A stretch of DNA of 43,875 bases from an uncultured Rhodospirillales bacterium (lineage in GTDB: Bacteria; Pseudomonadota; Alphaproteobacteria; Acetobacterales; Acetobacteraceae): the NCBI GenBank assembly GCA_903844135.1, contig CAIMSN010000109.1:1-43875 (forward strand), written 5' to 3'. The notes under the pieces are model-generated. The model ran no database searches, was not told where the DNA came from, and was given only the letters and a program-made list of their open reading frames with translations. Positions 1 to 43,875 of the stretch are shown piece after piece. Every line of letters begins with the position of its first letter. Position 1 is the stretch's first letter. Position numbers and translations under genes: made by a program.

Positions 1-273
1 GCGCAGCGCCGGCGGCACCTTCACCTTGGCGCTGTCATCCTCGACATCCTGGGTGACGGCGATGTTGACCACCGCCGGCACCACCTTCCTGACCAGCGGC
101 GCGAAGGTCAGCGGGCCCGACTCCACCAGCACCGGGTCGTCAGCCCGCGCCTGCGAGAGCGGCAGCAGCGCCGCGCAGGCCAGAATGGCCAGCCTACCAC
201 TCCTCGGACGCCTCCCGCTCCTCGGACGCCAGCCGTTTTTCGGAACACAGGCAGGCGAATCGAGCTGGCTCAT
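1..273 (-). CDS. Do-like (DegP/HtrA) periplasmic serine protease, N-terminal part only
   Basis: The reading frame starts with ATG at 273 and runs leftward off the window, so only about 91 N-terminal residues are seen. It has a positively charged start, a hydrophobic stretch ending near QARA that fits a Sec signal peptide, and then FAPLVRKVVPAVVNIAV, which matches the segment just ahead of the protease domain in Do/DegP proteins, followed by KVPPALR. The protease and PDZ domains lie outside the window. Family knowledge: these are periplasmic ATP-independent proteases/chaperones that handle misfolded envelope proteins. It lies 52 bp downstream of hrpB on the same strand. The charged N-region carries a duplicated hexapeptide RPRSGR from an 18-bp tandem repeat. 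The family call is fairly firm; the specific gene symbol is not. Confidence 0.8.
   Translation of the reverse strand, partial: MSQLDSPACVPKNGWRPRSGRRPRSGRLAILACAALLPLSQARADDPVLVESGPLTFAPLVRKVVPAVVNIAVTQDVEDDSAKVKVPPALR
200..230. repeat. 18-bp direct repeat in the protease signal region
   Basis: An 18-bp unit at 200-217 is followed by a second, partial copy (first 13 bp) at 218-230. On the minus strand it encodes RPRSGR twice in the positively charged N-region ahead of the signal-peptide hydrophobic core. The unit length keeps the frame. Confidence 0.85.
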
Positions 274-325
274 GCGAGGGCGCCTCGGCGGATCGCCACG
301 ATCCTACCGACAGTGCGACCGGAAA

Positions 326-2860
326 TCACCGGGATGGCGCTCGCGTCTGTGGCGGAATCGCCACAGCCGGGTTTTCCGGCCAGTCGTGACGCGGATACCG
401 GCCGCGCAGGTCGCGCCGGGTCTCGATCCAGCCGCCGCGCCAGAACCCGTCCAGATCGGCGGTGATCGCCGCCGGCCGTCCGGCCGGCGACAGCAGCGCC
501 GCCTGCAGCTGCACCCTGCCGTCGGCCAGCATCGGCAGGCGTGTGGTGCCGTAGAAATCCTGCGCCCGCGACGACGCCGTCGGCACCGGCTGGGTGTAGT
601 CGATCGGCACCTTGCGGCCGGCCAGCGTCAGATGCGTCGGCAGCGCCCGATCCAGCCGATCGCGTTGCGCCCCGTCGAGGCGTCGTCGCAGCAGCGCAGC
701 GAGATCGAGTCCGGCCAGCGCCGACAGCCGGCTCATGCCGTCGAGCGCCGGCGCCAGCCAGTCCTGCACCCCGGCGGAGAGCGCCGCGTCGGACAGGTCC
801 GGCAGGTCGCCGTCCGGCCCGTCCAGGCCCCGCAGCAGCGCCACCCTCGCCTGCAGTTGCCGGGCGCCGTCGGTCCAGTCCAGCACCGTGGCGAGCCGAT
901 CCGAAGCGGCCTGCGCCAGCAGCCGCGCGGTCTCCGCGGGATCGGCCGGTATCGTGCGATCCGAGAGGATCAGTTGGCCGAGACGGCGCCGCCTGCGGCT
1001 CAGCACCGACCCGCTCACCGGGTCGAGCGCGCTTTCCACCTGCTCGGTGGTCCGCGCCAGCAGCGTCTCCGGCAGGTCGTCCGGATCGAGCGGCATCGCC
1101 AGGGTGATGCGCGCCGCGTCGCGCACGTGCAGCGCCGCCACCGCGAGCAGCCTGCGGTCGGCGAGCCGGTCGCCGCGCGGCAGCCTGGCGCTGCCGCCGC
1201 CGGACAGCCGGAACGCGCCGGGCTCGCCGCGCGCCTGCGCCACCCGGTCCGGAAAGGCGGCCGCGATCAGCGCCGCCGGATCGCCACCGGCCGGCGCGGT
1301 CACCCCGAGACGGCGGCGATAGCCGTTCGCCGCCTGCCGGATCCGCGCCAGCGCGCCGCGATCGCCCTCGTGCGCGCCGCCTCCTGCAAGCAGCTCGAGC
1401 CTGAGCGCCAGGTCCGAGGGCGGATCGGCCGGCCGGTGTCCGCCCGACGGACGCGGCCGCAGCGGATCGCGCTCCTCCAGCAACGCCGCCAGCTCCGCCG
1501 CCAGCGCCGCCTCCATCGGCGAGCGCGCCGCCAGCATCATCGCCGCCAGGCGCGGATGCGCCCCGAGCGCCGCCATCCGGGTGCCCGCCGGCGTGATCCG
1601 CCCGTCCTGGTCCAGCCCGCCCAGCGCGCGCAGCAGCGCGCCGGCCGCCTCGAACGCGCCGTTCGGCGGCGCATCCGGCAGCGGCAGCGCCTCCGGGCGC
1701 GTGTCCATGGTCGCCGCCCAGGCGGCCGCCTGCAGACGAAAACCGGACAGTTCGGCGTCGAGGATCTCCGGCCGGTCCTGCAGCGCCAGGCCGCGTCCGG
1801 TCGTCTCGCTCCACAAACGGTAGCCGATGCCCGGCGCCTCTCGTCCGGCGCGGCCGCTGCGCTGCGCCGCCGCCGCGCGGCTGATCCGCATCGTCTCGAG
1901 CCGGGACAGCCCGCTTCCGGCATCGAGCCGCGGCGCCCGGCGCCAGCCGCCATCGACCACGATCCTGACCCCCGGCACCGTCAGCGAGGTCTCGGCGATC
2001 GAGGTCGCCAGCACCACGTGGCGGCGCCGCGTGCCGGGCGGGGCAGGGCGCAGCACCAGATCCTGCTCGGCCGGCGGCAGCTCGCCATGCAGCGGCAGCA
2101 GCACGGCGTCGGTGCCGGCATCGGCCAGCGCCTGTTGCACCCGCCTGATCTCGCCGACCCCCGGCAGGAACGCCAGCACGTCGCCCTCCGGCTGCTCCGC
2201 CAGCGCGGTGCGGATCAGCCGGGCCATCGCCTCCGGCAGATCGCGCAGGGCGGCGATGTCGCGCCCATGCCGGATCTCGACCGGGAACATGCGCCCGCTG
2301 CTCTCGATCACCGGGCCGCCGAGACGCGCCGACAGCGCCTGCGCGTCCGCGGTCGCCGACATCGCCAGCAGACGCAGCTCCGGGCGCAACTGGCGCTGCA
2401 GATCGAGACAGAAGGCCAGCACCGCGTCGGCATCCAGGCTGCGCTCGTGAACCTCGTCGACGATCACGCAGGCGATGCCGTCGAGCATCGGATCCGACAG
2501 CAGCCGGCGCAGCAGGATCCCCTCGGTGACCACCTCGATCCTGGTCGCCGCCGACACCGCACCGTCGATCCTGGTGCGAAACCCGACGCGCTGACCGGCC
2601 TCCTCGCCGATCAGGCCGGCCATGCGCTGCGCCGCCGCCCTGGCGGCCAGACGGCGCGGCTCCAGCATCACGATCCGTCCCTGCCCGAGCCAGGGTGCGG
2701 GTGCGTCCGCGCCGCGCAGTCCGGCGATCGCCAGCGGCACCAGGGTGGTCTTGCCGGCGCCCGGCGGCGCCACCAGCACCGCGTTCGGGATCGCCTCCAG
2801 GCTGGCGAGCAGCGACGGCAGCGCGTCGGCAACGGGGAGGTCGGTCGGATCGGGCACCAT
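326..2860 (-). CDS. hrpB: ATP-dependent helicase HrpB
   Basis: An 844-residue DEAH/DEVH-type RNA-helicase-like protein. Walker A is APPGAGKTT at residues 31-39, motif II is DEVH at 135-138, motif III SAT is at 168-170, and motif VI QRSGRAGR is at 333-340. A helicase-associated region follows, then the HrpB-specific C-terminus ending with HDWPENP. The length is normal for the family. HrpB is widespread in Proteobacteria and its cellular role is poorly defined; RNA remodelling is assumed from the fold. The ATG at 2860 sits just before the N-terminal region expected for the family. The divergent DsbD-like gene starts 68 bp away, so the spacer must hold both promoters. Confidence 0.95.
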   Translation of the reverse strand: MVPDPTDLPVADALPSLLASLEAIPNAVLVAPPGAGKTTLVPLAIAGLRGADAPAPWLGQGRIVMLEPRRLAARAAAQRMAGLIGEEAGQRVGFRTRIDGAVSAATRIEVVTEGILLRRLLSDPMLDGIACVIVDEVHERSLDADAVLAFCLDLQRQLRPELRLLAMSATADAQALSARLGGPVIESSGRMFPVEIRHGRDIAALRDLPEAMARLIRTALAEQPEGDVLAFLPGVGEIRRVQQALADAGTDAVLLPLHGELPPAEQDLVLRPAPPGTRRRHVVLATSIAETSLTVPGVRIVVDGGWRRAPRLDAGSGLSRLETMRISRAAAAQRSGRAGREAPGIGYRLWSETTGRGLALQDRPEILDAELSGFRLQAAAWAATMDTRPEALPLPDAPPNGAFEAAGALLRALGGLDQDGRITPAGTRMAALGAHPRLAAMMLAARSPMEAALAAELAALLEERDPLRPRPSGGHRPADPPSDLALRLELLAGGGAHEGDRGALARIRQAANGYRRRLGVTAPAGGDPAALIAAAFPDRVAQARGEPGAFRLSGGGSARLPRGDRLADRRLLAVAALHVRDAARITLAMPLDPDDLPETLLARTTEQVESALDPVSGSVLSRRRRRLGQLILSDRTIPADPAETARLLAQAASDRLATVLDWTDGARQLQARVALLRGLDGPDGDLPDLSDAALSAGVQDWLAPALDGMSRLSALAGLDLAALLRRRLDGAQRDRLDRALPTHLTLAGRKVPIDYTQPVPTASSRAQDFYGTTRLPMLADGRVQLQAALLSPAGRPAAITADLDGFWRGGWIETRRDLRGRYPRHDWPENPAVAIPPQTRAPSR

Positions 2861-2928
2861 CGCGCCTGTATGAGGCCCGCCGGGATCGTGTCAAAGATGA
2901 GGCAGCGCCGTTGCGCCAGGAGAGAGAC

Positions 2929-5145
2929 TTGCTCGCCCACACGATCCCCCGTCTCGCTGTCCTGCTCGCCGTCCTGCTCGGCCTGGCGCCGCTGTCGCCC
3001 GGTTCGCTGGTGTCAGAAGCCCTGGCGGCCGAGAGCGACGCGGTCTCGACCCCGCACAGCCAGGCGACCCTGGTCACGGATGCCGAGTCCTGGGCGCCCG
3101 GCCGCAAGTTCGGCGTGGGCCTGCGCCTGCGCCTGGCGCCGGGCTGGCACACCTACTGGTCCAATCCCGGCGATGCCGGCGAGGCGCCGAGCGTCAGCGT
3201 CGCGGCGTCCGGCGGCGCCACCGGACAGGCCGGCGGGATCGTCTGGCCGACGCCGCAGCGCCTGCCGGAAGGCCCGCTGATGAGCTACGCCTATACCGGC
3301 GACGTGCTGCTGCCGATGGTGCTGGTCCCAGTCCGAGCAGCACCGGGCCAGGGAGAACCGGGCCAGGGAGAACCGGGCCAGCCGATGCTGCTCAAGGCCA
3401 AGGCGGATTGGCTCACCTGCTCGACCGTCTGCGTGCCGGACCATGCCGACCTGACCCTGACCGTCCCGGCCGCGACCGCCGGCTCGCCTGCCGCGGCCTC
3501 GGCGCAGGCTCCGCTGTTTGCCGCCGCGCGGGCGAACACGCCGGTCCCGTCCCCGTTCACCGCCAGGATTTCCGCGGACGGCGTCTTCACCCTGGCCGGC
3601 GCCGGCCTCTCGCCGGCATCGGTCGCCAGCGCCTGGCTGTTCCCGACGGTGACCGGCGCGATCGACCAGGCGGCACCGCAGACCGCCAGGGTGCAGCCCG
3701 GTCTGGTGACGATCCCGCTCAAGCCGGCCTCGGCGTTCGATCCCAGGCGGCCGTTCGATGCCGTCGTGGTGCTGCGCGACCCGCATGGCCAGGAGAGCAG
3801 GCTGTCGGTGCAGGCGGCGCCCGGCGGTCCCGGCCTCGCCGCGGTGGTGGCGCTGCCGGAGACCGCCGCCAGCCCGGTCCCGCCGGGCACGGCGCCGATC
3901 AGGCTCGGCCAGATGCTGCTGCTGGCCCTGGTCGGCGGCCTGATCCTGAACCTGATGCCCTGCGTGTTTCCGGTGCTGGCGATGAAGGCGATGGCGCTGG
4001 CCCGCCTGTCCGGAATGGCGGCGCGCGAGCAGCGGCTGTCCGCGGTGTTCTACACCGCCGGCATCCTGGTGGCGTTCGCCGCCCTCGGCGGCCTCACGCT
4101 CGGCCTGCGCGCCGCCGGCGCCTCGGTGTTGTGGGGCTTCCAGTTCCAGTCGCTGGCGGTGGTGGCCGGCACCTGCTGGCTGCTGTTCCTGGTCGGGCTG
4201 AACCTGATCGGCGCTTTCGAGGTCGGCGGCCGGCTGATGGGGGCGGGGCAGGGACTGGCCGGCCGCGGCGGCCATGCCGGGGATTTCGGCACCGGCCTGC
4301 TGGCGGTGCTGGTGGCGACACCGTGCAGCGCGCCCTACATGGCCGTCGCCGTGGCCGGGGCGCTGGAAGCGCCGGCGGCGATCGGCATGGTGGTGTTCCT
4401 GGTGATGGGGCTGGGCCTGGCGCTTCCATACCTGCTGTTCGCCTGCATCCCCAGGCTCGCCGACCTGCTGCCCAGGCCCGGCCCGTGGATGGAGGTGCTG
4501 AAGCAGGCGATGGCGTTCCTGATGTTCGGGGCCGTCGCCTGGCTGGTCTGGGTGGCGAGCCGTGAAGGCGGCTCGTCCGGCGTGCTGGCGGTGGCGGTCG
4601 GGCTGGTGCTGCTCGGCGCCGCCGGCTGGCTGTTCGGCCTGTCGCAGCGCCTGGCCTCCACCGCGGACGCGCATCACGGCGTGCGCGGCTCCCGCTTCGC
4701 CGGCTTCCTGGCGCTGGCCTTCCTGCTGGTGACGCTGGCGCTGCTGCCCGGCCTGTCGCGGCTCAAGCCCGGCGCGCAGGCCGCTGACACCGAGGCGGGC
4801 TGGGAAAGCTTTTCCGAAACCAGGCTCGCCGATCTCCGCCGGCAGGGCCGCCCGGTGCTGGTCGACATGAGCGCCGCCTGGTGCGTGAGCTGCCTGGTCA
4901 ACGAACGCCTGGCGTTCCACAACCAGGCGGTCCTGCGCGCCTTCTCCAGCCGCGACGTCGCGCTGCTGAAAGGCGACTGGACGCTCTACGACGCCGGAAT
5001 CACCCGCTTCCTGCGCGCCCACGGACGCGACGGGGTACCGTTCTACATTTATTACCCGTCTGGGCGCGACGGCACGGTATGGCCGCAGATCCTGACCCCG
5101 GACCTGGTGGTCCGGGAGATCGAGGGGTCGTCGGGACCGGGATGA
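2929..5145 (+). CDS. DsbD/ScsB-family thiol:disulfide interchange protein
   Basis: About 738 residues. I chose the TTG at 2929 because AGGAGAG lies 5-6 bases upstream and the protein then opens directly with a signal peptide (LAVLLAVLLGLAP to about residue 34). The order is a periplasmic N-terminal domain with CSTVC (Cys164, Cys168), a polytopic membrane domain with LMPCVFP (Cys345) and ATPCSAPY (Cys466), and a C-terminal thioredoxin-like domain with CVSC (Cys652, Cys655). That is the three-part electron relay of DsbD/ScsB: electrons pass from cytoplasmic thioredoxin through the membrane cysteines to periplasmic partners. The acceptor (cytochrome c maturation, DsbC-like or peroxide-linked) cannot be told from sequence. 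The N-terminal domain has a duplicated GQGEP pentapeptide from a 15-bp tandem repeat. No other redox gene is adjacent. Confidence 0.9.
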   Translation: MLAHTIPRLAVLLAVLLGLAPLSPGSLVSEALAAESDAVSTPHSQATLVTDAESWAPGRKFGVGLRLRLAPGWHTYWSNPGDAGEAPSVSVAASGGATGQAGGIVWPTPQRLPEGPLMSYAYTGDVLLPMVLVPVRAAPGQGEPGQGEPGQPMLLKAKADWLTCSTVCVPDHADLTLTVPAATAGSPAAASAQAPLFAAARANTPVPSPFTARISADGVFTLAGAGLSPASVASAWLFPTVTGAIDQAAPQTARVQPGLVTIPLKPASAFDPRRPFDAVVVLRDPHGQESRLSVQAAPGGPGLAAVVALPETAASPVPPGTAPIRLGQMLLLALVGGLILNLMPCVFPVLAMKAMALARLSGMAAREQRLSAVFYTAGILVAFAALGGLTLGLRAAGASVLWGFQFQSLAVVAGTCWLLFLVGLNLIGAFEVGGRLMGAGQGLAGRGGHAGDFGTGLLAVLVATPCSAPYMAVAVAGALEAPAAIGMVVFLVMGLGLALPYLLFACIPRLADLLPRPGPWMEVLKQAMAFLMFGAVAWLVWVASREGGSSGVLAVAVGLVLLGAAGWLFGLSQRLASTADAHHGVRGSRFAGFLALAFLLVTLALLPGLSRLKPGAQAADTEAGWESFSETRLADLRRQGRPVLVDMSAAWCVSCLVNERLAFHNQAVLRAFSSRDVALLKGDWTLYDAGITRFLRAHGRDGVPFYIYYPSGRDGTVWPQILTPDLVVREIEGSSGPG
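3343..3381 (+). repeat. 15-bp tandem repeat, 2.6 copies
   Basis: Two perfect 15-bp copies at 3343-3357 and 3358-3372 are followed by a partial third to 3381. They encode GQGEP-GQGEP-GQ in a loop of the periplasmic domain of the DsbD-like protein and keep the frame. Confidence 0.95.
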
Positions 5146-5173
5146 GCGGTTGGCGCGGCGTCGAGGGACGCGC

Positions 5174-6142
5174 TCAGTAGCCGTTCGGCGTCGCCGGGCC
5201 GGATCCGGTGGACGCGGCGCCGCCGGGTGCCGCGGGAATGGTCGCCAGATCGCCGTTCGGCAGCCGCAGGAAGCCCGGCGGCGGGGACATCTGCGCCGCC
5301 GGCGGCTGTGCCGCCGGGGCGAGCTGGGTCGGCCCGTACGAGGTCGGCATCGCCTGTCCGGGCGGGGCGGTTCCGGGCGGCGGCGCGAGCTGAACCGGCG
5401 CGCCGACCGAATTCGGCAGCGTGCTGCCGGGGGCGGCTGGGCCGGACGGTCCTGCGCCCGGCGGCGCCAGAGATTGCTGCTCCACCGTGGCGCCGATCGG
5501 CGCGCCGGAGGCGTCGAGCAGCCAGTCACCGAGCGTGCGGCGAAGCTGGTATTCGAACTCGACGTTCATGTCGCTCATCATCTGGTTGGTGAGCGTGTAG
5601 AGCTGGCCCTTCAGCCCGTCATTGTCGGTGTCGGAGCCAGGCACGAACTGACGCGACACGTGCGCCTCGGCATAGCCGGTATGGCCGCCCTTGGCGCCGA
5701 TGATGTCGATATGCGCGGCGAGCGTCCCGTCCAGCGTGCCGCCCGGTTGCCCGGTGATCGCCGCCTGGTCGATGGTGAACACGGCGGTGCCGGAACTGCC
5801 GGCGGCGACCAGACGGTCTTCGGCCATCTGCCGCATCGCCTGGTCGGGCGGGAACGGCGCCGAGCCGGCCAGGTCGGTTCCGCTGCCGCCGGCCGCGCCG
5901 GACGAGCCGGGCGGCGGAACCTGGTCCTCGATCCTGATGTCGCCGACATTGAGCCGCAGCTTGGTGAGGTAGGCATAGGTCGGCGGCTTGAAGCTGCCGG
6001 CCGTGGCGTCGGAGCCGCCGCCGCATCCGGACAGGCCGAGCAGCCCGGCCAGGGAGGCGGTGACCGCCAGGGCCGAGACGGTGCGAAGGGCGATGTTGCC
6101 CAAGGCGGGGGTGCGCGAGGCGGCGTGCGGGCGGGTGTGCAT
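5174..6142 (-). CDS. Hypothetical lipoprotein with Pro/Ala-rich C-terminus
   Basis: 322 residues from ATG at 6142. A basic N-terminus, a hydrophobic stretch and the lipobox LSGC (Cys40) indicate a lipoprotein exported by Sec and processed by Lsp. Residues about 50-200 form a compact acidic/polar domain with no motif I recognise. The last ~110 residues are rich in Pro, Ala, Gln and Gly, which suggests a disordered periplasmic extension. Its start overlaps the stop of the upstream 384-aa gene in a TGATG arrangement, so the two are probably co-translated. It converges with the DsbD-like gene, with 28 bp between stops and no clear terminator hairpin. The function is unknown. Confidence 0.75.
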   Translation of the reverse strand: MHTRPHAASRTPALGNIALRTVSALAVTASLAGLLGLSGCGGGSDATAGSFKPPTYAYLTKLRLNVGDIRIEDQVPPPGSSGAAGGSGTDLAGSAPFPPDQAMRQMAEDRLVAAGSSGTAVFTIDQAAITGQPGGTLDGTLAAHIDIIGAKGGHTGYAEAHVSRQFVPGSDTDNDGLKGQLYTLTNQMMSDMNVEFEYQLRRTLGDWLLDASGAPIGATVEQQSLAPPGAGPSGPAAPGSTLPNSVGAPVQLAPPPGTAPPGQAMPTSYGPTQLAPAAQPPAAQMSPPPGFLRLPNGDLATIPAAPGGAASTGSGPATPNGY

Positions 6143-7296
6143 CAGGTGTTGCCGAGACCGAGCAGGCGCTGCCACCAGTTCGGCGGCGGCGCCGCGGTGG
6201 TGCGCGGCCTGGAGGCGGCCTCGTCGCGGGAGACGGCGTCGAACCTCGCGTCCGCGGAGAGCGTCGCCGGCTGCGCGCCGCCCTCGGCGTATGCCGGGGC
6301 GAGGCCGGCCTCGTGCGGCGCGACCGCATTGTCGTAGGACGCCGTCATCGGTACCGCATGCGGCGTCTCGGACAGCGGGGCCTCGAAGCTGGTCCTGGGT
6401 CCGTCCTCGTGCGGCCCGGCGGAGACCGGCGCGGCAGAGACCGGCGCGGCGGGCGCTGCATCGGCCAGCCCGTAGGGCAGCGCGCCCATCGACGGCACCA
6501 CGTCGTGCTGCAGGTCGAGCGCTTCGGGGAGACTGACCACGCGATCGGTATTGGCGGCGTAATAGCAGATCAGTTGACGCACCAGCCCGTGCGCGTCGAA
6601 TCTGTCCGGGGTGGCGGAGAACACCACGCTCGCCGAGGGCACGTAGAGCGGGCGATCCGGGTCGCCATCCGCTTCCAGCCGGTAGAACACGCGGCCGGTG
6701 GCGGCATCGAGATGGCGCTGCCAGCGATGCCCGGGCAGGTCGATGGTCTCCTGCGCCTGGTCGCGTCCGGCGGCGAGCGCGGTCTGGATCCAGCCGGTCG
6801 ACAGCGCGGTGGCGCCGTTGCCGTATCCGGCCTCGAGCTCGGCGAGCGCTGCGAGCTGCACGCCGTCCGGCCGCGGCACCACCCGCATGATCGCCTCGCC
6901 CAGCAGCTCCGCCACCGTGCCGGGCAGCAACCCCTCGAACCGATGCGCCACCGCCGGGATCGACGCGTGCGGCGCCAGCACGCACTCCTCGTACAGCGAG
7001 CGCGCCACCGGTTCCATGGTCTCGAAGAACAGCGTCTTTTCCGGCGCCGGCAACCCGTGCACGGCATTGGCGCGGTAGTTCAGGGTCTCGTCATGCAGCC
7101 AGACCGCACTGGCGCCGGAGACGTGCTCCAGCTCGAGCACGTGCAGCGGCGGAACCCCGGTCTGCAGCCCGCGCGGCGTCCAGCCCTCGTTGAACTGGCT
7201 GATCGGCAGGTCGTTCATGGTGAGCGGGTACAGCGCGCCATCGGCGTCGGCGACCTGGTAGATGCCGTCGGTATGCGAGACTTGCCAAATCGGCAC
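6142..7296 (-). CDS. Hypothetical protein, 384 aa
   Basis: Starts at GTG 7296 with a good ribosome binding site (GGAGG six bases upstream). It has no signal peptide and no membrane segment. The first ~290 residues look like a folded globular domain with many aromatic residues and Asp/Glu. The remaining part is low-complexity, rich in Ala, Pro, Ser and Asp, and ends in a short aromatic/basic motif NWWQRLLGLG. A 15-bp in-frame tandem repeat duplicates APVSA. It is probably cytoplasmic and coupled by stop/start overlap to the following lipoprotein gene. I do not recognise the family, so no function is assigned. Confidence 0.7.
   Translation of the reverse strand: MPIWQVSHTDGIYQVADADGALYPLTMNDLPISQFNEGWTPRGLQTGVPPLHVLELEHVSGASAVWLHDETLNYRANAVHGLPAPEKTLFFETMEPVARSLYEECVLAPHASIPAVAHRFEGLLPGTVAELLGEAIMRVVPRPDGVQLAALAELEAGYGNGATALSTGWIQTALAAGRDQAQETIDLPGHRWQRHLDAATGRVFYRLEADGDPDRPLYVPSASVVFSATPDRFDAHGLVRQLICYYAANTDRVVSLPEALDLQHDVVPSMGALPYGLADAAPAAPVSAAPVSAGPHEDGPRTSFEAPLSETPHAVPMTASYDNAVAPHEAGLAPAYAEGGAQPATLSADARFDAVSRDEAASRPRTTAAPPPNWWQRLLGLGNT
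6422..6451. repeat. 15-bp tandem repeat, two copies
   Basis: Copies at 6422-6436 and 6437-6451 differ only at the last base. They duplicate a pentapeptide (APVSA) in the low-complexity part of the 384-aa hypothetical protein without changing frame. Confidence 0.85.
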
Positions 7297-7383
7297 CCTG
7301 AACCTCCAGAAACGCGACCTGGCCTGAGGCTACAAAGCATGCCGTCCGCCAGCAAGGGACCGCCGCGCTTTCTCCGCGCCGGC

Positions 7384-8394
7384 TCAGGTCCGGGTGGCGA
7401 GCCCGGTGACCGTCTCGCGCGGGAAACGAAAGTCCAGCGCGCAGAACTCGCAGGTCATGACGATGTCGCCGCCGATCTGCATATGGTCGAGATCCTCGGC
7501 CGGGAAGCCTTCCAGGATGCCGGCCAGCCTGGCGCGCGAGCAGCGGCAGCCATAGGCCAGCGCGCGCGGGCGGTCGGCGGCGACTCCCTGCTCGTGGAAC
7601 AGCCGGAACAGCACCTGCTCGGGCGGCAGGTCGTCCTCCAGAAGCTCGTCCTCGCCGAGCGTCGCCGCCAGCGCCAGCGCGTTGATCCAGGCCTCCTCGT
7701 CGGTGTCGGGGCGCGACAGCCGCGCCGCGTCGAGCACGTGATTGTCGAGCTCGCGCCCGGGCGCCAGCGCGTCGTCGATGCCGCCCTCGGTGGCGATCCG
7801 CTCCAGCACCAGCGCGCCGGCGCGCCAGCCGGACGCGGTGTTGCGGCAGGCCAGCCTGATCCAGCAGGCATGCTGTTCGCTGGTCTCGAAATAATGTCCG
7901 GCCATGGTCGACAGCGTGTCGCCCTCGATCGCCACGATGCCCTGGTGGCGGTCCATCCCCTCGCCCTGGTCGACGGTGAAGGCGAGATAGCCGTCGCCCA
8001 GCAGCGACCGCGCGGAGGGGGCGGCGTCGGCGTCGAGCGTCGCCGCCATGCGGTCGGGATCGGAGCGGGCGTGGAACCGCAGCGCGCCGGAGTCGGTGCA
8101 GTCGGCCAGCAGCATCGAGACCGGACCGTCGCCCTTGGCCTGCAGGCTGAACGAGCCCTGGAACTTGAGCGCCGAGGCCAGCCCGGCGACCAGCGCCAGC
8201 GCCTCGCCGGCGAGACGGGTCACCGGCGCCGGATTGTCGTGGCGCGACAGCAGCGCGTCGGCGAGCGGGCCGAGCCGCACCAGACGGCCGCGCACCGGCC
8301 GGCCGGGCAGGAAGAACGGGGTCACGCCGCGCGGCACGACGATGTCGGGAACGTCGGGGCGGTTCGAGTCGAGGAAGGCAGGGGTGTCGACCAT
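7384..8394 (-). CDS. hslO: Redox-regulated chaperone Hsp33
   Basis: 336 residues from ATG at 8394. The N-terminal substrate-binding domain is followed by the C-terminal zinc/redox switch CRC (Cys283, Cys285) and CEFC (Cys315, Cys318), exactly the C-X-C...C-X2-C set of Hsp33. In the family, oxidation of these cysteines releases zinc, unfolds the linker and activates holdase activity against aggregating proteins in the cytoplasm. The length is slightly above the usual ~290 residues because of a longer N-terminus. It lies downstream of argD-argF and the 107-aa gene, with 77 bp in front. The nearby ribosome binding site is weak. Confidence 0.93.
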   Translation of the reverse strand: MVDTPAFLDSNRPDVPDIVVPRGVTPFFLPGRPVRGRLVRLGPLADALLSRHDNPAPVTRLAGEALALVAGLASALKFQGSFSLQAKGDGPVSMLLADCTDSGALRFHARSDPDRMAATLDADAAPSARSLLGDGYLAFTVDQGEGMDRHQGIVAIEGDTLSTMAGHYFETSEQHACWIRLACRNTASGWRAGALVLERIATEGGIDDALAPGRELDNHVLDAARLSRPDTDEEAWINALALAATLGEDELLEDDLPPEQVLFRLFHEQGVAADRPRALAYGCRCSRARLAGILEGFPAEDLDHMQIGGDIVMTCEFCALDFRFPRETVTGLATRT

Positions 8395-8471
8395 GATTGT
8401 CCCAGATAGGGTGCGATCGCCCGGCGTGCCAGCATGGGCGGCCCCGGCGGCATGCCGGCGCGGCCGGTGGT

Positions 8472-8795
8472 TCAGACCCGGTCGGTGATCTCGGCTTCCA
8501 GCGCCTCCAGCCGGCGTTCCAGCGCGGCGAGCGTCGCGGTGCCGGGATCGAGCGTCTGCTGCAGGCCCTGCAGCAGCGCCGCCCGGCAGCGATCGTGGCT
8601 CGCATCCAGGTCGTTCGGCGCCCGCGCGCCGGCCAGGCAATCGAGATAGGCGTCGCGCAGCCGCGTCGTCGCCGGGTGCGGCGGCAGCGACGCGAAGATC
8701 TCCTCGACGCTGCCCTCGACCCACCCTGGGGTGGAGGGCGCGTCCTCGGTGGTCCCCGGGATCTGCGCCTGCTGGCCGACCGGCCGGTCCCGCAT
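8472..8795 (-). CDS. Small hypothetical protein between argF and hslO
   Basis: 107 residues. The ATG at 8795 overlaps the argF stop as TGATG, so translation is likely coupled to argF. The protein is soluble and acidic. Its middle, with SVEEIFASLPPHPATTRL, and its C-terminal ~40 residues are predicted helical, with a heptad-like Leu/Ala pattern near LAALERRLEALEAEI that suggests a short coiled coil. No catalytic motif is visible. The position between an arginine gene and a chaperone gives no clear hint of function. It is believable as a gene because of the coupled start, coding bias and absence of a better frame. Confidence 0.65.
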   Translation of the reverse strand: MRDRPVGQQAQIPGTTEDAPSTPGWVEGSVEEIFASLPPHPATTRLRDAYLDCLAGARAPNDLDASHDRCRAALLQGLQQTLDPGTATLAALERRLEALEAEITDRV

Positions 8796-9778
8796 CACCG
8801 TCCCTCCCAATCCGGTCCGCCGAGCGCCCATGACAGCAGGCCCTTCTGCGCGTGCAGACGGTTCTCTGCCTCGTCGAACACCACCGACCAGCGCCCGTCG
8901 ATCACCGCGTCGCTGACCTCCTCGCCGCGATGCGCCGGCAGGCAGTGCATGAACAGCGCGTCCGGCGCCGCCCGCTCCATCAGCGCGGTGTCGACGCGAT
9001 AGGCCTCCAGGCGGGTATGCCGGTTCTCGGTCGGATCGTCCGACATGCTGACCCAGGTATCGGTCACCACGCAGGCCGCGCCGGCGACCGCCTCGTTCGG
9101 GTCGGAGACCAGCGCGATCCGCCCGGCGGCGCCGCCGGCGATCTCCCGCGCCGCCCAGTCCAGCACCGCGTCGGACGGCATCAGGTCCGGCGGTGTCGCC
9201 AGGTTGAGGGTGAAGCCGAACCGGATCGCCGCCTCGATCCAGCTCGCGGCGACATTGTTGCCGTCGCCGCACCAGGCGATCGTGCGGCCCGCGATCGGTC
9301 CCCGATGCTCCTCGAAGGTCATGATGTCGGCGAGCAACTGCACCGGATGCGACCGCGCGGTGAGGCCGTTGATCACCGGGATCCCGGCATGCGCGGCGAG
9401 CTCGTGCAGCTTGGCCGGGTCGTCGGTACGCAGCACCAGCCCGTCCAGGAACCGCGACAGCACGCGCGCCGTGTCGGCGATGGTCTCGCCACGGCCGAGC
9501 TGCATGTCGCGCGGGCTCAGCACCACCACCTCGCCGCCGAGCTGGCGCATCGCCACATCGAACGACACCCGGGTGCGGGTGGAGGGCTTCTCCATCATCA
9601 GCCCGAGCGTCAGACCGGCCAGCGGCCGCGGCGCCCGCGCGTCGCGCGGGACCGGTTTCAGGCGCCGGCCCGCCTCCAGGATGGCGCGCAGCAGGCCGGG
9701 CTCGAAATCGCGCAGGTCGAGGAAGTGGCGCGGCGCGTTCGCGGCAACGGCCGGCCGGTCGCGGATCGCGGCGCTCAC
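8795..9778 (-). CDS. argF: Ornithine carbamoyltransferase
   Basis: 327 residues. Catalyses carbamoyl phosphate + ornithine to citrulline in arginine synthesis. The carbamoyl-phosphate loop STRTR is at 66-70, HPVQ at 144-147 and HCLP at 278-281, and the C-terminus has the conserved [14 protein letters not shown]. The GTG start at 9778 overlaps the argD stop by two bases (GTGA), the expected coupled arrangement. The ornithine-binding SMG loop reads SMSD here (244-247), so the usual Gly is Ser. Family identity is not in doubt; that substitution is noted separately. Confidence 0.95.
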
Positions 9779-10998
9779 GAGGCGGCCGCCTGCAGCCTGC
9801 GCGCCTCCTGGCGCCGCGGCCGGACACGCTCCGCCGCGCGCGACAGGCGCGCCGCCGCCTCGCGGCATTCCGCGTCGTCGACCACCAGGGGCGGCACCAC
9901 CCGCAGCACGTCGTCGCCGGCGCCGACGGTGAGCAGGTGCTCCTGCAGCGCCGCCTGCTGGATCTCGGCCACCGGCACCCTGCATTTCAGTCCGAGCATC
10001 AGCCCGGGGGCGCTCTCGTGGCCGCGCACCGTCTCGAACACGTCCGGACGCTCCTCGACCAGCGCCTGCAGCGCCGCCTTCAGGGTGCGGCCGCGCGCGG
10101 CGACGTGATCGAGGAAACCTGGCTCCAGCACCACGTCCAGCACCGCGTTGCCGGCGGCGCAGGCCAGCGGATTGCCGCCGAAGGTGGTGCCGTGCGAGCC
10201 GGGGGTGAGATGTCGCGCGACCGCCTCGGTGGCCAGGATCGCGCCGAGCGGGAACCCGCCGCCAATCCCCTTCGCGGTCGAGACCACGTCGGGGCGGATC
10301 CCGGCCCATTCGTGCGCGAACAGCCTTCCGGTCCGGCCCATGCCGCACTGCACCTCGTCCAGCCCGAGCAGCAGGCCGTACTCGTCGCAGGCGGCGCGCA
10401 GCTCCTGCAGGAACCGCACCGTCGCCGCGTTGACCCCGCTCTCGCCCTGGATCGGCTCGATCATGATGCCGGCGGTATCCGGCCCGATCGCGTCGCGCAC
10501 CGCGTTCATGTTGTTGAGCGGCACGTGGTCGAAACCGGGCGCCGGCTCGCCGAAGCCGGAGAGATACTTGGCGTTGCCGGTGGCCGACAGCATCGCCAGC
10601 GTGCGGCCGTGAAACGCGCCGTCGAAGCAGATGATCCGCGTGCGCTCCGCATGGCCGGTGGCGGCCTGGGCGCGGCGCATCATCTTGACCATGCCCTCGT
10701 TGGCCTCCGCCCCCGAGTTGCAGAAGAACACGCTGTCGGCGAACGACGCGTCGACCAGCCGCGCCGCCAGGCGCTCGGCCTGCGGCACCCGGTACAGGTT
10801 CGAGACGTGCATTACCCGGCCGGCCTGCGCGGCGATCGCGGCGACCAGCCTGGGGTGGTTGTGACCGAGCGAGGAGGTGGCGATGCCGGCGCCGAAATCG
10901 AGGAAACGTCGCTGGTCGACCGTATACAGCCAGGCGCCCTCGCCACGCTCGAAGGCGAGGTCGGCACGGTTGTAGGTCGGCATCAGCGGGGCGATCAT
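9775..10998 (-). CDS. argD: Acetylornithine aminotransferase
   Basis: 407 residues, class-III PLP-dependent aminotransferase. NSGAEANE is at 94-101, the PLP-phosphate region [12 protein letters not shown] follows, Asp214 lies in LGLDEVQ, and the Schiff-base lysine is Lys243 in [19 protein letters not shown] follows. It converts N-acetylglutamate semialdehyde to acetylornithine in arginine synthesis and may also act on succinyldiaminopimelate, as in other bacteria. The ATG at 10998 has GAGGAGA about eight bases upstream. It is the first gene of the argD-argF-(107 aa) run, with hslO after a 77-bp gap. Confidence 0.95.
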
Positions 10999-11117
10999 GA
11001 TCGGCTGGTCTCCTCGCGCGGAGCGTGTCCGCGAGGGCGTCGGATATGGAAACGATGGGTGGAGCGCGAGACTGCCGGTCGCGACGGACTCAAGTCAAAC
11101 CGAGTTTATGCGTCCCG

Positions 11118-11143
11118 GGTCTGTGTGCCAGGTCTGTGTATCG
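11118..11143. repeat. 13-bp imperfect direct repeat upstream of recX
   Basis: Two copies with period 13, at 11118-11130 and 11131-11143, share GGTCTGTGT. They lie in the 199-bp spacer between argD and recX. Function unknown; this may be another chance tandem duplication of the type seen elsewhere in the window. Confidence 0.6.
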
Positions 11144-11197
11144 CGGGGGGTGCGATCCCGCCGGACGGGTTATGTTGAAGGGTGTGATGACGGCGCG

Positions 11198-11875
11198 ATG
11201 ACCGACGACGCGAAACCGGGTGGGACGAAGGCCGGGCGTGCGCCCGGTCCGGGGGGCCCGGCGGCCTCTCGCCGGCAGCGCCCGGCCGGGCCGATACCGC
11301 CCGGCCCGGCGCCGCAGACGGCAAGCCTGCGCGAGGCGGCGCTGGCGCATCTGGCCAGGTTCGCCGCCACCAGGGCGGTGCTGGTCAGGGTGCTCGACCG
11401 CCGCATCTTGCGCTGGAGCCGCCGCGCGCTCGATTTCGGCGTCGATCCGGACCAGGTCGCCGCCCGGATGGCGGAGGCGAAACAGGCCGCGCGCGCGGTC
11501 GCCGCGGCGCTGGTCGCCGCCGGCGTGCTCGACGACGCGTCGTTCGCCGCGGCGCGCACCCGCTCGCTGTCGCGCGGCGGCCGGTCGCGACGGGCGATCG
11601 GCGCGCATCTCGCCCAGCGCGGCGTGGCGCCGGACCTGGTCGAGTCCGCGCTGGAGCAGGCGGCCGGCTCCGATCTCGCCTCGGCCCTGCTGCAGGCGCG
11701 GCGGCGCAGGATCGGCCCGTTCGGTCCGCCCGGCGCGCGCGACGATCCGGCCGCCCGGCAGAAGGCGCTCGGCGCCCTGGCGAGGGCCGGCTTCGATCGC
11801 GACACCGCTGAACGGGCGCTCGATGCCGACCCGGAGGAGGCCGAGCGCATCGTGCTCGCCCGCCATGCGCTCTGA
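11198..11875 (+). CDS. recX: RecX-family regulatory protein
   Basis: 225 residues from ATG at 11198. The first ~45 residues are Pro/Gly/Arg-rich and probably disordered. The rest is an all-helical protein with the RecX three-helix repeat pattern, clearest at GVLDDASFAAARTRSLSRGGRSRRAIGAHL split over the middle repeat, followed by a helix starting GVAPDLVESAL. RecX proteins bind RecA filaments and limit recombinase activity. recA is not in the window, so control cannot be inferred from context. The family match rests on pattern rather than a single catalytic motif, so some doubt remains. Confidence 0.75.
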   Translation: MTDDAKPGGTKAGRAPGPGGPAASRRQRPAGPIPPGPAPQTASLREAALAHLARFAATRAVLVRVLDRRILRWSRRALDFGVDPDQVAARMAEAKQAARAVAAALVAAGVLDDASFAAARTRSLSRGGRSRRAIGAHLAQRGVAPDLVESALEQAAGSDLASALLQARRRRIGPFGPPGARDDPAARQKALGALARAGFDRDTAERALDADPEEAERIVLARHAL

Positions 11876-12013
11876 GACGGCCGGGCCAGCCGGTGGGCGG
11901 CCACGATCAATCAGCGCTTGCATGGTGCGGCGGACGGTTCCATGTCGTAACCGCGCGCAGCGGGTGGTCGCAGGGCGCATGAACCGCGCGCGAGCAGCGG
12001 GAATGAGGATGTC

Positions 12014-12328
12014 ATGGGTAGCTTGAGCATCTGGCACTGGCTGATCGTACTGGCCGTCGTGCTTGTCCTGTTCGGTGGAAGCAGCAAGATCAGTAACCTG
12101 ATGGGCGACTTCGCAAAGGGCATCAAGTCGTTCAAGAAGAACATGGGCGAGGACGAGTCCATGGAGCACGGGCCGAACCAGCCGGGTGCCCCGGTCCCCC
12201 CCCTGGTCGGCCAGCAGTCCGCCTACCAGAACCCGTCCTATCCGCCGCAGCCGGCCGCCCAGCCGACCTACGGCCAGCCCAACCCGCAGGCGGCGCCGCC
12301 GGTCGAGCCGGCGCGCCATCCGAGCTGA
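12014..12328 (+). CDS. tatA: Sec-independent translocase subunit TatA
   Basis: 104 residues. One N-terminal membrane helix ([18 protein letters not shown]) is followed by the hinge and amphipathic helix with [15 protein letters not shown], the TatA hallmark. The C-terminal ~55 residues are Pro/Gln/Ala-rich and disordered. TatA oligomers form the conducting part of the twin-arginine pathway that moves folded proteins across the inner membrane. tatB and tatC do not follow; the next gene is mtnD, so tatA stands alone here. GAGGATGTC precedes the ATG. A perfect 9-bp hairpin lies just after the stop. Confidence 0.93.
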
Positions 12329-12333
12329 GCGCC

Positions 12334-12354
12334 GGCCGGGACGGTGTCCCGGCC
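12334..12354 (+). terminator. Hairpin after tatA
   Basis: A perfect 9-bp G/C-rich stem (12334-12342 with 12346-12354) and a GGT loop, starting 6 bp after the tatA stop, followed by a C/T-rich run rather than a strict T tract. It is a likely terminator or transcript-end stabiliser separating tatA from mtnD. Confidence 0.6.
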
Positions 12355-12399
12355 CCCTCCTTCTCTGACGCGCCGCGGGCGCGACTGGACCCTGCGACG

Positions 12400-12948
12400 A
12401 TGAGCCTGCTGACCGTCTATGACGAATCGACCCCCGGAACGCCCCTGCTCACCGCGCAGGACGCCCCGACCATCGCCCGCGAGCTCGCCGCCATCGGCGT
12501 CCGGTTCGAGCGCTGGGAGTCGCCGGTGACGCTCGCCGACGATGCCGATTCCGACGCCGTGCTGGCCGCCTACCGTCCCTATCTCGACCGGCTGATGGGG
12601 GAGAGCGGTGCCGGCACCGCCGACGTGATCCGCATCGACGCCGACACCCCGAACAAGCCGGCGCTGCGGGCCAGGTTCCTGTCCGAGCATACCCACAGCG
12701 AGGACGAGGTGCGGTTCTTCGTGCGCGGTGAGGGCAGCTTCATCCTGCATGTCGAGGGCCGGGTGTACGACGCGCACTGCACCCGGGGCGACCTGATCTC
12801 GGTGCCGACCGGCATCAGGCACTGGTTCGATGCCGGCGAGAACCCGGACGTGACCGCGCTGCGCGTCTTCACCGACACCACCGGCTGGGTCGCGCACTAT
12901 ACCGGCGACCCGATCGCCGAGCGGTTCCCGGCCCGCTTCGCGCTCTGA
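12400..12948 (+). CDS. mtnD: Acireductone dioxygenase
   Basis: 182-residue cupin. The metal ligands are visible as His97, His99 and Glu103 in EHTHSEDE and His141 in IRHWFDAG, matching the known His/His/Glu/His set. It acts in the methionine salvage pathway on the acireductone made by MtnC; the bound metal (Fe or Ni) decides whether the ketoacid precursor of methionine or an off-pathway product is formed. The stop overlaps the mtnC start in TGATG, so the pair is coupled. The ribosome binding site is weak. Confidence 0.94.
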   Translation: MSLLTVYDESTPGTPLLTAQDAPTIARELAAIGVRFERWESPVTLADDADSDAVLAAYRPYLDRLMGESGAGTADVIRIDADTPNKPALRARFLSEHTHSEDEVRFFVRGEGSFILHVEGRVYDAHCTRGDLISVPTGIRHWFDAGENPDVTALRVFTDTTGWVAHYTGDPIAERFPARFAL

Positions 12949-13649
12949 TGCCGACACCGGGGCTGGTGCTCACCGATATCGAGGGCACCACGACGCCGAT
13001 CGCCTTCGTGCATCGGGTGCTGTTCCCGCATGCCCGCGCCGCCCTGCCGGCGCTGGTCGGCAGGCGGTCCGAGGAGAAGCCGGTCGCCGATGCTCTGGCC
13101 GAGATCGCCCGCCGCGCGCCCGGCGCCGATCCGCTGACGCAGTTGCTGTCCTGGATGGACCAGGACGCCAAGATCACCCCGCTGAAGACGCTGCAGGGCC
13201 TGACCTGGCGCGACGGCTACGAATCCGGCCTGCTCAAGGGCGAGTTCTATCCCGACGTGCCGCCTGCCCTGCGGCGCTGGCGCGCGGGCGGTGTCAGGCT
13301 CGCGGTCTACTCCTCCGGCTCCGAGGAAGCGCAGCGCCTCATCTTCGGCCACGGTCCGGATGGCGATCTCTCGCCGCTGTTCGACGGCTTCTTCGACACC
13401 GGGATCGGCGCCAAGCGCGAGGCGCAGAGCTACCGCGCCATCGCCCGCGCGCTCGATCTGCCGGCGGGCGACATCCTGTTCCTGTCCGACGTCGAGGCGG
13501 AGCTGGATGCGGCCGCGTCGGCCGGGCTGCTGACCTGCCAGCTTGTGCGCGCCGAGGACGGAACCGTCGCCGGCACGCACCATCCGGTCGCCGAGACCTT
13601 CGACCGGGTCGCGGCGCGGTTCGGTCTGCCGGAGGCGGACCGCGCATGA
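12948..13649 (+). CDS. mtnC: Enolase-phosphatase E1 (methionine salvage)
   Basis: 233-residue HAD-family enzyme. The motif DIEGTT puts the nucleophile at Asp10 and the E1-specific Glu at 12; YSSGS is motif II and SDVEAELDAA is the C-terminal acidic motif. It enolises and dephosphorylates 2,3-diketo-5-methylthiopentyl-1-phosphate to acireductone, the substrate of MtnD. It overlaps mtnD upstream and ribF downstream (ATGA), so three genes are translated as one block. mtnB and the earlier salvage genes are not in the window. Confidence 0.93.
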   Translation: MPTPGLVLTDIEGTTTPIAFVHRVLFPHARAALPALVGRRSEEKPVADALAEIARRAPGADPLTQLLSWMDQDAKITPLKTLQGLTWRDGYESGLLKGEFYPDVPPALRRWRAGGVRLAVYSSGSEEAQRLIFGHGPDGDLSPLFDGFFDTGIGAKREAQSYRAIARALDLPAGDILFLSDVEAELDAAASAGLLTCQLVRAEDGTVAGTHHPVAETFDRVAARFGLPEADRA

Positions 13650-14575
13650 CCGCGCTGCACACCGACTGGCGGGCGGTGCCGCAGGCCGCGCGCGGCGTGA
13701 TCCTGGCGCTGGGCAATTTCGACGGCGTCCATCGTGGCCATGCGCATCTGCTGCGCGCGCTGCATGCCGCGCGCCCCGACCGCGCGCTCGGCGTGCTGAC
13801 CTTCGAGCCGCACCCGCGCGAGCTGTTCCGCCCCGACGACGCGCCGTTCCGACTGACCCTGTCCGGAGAACGGCGCGACGCGCTGCACGCGCTCGGCGTC
13901 GCGCACGTGTTCGAGATCCCGTTCGACCGCGCCTTCTCCGAGCTGCCGGCGGAGCGGTTCGTCGCCGACGTGCTGGCCGGCGGGATCGGCGCCGTGCATC
14001 TCGCCTGCGGCGCCGACTTCGCCTACGGCCATCGTCGCGGCGGCGACGTGCGCACCCTGGCCACGCAGGCCGAGGCGCTCGGCATCGGCCTGACGGTGGT
14101 GCCGGCGCTGGCCGATGCCGGCGGCCCGTTCTCCTCGACCCGGATCCGTCGCGCGCTGCTGGACGGCTATCCGGAACGCGCCACGGAAGAGCTCGGCCGT
14201 CCCTGGGCGGTGCGGGGCGCGGTCTGCCACGGCGACAAGCGCGGCCGCCTGCTCGGCTTCCCGACCGCCAACATCCGTCTCGGCCGCCATCTCGAGCCGG
14301 CGCGCGGCGTCTATGCGGTGACGGTCCGGCTGCCGGACGGCGCGCTGCGGTCCGGCGTCGCCAATATCGGCCGCCGCCCCACCGTCGCCGACACGCTGGA
14401 GAGCCGGCTCGAGGTCAACCTGTTCGATTTCGACGGCGATCTCTACGGCCAGGAACTGTCGGTCTCGCTGCACACGCTGCTGCGCGCCGAGCGCAAGTTC
14501 GACGGTCTGGACGCGCTGAAGGCGCAGATCGCGCTCGACGCCGCCTGGGCACGCGACTACCTGCGCGACCGCTGA
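13646..14575 (+). CDS. ribF: Bifunctional riboflavin kinase / FAD synthetase
   Basis: 309 residues. The N-terminal adenylyltransferase domain has ALGNFDGVHRGH (about residues 20-31) and SSTRIR; the C-terminal riboflavin kinase domain has GFPTANI. It makes FMN from riboflavin and then FAD. Normal length for the family. The ATG lies inside the end of mtnC, with GGAGG about ten bases upstream, indicating coupling. In many bacteria ribF is next to ileS; here two glycan-related genes (14580-17922) sit between them, which suggests they were inserted into a ribF-ileS-lspA neighbourhood. Confidence 0.95.
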   Translation: MTALHTDWRAVPQAARGVILALGNFDGVHRGHAHLLRALHAARPDRALGVLTFEPHPRELFRPDDAPFRLTLSGERRDALHALGVAHVFEIPFDRAFSELPAERFVADVLAGGIGAVHLACGADFAYGHRRGGDVRTLATQAEALGIGLTVVPALADAGGPFSSTRIRRALLDGYPERATEELGRPWAVRGAVCHGDKRGRLLGFPTANIRLGRHLEPARGVYAVTVRLPDGALRSGVANIGRRPTVADTLESRLEVNLFDFDGDLYGQELSVSLHTLLRAERKFDGLDALKAQIALDAAWARDYLRDR

Positions 14576-14579
14576 GATC

Positions 14580-16748
14580 GTGACGCCGCACGATCCGGGT
14601 CCGATGGCGTGCCGGTCGCCCGAGAGTCCGATGGCGTGCTGGTCGCACGACGATCCGATGGCGTGCTGGTCGCACGACGATCCGATGGCGTGCTGGTCGC
14701 ACGACGAGACATTCCTCTCCGAGTGCCTGGACCGTGCCCGCCGCGTCGATCTGGTCACGATCGACGTGTTCGACACCGCGCTGACCCGCCTGTTCGACAG
14801 CCCGGCCGACCTGTTCGCCGCGGTCGAGCGCACGCTGGCGGCACGGATCGGCGACGACGCCAGCGGCTTCGCCCTGGCGCGGGAGGATGCCGAACGCGCC
14901 GCCAGGATCGCCGCCCGCGACCTGCGCGACGCCGACGAGATCACCTACGAGGCGATCCTGGACCGGCTGCCGGCGCATCTGCCGCGCCTGGCGGCGCATC
15001 GCCAGACCGTCCGGGAGGTCGAGTTCGCCGCCGAGGCGGCCACGCTGCGCGCGGTGCCGGACCTGCGGGAGCTGACCCGCCGCCTGGCCGATGCCGGAAT
15101 CGCCTGCGCCTTCGTCTCCGACATGTATCTCCCGGCCGGCTTCCTCGCCGAGCGCCTGTCGGCCTGCGGCTTCTCCGGCTGGACGGCGCTGCACGTCTCG
15201 TCCGAGACCGGCGCCACCAAGGCCACCGGCCGGCAATGGGCGGTGGTGCGGGCGCATCATCCCGGCGCCGCCATCCTGCATGTCGGCGACGACCAGCATG
15301 CCGACATCGACCTGCCGCGCCGCCACGGCATCGAGACCATGCTCTATGCCCGCGCCCGCTCCGCCCGCCGCTTCGGCCTGCCCTTCACGCCCGCCGTGCT
15401 GCCCTTCTCGATCGCGCGGCGCGACCAGGTGCTGCGCGCCCGTGCCGATCCCGCCGCGATCGAGGACGAACCGGCCTTCTGGACCGGGCTCGGCCGCACC
15501 CTGGGCGGCATCCTGCTCGCCGGCTTCGTCCGCTGGCTCGAAACCCAGGTGGCGCGTCACCGCGTCTCGGCGCTGTATTTCAGCGCCCGCGACGGCTGGC
15601 TGACCCGCCAGGCCTGGCAGGCCTCCGGCGCGCCGGCCCGCACCGGCATCGCCGACCATTACCTGCATGTCGCCCGGCGCCCGTTGAATCTGGCGCGCGG
15701 CTATCTCACCGGCGCGCCGGACCGGCTCGACCAGGCCCTGCTCGGCTTCCTGGCCGGCAGCGACGGCGGCGTGACGGTGCGGGCGGCGCTGCGGCGGGCC
15801 GGGCTGGAGGGCATACCGGCGCTCGAGGCCGACCTGGTCGCCGGCTTCGGCAGCCTCGATTCCAGGCTGGTCTGGCCGGACGGCACCGGCCGTTTCGAGC
15901 ACATCCTGCAGGCGCATGCCGCCGCCGTCCACGGCGCCCTGGCGCACGAGCACGCCGCGCTGATCGGCTATCTGCGCCAGGAAGGCCTGCTTACAGGTGC
16001 AGGCACGCTCGGGCTGGTCGATCTCGGCTGGCACGCCTCGATGCAGCGTTCGCTGCGCACCCTGATCGACGCCGAACGGCCGGTGGACGACCCGGTGGCG
16101 CTGCACGGTTTCTATTACGGGCTCTGGCCGCCGGCGATGGGCAACCGCTACGCCGCCGGCCCGGCCGATGCCGCCTTCGCCTCGGATTTCCGCGCCGCCG
16201 AGAGCCAGAGCGCGGTGCATGACGCGGTGGAGATCCTCGAGGAGCTGCATACCGCGCCGCACGGCACCGTGCTGTCCTATCGCAAGGAAGGCGAGCGCTG
16301 GACCCCGATCCTGGCCGACAGCCCCGCCGAGCTGGCGCAGCACGCGCGCGCGACGCGGCATTTCCAGGCCGGCGCGATCGAGACCCTGACCGAGCTGTTC
16401 GCCACCGGACGCTGCGGCACGCTGCGGCTGGACGACATCACCCCGGAGGTGGTCCGGGCCACGCTCGGCGCCATCAGCCTGTCGCCGCAGCAAGACGAGC
16501 TGGCGCATCTCGGCGGCCTCGGCCATTGCGGCACCTTCGACCATACCCGCTTCGAGACCCTGATTCCGGACGGCCTGCCGGACGACGCCGAATCCCGCAC
16601 CCTGGCGCTGATGCGCGCCGGCTGGCGCAGCGGCACGGTGATGCGCTGGGTGGAACGCGCGTCGCCGGAACAGTCCGCGCCGCTGCGCGCCTGGATCCGC
16701 CACATGATGCCGCATTACGGCGAGCGGGTGATGCGCCGGTTCGGCTAG
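14580..16748 (+). CDS. HAD-superfamily hydrolase-like protein, large
   Basis: Up to 722 residues from GTG at 14580. After a repeat-encoded N-terminus (four copies of a nine-residue unit, PMACWSH core), the HAD motif DVFDTAL (nucleophile Asp62) appears, then a motif II region at FVSDMYLP and the acidic motif HVGDDQHADID. Residues ~300-720 form a second large domain that I do not recognise. It resembles the predicted HAD hydrolases found next to glycosyltransferases in surface polysaccharide loci, which fits the GT2 gene that follows 40 bp later. The start is uncertain: no good Shine-Dalgarno sequence precedes the GTG, and in-frame ATGs occur at 14604, 14631, 14658 and 14685, one per repeat. 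Confidence 0.7.
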   Translation: MTPHDPGPMACRSPESPMACWSHDDPMACWSHDDPMACWSHDETFLSECLDRARRVDLVTIDVFDTALTRLFDSPADLFAAVERTLAARIGDDASGFALAREDAERAARIAARDLRDADEITYEAILDRLPAHLPRLAAHRQTVREVEFAAEAATLRAVPDLRELTRRLADAGIACAFVSDMYLPAGFLAERLSACGFSGWTALHVSSETGATKATGRQWAVVRAHHPGAAILHVGDDQHADIDLPRRHGIETMLYARARSARRFGLPFTPAVLPFSIARRDQVLRARADPAAIEDEPAFWTGLGRTLGGILLAGFVRWLETQVARHRVSALYFSARDGWLTRQAWQASGAPARTGIADHYLHVARRPLNLARGYLTGAPDRLDQALLGFLAGSDGGVTVRAALRRAGLEGIPALEADLVAGFGSLDSRLVWPDGTGRFEHILQAHAAAVHGALAHEHAALIGYLRQEGLLTGAGTLGLVDLGWHASMQRSLRTLIDAERPVDDPVALHGFYYGLWPPAMGNRYAAGPADAAFASDFRAAESQSAVHDAVEILEELHTAPHGTVLSYRKEGERWTPILADSPAELAQHARATRHFQAGAIETLTELFATGRCGTLRLDDITPEVVRATLGAISLSPQQDELAHLGGLGHCGTFDHTRFETLIPDGLPDDAESRTLALMRAGWRSGTVMRWVERASPEQSAPLRAWIRHMMPHYGERVMRRFG
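14598..14705 (+). repeat. 27-bp tandem repeat, four copies
   Basis: Units at 14598-14624, 14625-14651, 14652-14678 and 14679-14705. Copies 3 and 4 are identical, copy 2 differs at the first two bases, and copy 1 is diverged. Each unit encodes nine residues and contains one in-frame ATG, so the repeat multiplies possible start codons of the HAD-family gene. Confidence 0.97.
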
Positions 16749-16788
16749 GCCGGCGACCAGGCCCGATCGTCCCGGTCCCGCCGCGGCC

Positions 16789-17922
16789 GTGGACCCGCAT
16801 TTCGCGACCGCCTATGCAGACGCCATGCAAGAGCCCGCTTATCCGAACAGCCTGGCCAGCCTGACCGACGCCGCCACCCAGGGCGGTGCCCGCGTCGCGA
16901 TCCTGATGCGCACCCGCGACCGTCCGGTGCTGCTGGCCCGGGCGCTGGCCAGCGTGCTGTCGCAGACCCACCAGGACTGGCACCTGCTGCTGGTCAACGA
17001 TGGCGGCGACCCGGTGCCGCTCGACCGTCTGGTCGCGCGCCACGAGACCGGGTTCCAGGGCCGCATCAGCGTGCTGCACCGGCCGGAGAGCCAGGGCATG
17101 GAAGCCGCCTCCAACGCGGCGCTCGACCTGGCCGTCGGCAAAGGCCGGTTCCAGTCCGTCGTCGTGCATGACGACGACGATAGCTGGCACCCGGAGTTCC
17201 TGGCCCGCACCACCGCCTGGCTCGACGCGCCGGAGCATCGCGCCTTCGCCGCGGTGATGACCCATTGGATGGTGGTCCGCGAGCGCATGGATGCCGACGG
17301 GGTGGTCGAGGACGGCCGCGACTGGTCGTTCTTCGACATGCCGGTGCTGCACTATGCGTCGATCCTGCAGCGCAACCGCTTCCCGCCGATCTGCCTGCTG
17401 GTGCGCTGGAGCGTGGTTGAGGCGGCGGGCCGGTTCAACGCGGCGCTGCCGGTGCTGGGCGACTGGGACTACACGCTCCGCATCATGGCGATCGGCGATA
17501 TCGGCGTGCTGCCGGAGCGCCTGGCCTGCTACCATCATCGCGATCCCGGGACCCTGCCGGACTATCTCAACACCGCGGCACCCGGCCGCCACGAGACCCA
17601 GCTCGCGCTCTACCGCAACGCCAGGCTGCGCGCGCTGGCGCAGCGCGATCCCGCCATGCTGCCGCTCGCCGGCGAGCTCGGCGTGCAGGCCGAGCGCTAT
17701 CACGAGCAGGCCGAGCTGCAGCACACCAAGATCCTGGCCAATCTCGACCGCAACGGCCTGTGGGGCCATGCGCGTCACGAGGACCTGCAGCATCGGCTGG
17801 TCCGGGTCGAAGCGGCGCTGGCGCGGATCGAGACCGCGCTGGCTGCGTCCCTCGCGCGGGCGCCGCTCTGGCGCCGCCTCGCCAGGCGCGCGATTGACCG
17901 GCTGCGCCGTCCCTCCGCATAA
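16789..17922 (+). CDS. Family 2 glycosyltransferase
   Basis: 377 residues from GTG at 16789; an ATG at 16825 is an alternative, and neither has a clear ribosome binding site. It is a GT-A fold: ILMRTRDRPVLLARALASVL near residue 38, LLVNDGGD near 67, and the acidic metal/sugar-nucleotide motif VHDDDDSWHPEF with Asp128-131, then DWDYTLRI. No membrane segment is seen; the C-terminal ~50 residues are helical and basic. It probably transfers a sugar to a surface polysaccharide or glycolipid on the cytoplasmic face. Donor and acceptor cannot be read from sequence. It likely works with the preceding HAD-family gene. Confidence 0.85.
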   Translation: MDPHFATAYADAMQEPAYPNSLASLTDAATQGGARVAILMRTRDRPVLLARALASVLSQTHQDWHLLLVNDGGDPVPLDRLVARHETGFQGRISVLHRPESQGMEAASNAALDLAVGKGRFQSVVVHDDDDSWHPEFLARTTAWLDAPEHRAFAAVMTHWMVVRERMDADGVVEDGRDWSFFDMPVLHYASILQRNRFPPICLLVRWSVVEAAGRFNAALPVLGDWDYTLRIMAIGDIGVLPERLACYHHRDPGTLPDYLNTAAPGRHETQLALYRNARLRALAQRDPAMLPLAGELGVQAERYHEQAELQHTKILANLDRNGLWGHARHEDLQHRLVRVEAALARIETALAASLARAPLWRRLARRAIDRLRRPSA

Positions 17923-17959
17923 CCTGCGACGCCCCCGCTTCGGCCCGAAAAGAACCAGA

Positions 17960-20878
17960 ATGACCGAGACCGACTACCGCGACACCGTGTTCCTGCCACG
18001 CACCGGCTTCCCGATGCGCGGCGAGCTGCCCAAGCGCGAACCGGCGATCCTGGCGCGCTGGCAGGAGATGGGCCTCGATGCGCAGATCGACGCGGCGGCG
18101 GCAGGGCGGCCGAGCTTCACCCTGCATGACGGCCCGCCCTACGCCAACGGCCACCTGCATAACGGCCACGCGCTGAACAAGATTCTGAAGGACGTCATCA
18201 ACCGCGCGCACCGCATGAGCGGCTTTTCGGTGCGCTACGTGCCGGGCTGGGACTGCCACGGCCTGCCGATCGAGTGGAAGATCGAGGAACAGTACCGCAA
18301 GGCCCGGCAGGACAAGGACCAGGTGCCGGTGCTGCAGTTCCGCGCCGAGTGCCGCGCCTACGCGCAGACCTGGCTCGACATCCAGGCCGAGGAGTTCCGC
18401 CGTCTCGGCGTGCAGGGCGACTGGGCGGGCCGCTACGCGACGATGGATTTCGCCTCCGAGGCGGCGATCGCCGCGGAGATCGGCAGATTCCTGGAGAACG
18501 GCACGCTGTATCGCGGCCTGCGCCCGGTGATGTGGAGCCCGGTCGAGAAGACCGCGCTGGCCGAGGCCGAGATCGAATATCACGACCATACCAGCACCAC
18601 GATCTGGGTTGCCTTCCCGGTGGTGCACGACCCCACCCCGGGTCGCGGGCTGGACGGCGTCTCGCTGGTGATCTGGACCACCACCCCCTGGACCATCCCC
18701 GGCAACCGGGCGATCGCGTTCGGCCCGGACATCACCTACGCCGTGCTGCGCGTCGACACCGTCGACGACGGCGCCGCGGTGCAGCCGGGTGCGAAGCTGC
18801 TGGTCGCGGAGAGCCTGATCGACGCGTTCGCCGAGCGCGCCGGCATCACCGGCCATCACGTGCTCTACACCCTGCCGGGCGCGGCCCTGGAAGGCGGCGT
18901 CTGCGCCCATCCGCTGCGCGGCGTCGCGGCCTACCAGGGCGGCTACGATCACGACGTGCCGCTGCTCGGCGGCGATTTCGTCACCACCGACGCCGGCACC
19001 GGCCTGGTGCACATGGCGCCGGCGCACGGCGAGGACGATTTCGCGCTCTCCGTCGCGCACGGCATCGCCGTGCCGGAGACGGTCGAGGGCGACGGCCGCT
19101 ACGCCGCCTGGGTGCCGGGCTTCGCCGGCGTGCATGTGTTCCAGGCCGCCGAGCCGGTCTGCGCCGCGCTGGCCGAGGCGATGCAGGCCTCGATGGCGCA
19201 GGGCGACGTCGCCTCGGGCCTGCTGGCGCGCAGCCAGATCGTGCATTCCTATCCGCATAGCTGGCGCTCGCGCGCGCCGGTGATCTTCCGCGCCACGCCG
19301 CAATGGTTCATCCGCATGGACGATGCGGATGGCGGCGGCATCCGCGGCCGCGCGCTCGCCGCGCTGGACGACGTCAGCTTCGTGCCGCCGCAGGCGCGCA
19401 ACCGGCTGACCGCGATGATCGCCGGCCGGCCGGACTGGTGCATCAGCCGGCAGCGCGCCTGGGGCGTGCCGATCGCGGTGTTCGTCGAGAAGCAGTCCGG
19501 CGCGGTGCTGCGCGACCCTTCCATCATGGCCCGCGTGGTCGCGGCGTTCCGCGAGGAGGGCGCCGATGCCTGGTACGCCTCGCCGCCGTCGCGCTTCCTC
19601 GGCCCGGACCGCGATCCCGACGCCTACGAGCAGGTGTTCGACATCGTCGATGTCTGGTTCGAGAGCGGCTCGACCCACGCCTTCGTGCTCGGCGCGGAGG
19701 GCGGGTGCGGCCTGCCCAGGCCGGCCGATCTCTATCTCGAAGGCTCCGACCAGCATCGCGGCTGGTTCCAGTCCAGCCTGCTGGAGAGCGTCGGCTCGCG
19801 CGGGGTGGCGCCGTTCCGCGCGCTGGTGACCAACGGCTTCGTGCTCGACGAGCAGGGCCGCAAGATGAGCAAGTCGCTGGGCAACGTGATCGCGCCAAAG
19901 GCGACCTGCGACACGCTCGGCGCCGACATCCTGCGGCTCTGGGTGATGAATGCCGACACCAACGAGGATCTGCGGATCGGCCCGGAGATCCTCAAGCAGC
20001 AGGGCGAGCTGTATCGCCGCCTGCGCAACACGCTGCGCTGGCTGCTCGGCGCGCTCGACGGTTTCTCCGACGCCGAGATCGTGCCGCTATCCGAGATGCC
20101 GGAGCTCGAACGCTGGGTGCTGCACCGCCTGTCCGAGCTCAACCTGCTGATCGCCCGCGCGGTCGAGACCCACGAATGGGTCGGCGTGTATCCGGCCCTG
20201 CATCATTTCTGCGCCGCCGACCTGTCCGCATTCTATTTCGACGTGCGCAAGGACGCGCTCTATTGCGACGCGCCGGACAGTCTGCGCCGTCGCGCCGCGC
20301 GCACCGTGCTCGACCATCTGCACCGCGCCCTGACCTGCTGGCTGGCGCCGGTGCTGGTGTTCACCGCCGAGGAGGCCTGGACCGCGCGCTTCGGCGAACA
20401 GACCAGCGTGCATCTGCAGGATTTCCCGGCGATCCCGGTCGACTGGCACGATCCCGCGCTGGCCGAGCGCTGGATCAGGCTGCGCGCGGTGCGCCGCCTG
20501 ATCACCACCGCGATCGAGGCCGCGCGACGCGACGGCGTGGTCGGCTCGTCGCTGCAGGCCTCGCTGCTGCTGACCCTGTCGGAGAGCGAGGCCGCCAGTT
20601 TCGGCGACGTCGACTGGGAAGACCTCGCCATCGTGTCCCGTGCCGAGATCGCCATCGATCCCGGCGCCGCCTCGGTGTTCGTCGATGCGACCGGCGAGGT
20701 CGCAGGGGATGTCACGACCGATCCTGGCAATGGATCGTCCGGCGGCGCGCACCCGGCGCCGACCATCACCGTCGCGCCGGGCGAGAAATGCGCCCGCTGC
20801 TGGCGGGTGCTCGAGGAGGTCGGCGGCAACGCGGCGCATCCCGCGCTCTGCCTGCGCTGCGCGTCCGTGCTGGCCTGA
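17960..20878 (+). CDS. ileS: Isoleucyl-tRNA synthetase
   Basis: 972 residues from ATG at 17960. Class I synthetase: GPPYANGHLHNGHALNK carries the HIGH-type motif (His65-His70; the variable position before GH is Asn rather than Ile), KMSKS is at 635-639, and a C-terminal zinc site has Cys944, Cys947, Cys964 and Cys967. The editing domain with GTGLVHMAPAHGEDD lies in the middle. It charges tRNA-Ile and hydrolyses mischarged Val. Somewhat longer than typical (~930-960). The lspA start follows five bases after its stop, so the two are an operon, as in many Proteobacteria. Confidence 0.97.
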   Translation: MTETDYRDTVFLPRTGFPMRGELPKREPAILARWQEMGLDAQIDAAAAGRPSFTLHDGPPYANGHLHNGHALNKILKDVINRAHRMSGFSVRYVPGWDCHGLPIEWKIEEQYRKARQDKDQVPVLQFRAECRAYAQTWLDIQAEEFRRLGVQGDWAGRYATMDFASEAAIAAEIGRFLENGTLYRGLRPVMWSPVEKTALAEAEIEYHDHTSTTIWVAFPVVHDPTPGRGLDGVSLVIWTTTPWTIPGNRAIAFGPDITYAVLRVDTVDDGAAVQPGAKLLVAESLIDAFAERAGITGHHVLYTLPGAALEGGVCAHPLRGVAAYQGGYDHDVPLLGGDFVTTDAGTGLVHMAPAHGEDDFALSVAHGIAVPETVEGDGRYAAWVPGFAGVHVFQAAEPVCAALAEAMQASMAQGDVASGLLARSQIVHSYPHSWRSRAPVIFRATPQWFIRMDDADGGGIRGRALAALDDVSFVPPQARNRLTAMIAGRPDWCISRQRAWGVPIAVFVEKQSGAVLRDPSIMARVVAAFREEGADAWYASPPSRFLGPDRDPDAYEQVFDIVDVWFESGSTHAFVLGAEGGCGLPRPADLYLEGSDQHRGWFQSSLLESVGSRGVAPFRALVTNGFVLDEQGRKMSKSLGNVIAPKATCDTLGADILRLWVMNADTNEDLRIGPEILKQQGELYRRLRNTLRWLLGALDGFSDAEIVPLSEMPELERWVLHRLSELNLLIARAVETHEWVGVYPALHHFCAADLSAFYFDVRKDALYCDAPDSLRRRAARTVLDHLHRALTCWLAPVLVFTAEEAWTARFGEQTSVHLQDFPAIPVDWHDPALAERWIRLRAVRRLITTAIEAARRDGVVGSSLQASLLLTLSESEAASFGDVDWEDLAIVSRAEIAIDPGAASVFVDATGEVAGDVTTDPGNGSSGGAHPAPTITVAPGEKCARCWRVLEEVGGNAAHPALCLRCASVLA

Positions 20879-20883
20879 GCGTC

Positions 20884-21375
20884 ATGACCCGCATCATGCG
20901 CTCCGGGCTGCTGCTCGGCCTGGTCGTGCTGGTCGCCGACCAGGCCAGCAAGCACTGGATCCTGACCGGTCTGGATCTGCCGGCGCGCCGTTTCGTGCGC
21001 GTCCTGCCGGTGCTCGATTTCGAGATGGTCTGGAACCATGCCGTCACGTTCGGCCTGGGCAGCGGCGCCGGCAGCGCCGGCAGGGTGCTGTTCAGCGTCG
21101 TCGCGCTGGCGGTCGTGGCCGGCCTGCTGGTCTGGATGCGCCGTACTCCCAAGCTGACGGTGGGGCTGGCGCTCGGCGCCATCGCCGGCGGCGCGATCGG
21201 CAACGTCATCGACCGCATCCGCTTCGGCGCGGTGGTCGATTTCATCCACGCGCACTGGGGCAGCCTGTCCTGGAACTACATCTTCAACCTCGCCGACGCC
21301 GCCATCGTCTGCGGCGTGATCGTGCTGCTGCTCGACAGCCTGTTCGAGCGCAAGCCGGCGCGGTCGCCGCGATAG
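20884..21375 (+). CDS. lspA: Lipoprotein signal peptidase
   Basis: 163 residues with four membrane segments. Conserved features: ADQASKHWI (residues 18-26), Asn51 in the WNHAVTFG motif, GGAIGNVIDR (102-111), and the two catalytic aspartates Asp119 (VVDFIHAH) and Asp138 (FNLADAAI). It cleaves prolipoprotein signal peptides after diacylglyceryl transfer. Its natural substrates include at least three lipoproteins in this window. It starts five bases after the ileS stop. The motif usually written N-x-G-x-x-F has Val in place of Gly here; the catalytic residues are intact. Confidence 0.95.
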   Translation: MTRIMRSGLLLGLVVLVADQASKHWILTGLDLPARRFVRVLPVLDFEMVWNHAVTFGLGSGAGSAGRVLFSVVALAVVAGLLVWMRRTPKLTVGLALGAIAGGAIGNVIDRIRFGAVVDFIHAHWGSLSWNYIFNLADAAIVCGVIVLLLDSLFERKPARSPR

Positions 21376-21385
21376 GCTTAGCGGC

Positions 21386-22162
21386 TCAGGGCCGCTGTTC
21401 CAGCAGCCAGCGCAGCGACGTCGCCAGACGCGCGGTTCCGTCGCTCTCGAACCATCGTCCATGCGCGAACACCACCCGCTCCGGCCGGCAGGCCAGCAGG
21501 CGTTCCGCCGCCAGGCGCGCATCCCAGAGCCGGCGCCGGAACAGCGCCCGCACATAGGGCGGTGGCATCCCGTCCGGCGCCACGCTGCCGAACGCCCGCG
21601 CCAGCGGACGCAGCAGCACCGGCAGCCTGGCCGGCTCCAGGTTCAGCACCAGGTCGGTCAGCACCAGGGTCCGCGACGGGGCGTGAAACAACGCCATTTC
21701 GCGGAACCCGAAACCGCCCGGCACCTCGATCGGCGTGATCGCGCCGCGCCAGGCCTCCGGCGCGTCCTGGGTCAGATCGTGGTCGAACCGGACACCGCTC
21801 CTGCGCACCCGCGCCCGACGCCGCAGCCCCGGCGCCGCCCAGGCGATCGCGTCCGGCAGCACCGCCTGCCAGTCCCGCACGAACATCCAGTGCGCGCCGT
21901 TCGGCGCCACCAGATGCCGGATCGGCCCGAGGCAAGCGAGCGCCGCATGCAGCGTCGCGGTGCGCCGGGTCGGCGAATGCAGCACCAGCTCGCCGTTCGG
22001 CAGGCGCAGCACCGTCATCCGCGCCGGGATCACCCGGCCGATCGGGCCCGGCAGCAGGCTGTCCACCACGAACACGTCGCGGGCGATCTGTTTCGGGACG
22101 TCGAGCGGCGCATAGCCGACACCGCCGGCGTCATCGTCGGGCAGGGCGGTTGTGGATCGCAT
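21386..22162 (-). CDS. DUF4336 family protein (metallo-beta-lactamase-like fold)
   Basis: 258 residues from ATG at 22162, chosen because AGGAGG lies seven bases upstream; a longer frame to 22276 has no such site. Key stretches are LPNGELVLHSPTRR, GPIRHLVAPNGAHWMFVRDW and PERVVFAHGRWF, the DUF4336 pattern, a family related to metallo-hydrolases in which metal ligands are only partly kept. No signal peptide is seen. Function and substrate are unknown. It converges with lspA (10 bp between stops) and diverges from the aldo/keto reductase gene, with a 20-bp inverted repeat in the shared promoter region. Confidence 0.8.
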   Translation of the reverse strand: MRSTTALPDDDAGGVGYAPLDVPKQIARDVFVVDSLLPGPIGRVIPARMTVLRLPNGELVLHSPTRRTATLHAALACLGPIRHLVAPNGAHWMFVRDWQAVLPDAIAWAAPGLRRRARVRRSGVRFDHDLTQDAPEAWRGAITPIEVPGGFGFREMALFHAPSRTLVLTDLVLNLEPARLPVLLRPLARAFGSVAPDGMPPPYVRALFRRRLWDARLAAERLLACRPERVVFAHGRWFESDGTARLATSLRWLLEQRP

Positions 22163-22228
22163 GCGCGCCTCCTGGACAATCCGACCGGTAACGCGCCCGG
22201 ACCGGCCCGGGTGCCGTCTCGCTTTCGC

Positions 22229-22248
22229 GCGATCGGTCGAACGATCGC
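22229..22248. promoter_or_regulatory. Inverted repeat in divergent promoter region
   Basis: Perfect 7-bp arms GCGATCG (22229-22235) and CGATCGC (22242-22248) are separated by six bases, in the 133-bp spacer between the divergent DUF4336 and aldo/keto reductase genes. The size and symmetry fit a dimeric repressor operator, but CGATCG is common in GC-rich DNA and no regulator gene is adjacent. Confidence 0.35.
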
Positions 22249-22295
22249 CGTCCTGCGCGGTTATCGCCAGCCTCACCGATACGCTGGAGCGCCCT

Positions 22296-23114
22296 ATGCC
22301 GCATGTCCCGACCCTCAGCCTGAACCAGGGCGGCGCGATCCCGCAGCTCGGCTATGGCGTGTTCAAGGTCGATCCCGCCGAGGCGGAGAAGGCGGTCGGG
22401 CTGGCGCTCGAGGCCGGCTACCGCTCGATCGACACCGCCGCCTATTACCGCAACGAGGAGGGGGTGGGAGCGGCGATCGCCCGTTCCGCCGTGCCGCGCG
22501 AGCAGATCTTCGTCACCACCAAGCTGTGGAACGACGACCAGGGCACCGACAGCGCGCTGCGCGCCTTCGAGAGCAGCCTGGCGAAGCTCGGGCTGGAGAC
22601 GGTCGACCTCTATCTGATCCACTGGCCGAAGCCGGCGCAGGACAAGTACGTCGAGAGCTGGCGGGTGCTGGAAAAGATCGCCCAGGAGGGACGCGCCAGG
22701 GCGATCGGCGTGTCGAACTTCTCGATCGCCCACCTGACCCGGCTGATGGACGAGACCGCGATCGTGCCGGCGGTCAACCAGATCGAGCTGCATCCTGGGC
22801 TGCCGCAGGACGCGCTGCTCGCGTTCCACCAGAAGCACGGCATCGTCACCGAGGCCTGGAGCCCGCTGGCGCGGGGCGAGCTGGACCAGCCGGAGATCTT
22901 GCGGCTCGCCGACAAGCACGGCCGCACCCCGGCGCAGATCGTGCTGCGCTGGCACATGCAGCGCGGCGTGGTGGCGATCCCGAAATCGGTCACCCCGTCG
23001 CGGATCGCAGAGAACATCGACATTTTCGGCTTCGCGCTCGACGAGGACGACATGAGCGCGATGCGCAGCCTCGACACTGGCCGTCGCATCGGCCCCGATC
23101 CGGAGAAATTCTGA
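22296..23114 (+). CDS. Aldo/keto reductase (2,5-diketo-gluconate reductase type)
   Basis: 272 residues from ATG at 22296, with GGAG seven bases upstream. The catalytic tetrad is visible: Asp46, Tyr51, Lys76 and His109 in SIDTAAYYRNE, TTKLW and LIHWPKP. GVSNFSI, NQIELHP and IPKSVTPSRIAEN are the usual substrate and NADPH-binding stretches. It is a cytoplasmic NADPH-dependent carbonyl reductase; the physiological substrate is not predictable. It sits between lspA and the BamF-like gene, next to a DUF4336 gene read the other way, so the pair looks inserted in a conserved neighbourhood. Confidence 0.93.
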   Translation: MPHVPTLSLNQGGAIPQLGYGVFKVDPAEAEKAVGLALEAGYRSIDTAAYYRNEEGVGAAIARSAVPREQIFVTTKLWNDDQGTDSALRAFESSLAKLGLETVDLYLIHWPKPAQDKYVESWRVLEKIAQEGRARAIGVSNFSIAHLTRLMDETAIVPAVNQIELHPGLPQDALLAFHQKHGIVTEAWSPLARGELDQPEILRLADKHGRTPAQIVLRWHMQRGVVAIPKSVTPSRIAENIDIFGFALDEDDMSAMRSLDTGRRIGPDPEKF

Positions 23115-23177
23115 GCCGCTCGATACGACCCCGGACCCGTGCTTGCCGCGCGTCCGGTTCCATCCTAGAGAGGCGGC

Positions 23178-23723
23178 ATGTCCGATCTCACCTCCCGTCT
23201 GGTCCTTCTGGCCGCCCTGTCCATTGGCGGTGTGTCCCTCGCCGCCTGCAGCGGGGAAGAGATCGAGCGCGATTTCGGCCTCTCCCGCACTGCCCCGGAC
23301 GAATTCACCGTCACCACCCGCGCGCCGCTGTCGATGCCGACCAGTGCCGACCTGAACAAGCCGGTCCCTGGCGCGGAGCGGCCGCAGGAGCAGAGTTCGC
23401 AGACCCAGGCGCTCGAGACGCTGGCGCCGGACGTGGCGCTGCGCGGCGCCGGTGGCGACACCAGCGCGGGACAGCAGGCGCTCGTCGCCGATGCCGCGCA
23501 ATCCAGCGCCCAGGCGCCGACCGGCGGCGCGCTCGACCATCCGAGCCAGGGCTTCGTCAACGAGCTGATGTTCTGGCAGGGCGGCAAGGCCGGCGAGATC
23601 GTCGACGCCAACGCCGAGCGGCAGCGTCTGCAGGAGAACGCCGCCCTGGGCCGCAGCCCGACGGTCGGCGCCACGCCGACCGTGAAGGTCAGCAAGCCCG
23701 GCTTCTTCGAGCGCCTGTTCTAG
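23178..23723 (+). CDS. DUF3035 lipoprotein, BamF-like
   Basis: 181 residues. A Sec signal peptide ends with the lipobox LAAC (Cys24). The mature part carries APDEFTVTTRAPLSMP, the core of the DUF3035 family, which in alphaproteobacteria includes BamF, a lipoprotein subunit of the outer-membrane beta-barrel assembly complex. The rest is polar and Ala/Gln-rich, with a conserved-looking C-terminal KPGFFERLF. GAGAGGCGG lies ahead of the ATG. In many relatives this gene follows lspA directly; here two genes intervene. The stop codon lies inside the first unit of a 16-bp tandem repeat. Confidence 0.82.
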   Translation: MSDLTSRLVLLAALSIGGVSLAACSGEEIERDFGLSRTAPDEFTVTTRAPLSMPTSADLNKPVPGAERPQEQSSQTQALETLAPDVALRGAGGDTSAGQQALVADAAQSSAQAPTGGALDHPSQGFVNELMFWQGGKAGEIVDANAERQRLQENAALGRSPTVGATPTVKVSKPGFFERLF

Positions 23724-23798
23724 GACACGCATGCTCCAGGACACGCGTGCTCTAGGATACGCGTGCTCTGGGGCCCGCGTCTTCCAGGACGCGCCACG
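23719..23798. repeat. 16-bp tandem repeat, about five copies
   Basis: Units begin at 23719, 23735, 23751, 23767 and 23783. The first three are nearly identical (core AGGACACGCGTGC with one or two changes); the last two are degenerate. The array begins in the last codons of the BamF-like gene, includes its stop codon, and fills half of the 161-bp spacer before mutL. The units contain the self-complementary core ACGCGT, so a transcript could form short alternative hairpins. Confidence 0.9.
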
Positions 23799-23884
23799 GG
23801 GGGTGCGCTTGGCCGGCGATCCGGCGGAGGTGCATCCCGAAGCGTTGACGGGCATGATGCCGCCTTGTTGAGCCGGAGCGTGCC

Positions 23885-25687
23885 ATGGCGGCGATTCGCC
23901 GGCTGTCGGAGCGGATCGTCAACCGGATTGCCGCCGGCGAGGTGATCGAGCGTCCGGCCGCCGCGGTCAAGGAACTGGTCGAGAACGCCATCGATGCCGG
24001 GGCAGGTCGTATCCGCGTCTCGCTGGCCGGCGGCGGCATCGACCGTATAGAGGTCAGCGACGACGGGATCGGCATGTCGGCCGAGGATCTGGCACTGGCG
24101 GTCGAACGGCACTGCACCTCCAAGCTTTCCGACGAGACCCTGGTCGCCATCGCCACGCTCGGCTTTCGCGGCGAGGCGCTGCCCAGCATCGGCGCGGCGG
24201 CGCGGCTGTGCCTGACGTCGCGACCCAGGGATGGCGAGGCCTGGCGGCTTCGTGTCGAGGGCGGAGTGCTGTCGCCGGCGGTGCCCTGCGCCGGGCCACC
24301 CGGCACCCAGGTGCTGGTCGAGGATCTGTTCTTCGCCACGCCCGCCAGGCGCAAATTCCTGAAATCGCCACGCGTCGAGGCTGGCCACGCCGAGATCGCG
24401 GTGCGGCGCCTGGCCCTGGCCACACCGCAGGTCGCGTTCCGAATGGAGATCGAGGGCAGGGTGGTGCTCGACCTGCCGTCGCAGGATCGCGCCGCGCGCG
24501 TGCTGGCGATCCTGTCCGACGAAGGCGGCGAGAGCGTGCCGCAAGGTCTGCTCGCCCTGGACGGCGCCCGTGACGGCGCGTCGCTGCGAGGCTTCGCCTG
24601 CGGTCCGGCCGTGCATCGCGGTACCGTCAACGGCCAGTTCCTGGTGGTGAACGGGCGTCCGGTCGCCGATCCGGTGCTGCGCACCGCCGTGCGCGTCGCC
24701 TACCGCCAGGTGCTGGAACAGGGCCGTCACGCGGTGGTGGCGCTGTTCCTGGACATCCCGCCCGACCGGCTCGACGTCAACGTGCACCCCGCCAAGACCG
24801 AGCTGCGCTTCGCCGACCCGGCTTCGATCAGGGCGCTGGTGATCGGGTCGCTGGGACGCGCTTTGTCCGGCGGCGCCGGCGCGGTCGGGGTCAGCCCGAC
24901 CTCGCTGACGCAGCGCCGCGCTGGAGCGGCGATCTGGTATCCGCCGGAGCCGCCCGTCGCCCCCGCCCGCCCGGCCTTCCAGCACGCGGCGACCGGCCAC
25001 GGTTTCGCGGAGACCGGTCTGGCGCTGTCGGACCGCCCCTCCGTCCGCACGTCCGACGCGCCACCGCCCGGCCGCCAGGACGAGGCGGCGCACCCGTTGG
25101 GCGCCGCGGTCGCCCAGGTGCTCGACACCTACGTCATCGCCGTCGCCGGCGACGGCAGCCTGGTGCTGGTCGACCAGCATGCCGCGCACGAGCGGCTGAC
25201 ACATGAACGCCTGCGCGCGCAGTATCTGGACGGCACCGTCCGCGCGCAGCGTCTGCTGCTGCCGGAGGTGGTCGACCTTCCGGCGCGTCAGGCCGCTCGG
25301 CTGCTCGATCATGCCGACAGCCTGTCCGCGTTCGGCCTCGAGATCGAGCCGTTCGGCGGCGGTGCGGTGCTGCTGCGGGCGGTGCCGGCGCTGCTCGGCA
25401 ATCCCGATCCTCTGGCGCTGCTGCGCGACCTGGCGGAGGAGCTGTCCGACGACGATCTCGCCTCGCCCGAACAGGCGCGCACCCTGGACGGTCGTCTCGA
25501 CGCGGTGATCGCCCGCATGGCCTGCCATGGCAGCATCCGTGCCGGCCGGACACTGAACGCCGCCGAGATGGACCAACTGCTGCGGCAGATGGAAGCCACG
25601 CCGCGCGCCGCCACCTGCAGCCATGGCCGTCCGACCTACCTGAAGCTGAGCCGCGCGGAGATCGAGCGTCTGTTCGGCCGGCGCTGA
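23885..25687 (+). CDS. mutL: DNA mismatch repair protein MutL
   Basis: 600 residues. The N-terminal GHKL ATPase has VKELVENAIDAGA, DDGIGM and TSKL...TLGFRGEAL. A Pro/Ala-rich linker spans about residues 330-400. The C-terminal dimerisation domain has DQHAAHERLTHE, with Asp430 opening the DQHA-X2-E-X4-E motif of the MutL endonuclease. That indicates a nicking MutL, as in bacteria without MutH. Normal length for the family. The ATG at 23885 has GGAG nearby. mutS is not in the window. Confidence 0.96.
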   Translation: MAAIRRLSERIVNRIAAGEVIERPAAAVKELVENAIDAGAGRIRVSLAGGGIDRIEVSDDGIGMSAEDLALAVERHCTSKLSDETLVAIATLGFRGEALPSIGAAARLCLTSRPRDGEAWRLRVEGGVLSPAVPCAGPPGTQVLVEDLFFATPARRKFLKSPRVEAGHAEIAVRRLALATPQVAFRMEIEGRVVLDLPSQDRAARVLAILSDEGGESVPQGLLALDGARDGASLRGFACGPAVHRGTVNGQFLVVNGRPVADPVLRTAVRVAYRQVLEQGRHAVVALFLDIPPDRLDVNVHPAKTELRFADPASIRALVIGSLGRALSGGAGAVGVSPTSLTQRRAGAAIWYPPEPPVAPARPAFQHAATGHGFAETGLALSDRPSVRTSDAPPPGRQDEAAHPLGAAVAQVLDTYVIAVAGDGSLVLVDQHAAHERLTHERLRAQYLDGTVRAQRLLLPEVVDLPARQAARLLDHADSLSAFGLEIEPFGGGAVLLRAVPALLGNPDPLALLRDLAEELSDDDLASPEQARTLDGRLDAVIARMACHGSIRAGRTLNAAEMDQLLRQMEATPRAATCSHGRPTYLKLSRAEIERLFGRR

Positions 25688-25713
25688 GCGACCCGTTTCG
25701 CTCGCGCCGGGTT

Positions 25714-28182
25714 TCAGCGCCATCCGGTCACCGTGACGCCGCCGGCGCCTTGCGTCAGGGACAGGTCGGTCAGCCCGTCCAGCGTGACCCGGCTGTCGTC
25801 GAACGACAGGATCGTGCTGCCGTTCTGGATCGAGAGACCGACCGCGGCCGGATCGGACACGCCGGCGAGCACCAGGCGGTCGGTGCGCGAGTCGAAATCA
25901 TGCAGCGTCGTGTTGGTCTGTCCGGTCATGGACGCCAGGATGCTGGCTGCGCCGTCCCCGGCCAGGAACGCTTCGAGGATGCCGGCCTGGTTGTCGAGCG
26001 TCGCCGCTTCCGTGCCGCCCCAGTAGCGCGACACCCCGCCCTGGATGAAGGCCTGGATCGTGCCGGAGGAGTCGCCCGCCGCGACCGATGCGACGATGGT
26101 GTCGGACCCGGCGCCGGTCCAGATCGTCTGCGCCGTCCTGCCGCCGAAGATGGTCGCCGCTACCGCCGGATCCGCCCCGCTGACGATAGTCTGCGATCCG
26201 GCCTCGTCGTGGCTGGCGATCACCGTCAGCCGGCCGGGACCGCCGAAGATCGTCTGGGTGCCGCTGCCGGCCCCGACCTGCAGGCTGGCCTGGCCGACCA
26301 GGCTGGCGGTCAGGGTCTCGGCGCCGCCCCAGATCGTGGCGCTGCCCTGCGCGGCGAGCAGCGTCGCCGATCCCGGCTGCGCACCGCCCAGTACCGTCAG
26401 CGCGCCGCCCAGCGCGTCGAGCTGCGCGGTCTCGCCCGCGAGCCGGACCAGGGTCGAGGAGCCCGGCTGCACCAGCACCGACAGCGACCCCGAACCGTCG
26501 GCCGAGACGACGGCATCGCTGCCCCCGGTCCAGAGCGTCTGGCCGCCGCCGCCGCCGGACAGCGTCACCTGCGCGCCGTTCTGCGGATCCGTCGGCGCAG
26601 AGGTCGCCGGCGCGCCGACCACCAACTGCGTGCCGGCGCCGGACTGGGTGACGCTGGCCCGGTGTCCGTTCAGGAACACGATCTGGCTGCCGTCGCCATT
26701 CTGGTCGATCGCCGCGCCGTCTGCCTGCAGTACGATCTGGCCGCTGCCGGCGGCGAAGGTCGCGTTCGTCCCGGACAGGGTCGCATCCGCCGCCCCCTGC
26801 AGCGACACCACCACCGCCTCACCCTCCAGCGACACCGCAGCCCGGCCCAGCACCAGGCCGGAGACGCGATCGCCGTCCGCGCTTCCCTGCACCGACAGGC
26901 TGTCGAACACACCGGATGCGTCCAGCGTCGCGGTGCCATCGATCGCGAGCATGCCAGGCACGGCGGCGCCGGGCGCACCAAGGGCGGGCGCGGCGATGGT
27001 GGTCGCCGCGGCGCTCCTCACGGTCAGCGATGAGCCCAGCCCATGCAGGGTCGCGGTCTGCCGATCGCCGACCAGCACCGTATCGTCGCCATGCCCGGTG
27101 AAGGTCTGCGCGCCGGCCGCGCCGGAGAGCGCCACGGTGTCGACGCTGCCCGAGAGCGTGCCGACGATGCCGGCATCCTCGGTCTCGGCATAGGCGCCGG
27201 CATCGATCGACTGCACCGTGCCGGCCGCCTCGTCGGCGGAGACGGTGACGGCGTCGTCCCGCGTGACCAGCGGATGCGCGACGTCGAGCGTCAGCGAGGC
27301 GGGATCGGCGCCGTCGCCGCCGCCGGTTTCCACCCCGGCATAGAGGCTGCCCAGCGACCAGCGCGACAGATCGAGATAGGCCGACGCCATCGCCGGGTTC
27401 TGCGCCGCCATCGCCCGGACCATGCGCAGCAGCGCCTGGTTCAGGTCGATCGACACCGTATGCAGCGGGCCCGCGTCGCCGGCGAAGGCCAGATAGTCGG
27501 CGCTCTCGTCGGCGACCGTTTCGCCATCCGGAGCGATCGTCTGCGACGAGACGTTGTAGATCTGCTGATAGGTGTCGTTCGCGGTGATGGTGCTGAACGG
27601 GCCGGGCGCGCCGCGGAAATCGGTCAGCGGCACCTGCAGGAACAGCTCGGTCTGCGGCAGTCGTGGGTCGTAGGACGGGTTGCCGGCGGCATTGAAGAAC
27701 ACCGTGAAGCCGTTGAAGGCGATCGCGGTGCCGGTGCCGGCCTGCGCCGCGGACAGGCGCTCGAGCGCGGTGAAGTCGATCTGCCGGTCGAAGGTGACGG
27801 TGCCTGGGGCGTAGCCGGTGGTCTGCAGGAAGGTGTCGCGATTGTCGCCCCCGGTCGCGCCGAGCCGGAACGTCACGTCGCCCGGCTGGCCATAGATCGC
27901 CAGCAGGCTGCCGCCCTGCGCGCCGCCGGTGTGCCAGGAGGCGCGCGCCGCACCCAGCACCGGGTCGGCATCGCGCGGATCGCCGGCGACCACCGATGTC
28001 GGGTCGAAGATCTGGTCCGGCGGCGTGGCCCATTGGGTGATGTTCCAGCCAGGATCCGGGTCGCCCAGGATGGCCGGCAGGGAGGCGGCATAGGCTTCCG
28101 CACCGTCCATGACCTGGCCGGTGGAAAACAGCATATCCGGCCCGGCGATGCTCGGGTCGACGAAAATGTCGGTCTGCGTCAC
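25714..28182 (-). CDS. Large repeat-rich beta protein, probable secreted/surface protein
   Basis: 822 residues from GTG at 28182. There is no Sec signal peptide, membrane segment or Cys. The N-terminal ~270 residues look globular, rich in Thr, Asp and aromatic residues. From about residue 300 the sequence is a run of short Gly/Ser/Thr/Val-rich strand-turn units such as QTIFGGPGRLTV, ATIWGGAETL and QTIWTGAGSDTIVAS, like a beta-helix or degenerate RTX-type roll without the strict Gly-Gly-X-Gly-X-Asp nonapeptide. The C-terminus (LDGLTDLSLTQGAGGVTVTGWR, shown in part) is typical of type-I-secreted proteins. No ABC exporter is adjacent. Adhesin, matrix or enzyme roles are all possible. Confidence 0.7.
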   Translation of the reverse strand: MTQTDIFVDPSIAGPDMLFSTGQVMDGAEAYAASLPAILGDPDPGWNITQWATPPDQIFDPTSVVAGDPRDADPVLGAARASWHTGGAQGGSLLAIYGQPGDVTFRLGATGGDNRDTFLQTTGYAPGTVTFDRQIDFTALERLSAAQAGTGTAIAFNGFTVFFNAAGNPSYDPRLPQTELFLQVPLTDFRGAPGPFSTITANDTYQQIYNVSSQTIAPDGETVADESADYLAFAGDAGPLHTVSIDLNQALLRMVRAMAAQNPAMASAYLDLSRWSLGSLYAGVETGGGDGADPASLTLDVAHPLVTRDDAVTVSADEAAGTVQSIDAGAYAETEDAGIVGTLSGSVDTVALSGAAGAQTFTGHGDDTVLVGDRQTATLHGLGSSLTVRSAAATTIAAPALGAPGAAVPGMLAIDGTATLDASGVFDSLSVQGSADGDRVSGLVLGRAAVSLEGEAVVVSLQGAADATLSGTNATFAAGSGQIVLQADGAAIDQNGDGSQIVFLNGHRASVTQSGAGTQLVVGAPATSAPTDPQNGAQVTLSGGGGGQTLWTGGSDAVVSADGSGSLSVLVQPGSSTLVRLAGETAQLDALGGALTVLGGAQPGSATLLAAQGSATIWGGAETLTASLVGQASLQVGAGSGTQTIFGGPGRLTVIASHDEAGSQTIVSGADPAVAATIFGGRTAQTIWTGAGSDTIVASVAAGDSSGTIQAFIQGGVSRYWGGTEAATLDNQAGILEAFLAGDGAASILASMTGQTNTTLHDFDSRTDRLVLAGVSDPAAVGLSIQNGSTILSFDDSRVTLDGLTDLSLTQGAGGVTVTGWR

Positions 28183-28345
28183 GTCCTGCGTCCTGTCCCG
28201 GCCGGTCTGGAGGTCCCGACCCTAGGCGCAGACTGGTTGACGAAGGCTGAACGACCAGAACGATACAGGAACAAAAATCCACCGCTCTGGTATCCGCGTG
28301 CGACGCAGCATAGGATCGCGCCGACCGATCGGGACGACGAGATCC

Positions 28346-29890
28346 GTGCATTTTCCCCTGCTCTCCTGCCTCACCTTCCTGCCGCTGCTCGGCGCGCTGT
28401 CGCTCCTGCTGCTGCGCGGCGACATCGCCTCGGTCGAGGCGGCGTCGCGCCGGATCGCGCTCGGCACCGCGCTGCTGTCGCTGCTGCTGGCGCTGGCGCT
28501 GTGGGCGGGCTTCGTACCGGGGCAGGCCGGCTTCCAGTTCGAGGATCGCGCCGACTGGGTGCCCGGCTTCGGCATCTCGTATCATCTCGGCCTGGATGGG
28601 ATCAGTCTGCTGTTCGTCGTGCTCACCGCCACGGTGACGCCGCTGGCGATCCTGGCCGGCTGGCGCGCGATCGACAGCAGGGTGCGCGATTTCATGATCG
28701 CCATGCTGGTGCTCGAGACCACCCTGTTCGGGCTGTTCTCGTCGCTCGATTTCGTCCTGTTCTACGTGTTCTACGAGGCGACCCTGATTCCGGGATCGCT
28801 GCTGATCGGCATCTGGGGCGGACCGAAGCGGGTGCACGCCTCGATCAAGTTCTTCCTGTTCACCTTCGCCGGGTCGCTGTTCATGCTGCTTGCGCTGCTG
28901 GCGATGTGGCACGTGACCGGCACCACCGACATCCCGGTGCTGCTGCACACGCGCTTCGCGCCGTCGCTGCAGGGCTGGATGTTCCTCGGCCTGGTGCTGG
29001 CGTTCGGTGTCAAGCTGCCGATCTTCCCGCTGCATGCCTGGCTGCCCGACGCCTATACCGAGGCGCCCGCCCCGGCGACGGCGATGCTGTCCGGGGTGCT
29101 CAGCAAGGCCGGCGCCTACGGGCTGCTGCGCTTCGCGATCGGCATGCTCCCCGACGCCGCGCACCGCTACGCGCCCTGGCTGATCGCGCTCGGCATCGTC
29201 GCCGTGATCTATGCAGCGATCATCGCCCTGTCGCAGACCGACACCAAGCGCCTGATCGCCTATTCCTCGTTCTCGCACATGGGGCTGGTGCTGGTCGGGC
29301 TGTTCACCCTCAACGCCGCCGGGATCGACGGCGCCCTGTTCGTGATGCTCTCGCACGGCATCATCATCGCCGCCCTGTTCTTCGTCGTGGCGATGCTGTC
29401 GGCACGCACCGGCACCCGCGAGATCGCCGGGCTGGGCGGCACCGCGTCGCGCATGCCGGTGTTCGCCAGCCTGGCGATGCTGTTCGCGATGGCCAATATC
29501 GGCCTGCCCGGCACCGGCAGCTTCGTCGGCGAATTGCTGGTCATGATCGGCGCGATCAGGGTCGGCTTCTGGGTCGCGCTGCTGTCCGGCACGGCGATGA
29601 TCCTCGGCGCGGTCTACATGCTGGTGATGGTCCGACGCGTCCTGTTCGACGGACTATCCGGCCTGCGCGCGGCGATCGCCGACCTCGACCTGCGAGAACG
29701 GGCGATCCTGGTGCCGCTGGCCGTCATCACCCTCTGGATGGGCATCTACCCGTCCTCGTTCACCCGGGTGTTCGATCCCGCGGTCGGCATCGTCACCGGC
29801 GCGCCAACGCCTGCGTCAACGCCGGCACCGGTGGCCGCCGCCGCCCCAAGCGATGCTCCGACCAATGCCGCGAGCGCGACGCCGGGCTGA
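28346..29890 (+). CDS. NuoM-like proton-translocating NADH dehydrogenase subunit, solitary
   Basis: About 514 residues with 13-14 membrane helices. I chose GTG at 28346 because the protein then opens with the usual FPLLSCLTFLPLLGAL; an ATG at 28298 is upstream. Conserved antiporter-like stretches include FYEATLIPG, FGVKLPIFPLHAWLPDAY, SGVLSKAGAYG and SSFSHMGLV. In complex I, NuoM is one of three pump modules. Here the other nuo genes are absent on both sides, so it is either a second, free-standing copy or part of another proton/ion-coupled complex. The C-terminal ~35 residues form an Ala/Pro/Thr-rich tail. It converges with the first GT61 gene with one base between stops. Confidence 0.88.
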   Translation: MHFPLLSCLTFLPLLGALSLLLLRGDIASVEAASRRIALGTALLSLLLALALWAGFVPGQAGFQFEDRADWVPGFGISYHLGLDGISLLFVVLTATVTPLAILAGWRAIDSRVRDFMIAMLVLETTLFGLFSSLDFVLFYVFYEATLIPGSLLIGIWGGPKRVHASIKFFLFTFAGSLFMLLALLAMWHVTGTTDIPVLLHTRFAPSLQGWMFLGLVLAFGVKLPIFPLHAWLPDAYTEAPAPATAMLSGVLSKAGAYGLLRFAIGMLPDAAHRYAPWLIALGIVAVIYAAIIALSQTDTKRLIAYSSFSHMGLVLVGLFTLNAAGIDGALFVMLSHGIIIAALFFVVAMLSARTGTREIAGLGGTASRMPVFASLAMLFAMANIGLPGTGSFVGELLVMIGAIRVGFWVALLSGTAMILGAVYMLVMVRRVLFDGLSGLRAAIADLDLRERAILVPLAVITLWMGIYPSSFTRVFDPAVGIVTGAPTPASTPAPVAAAAPSDAPTNAASATPG

Positions 29891-29891
29891 C

Positions 29892-31421
29892 TCACGACGC
29901 CTTGCCGGACCCGGGCGCGCGCAGCCGGCCGATCACCTCGACCTGATCGAGCTCCAGCGCGCCCACGCCATGCAGGCTGATCCTGACCTTGCTGGCAGAC
30001 ATTTCCTGGGGCGCGATCCACTCGAACGGCGTGCCGTCGAGGCCGCCGAAGCCGACCGGCTCGGTCTGACGATGCACCACCTTGTAGAACGGCCCGCCAT
30101 GCCATAGCCCGATCGAGAACCGTCCCGGCCGCGCGCGGTCGCCGTCCATCCGGTTGTAGAGCCTGATCCGCTCGATCCAGGCCGGCCCCGGCAGATCCAC
30201 CTCCCACCAGCTATTCTCGCTGTGTCCGGTGCGCAACTGCGCGGACCCGGTCAGCACGCCATTGACCGGGCTGTCCCCCTCCGCGTCGGCGATGCCGTGG
30301 CAACTCTGCCGTGTCGGCCGATCGAGGGCGAGGTTGCCGGCCCGATCGTCGCTCGTCCGATCCGACCGTGCGCGTCGCAGACGATCGGAACGGTCCCTGA
30401 ACTCCAGCGCCCGCAGGATGTCCTCGGCGATTCCCACCGGATCGTGCGCGACGAACGCGTTCTGGAACCCGCCGCGCGATCCGGCCCAGGTGATCGAACC
30501 GTTCAGCGGACGCAGATACTGCGCCCTGGCGCCGTTCACCTGGTCGACCAGCCGGTAGTTGCCGTTCATCAGCTCGGTGTAGTTCAGGTTGATCGTGGTC
30601 TGTCCCGGCGCGAGGATGCTGGTGTGCAGCGCCGAGTTCGAGAACGACACGATCGTCGGGCGGTTGTGCCAGAGCGCCACCTGCTGCGGGAACGGCAGCG
30701 ATTCGGGATAGACGATCTCGACCCCGCCGCGCTCCAGCACCGACGAGATCGTCGCCTCGTTCTCCAGGCGCTGCACGCCGGCGGACAGGCGCTCCTTCGA
30801 CAGATAGACCGGCCGCGGATCCGGCGCGCCGATCCAGGGCGAAGCCAGACGACGTCCCAGCGCGTTGCAGCTACGCGCATAGGCGCGGTGCGCGAAGTTC
30901 TCCTCCTCGAAGCTGCTGGCGGGAACGATGATCTTCCCGATTTTGGTCGGCCGGTCGAGGCGCGTGAAGCGGTCGCGCGATAGTCCGATCGCAGCGAAGA
31001 TCGCCGCGCGCCAGTCCTGCGCGAACAGCAGGTCCAGATCCGAGCTGCTGTGCACCAGGATCTTGGCGGACGGATGCTCGAACCACAGCGTCGTCCAGTA
31101 GCGCGACAGGCTGGAGAGCAGGAAATGGCCGAAATGGTCGTGCAGGATGCCGCCATAGAGATAGAGCTCGTCCGGCGCGGTGTCCGGCACGGTGTCGAGG
31201 GAATACTCGGTGCCCAGGCGCTGCGGGGTCGCGAGCGGATTGGCGCCGAAGAAATGCGCCGACTGCACGATCAGCTTGCGTCCGTGATCGAACAGCCCCG
31301 CCCGCGAGACCGGGTCGCCGGTCGGAACGTAGATCACGTCGGAGAAGACGTGCGTGGCCGGCTCGGACTCGAGCAGCGTGCCGCCGCCGGCGAACTGTGT
31401 GCATCGGGTGAGCGCCGCCAT
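29892..31421 (-). CDS. GT61-type glycosyltransferase fused to F-type-lectin-like domain, copy 1
   Basis: 509 residues, ATG at 31421 with GGAGA upstream. Residues ~1-345 match the GT61 (DUF563) pattern: HDHFGHFLLSSLSRYW (94-109), PVYLSKERL, EIVYPESLPFPQQVALW and the SNSALHTSILAPG loop. Residues ~362-500 form an F5/8C or F-type-lectin-like jelly roll: NLALDRPTRQS, WWEVDL (405-410), NRMDGDRAR (423-431), then LELDQVEVIG. Of the fucose-binding signature, Arg424, Asp426 and Arg431 are present, but the expected His is Arg397. No signal peptide is seen, so it is probably cytoplasmic and peripheral. Sugar and acceptor are unknown. Confidence 0.82.
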   Translation of the reverse strand: MAALTRCTQFAGGGTLLESEPATHVFSDVIYVPTGDPVSRAGLFDHGRKLIVQSAHFFGANPLATPQRLGTEYSLDTVPDTAPDELYLYGGILHDHFGHFLLSSLSRYWTTLWFEHPSAKILVHSSSDLDLLFAQDWRAAIFAAIGLSRDRFTRLDRPTKIGKIIVPASSFEEENFAHRAYARSCNALGRRLASPWIGAPDPRPVYLSKERLSAGVQRLENEATISSVLERGGVEIVYPESLPFPQQVALWHNRPTIVSFSNSALHTSILAPGQTTINLNYTELMNGNYRLVDQVNGARAQYLRPLNGSITWAGSRGGFQNAFVAHDPVGIAEDILRALEFRDRSDRLRRARSDRTSDDRAGNLALDRPTRQSCHGIADAEGDSPVNGVLTGSAQLRTGHSENSWWEVDLPGPAWIERIRLYNRMDGDRARPGRFSIGLWHGGPFYKVVHRQTEPVGFGGLDGTPFEWIAPQEMSASKVRISLHGVGALELDQVEVIGRLRAPGSGKAS

Positions 31422-31457
31422 TGCTGTCTCCGCTGGTCTCGAACCTGCGCGGTCCGG

Positions 31458-33020
31458 TCAGGCCGTGTGTTGAGGCGCGCGCGCGGCCAGGGACCGGACG
31501 CCGCTCCGTTCCATCCGCCCCAGGATCTCGACCTGGTCGAGATGCAGATAGTTCCGGCCGCGCAGGCCGATGCGCACGTAGCGCGCCTCGATCGGCTCCC
31601 GGGCGATCCACTCGAACGGATGTCCGTCGAGACCGCCGAACCGGCAGGGTTCGGTCTGGTCGTGCAGGATCACGGCGGACGACTCGCCGTCGCGTCGCGC
31701 GCTGATGGTGAAGCGCGCGCAGCGCTCCTGGGCGATGTCGGCCCGATTGAACAGGCGGATCAGCGAGATGCGCGCGGTCGCCTGCAGATCGACCTCCCAC
31801 CACGGATCCTGTTCGTTGGCGGTGTGGAACTGGAACGCGCCGGTCAGGAAGCCGCTGGTCGCGCCGATGCTCCTGAATGGAACGTTGGGATGGTTGGAGC
31901 TCTGCGTCGCCGGCTTGTCGATCGCGACATTCACCAGCCCGCCGAGATGGTCTTCCTGCATCGTCGCGGCGTGTCGCGCGGCGTCGGCGCGGAGCTGCAC
32001 CTCGAGCGCGCGCAGCACGTCCGCTGCGATCGCCTCCGGATCGTGCGCCTCATGCGCGGTGACGAAGCCGCCGCGCGTGCCGTGGGTGGTGATCGACCCC
32101 GCCACCGGACGGAAATACCGTGCTGCGGTGCGGTTCGCCTTGTCGACCAGGACGTAGTTGGACATCAGGCTCTGGCCATAGCTGATCAGGAGGATGTTCC
32201 GTCCCGGCGCGAAGATGCTGGTATGCAGAGCCGAATTCGCGAACGATATGACGTTGGGACGATTGTACCAGAGCGCGATCTGCTCCTCGAACGACAAGGT
32301 CTCGGGATAGACGATCTCCACGCCGGCGCGCGCGAGCGCCCGCGAGACGGCGGACTCGTTCTCGAGCCTCTGCACCCCCTTGCTCAGTTTCTCCTTCGAG
32401 AGGAATACCGGTCTCGGGTCCGGCGGTCCGATCAGCGGCGCCGCGATCCGCCGGCCCAGCGCGTTGCAGAATCGCGCGTAGGCGGTATGGACGAAATTCT
32501 CCTCCTCGAAACTGGGCGCTGAGACCAGCAGGGTCCTGATCTTGGTCGTCCTGTCGAAGCTCACCAGCCGATCGCGCGCGATGCCCAGGCCGCGCATCAG
32601 GGTCGCGAACCAGTCGCGCTCGAACATCGCGTCGATCGCGAGCGGTGCATGCACCAGGATCTTCGCCGTGGGATGCGTCTCCCAGAGCCTGGACCAGAAT
32701 CTCGACAGGCTGGACAGCAGGAAATGTCCGAAATGCTCGTGCAGCCAGCCGCCATAGACATAGAGGTCGTCAGGCGCCCACGCGGACACGCTCTCCAGCC
32801 GATACGGCGTTCCCAGCGCATGCAGGCCGGCCAGCGGATCGGGCCCGCGGAAATACCAGGATTGGAACACCATTTTCTGGCCGTGATCGAAAATTCCGAC
32901 CGGGGACACCGGATCTCCGAACGGAACGAACATCGCATCATGCAGCGTGAGGATTGCTGGGTCCGCTTCGAGCAGGAGGGTCCCACCGGAGATGGTGTCG
33001 CATGTCAGGAGAGCCGCCAC
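31458..33020 (-). CDS. GT61-type glycosyltransferase fused to F-type-lectin-like domain, copy 2
   Basis: 520 residues from GTG at 33020. I set this start by alignment with the other copies, which all open with (M/V)-(A/P)-A-L followed by a Cys and GG-T-L; the frame stays open further upstream but without similarity. The GT61 half has EHFGHFLLSSLSRFW, PVFLSKEKL, EIVYPETLSFEEQIALW and ANSALHTSIFAPG. The lectin-like half (about 363-500) has NVAIDKPATQSS and FHTANEQDPWWEVDL. The F-type-lectin triad is complete: His399, then Arg426-X-Asp428-X4-Arg433. The spacing to copy 1 is 36 bp, so they form an operon with this copy first. The P450 gene diverges upstream. Confidence 0.82.
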   Translation of the reverse strand: MAALLTCDTISGGTLLLEADPAILTLHDAMFVPFGDPVSPVGIFDHGQKMVFQSWYFRGPDPLAGLHALGTPYRLESVSAWAPDDLYVYGGWLHEHFGHFLLSSLSRFWSRLWETHPTAKILVHAPLAIDAMFERDWFATLMRGLGIARDRLVSFDRTTKIRTLLVSAPSFEEENFVHTAYARFCNALGRRIAAPLIGPPDPRPVFLSKEKLSKGVQRLENESAVSRALARAGVEIVYPETLSFEEQIALWYNRPNVISFANSALHTSIFAPGRNILLISYGQSLMSNYVLVDKANRTAARYFRPVAGSITTHGTRGGFVTAHEAHDPEAIAADVLRALEVQLRADAARHAATMQEDHLGGLVNVAIDKPATQSSNHPNVPFRSIGATSGFLTGAFQFHTANEQDPWWEVDLQATARISLIRLFNRADIAQERCARFTISARRDGESSAVILHDQTEPCRFGGLDGHPFEWIAREPIEARYVRIGLRGRNYLHLDQVEILGRMERSGVRSLAARAPQHTA

Positions 33021-33153
33021 TGAAGAACCCCCGGTGTGCCCGTCGCGGCGGATTCTACCCCGGCCAGACCCAAGCGGCCAGCCATGGTGGCGATTCCTGG
33101 CCGGCCTGGACGTCGACACCCTTACAGAGCGGCGCCTCCGACGCCATGTGGCG

Positions 33154-34554
33154 ATGATGCTCGATGCCGCCCATGGTTCTCCGAACGCAGCGAAGCTGCC
33201 GCGCCCGAAGCTGCCGACCAGGCTCAGGAGCCAGGCGGAGGCGTTCCTGGTGCTGCGACGCAACCCGCTCGAGCTCTGGGGTCCGCCCGCCTATCGCGAA
33301 CTGGTCCTGCCCGGTGCGTTTCTCGGCCGGCAGCAGGTGCTGCTGAACGATCCCGTGGCAATCCGTCACGTCCTGCTCGGTAATCACGAGAACTACGTCC
33401 GCAACGAGGCTGCGCGCCGGGTGCTGCGGCCGGTGCTGGGGGACGGGCTGTTTTTGGCCGAGGGCGAGGCCTGGCGGCATCAGCGGCGGGTGATCGCGCC
33501 GGCGCTGGCGCCGCGGGTGATGCCGATCCTGTCGCGGCATATCGTCGCCGTCTCGGAACGGTTCGAGCGCCGGATCGTGGCGTCCGGCACCGGGCCGGTG
33601 CTGCTGATGGACCTGCTGCAGTTGCTGACGCTCGATATCGCCGGGCAGTCGATGTTCTCGCTGGAGATGGGCGCGTTCGGCGCCGAGCTACGCGGGCTGC
33701 TGTTCCGCTATGCCGGGGATTTCGCCAAGGTCGGGCTGCTGGACATGTTGATGCCGGCTGGCTGGACCACCCCGCTGGATCGCGGCCGCGCCCGCTTCCG
33801 CCAGGACTGGCTGGCGCTGATGGACCGGATCATCGCCGCCCGCGATGCGCAGGGCGAGCCGAAGGCGGGCGAACCGCGCGATTTGTTCGACCTGCTGCGC
33901 GCCGCCCGCGACCCGGAAACCGGGCAGGGGTTCGGTCACGCCCTGCTGCGTGACGAGATCTCCACCCTGATCCTGGCCGGACACGAGACCACCGCCGTCA
34001 CCCTGTTCTGGGCCTGCTACGCCGCCGCCCGGCTGCCGGAGCACCAGGCGGCGATCGCCGCCGAGGCGGACGGGCTCGATCTGTCCGAGGACGGCGCCGC
34101 GCAATCGGTGCAGAAGCTCGTCTTCACCCGCGCCTTCCTCGACGAGACGCTGCGCCTGTATCCGCCCGCCTACCTGCTGGTGCGCCAGGCCAGGCAGGCC
34201 GACCGGCTCGGCGCCCTCCCGATCGCGGCCGGCACCGTGGTCAGCATCTCGCCCTGGATCCTGCATCGTCACGAGGCGCACTGGGACCGTCCGGACGATT
34301 TCGACCCGGGTCGCTTCCTGCCGGGCGCCACGCCGCCGGACCGGATGGTCTACATGCCGTTCGGGGCCGGGCCGAGAATCTGCGTCGGCGCCCAGTTCGC
34401 CCTGACCGAGGCGACCCTGGTGCTGGCCCGGCTGCTGCGGCGCTTCCGGCTCACGCTGCCGCTCGGCGACGCGGTGCTGCCGCGCGGCCTGGTCACCACC
34501 CAGCCGGACCGGCCGGTGCGGTTCCGCCTGGCGCCGCGCGACCGCGCGCCCTGA
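33154..34554 (+). CDS. Cytochrome P450
   Basis: About 466 residues from ATG at 33154 (ATG 33157 and GTG 33148 are alternatives, none with a clear ribosome binding site). The I-helix motif is AGHETT (275-280), ExxR is Glu331-Arg334 in DETLRLYPP, and the heme-binding loop FGAGPRICVG carries Cys410. There is no membrane anchor, as usual for bacterial P450s. The substrate is unknown; this sequence type is often near fatty-acid or terpenoid hydroxylases, but I would not assign one. No ferredoxin or reductase gene is nearby. It lies between copies two and three of the lectin-glycosyltransferases, divergent from copy 2 and convergent with copy 3 (7 bp between stops). Confidence 0.93.
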   Translation: MMLDAAHGSPNAAKLPRPKLPTRLRSQAEAFLVLRRNPLELWGPPAYRELVLPGAFLGRQQVLLNDPVAIRHVLLGNHENYVRNEAARRVLRPVLGDGLFLAEGEAWRHQRRVIAPALAPRVMPILSRHIVAVSERFERRIVASGTGPVLLMDLLQLLTLDIAGQSMFSLEMGAFGAELRGLLFRYAGDFAKVGLLDMLMPAGWTTPLDRGRARFRQDWLALMDRIIAARDAQGEPKAGEPRDLFDLLRAARDPETGQGFGHALLRDEISTLILAGHETTAVTLFWACYAAARLPEHQAAIAAEADGLDLSEDGAAQSVQKLVFTRAFLDETLRLYPPAYLLVRQARQADRLGALPIAAGTVVSISPWILHRHEAHWDRPDDFDPGRFLPGATPPDRMVYMPFGAGPRICVGAQFALTEATLVLARLLRRFRLTLPLGDAVLPRGLVTTQPDRPVRFRLAPRDRAP

Positions 34555-34561
34555 GTCTCGC

Positions 34562-36217
34562 TCAGCCGGCCAGCGCTCGCCCGAGCAGTCTGGCGAACAA
34601 AGACGGCGCCGGGCGCTGCTCCGGCGCGGCCGGCGGCGGCGGGGCGGCAGTAGGCGGGGCGGCCTGCACGGGATGGCCGATCACCTCCACCTGATCCAGA
34701 TGGAGATAGTCCCGCCCGAGCAGGGTGATGCGCAGGATGCGTCCCTCGACCGGCTGCGGCGCGATCCAGACGAACGGCGTTCCGTCGAGCCCGCCGAACA
34801 GCAGCGCCTCGGTCTGGTGGTGCAGCGTGATCCAGTCCGTCGCCTCGCCGCGCAGGTCGATCCTGAACCGGCCGCAGCGCTCCTGGGAATTGTCCAGCCG
34901 GTTGAACAGCCGGATCGCCGCGATCCGCATCGTCCGCGCGAGATCGACCTCCCACCAGGGATCCTGTTCGTTCTCGGTATGGAACTGGTATGTGCCGGTC
35001 AGGGTGCCGCTGGTGGCATCGGGACTGTCCTGCCTGACCCAGGGATGATGCGAGCTCTGCCGGCTCGGCTTGTCGATCGCCACGTTCAGCAGGCGATCCT
35101 CAGGGTCCGGCAGCCTGAGGCTGTCCGGGGGATAGGTCCAGTAGCCGCGGCGCCGGTTCAGCGCCTCGCCGGCGCGGCTGGCCGCGGCACGCTGGCGGAA
35201 ATCCAACGCCCGCAGCAGATGATCGGCGATCGCCGCCGGATCGCGCGCACGGTGCACCACGTTGAAACCGTCGCGCGGGCCCAGCGTCTCCATCGTGCCG
35301 TCGGGGGGATGGAGATAGAGCGCGTTGTTGCGGTTGGCGCGATCGACCAGCGCATAGTTGGACATCACCCCGGGTCCGTAGCTGACCACGACCGGGCTGC
35401 ACGCCGGGGCGAAGATGCTGGTGTGAACGGCGGAACTGACGAACGAGACGATGAACGGCCGTGCATACCAGAGCGCCACCTGCTCCTGCAGCGACAGGGT
35501 TTCCGGACAAATGATCTCCACGCCGTGACGTTCGAGCGCGTCGGCGATCGCGTCCTCGTTGTCGAGCTTCTGCACCCCGCTCCGCAAGTGTCGCTTCGAC
35601 AGGAACACCGGCGTGTTGTTGCGCAGCGCCCCCAGATCGCCGGCCAGCGTGCGGCCGAGCGCGTTGCAGGATGTCGCATAGGCGCGGTGGACGAAGCTCT
35701 CCTCCTCGAACGCCGGCGCCGGCAGCAGGAGCCGGCGCAGCCTGACCGGTCCGTCGAACCGCACGAACCGCTCCTTCGCCAGACCGAGCCCGCCCATCAT
35801 CGCGGCGAACCAGGGACGCGCGAACCACCACTCCATGTCCCTGTCCGAGTGGTACAGGATTTTCAGCGACGGATTGTCCGCCGGAAGCGTGCTCCAGTAG
35901 CGGGACAGGCTGGAGAGCAGGAAATGGCCGAAATGATCGTGCAGCCAGCCGCCATAGATGTAGCAATCGTCCGGCGCCGTCTCCACCATGGATGGCGTGT
36001 AGGGCGTGCTGAGATCCCGCCCGGTGGCCAGCGAGCGTGCGCCGCGAAAATACCAGGACTGCAGCACGAGCTTTTGCCCGTGATCGAATATTCCGGGTTG
36101 CGATCCGGCATGATGCAGCGGGACATAGATCACGTCGTGCAAGGTGAGGATCGCCGGCGGCGACTCCACGAGGGTCGTTCCGCCGACGAAATCCTTGCAT
36201 TTCAGGAGCGCAGGCAC
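34562..36217 (-). CDS. GT61-type glycosyltransferase fused to F-type-lectin-like domain, copy 3
   Basis: 551 residues from GTG at 36217, with GGAGG seven bases upstream and an N-terminus (PALLKCKDFVGGTTLVES) that lines up with the other copies. The GT61 half has HDHFGHFLLSSLSRYW (94-109), PVFLSKRHL, EIICPETLSLQEQVALW and SSAVHTSIFAP. The lectin-like half (377-514) has NVAIDKPSRQSS and FHTENEQDPWWEVDL. The fucose-binding triad is complete: His413, Arg440, Asp442 and Arg447. A Pro/Ala-rich linker and a short basic tail (LFARLLGRALAG) are unique to this copy. It may be transcribed alone: the micro-gene terminator lies 88 bp upstream of its start. Confidence 0.82.
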   Translation of the reverse strand: MPALLKCKDFVGGTTLVESPPAILTLHDVIYVPLHHAGSQPGIFDHGQKLVLQSWYFRGARSLATGRDLSTPYTPSMVETAPDDCYIYGGWLHDHFGHFLLSSLSRYWSTLPADNPSLKILYHSDRDMEWWFARPWFAAMMGGLGLAKERFVRFDGPVRLRRLLLPAPAFEEESFVHRAYATSCNALGRTLAGDLGALRNNTPVFLSKRHLRSGVQKLDNEDAIADALERHGVEIICPETLSLQEQVALWYARPFIVSFVSSAVHTSIFAPACSPVVVSYGPGVMSNYALVDRANRNNALYLHPPDGTMETLGPRDGFNVVHRARDPAAIADHLLRALDFRQRAAASRAGEALNRRRGYWTYPPDSLRLPDPEDRLLNVAIDKPSRQSSHHPWVRQDSPDATSGTLTGTYQFHTENEQDPWWEVDLARTMRIAAIRLFNRLDNSQERCGRFRIDLRGEATDWITLHHQTEALLFGGLDGTPFVWIAPQPVEGRILRITLLGRDYLHLDQVEVIGHPVQAAPPTAAPPPPAAPEQRPAPSLFARLLGRALAG

Positions 36218-36304
36218 GTCGAAACCTCCGCGGGTCGACAAGCCGGAACGGTAACGGAACCGCCGCGGGATGGCCAGCAAGCGGCATCGACCAAACGCGC
36301 ATAC

Positions 36305-36337
36305 GAAAAAGGCCCCGGGACGATGCCCGGAGCCTTT
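36305..36337 (-). terminator. Rho-independent terminator of the micro-gene
   Basis: Read on the minus strand, a 12-bp stem (36337-36326 with 36319-36308, one G-U pair) with a six-base loop is followed by a T run. It ends the transcript of the micro-gene and separates it from GT61 copy 3. Confidence 0.85.
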
Positions 36338-36369
36338 CCATTGTCTGTCGGGCCGAACTCGGTGTCCGG

Positions 36370-36444
36370 TCAGACCGTCTTCGCGTTGGAGAAGAGAGTC
36401 GTCCAGGTCGCTCCGAGCGGAGCCTTGGTCAGGCAATGAGACAC
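36370..36444 (-). CDS. Micro-gene encoding a 24-residue peptide
   Basis: GTG at 36444 opens a 24-codon frame, beginning MSHCLTKAPLG and ending TLFSNAKTV, stop at 36370. Upstream is GAAAGGAGGTGATCC (36460-36446), an essentially perfect complement of the 16S rRNA 3' end, with seven bases between GGAGG and GTG. An in-frame ATG at 36465 would add seven residues (MLKGGDP), but then the ribosome binding site would be inside the gene. A strong terminator follows 33 bp after the stop. The peptide has one Cys, one Trp, two Lys and no membrane segment. It could be a stand-alone small protein, a leader peptide or a modified-peptide precursor; I recognise no family. The local GC content is lower than in flanking genes. 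Confidence 0.6.
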   Translation of the reverse strand: MSHCLTKAPLGATWTTLFSNAKTV

Positions 36445-36445
36445 T

Positions 36446-36460
36446 GGATCACCTCCTTTC
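36446..36460 (-). promoter_or_regulatory. Extended Shine-Dalgarno sequence of the micro-gene
   Basis: On the minus strand this reads GAAAGGAGGTGATCC, a near-complete match to the anti-Shine-Dalgarno end of 16S rRNA, far stronger than any other ribosome binding site in the window. It favours the GTG at 36444 as the start. Confidence 0.8.
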
Positions 36461-36514
36461 AGCATGTTGAAGCCAAACTCTGCCTCGCCGCCGACGATTC
36501 GCGCAAGGACGTTT

Positions 36515-37123
36515 TCAGCTTGCGGGAGAGCGGCATCGATCCGACGCGCCCTGGTCGTCCGGCAGCGCGATCCGGTAGGTCACGGCGATCGCATCCGCCG
36601 GGCTGCAATAGCGCCGAGACGTGGTTTCGCTGCCGATCTGATCGAAACTGGCCGGACCCTGGTCCACCTCCAGCCTGAGAGTGCGGATCGTCATGCGCCG
36701 CGCCGCGCCGCGCGCCGCCGGGTCGGCGGCATCCGGTGCGGCGATGAACAGCAGCGTCGCCGGCATGCCGCCGACCTTGGCGCGCGCGAACACCATCGAC
36801 CGGCCGACTCCCTCCAGGCTGGTCAAGCGGGTCCCGGTCTCGCTCTCGATCCCGATCACGTCCCAACCGCGCAATCCCTCGGAGCGCGGCAGCATCGCCA
36901 TCACCACCGGCGTGGGTGCCGACGATCCGATCGCCGTCGGCCCTCTGCCCTCGACCACCAGCCCCTGGCGCCCGTCCGGTGCCAGATGCGGCACCATGTT
37001 GGCGCCTTCGGCGAGATCCAGCGGGATCACGTTGCTGACCCGGGCGCTGCCGCGGGCGATGCAGCCGGAGAGCGGAACCGCGAGCGCGGCGGCGGTGAGG
37101 AGCGGCAGGAGACGAGCGATCAT
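36515..37123 (-). CDS. Hypothetical lipoprotein downstream of parE
   Basis: 202 residues from ATG at 37123, with GGTGGAG six bases upstream (a GTG at 37132 is a poorer choice). A short basic N-terminus, hydrophobic core and lipobox LSGC (Cys21) mark a lipoprotein. The mature part has a beta-rich look, with PVVMAMLPRSEGLRG and ATLLFIAAPDAADP, and one extra Cys near the C-terminus. I recognise no family. It begins 25 bp after the parE stop and is probably co-transcribed with it. Confidence 0.7.
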   Translation of the reverse strand: MIARLLPLLTAAALAVPLSGCIARGSARVSNVIPLDLAEGANMVPHLAPDGRQGLVVEGRGPTAIGSSAPTPVVMAMLPRSEGLRGWDVIGIESETGTRLTSLEGVGRSMVFARAKVGGMPATLLFIAAPDAADPAARGAARRMTIRTLRLEVDQGPASFDQIGSETTSRRYCSPADAIAVTYRIALPDDQGASDRCRSPAS

Positions 37124-37148
37124 TCGCTCCACCCTATCCGGAATCGGG

Positions 37149-39188
37149 TCACAGATCGATGTCGGCGGTGTGCGCGTTGGCCTGGATGAACTGGAATCGC
37201 AATTCCGGCCGCCGTCCCATCAGGTCCTCGACCCGCTTTTCGGTCGCGTCGTGCAGTTCCGGCGCCGCCACCACCCGGAGCAGGGTGCGCTGTTTCGGAT
37301 CCATCGTGGTGCGCTTCAGGTCCGCCGGCGGCATCTCGCCCAACCCCTTGAAGCGGCTCACCTCGACCTTCGAGCCCGGCTTGAATGCGGACTTGATCTT
37401 CCGCTCGCGGTCGCGATCGTCCATCGCGTAGATCGTCTTCGCGCCCTGGGTCAGCCGGTAAAGCGGTGGCTGCGCCAGATGCAGGTGGCCGCCCTGGATC
37501 AGCCCGGGCAGCTCCCGATAGAAGAACGTCATCAGCAGCGAGGCGATGTGCGCCCCGTCCACGTCGGCGTCGGTCATGATGATGACCCGCCCGTAGCGCA
37601 GCCTGGCCGCGTCGTAGCGTGTGCCCTGGCCGCAGCCGAGCGCCTCGACCAGGTCCTTCAGCTCCTGGTTGCCGCGCAGCTTCTCGGTCGAGGCGCTGGC
37701 GACGTTGAGGATCTTGCCGCGCAGCGGCAGCACCGCCTGGGTCTCGCGATTGCGCGCCTGCTTGGCCGACCCGCCGGCGCTGTCGCCTTCGACCAGGAAG
37801 ATCTCGGTCTCCGCGACGTTCGAGCGGGTGCAGTCGGTCAGCTTGCCCGGCAGCCGGATGCGGTTGGTGGCGCTCTTGCGCGCGGTGTCCTTCTCGCCGC
37901 GACGGCGCAGCCGGTCCTCGGCCCGCTCGACGATCGCCGCCAGCAGCGCGTCCGCCTGCGCCGGCTGTCCGGCCAGCCAATGGTCGAACCGGTCGCGCAG
38001 CGCCGTCTCGACCAGCCTGGTGGCCTCGGCGTTGGTCAGCTTCTCCTTGGTCTGCCCCTGGAACTGCGGATCGCGGATGAACGCCGAGAGCTTGGCCGCC
38101 ACCGCGCCCAGCAGGTCCTCCGCCGTCACCTGCGCCGCCCGCTTGTTGCTGCGGGCCTCGCCCCAGGCGCGCAGCCCCTTGAGCAGGGCGTTGCGGAAGC
38201 CGGCCTCGTGGGTGCCGCCCTGCGGGGTCGGGATGGTGTTGCAATAAGACGCCAGTGCGCTCTCGCCCGAGTCCAGCCACGCCACCGCCCATTCCACCCG
38301 GCCGGTGCCGCTTCCGTCCGCCGCCGCCGGCAGGTCGGCCTCGCCGGACCAGATCCCGGTCAGCAGCGACGGGCCCTCGCCCAGCTCGTCGCGCAGGCTG
38401 TCGGCCAGTCCGCCGGGGAAATGCAGCAGCGCCTTTTCGGGGACGTCGTCGCGTCCGCGCAGCAGCGCGGGCTCGCACTCCCAGCGGATCGTCACGCCGC
38501 GGAACAGATACGCCTTCGACCGGCACAGCCTGAACAGCCGCGACGGCTGGAACGCCAGCGCCCCGAAGATCTCGGTGTCCGGCACGAAGCCGATCTGGGT
38601 GCCGCGCCGGTTCTGCGTCGGCCCGATCCTCTCCAGCGGACCCAGCGGCACGCCGCGCGCATAGGCCTGGCGCCACACCGCCCGGTCTCGTGCCACCTCG
38701 ACCTCGAGCGTGCTCGACAGCGCGTTGACCACCGACGAGCCGACGCCATGCAGCCCGCCCGAGGTCGCATAGGCCTTGCCGGAGAATTTGCCGCCTGAAT
38801 GCAGGGTGGTGAAAATCACCTCGAGCGCCGAACGGTCCTTGAATTTGGGATGCGGATCGACCGGGATGCCGCGGCCGTTGTCGCGCACCGTCAGCCGGTT
38901 GCCGGCCGACAGATGCACGTCGATCGTGCTGGCATGGCCGGCGACCGCCTCGTCCATGGCGTTGTCGACGATCTCCGCCGCCAGATGGTGCAGCGCGTTC
39001 TCGTCGGTGCCGCCGACATACATGCCGGGCCGGCGCCTGACCGGCTCCAGCCCCTCCAGCACCTCGATGTCGCGGGCCGAGTAGCCCGATTCCGACGGTC
39101 CGGGCGCTGTCGCCTCGGGCTTGCCCGATTGTTTGCGGTTCATCTCGGGTTTCGGCTTCGGGCTTGGATTCGAGAACAGGTCGTTCAT
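37149..39188 (-). CDS. parE: DNA topoisomerase IV subunit B
   Basis: 679 residues. The GHKL ATPase has EIVDNAMDEA, DNGRGIP and GGLHGVGSS; the TOPRIM domain has LVEGDSAGGSAKQARN and IIMTDADVDGAHI; the C-terminus has RFKGLGEM. The N-terminal ~40 residues are a Pro/Ser/Lys-rich extension. It forms the ATPase half of topoisomerase IV with ParC, which decatenates daughter chromosomes. ParE rather than GyrB is chosen from overall length and the lack of a GyrB-type insertion; that separation is likely but not absolute. parC is not adjacent. The start ATG lies 243 bp from the divergent RND gene. Confidence 0.92.
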   Translation of the reverse strand: MNDLFSNPSPKPKPEMNRKQSGKPEATAPGPSESGYSARDIEVLEGLEPVRRRPGMYVGGTDENALHHLAAEIVDNAMDEAVAGHASTIDVHLSAGNRLTVRDNGRGIPVDPHPKFKDRSALEVIFTTLHSGGKFSGKAYATSGGLHGVGSSVVNALSSTLEVEVARDRAVWRQAYARGVPLGPLERIGPTQNRRGTQIGFVPDTEIFGALAFQPSRLFRLCRSKAYLFRGVTIRWECEPALLRGRDDVPEKALLHFPGGLADSLRDELGEGPSLLTGIWSGEADLPAAADGSGTGRVEWAVAWLDSGESALASYCNTIPTPQGGTHEAGFRNALLKGLRAWGEARSNKRAAQVTAEDLLGAVAAKLSAFIRDPQFQGQTKEKLTNAEATRLVETALRDRFDHWLAGQPAQADALLAAIVERAEDRLRRRGEKDTARKSATNRIRLPGKLTDCTRSNVAETEIFLVEGDSAGGSAKQARNRETQAVLPLRGKILNVASASTEKLRGNQELKDLVEALGCGQGTRYDAARLRYGRVIIMTDADVDGAHIASLLMTFFYRELPGLIQGGHLHLAQPPLYRLTQGAKTIYAMDDRDRERKIKSAFKPGSKVEVSRFKGLGEMPPADLKRTTMDPKQRTLLRVVAAPELHDATEKRVEDLMGRRPELRFQFIQANAHTADIDL

Positions 39189-39280
39189 GGTTGGTTCTCA
39201 CCCCCGCCGATCTCGCCGTCAAGCCGCCGGCCGCCGACGGATAGGCAAGCGGCGCATGCGGCGCAATCCCGTGTCCCGGA

Positions 39281-39319
39281 CCGCTTCCTGGCCCCGCTTC
39301 CTGGCCCCGCTCCCCGGAC
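39281..39319. repeat. 13-bp tandem repeat, about three copies
   Basis: Two identical 13-bp units at 39281-39293 and 39294-39306, with a degenerate third to 39319, in the spacer between parE and the RND pump gene. No coding sequence is affected. Confidence 0.85.
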
Positions 39320-39350
39320 CCGATCCTCGCCGGCGCGCCGCTGTTCCGGT

Positions 39351-39397
39351 TCGCAACATTCCGTCGGCTTGTGGAACCCCTGTTGTGTCGCAACATT
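39351..39397. promoter_or_regulatory. Candidate operator/promoter for the RND pump
   Basis: TCGCAACATT occurs twice (39351-39360 and 39388-39397) in the 243-bp spacer upstream of the RND gene. The second copy is part of an inverted repeat, TGTTG-N5-CAACA (39381-39395). TTGTGG at 39369 and AACATT at 39392 are 17 bases apart and could be weak -35/-10 elements overlapping it. The layout fits repression of a pump gene, but no regulator gene is nearby and the promoter match is poor. Confidence 0.35.
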
Positions 39398-39431
39398 AGC
39401 TCCGGTCGGTCGGGTCGGGAACGGAGCGCGT

Positions 39432-42400
39432 ATGGGTCTGGTCAAGTTCGCGCTGAAGTTCCGCGTCACCTTCTACGTGCTCGCGGTGCTGATCATGCTC
39501 GCCGGCGGCGGCGCCGCGTTCCTGATGCCCAAGGACGTGCTGCCCGAGGTCGACATCCCGGTGGTGACGGTGCTCTGGACCTATACCGGTCTGGCGGCGC
39601 CCGACATGCAGAACCAGGTCACCTCGTACAGCGAGCTGGCGCTCAGCAACAACGTCGTCGGCATACGCGAGATGTCCAGCACCACGCTGCAGGGCATCAC
39701 CATCACCAAGATCTATTTCCAGCCCGGCACCAACATCTCGCTGGCGCTGACCAACGTGACGTCGGCCACCAACGCCATCCGCGCCCTGCTGCCGCCCGGC
39801 ATCCAGCCGCCGATCATCCTGCGCTTTTCCGCGTCCTCGGTGCCGGTGATCCAGGTGGCGGCGACCTCGGCGGTCGAGAGCCAGGCCTCGGTCTACAACT
39901 ATGTCCGCTTCAGGCTGCGCACCGCGCTGCAGACCACGCCCGGCACCACCATGCCGCCACCCTATGGCGGCGTGCCGGAGCAGGTGATGATCGATCTCGA
40001 CCCGCATGCGCTGCAGGCGTACGGACTCACCCCGCAGCAGGTCGAGACCCAGGTCAACGCGGAGATCCTGACCCTGCCGTCCGGCCTCGCCAAGTTCGGC
40101 CAGAGCCAGTTCATCATCCGGCTCAACACCCTGCCGGCGGTGCTGGACACGCTCAACACCATCCCGATCAAGGTGGTGAACGGCTCGCCGATCCTGCTGC
40201 GCGACATCGGCTGGGCCCGCGCCGGCGGACCGCCGCAGCAGAACATGGTGCATGTCAACGGCCATCTCGGCCTGCTGCTGCCGGTGCTGAAGAACGGCGC
40301 CACCTCGACCACCTCGATCGTCGATTCCGTCAAGGCGCTGCTTCCGGGGATCATCGCCGCCGCGCCCAAGGACATCAAGATCGTCTCGCTGTTCGACCAG
40401 TCGGTGTTCGTCTCCGACGCGATCTGGGACGTCGCCGAGGAGGGGGTGATCGCCGCCGGACTCACCGGGCTGATGATCCTGCTGTTCCTGGGCTCCTGGC
40501 GCCCGACCGTGGTGGTGCTGATCTCGATCCCGCTGGCGGTGCTGACCTCGCTGGCCATCCTCGGCGCGCTGGGCGAGAGCATGAACGTCATGACCCTGGG
40601 CGGGCTGGCGCTGGCGGTCGGCATCCTGGTCGACGACGCCACGGTGGCGATCGAGAACACCTACCGCGTGCTGGAGGAGGGCAAGCCGTTCCGCGAGGCG
40701 GTGGTCGAGGGTGCGGCCACCATCGCCAAGGCGACGCTGATCTCGACCCTGTCGATCTGCTCGGCCTTCGTCTCGGTGCTCTTCCTGGTGGGCGCGCCGA
40801 AATACATCTTCACCCCGCAGGCTCTGGCGGTGGTGTTCGCCATGCTGGCCTCCTACGGCCTGTCGCGCACCCTGGTGCCGATCCTGATCGACGTGCTGGT
40901 GGGCCCGGAACAGAAACGCCGCAAGGAGCGCGAGGAATCGGGCGAGACCGGCGACCGTGCCGCGCGCCCCGGCGTCTTCGCGCGCTTCCATGCCGGCTTC
41001 GAGAAGCGGTTCGACCGGTTCCATGCCGGCTATCTCGGCCTGCTGCACGTCGTGCTGCGGCATCGCGGCCGCACCGCCGCGGTCGCCGGCCTGGTGCTGC
41101 TGGTCGCCGGCTGCCTGTTCCCGTTCCTGGGCGAGGATTATTTCCCGACCATCCAGAGCGGCCAGATCACGCTGCACGTGCGCGGCCGCCCGGGGCTGCG
41201 CATCGAGGAGACCGCCAAGCTGTTCCAGAGCGTCGAGGACACGATCCGCGACCAGGCCGGGCCCGGCGGCGTCACCACCATCATCGACAATATCGGCCTG
41301 CCGTCGATCACCTATAACCTGGCCTTCAACGACGGCACCTTCGTCGGCTACAATGACGGCCAGGTGCTGGTCACGCTCAAGCCCGGCCTCAGCAGCGTGG
41401 CGCTGACCAAGAAACTGCGCGTGGCGCTGCACCGACAGTTTCCCGGCGCGGTGTTCTATTTCCAGCCCGCCGACATGATCACCCAGATCCTGGATTTCGG
41501 CGTGCCGTCGCAGATCGACGTGCAGGTCCATGGCCGGCATTCAGAGGAAGACCAGAAGGTCGCCGCCAGGATCGAGGACCGGTTGCGCGGCCTGCACGGG
41601 GTGGTCGACGTGCATCTGCAGCAGGTGACCAAGGCGCCCGAGTTCTTCACCGAGATCGACCGCCAGCGCGCCGCCGAGCTCGGCCTGACCGAGCAGCAGA
41701 TCGCCAACCAGGTGAACATCTCGCTGTCGGGGAGCTTCCAGGTGGCGCCGAACTTCTGGACCGACCCCAAGACCGGCATTCCCTGGCAGCTCACCGTGCA
41801 GACGCCGGAATACCGGGTCGACGATTTCTCCGCCATCGCCAACACGCCGATCTATACCGACAATAACGGCGTGCAGAGCGCCCAGCCGATCACCCTGCTG
41901 CGCAACGTCGCCACCTTCCATCGCGGTGCGTCGCCCTCGGTGCTGAGCCACGTCAATTCCGAGCCCACCTACGACATCTACGCCGCGGTGCAGGACAGCG
42001 ATCTCGGCACGGTGGCGGGCGAGATCGACCGGGTGGTGGCCGACGAGCGTCCGCATCTGCAGCCCGGCGACAAGATCCTGGTGCGCGGCCAGATCGAGAG
42101 CATGAACAGCGCCTTCCTGCATATCGAGATCGGGCTGGCGGTGGCGGTGATCGCCGTCTACCTGCTGATGGTGCTGAATTACCAGGACTGGGGCGACCCG
42201 TTCGTGGTGCTGTGCGCCCTGCCGCTGGTGTTCTCCGGCATCGTGTTCAGCCTGTTCATCACCCACACCACCTTCTCGATCGCCTCGCTCATGGGGGCGA
42301 TCATGAGCGTCGGCGTGGCCTCGGCGAACTCGATCCTGTTGGTCACCTTCGCGCGCGAGCATCGCGTCGCAACCGGCTGCTCGGCGTTCGAGGGCGCGAT

Positions 42401-42632
42401 CGCCGCCGGCGAGGCGCGGCTGCGTCCGGTGCTGATGACCGCCGGCGCCATGGTGGTCGGGCTGATCCCGATGGCGCTCGACCTGGGGCAGGGCGGCGAG
42501 CAGAACGCGGCGCTGGCCCGCGCGGTGATCGGCGGCATCCTGGTCGGCACCTGCTCGACGCTGCTGTTCGTGCCGTTCCTTTACACGCTGCTGCGCAGCG
42601 GTCCCGTGCGCTCCCCGGAGGATTACCTATGA
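39432..42632 (+). CDS. RND-family efflux pump inner-membrane protein
   Basis: 1066 residues from ATG at 39432 with GGAG upstream. It has the duplicated RND layout: a membrane helix near residue 15, a large periplasmic loop, helices around 340-480 with GILVDDATVAIENTYR (Asp401/Asp402 in the proton-relay helix), a second loop, and helices from about 890 to the end with SLMGAIMSVGVASANSILL. It uses the proton gradient to export small molecules via a periplasmic adaptor and an outer-membrane channel. The usual acidic relay is present. Substrate specificity cannot be read from sequence. The stop overlaps the adaptor start (ATGA), and the pump gene comes first, the reverse of the acrAB order. Confidence 0.93.
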   Translation: MGLVKFALKFRVTFYVLAVLIMLAGGGAAFLMPKDVLPEVDIPVVTVLWTYTGLAAPDMQNQVTSYSELALSNNVVGIREMSSTTLQGITITKIYFQPGTNISLALTNVTSATNAIRALLPPGIQPPIILRFSASSVPVIQVAATSAVESQASVYNYVRFRLRTALQTTPGTTMPPPYGGVPEQVMIDLDPHALQAYGLTPQQVETQVNAEILTLPSGLAKFGQSQFIIRLNTLPAVLDTLNTIPIKVVNGSPILLRDIGWARAGGPPQQNMVHVNGHLGLLLPVLKNGATSTTSIVDSVKALLPGIIAAAPKDIKIVSLFDQSVFVSDAIWDVAEEGVIAAGLTGLMILLFLGSWRPTVVVLISIPLAVLTSLAILGALGESMNVMTLGGLALAVGILVDDATVAIENTYRVLEEGKPFREAVVEGAATIAKATLISTLSICSAFVSVLFLVGAPKYIFTPQALAVVFAMLASYGLSRTLVPILIDVLVGPEQKRRKEREESGETGDRAARPGVFARFHAGFEKRFDRFHAGYLGLLHVVLRHRGRTAAVAGLVLLVAGCLFPFLGEDYFPTIQSGQITLHVRGRPGLRIEETAKLFQSVEDTIRDQAGPGGVTTIIDNIGLPSITYNLAFNDGTFVGYNDGQVLVTLKPGLSSVALTKKLRVALHRQFPGAVFYFQPADMITQILDFGVPSQIDVQVHGRHSEEDQKVAARIEDRLRGLHGVVDVHLQQVTKAPEFFTEIDRQRAAELGLTEQQIANQVNISLSGSFQVAPNFWTDPKTGIPWQLTVQTPEYRVDDFSAIANTPIYTDNNGVQSAQPITLLRNVATFHRGASPSVLSHVNSEPTYDIYAAVQDSDLGTVAGEIDRVVADERPHLQPGDKILVRGQIESMNSAFLHIEIGLAVAVIAVYLLMVLNYQDWGDPFVVLCALPLVFSGIVFSLFITHTTFSIASLMGAIMSVGVASANSILLVTFAREHRVATGCSAFEGAIAAGEARLRPVLMTAGAMVVGLIPMALDLGQGGEQNAALARAVIGGILVGTCSTLLFVPFLYTLLRSGPVRSPEDYL

Positions 42633-43875
42633 GCGACCCCGACGACAGCGCGCCCGCCGCGCCGCCACCGCCGCCATCCCGCAGGCTGGCGCTCTACGTC
42701 GCCGTGCCGCTGGCGCTGCTGATCGCCTGGGGCGGGCTGTCGCACTGGCGCGAGACTCATGCCGCGGCCGATACGCTGCACCAGGCCGGCAACGACACGC
42801 CCGACGTGCAGGTCCAGGAGGCGAAGAAGACCGACGACATCACCGCCGTCTCCCTGCCTGGCCAGACCCTGGCGTTCACCTCGACCGACCTCTACGCCCG
42901 CGCCACCGGCTACATCGCCGAGCGCAAGGTCGATATCGGCAGCCGCGTGAAGCAGGGCGACCTGCTGCTGCGCATCGCCGCCCCCGATCTCGACCAGCAG
43001 CTTGCCCAGGCCCAGGCGCAGCTCGGTCAGATGGAGGCGCAGCTCGCCCAGGCGCAGGCGACGCTCGGCCAGGCGCAGGCCAGCGCCAAGCTCGCCCGCG
43101 TCACCAGCGCCCGCTCCAGCATCCTGGCCAGCGAGGGGTGGGACACCAAGCAGAACCGCGACAACAACGCCACCAACTACACCGTCAGCACCCGCAACGT
43201 CTCCAGTGCCCAGGCCGGGATCGGCGTCGCGGTGGCCAATGTCCGCGCCCAGCAGGCCACCGTCGACCGGCTGGTCGCGCTGGCCGCCTTCGAGCGCGTC
43301 ACCGCACCGTTCGACGGCGTCATCACCCAGCGCCAGGTCGATGTCGGCACCCTGGTGCAGAGCGACGCCAACAGCGGAACGCCGCTGCTGCATATCGACC
43401 AGACCGACGTGCTGCGCTGCCAGGTCTATGTGCCGCAGAGCCAGTTCGCCGGCATGCGCGACGGTCTCCCGGCGCACGTGACGGTGCCGGAGCTGCCCGG
43501 CCGCGTGTTCAAGGCGGCGATCTCGCGCTCGTCCGCCTCGCTGGCGCAGAACTCGCGCTCCGAGCTGGTCGAGGTCGACATCGACAACCAGGACCACACC
43601 CTGGCGCCCGGCCTGTTCGTCACCGTCGGCTTCGACGTCAGGCGCGCCGCATCCCGGGTGATGGTGCCGGACGCGGCGCTGATCTTCGACCAGACCGGCA
43701 TGCGCGTCGCCGTGGTCGAGGACGGCAAGGCCCATCTCCGCCCGGTCAGCATCGCCCGCGACACCGGCACCGAGGCCGACCTGGCCGACGGGCTCTCCGG
43801 CGGCGAGAAGGTGATCGTCAACCCGCCGACCAACCTGTCCGACGGCCAGGCGGTGCATGTGCTGCCGGAGCAGAA
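42629..43875 (+). CDS. RND periplasmic adaptor (membrane fusion protein), C-terminus cut
   Basis: ATG at 42629 overlaps the pump stop; the frame stays open to the window end (415 codons seen). A Pro-rich cytoplasmic start, one membrane anchor (LALYVAVPLALLIAWGG), the lipoyl-like half YARATGYIAERKVDIGS, a coiled-coil hairpin built of Ala-Gln-rich heptads (about residues 118-155) and a beta-barrel part with RVTAPFDGVITQR and APGLFVTVGFDV follow the adaptor order. It bridges the inner-membrane pump to an outer-membrane channel, probably encoded next. The anchor is a membrane helix, not a lipobox. Confidence 0.92.
   Translation, partial: MSDPDDSAPAAPPPPPSRRLALYVAVPLALLIAWGGLSHWRETHAAADTLHQAGNDTPDVQVQEAKKTDDITAVSLPGQTLAFTSTDLYARATGYIAERKVDIGSRVKQGDLLLRIAAPDLDQQLAQAQAQLGQMEAQLAQAQATLGQAQASAKLARVTSARSSILASEGWDTKQNRDNNATNYTVSTRNVSSAQAGIGVAVANVRAQQATVDRLVALAAFERVTAPFDGVITQRQVDVGTLVQSDANSGTPLLHIDQTDVLRCQVYVPQSQFAGMRDGLPAHVTVPELPGRVFKAAISRSSASLAQNSRSELVEVDIDNQDHTLAPGLFVTVGFDVRRAASRVMVPDAALIFDQTGMRVAVVEDGKAHLRPVSIARDTGTEADLADGLSGGEKVIVNPPTNLSDGQAVHVLPEQ

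Follow-up and report, generated by a model that had tools for sequence, protein, structure and literature searches.

GT61-family proteins with C-terminal F-type lectin domains in an uncultured Acetobacteraceae bacterium

Polypeptide GalNAc-transferases combine a catalytic domain, a flexible linker and a C-terminal lectin domain, which is a β-trefoil. This lectin domain sets the preferences of the enzymes for prior glycosylation (PMC5716993). POMGNT2, a eukaryotic GT61 enzyme of solved structure, joins the GT61 fold to a C-terminal β-sandwich domain that aids acceptor recognition, as described in PMC13411425. In prokaryotes, F-type lectin domains (FTLDs) occur on glycoenzymes, lipases and methyltransferases, according to Bishnoi et al. 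as recounted in PMC5712786. The parts of the proteins described here are known, and the pairing of a GT61 half with an FTLD is little studied. An earlier note on this DNA had held that no enzyme with the pairing was described; this stands insofar as no title or abstract opening among the literature matches listed names a GT61-FTLD protein, but it is weakened by the FTLD-bearing glycoenzymes that the review reports, and Bishnoi et al. (2015) may list one. The lectin tail suggests that the enzyme may sense the sugar chain under construction.

The window, that is, the whole 43,875-nucleotide stretch analysed (contig CAIMSN010000109.1), encodes three such proteins, and all three reading frames were confirmed in it:

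29892..31421, minus strand: copy 1, GT61-FTLD protein of 509 residues, with Arg in place of the triad His
29922..30341, minus strand: F-type lectin domain of copy 1
30390..31421, minus strand: GT61 catalytic half of copy 1 (boundary approximate)
31458..33020, minus strand: copy 2, GT61-FTLD protein of 520 residues, GTG start inferred, with His399, Arg426, Asp428 and Arg433
31512..31937, minus strand: F-type lectin domain of copy 2
31986..33020, minus strand: GT61 catalytic half of copy 2 (boundary approximate; POMGNT2 match, model residues 21-346)
34562..36217, minus strand: copy 3, GT61-FTLD protein of 551 residues, GTG start inferred, with His413, Arg440, Asp442 and Arg447
34670..35092, minus strand: F-type lectin domain of copy 3 (modelled alone, pLDDT 94.8)
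35186..36217, minus strand: GT61 catalytic half of copy 3 (boundary approximate)

For copies 2 and 3, the GTG starts (33020 and 36217, respectively) were placed by the start points of relatives; both frames are open further upstream, giving 601 and 624 residues from TTG. Each protein comprises a GT61 half followed by a lectin-like half, as had been proposed, and the motifs N-x-A-x-x-(K/R)-P-x-x-QS, WWEVDL and DQVE(V/I) are present in all three copies. The Pfam family Glyco_transf_61 matches all three above its cut-off (E of 6e-13 to 7e-15), which assigns them to the GT61 family with glycosyl transfer as the predicted activity; an NCBIfam scan of the three proteins returned no match. The GT half of the copy 2 model matches POMGNT2 (Z 16.2 and r.m.s.d. 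4.3 over 292 residues). The relative placement of the halves is uncertain in the full-length model, which has a pTM of 0.70 and a linker pLDDT of ~45.

In copies 2 and 3 the C-terminal half passes the cut-offs of Pfam F5_F8_type_C and F5_F8_type_C_2, whereas in copy 1 both matches fall short (22.6 and 26.2 bits versus 28.2 and 27.8); F5_F8_type_C fits FTLDs at superfamily level. A profile of ten full-length proteins places six distinct F-type lectin sequences at the top (from FBP32, 7.8e-26, to eel, 6.4e-14), ahead of the best discoidin (1.1e-7), and a 50-row FTLD profile retrieves F-type lectins (1.9e-33 to 8.2e-17) before neuropilin (1.6e-12). For the model of the copy 3 FTLD, ten F-type lectin entries lead (Z 17.8-19.5), followed by chitosan-binding modules (Z 17.3). 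The full-length copy 2 model, which matches a chitosan-binding module as well as it does the F-type lectins (Z 16.4), would on its own leave a discoidin/CBM32-type and an F-type assignment level; filing as discoidin or CBM32 was rejected, F-type lectins ranking higher in both profiles and in the copy 3 FTLD model. The profile search, set beforehand in the earlier note as its refuting test, leaves the C-terminal half inside the galactose-binding-like superfamily, and by profile and predicted fold the domain is an F-type lectin, not merely similar to one. Copy 1 is assigned to the F-type lectins by homology, not by a working pocket.

Copies 2 and 3 have the full fucose signature, exactly as had been claimed, with 26 residues between the His and the first Arg. 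This spacing equals that of eel lectin His52 and Arg79 quoted in PMC5712786; the motif as given in that review is HX24RXDX4(R/K). Copy 1 retains Arg-X-Asp-X4-Arg, and its signature is incomplete. As a stand-alone statistical argument the signature was dropped: the bare pattern H-X26-R-X-D-X4-[RK] occurs four times, twice in the FTLDs, in those stop-to-stop frames of the window that have 80 or more codons, and 200 shuffles give 3.4 on average, so that the evidence lies in homology and aligned position and not in the pattern alone. Across 43 aligned FTLDs, one of them a fragment row (L079), the His is kept in 38, the first Arg in 33 (Thr replaces it in eight), the Asp in 37 and the second Arg in 40. 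Seven of the 11 GT61-FTLD proteins have the complete signature and four are without it; the 50-row FTLD alignment yields 23 complete signatures, which may be an under- or overcount owing to gaps in the last-Arg column.

We consider it moderately probable that these proteins are cytoplasmic GT61 enzymes of surface-glycan synthesis, whose lectin domain recognises a sugar on the acceptor or on the growing glycan and thereby holds or selects the chain. By family and predicted fold, each consists of a GT-B-type catalytic half, a short variable linker and a C-terminal F-type lectin domain. We infer that the last binds sugar, most likely one belonging to the acceptor or nascent form of the putative polysaccharide; the sugar probably has an axial hydroxyl, and L-fucose made by the cell itself is an improbable candidate. 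The bound chain would then be held or selected for the catalytic half, as in the GalNAc-transferases, and the FnIII domain that handles the acceptor peptide in POMGNT2 would be a parallel.

Alternatively, the FTLD might serve enzyme stability or dimerisation, or the binding of protein or lipid, as a non-lectin module whose pocket is a relic; we regard this as unlikely. The 30 most conserved columns of the FTLD alignment include the His, the Asp and the second Arg but not the first Arg (kept in 33 of 43), and a group of nearby GT61 proteins fills the same slot with a different, lectin-like fold, a β-trefoil-like module seen by profile only; both observations speak for sugar binding over a non-lectin role. 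Such a role would nevertheless agree with the loss of the His in copy 1, with the absence from the three copies of the eel cation motif (two small hydrophobics, D-G, N/D/S), with Gln at the eel Glu147 ligand position in 39 of 50 FTLD rows, and with the degenerate F5/8C-like tail of a GT61 protein found at class level (L119). Phospholipid is bound by fold relatives such as factor V C2, and discoidin-type domains that are not fucose lectins partly retain the His and Arg (PMC5712786). According to the same review, metal-ligand replacements are common in F-type lectins, and FBP32 binds cells without calcium.

The source genome has 11 GT61 genes, six of them with an FTLD, and the fusion is absent from the three congeners searched. 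FTLDs are found repeatedly, mostly as C-terminal modules, on GT61, GT2-type and methyltransferase enzymes of Acetobacteraceae and of some of their relatives. Among 51 FTLDs, which include the near-copies L105/L124, L066/L067 and L038/L069, 50 have at least 150 residues ahead of them in frame, 45 have at most 60 behind, and 30 follow a glycosyltransferase or methyltransferase domain above the Pfam cut-off (manual tally; the Pfam-scanned set excludes L113). In a search of 385 class-level and 398 phylum-level genomes (E 1e-20), rows covering both halves came from the window genome alone; at most three candidates were scored per genome and the window genome itself showed just three of its six copies, so that this is a weak negative on wider distribution.

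Some carriers join several catalytic domains to one FTLD, in the order GT61-GT2-FTLD (L071 and L076) or with three GT2-type domains (L066). Such an arrangement would suit a domain that holds the product and not the acceptor, in the service of processivity, regulation of chain length or feedback from the completed glycan. Its anatomy would be that of acceptor reading, and the observations made here fit the two alike; eukaryotic GT61 enzymes add single sugars. We judge product holding improbable.

The GT halves of the 11 GT61-FTLD proteins reject a single clade (p-AU 0.0005) and so a single fusion event, whereas the lectin halves are compatible with one (p-AU 0.318). The FTLDs of L071 and L076 group with those of GT2-type proteins in the lectin-half tree, where L067 and L068_1792 are labelled GT2 though their own Pfam matches are below cut-off, and L102 is labelled other, its GT2-type match being 0.3 bits short. 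Tentatively, and at less than even confidence, the acceptor reading can be widened to a family of intracellular lectin-guided glycan writers in Acetobacteraceae, taking in GT61, GT2-type and methyltransferase enzymes. Their C-terminal readers, F-type or, in nearby GT61 proteins, β-trefoil, would be interchangeable and would recognise a non-fucose sugar of the cell's own nascent polysaccharide, as an independent counterpart of the GalNAc-transferases.

Within the window, the copies have as neighbours an NADH dehydrogenase, a P450 and a gyrase-B-type gene, and other copies have mixed neighbours; no glycan gene cluster common to the copies was seen in a partial look at neighbours. A hexapeptide-transferase gene adjoins two of the three copies that the source genome carries outside the window. 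In genome G071, copy L044 is adjoined by a second GT61 and a GT92-type gene lies two genes from copy L045. Phages gave no FTLD match, and one plasmid record matched, in the GT half only. Locus L055, from Commensalibacter papalotli, lies in a record titled plasmid pA.

L-fucose as the ligand, implied by the fucose signature, is weakened by the sugar supply. Self-made L-fucose is an unlikely ligand because, in 20 carrier or related genomes, no GDP-L-fucose synthase match reaches the cut-off (the best has 106 bits versus 500) and fucose pyrophosphorylase has no match. Weaker synthase matches occur in all 20 genomes and likewise in 14 of 14 control genomes; in the control for the pyrophosphorylase, five of 14 known genomes match, one over cut-off. 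Genes of gmd type are present in six of six genomes, one over the 415-bit cut-off and the rest at 389 to 412, and the GDP-L-fucose synthase model gives 29 bits for the one gmd neighbour scanned, in G071. An rmlD gene is over cut-off in all 20 genomes, and L-rhamnose supply singles out no ligand.

At the starts used, a hydrophobic N-terminal stretch is absent from ten of ten proteins, leaving no signal-like N-terminus, and the GT61-FTLD proteins look cytosolic from their sequences. Together with the use of cytosolic nucleotide sugars by the enzyme families fused to the FTLD, this makes an extracellular role very improbable, such as that of an adhesin for fucosylated plant or insect glycans; the missing L-fucose supply and the presence of the insect-gut bacterium Commensalibacter papalotli among the carriers would fit such a role. 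Known bacterial FTLDs target host glycans (PMC5712786), which would fit it too.

The acceptor-reading enzymes proposed here stand beside several known systems. They share profile and predicted fold with the F-type lectins (eel agglutinin, 1k12; FBP32, 3cqo; the fucose-binding pneumococcal modules, 2j1r and 2j22; the lectin domain of lectinolysin, 3le0), and copies 2 and 3 share His-X26-Arg-X-Asp-X4-Arg with them; unlike them, the copies are fused to a cytosolic-looking GT61 half, are without the eel cation motif and come from carriers that, with their relatives, showed no L-fucose route in 20 genomes. The FTLD serves as an enzyme module, as in the work of Bishnoi et al.; the passages on it in PMC5712786 name neither the combination with GT61 nor the presence of several such genes in a single genome. 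If the proposal is true, F-type lectins, mostly studied in cell-surface recognition, would enter intracellular glycan synthesis, and L-fucose would probably not be their ligand there. POMGNT2 has the same catalytic fold, but its C-terminal domain is FnIII and not a lectin, and the enzyme is luminal with a protein acceptor. The soluble-looking proteins of ~520 residues could be expressed whole or as halves, and with six natural variants in one genome, one of them without the triad His, and another lectin-like fold in the same slot of nearby enzymes, the effect of the lectin module on the transferase is directly testable. To the GalNAc-transferases the likeness is one of anatomy only, the catalytic family and the lectin fold being different, and the β-trefoil appears here, by profile alone, in the nearby GT61 proteins. 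If the proposal holds, bacteria would share the logic of the mucin-type GalNAc-transferases, that of a writer coupled to a reader of prior sugars.

Three genes of the window, all on the minus strand, encode a GT61 glycosyltransferase half followed by a C-terminal F-type lectin domain (FTLD), and a cytochrome P450 gene lies between the second and the third. Because the open frame of the P450 gene overlaps copy 2 at its start, the gene probably begins further inside that frame.

GT61-FTLD genes of the window and the interposed gene
29892-31421, minus strand: copy 1, GT61-FTLD gene
31458-33020, minus strand: copy 2, GT61-FTLD gene (GTG start inferred)
32947-34554, plus strand: cytochrome P450 gene
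34562-36217, minus strand: copy 3, GT61-FTLD gene (GTG start inferred)

The FTLD assignment rests on sequence profiles and predicted structure. Single-sequence searches of the PDB placed F-type lectins at the top for all three copies. For copy 1, the four sequences matched up to an E-value of 1 were without exception F-type lectins (1.7e-7 to 9e-4); copy 2 matched six F-type lectins (best 1.7e-12) and one unrelated entry (0.51); and copy 3 matched six F-type lectins (1.3e-12 to 5e-5), followed by neuropilin (from 0.022) and chromate reductase (0.13). The gap was wider with a profile of the full proteins (7.8e-26 to 6.4e-14, next match 1.1e-7) and with a 50-row FTLD profile (1.9e-33 to 8.2e-17, next match 1.6e-12). 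The conserved hT and N-R of the lectins share columns with the FTLD profile in five alignments, which do not include the eel lectin. The copy 3 FTLD model, built from 50 natural rows, has a pLDDT of 94.8; its first 11 Foldseek chains are F-type lectins, and VIA-align ranks ten F-type lectin entries (Z 17.8-19.5) ahead of chitosan-binding modules (Z 17.3 to 16.9), with which the eel lectin (Z 17.8) ties under VIA-align's own rule. For the full-length copy 2 model, F-type lectins are again on top in Foldseek, and a chitosan-binding module is second in VIA-align (Z 16.4; F-type lectins 16.1 to 18.0). The F-type-lectin-like character proposed in the earlier note is thus borne out by the profile ranks and the FTLD model. 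Its GT61 assignment also holds: Pfam finds the family in all three copies, and the copy 2 model (pLDDT 82, pTM 0.70) resembles POMGNT2, a eukaryotic GT61 enzyme, across 292 residues (Z 16.2).

Among 11 GT61-FTLD proteins, the gap between the two profile models is 3 to 32 residues. None of 10 proteins has a hydrophobic N-terminus at the starts used; the protein of locus L009 has an inner hydrophobic stretch, inside its GT half.

The window genome holds 11 GT61 matches and seven FTLDs, six of which share a frame with GT61. No fusion exists in three congeneric genomes, where FTLDs (1-3 per genome) and GT61 matches (4-5 per genome) never occur on one contig. Among the matches listed for 200 genomes of the family, three genomes have rows that span both halves (six in the window genome, three in G071, one in G100), and at least 46 have rows lying wholly within the FTLD (query start at 335 or beyond). 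Named carriers are Acetobacteraceae bacterium KSS12 and Commensalibacter papalotli, whose gene sits on a contig titled plasmid pA (L055). FTLDs also occur beyond Acetobacteraceae loci, for example in a locus titled Methylococcaceae (L081) and in one from a beta-proteobacterium (L075). Hexapeptide-repeat transferase genes (L009:5297-6358 and L010:7802-8896) adjoin two of the three window-genome copies outside the window, and L019 has GT61 and a hexapeptide transferase within one frame. Two further frames add one or two GT2-type domains.

Frames combining GT61, GT2-type domain(s) and FTLD
L071:4737-7280, MAG locus: one frame, 848 aa
L076:3975-7280, MAG locus: one frame, 1102 aa

The 51 FTLDs collected come from loci fetched with GT61-FTLD queries, near-copies included, and are no unbiased census. 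Above the Pfam cut-off, 30 have a partner: 11 lie behind GT61, two behind GT61-GT2, 15 behind or beside Glyco_tranf_2_4 and two behind a methyltransferase. Of the remaining 21, all but L113, which was outside the Pfam scan, show none of these families or only sub-threshold matches (FkbM, DUF707, GT11, GT2-type, esterase). At least 150 residues precede the FTLD in 50 of 51, and at most 60 follow it in 45.

A single clade for the 11 FTLDs of GT61 proteins is not rejected on a tree of 50 such domains (p-AU 0.318), where they require three label changes; both GT61-GT2 domains fall inside a starred group of GT2-type FTLDs. For the GT61 halves, a tree with 52 members puts the 11 fused ones in two places and needs five changes, three of them forced by starred branches; a single clade was rejected (lnL 83 lower, p-AU 0.0005). 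From these trees, both of which drew a long-branch warning from the tree tool, the FTLD module probably underwent repeated gain, loss or exchange.

Six GT61s (L021, L022, L023, L027, L030 and L033) join four fused ones, including the window copies, at an unstarred fork (94/82), and carry in place of the FTLD a C-terminal 129-215 aa with no Pfam family. Their profile, for which a narrower row set including L019 was also used, matches a GH18-attached beta-trefoil module (7zoh; 2.5e-10) and then designed trefoils. By profile only, a beta-trefoil-like module would occupy the slot of the window FTLD, a reading that is weaker for three of the six because their identity to the first row is only 13-23%. 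A GT61 gene from another family of the class (L119:1021-2799) ends in a degenerate tail of F5/8C-like type that stays below cut-off at 17.8 bits and is possibly an intermediate or a relic.

The sequence details of the earlier note were right; copy 1 has Arg at the position held by His in copies 2 and 3. The bare signature, His-X26-Arg-X-Asp-X4-(Arg/Lys), is too common to count by itself: it matches four times in window frames, and the shuffles averaged 3.4. The available text of PMC5712786 prints HX24RXDX4(R/K), yet its own numbering (His52, Arg79) leaves 26 residues between. In a set of 43 FTLDs that includes one fragment, 38 retain the His, and the other positions are conserved as follows: the first Arg in 33 (Thr in eight), Asp in 37 and the second Arg in 40; the full signature is present in 7 of 11 GT61-FTLD proteins and neither GT61-GT2 protein. 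In the eel lectin, the signature residues bind the axial 4-OH, and 3-O-methyl-D-galactose and 3-O-methyl-D-fucose are also accepted (PMC5712786, in part). The three copies lack its cation motif and, unlike it, have no Cys at the counterparts of its positions 50, 82, 83 and 146 (mapped by hand); where it has Glu147, 39 of 50 FTLD rows carry Gln. No GDP-L-fucose synthase exceeded the 500-bit cut-off in 20 genomes (best 106, weaker matches in all), which 4 of 14 control genomes exceed; fucose pyrophosphorylase had no match in the 20, and rmlD was above cut-off in every one. Because the lectin domain looks cytosolic and these bacteria have no visible L-fucose route, we infer that the FTLD should read another sugar.

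The earlier note knew of no described enzyme with this pairing. Prokaryotic FTLDs joined to glycoenzymes, lipases and methyltransferases are already described in the accessible part of PMC5712786. The listed titles and abstract openings of related literature name neither the GT61 pairing and its multiplication in one genome nor the repeated gain or loss and the trefoil-like alternative. As to function, a structural or non-sugar role of the FTLD is the main rival and seems rather unlikely. By analogy, we lean slightly towards lectin-guided transfer, in which the FTLD would guide sugar transfer by the GT61 half on a nascent glycan. GalNAc-transferases offer an analogue for such guidance (PMC5716993, in its available portion). 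POMGNT2 is a second, its C-terminal domain aiding acceptor recognition (PMC13411425, as far as accessible), although that domain is FnIII whereas that of the window copies is an FTLD.
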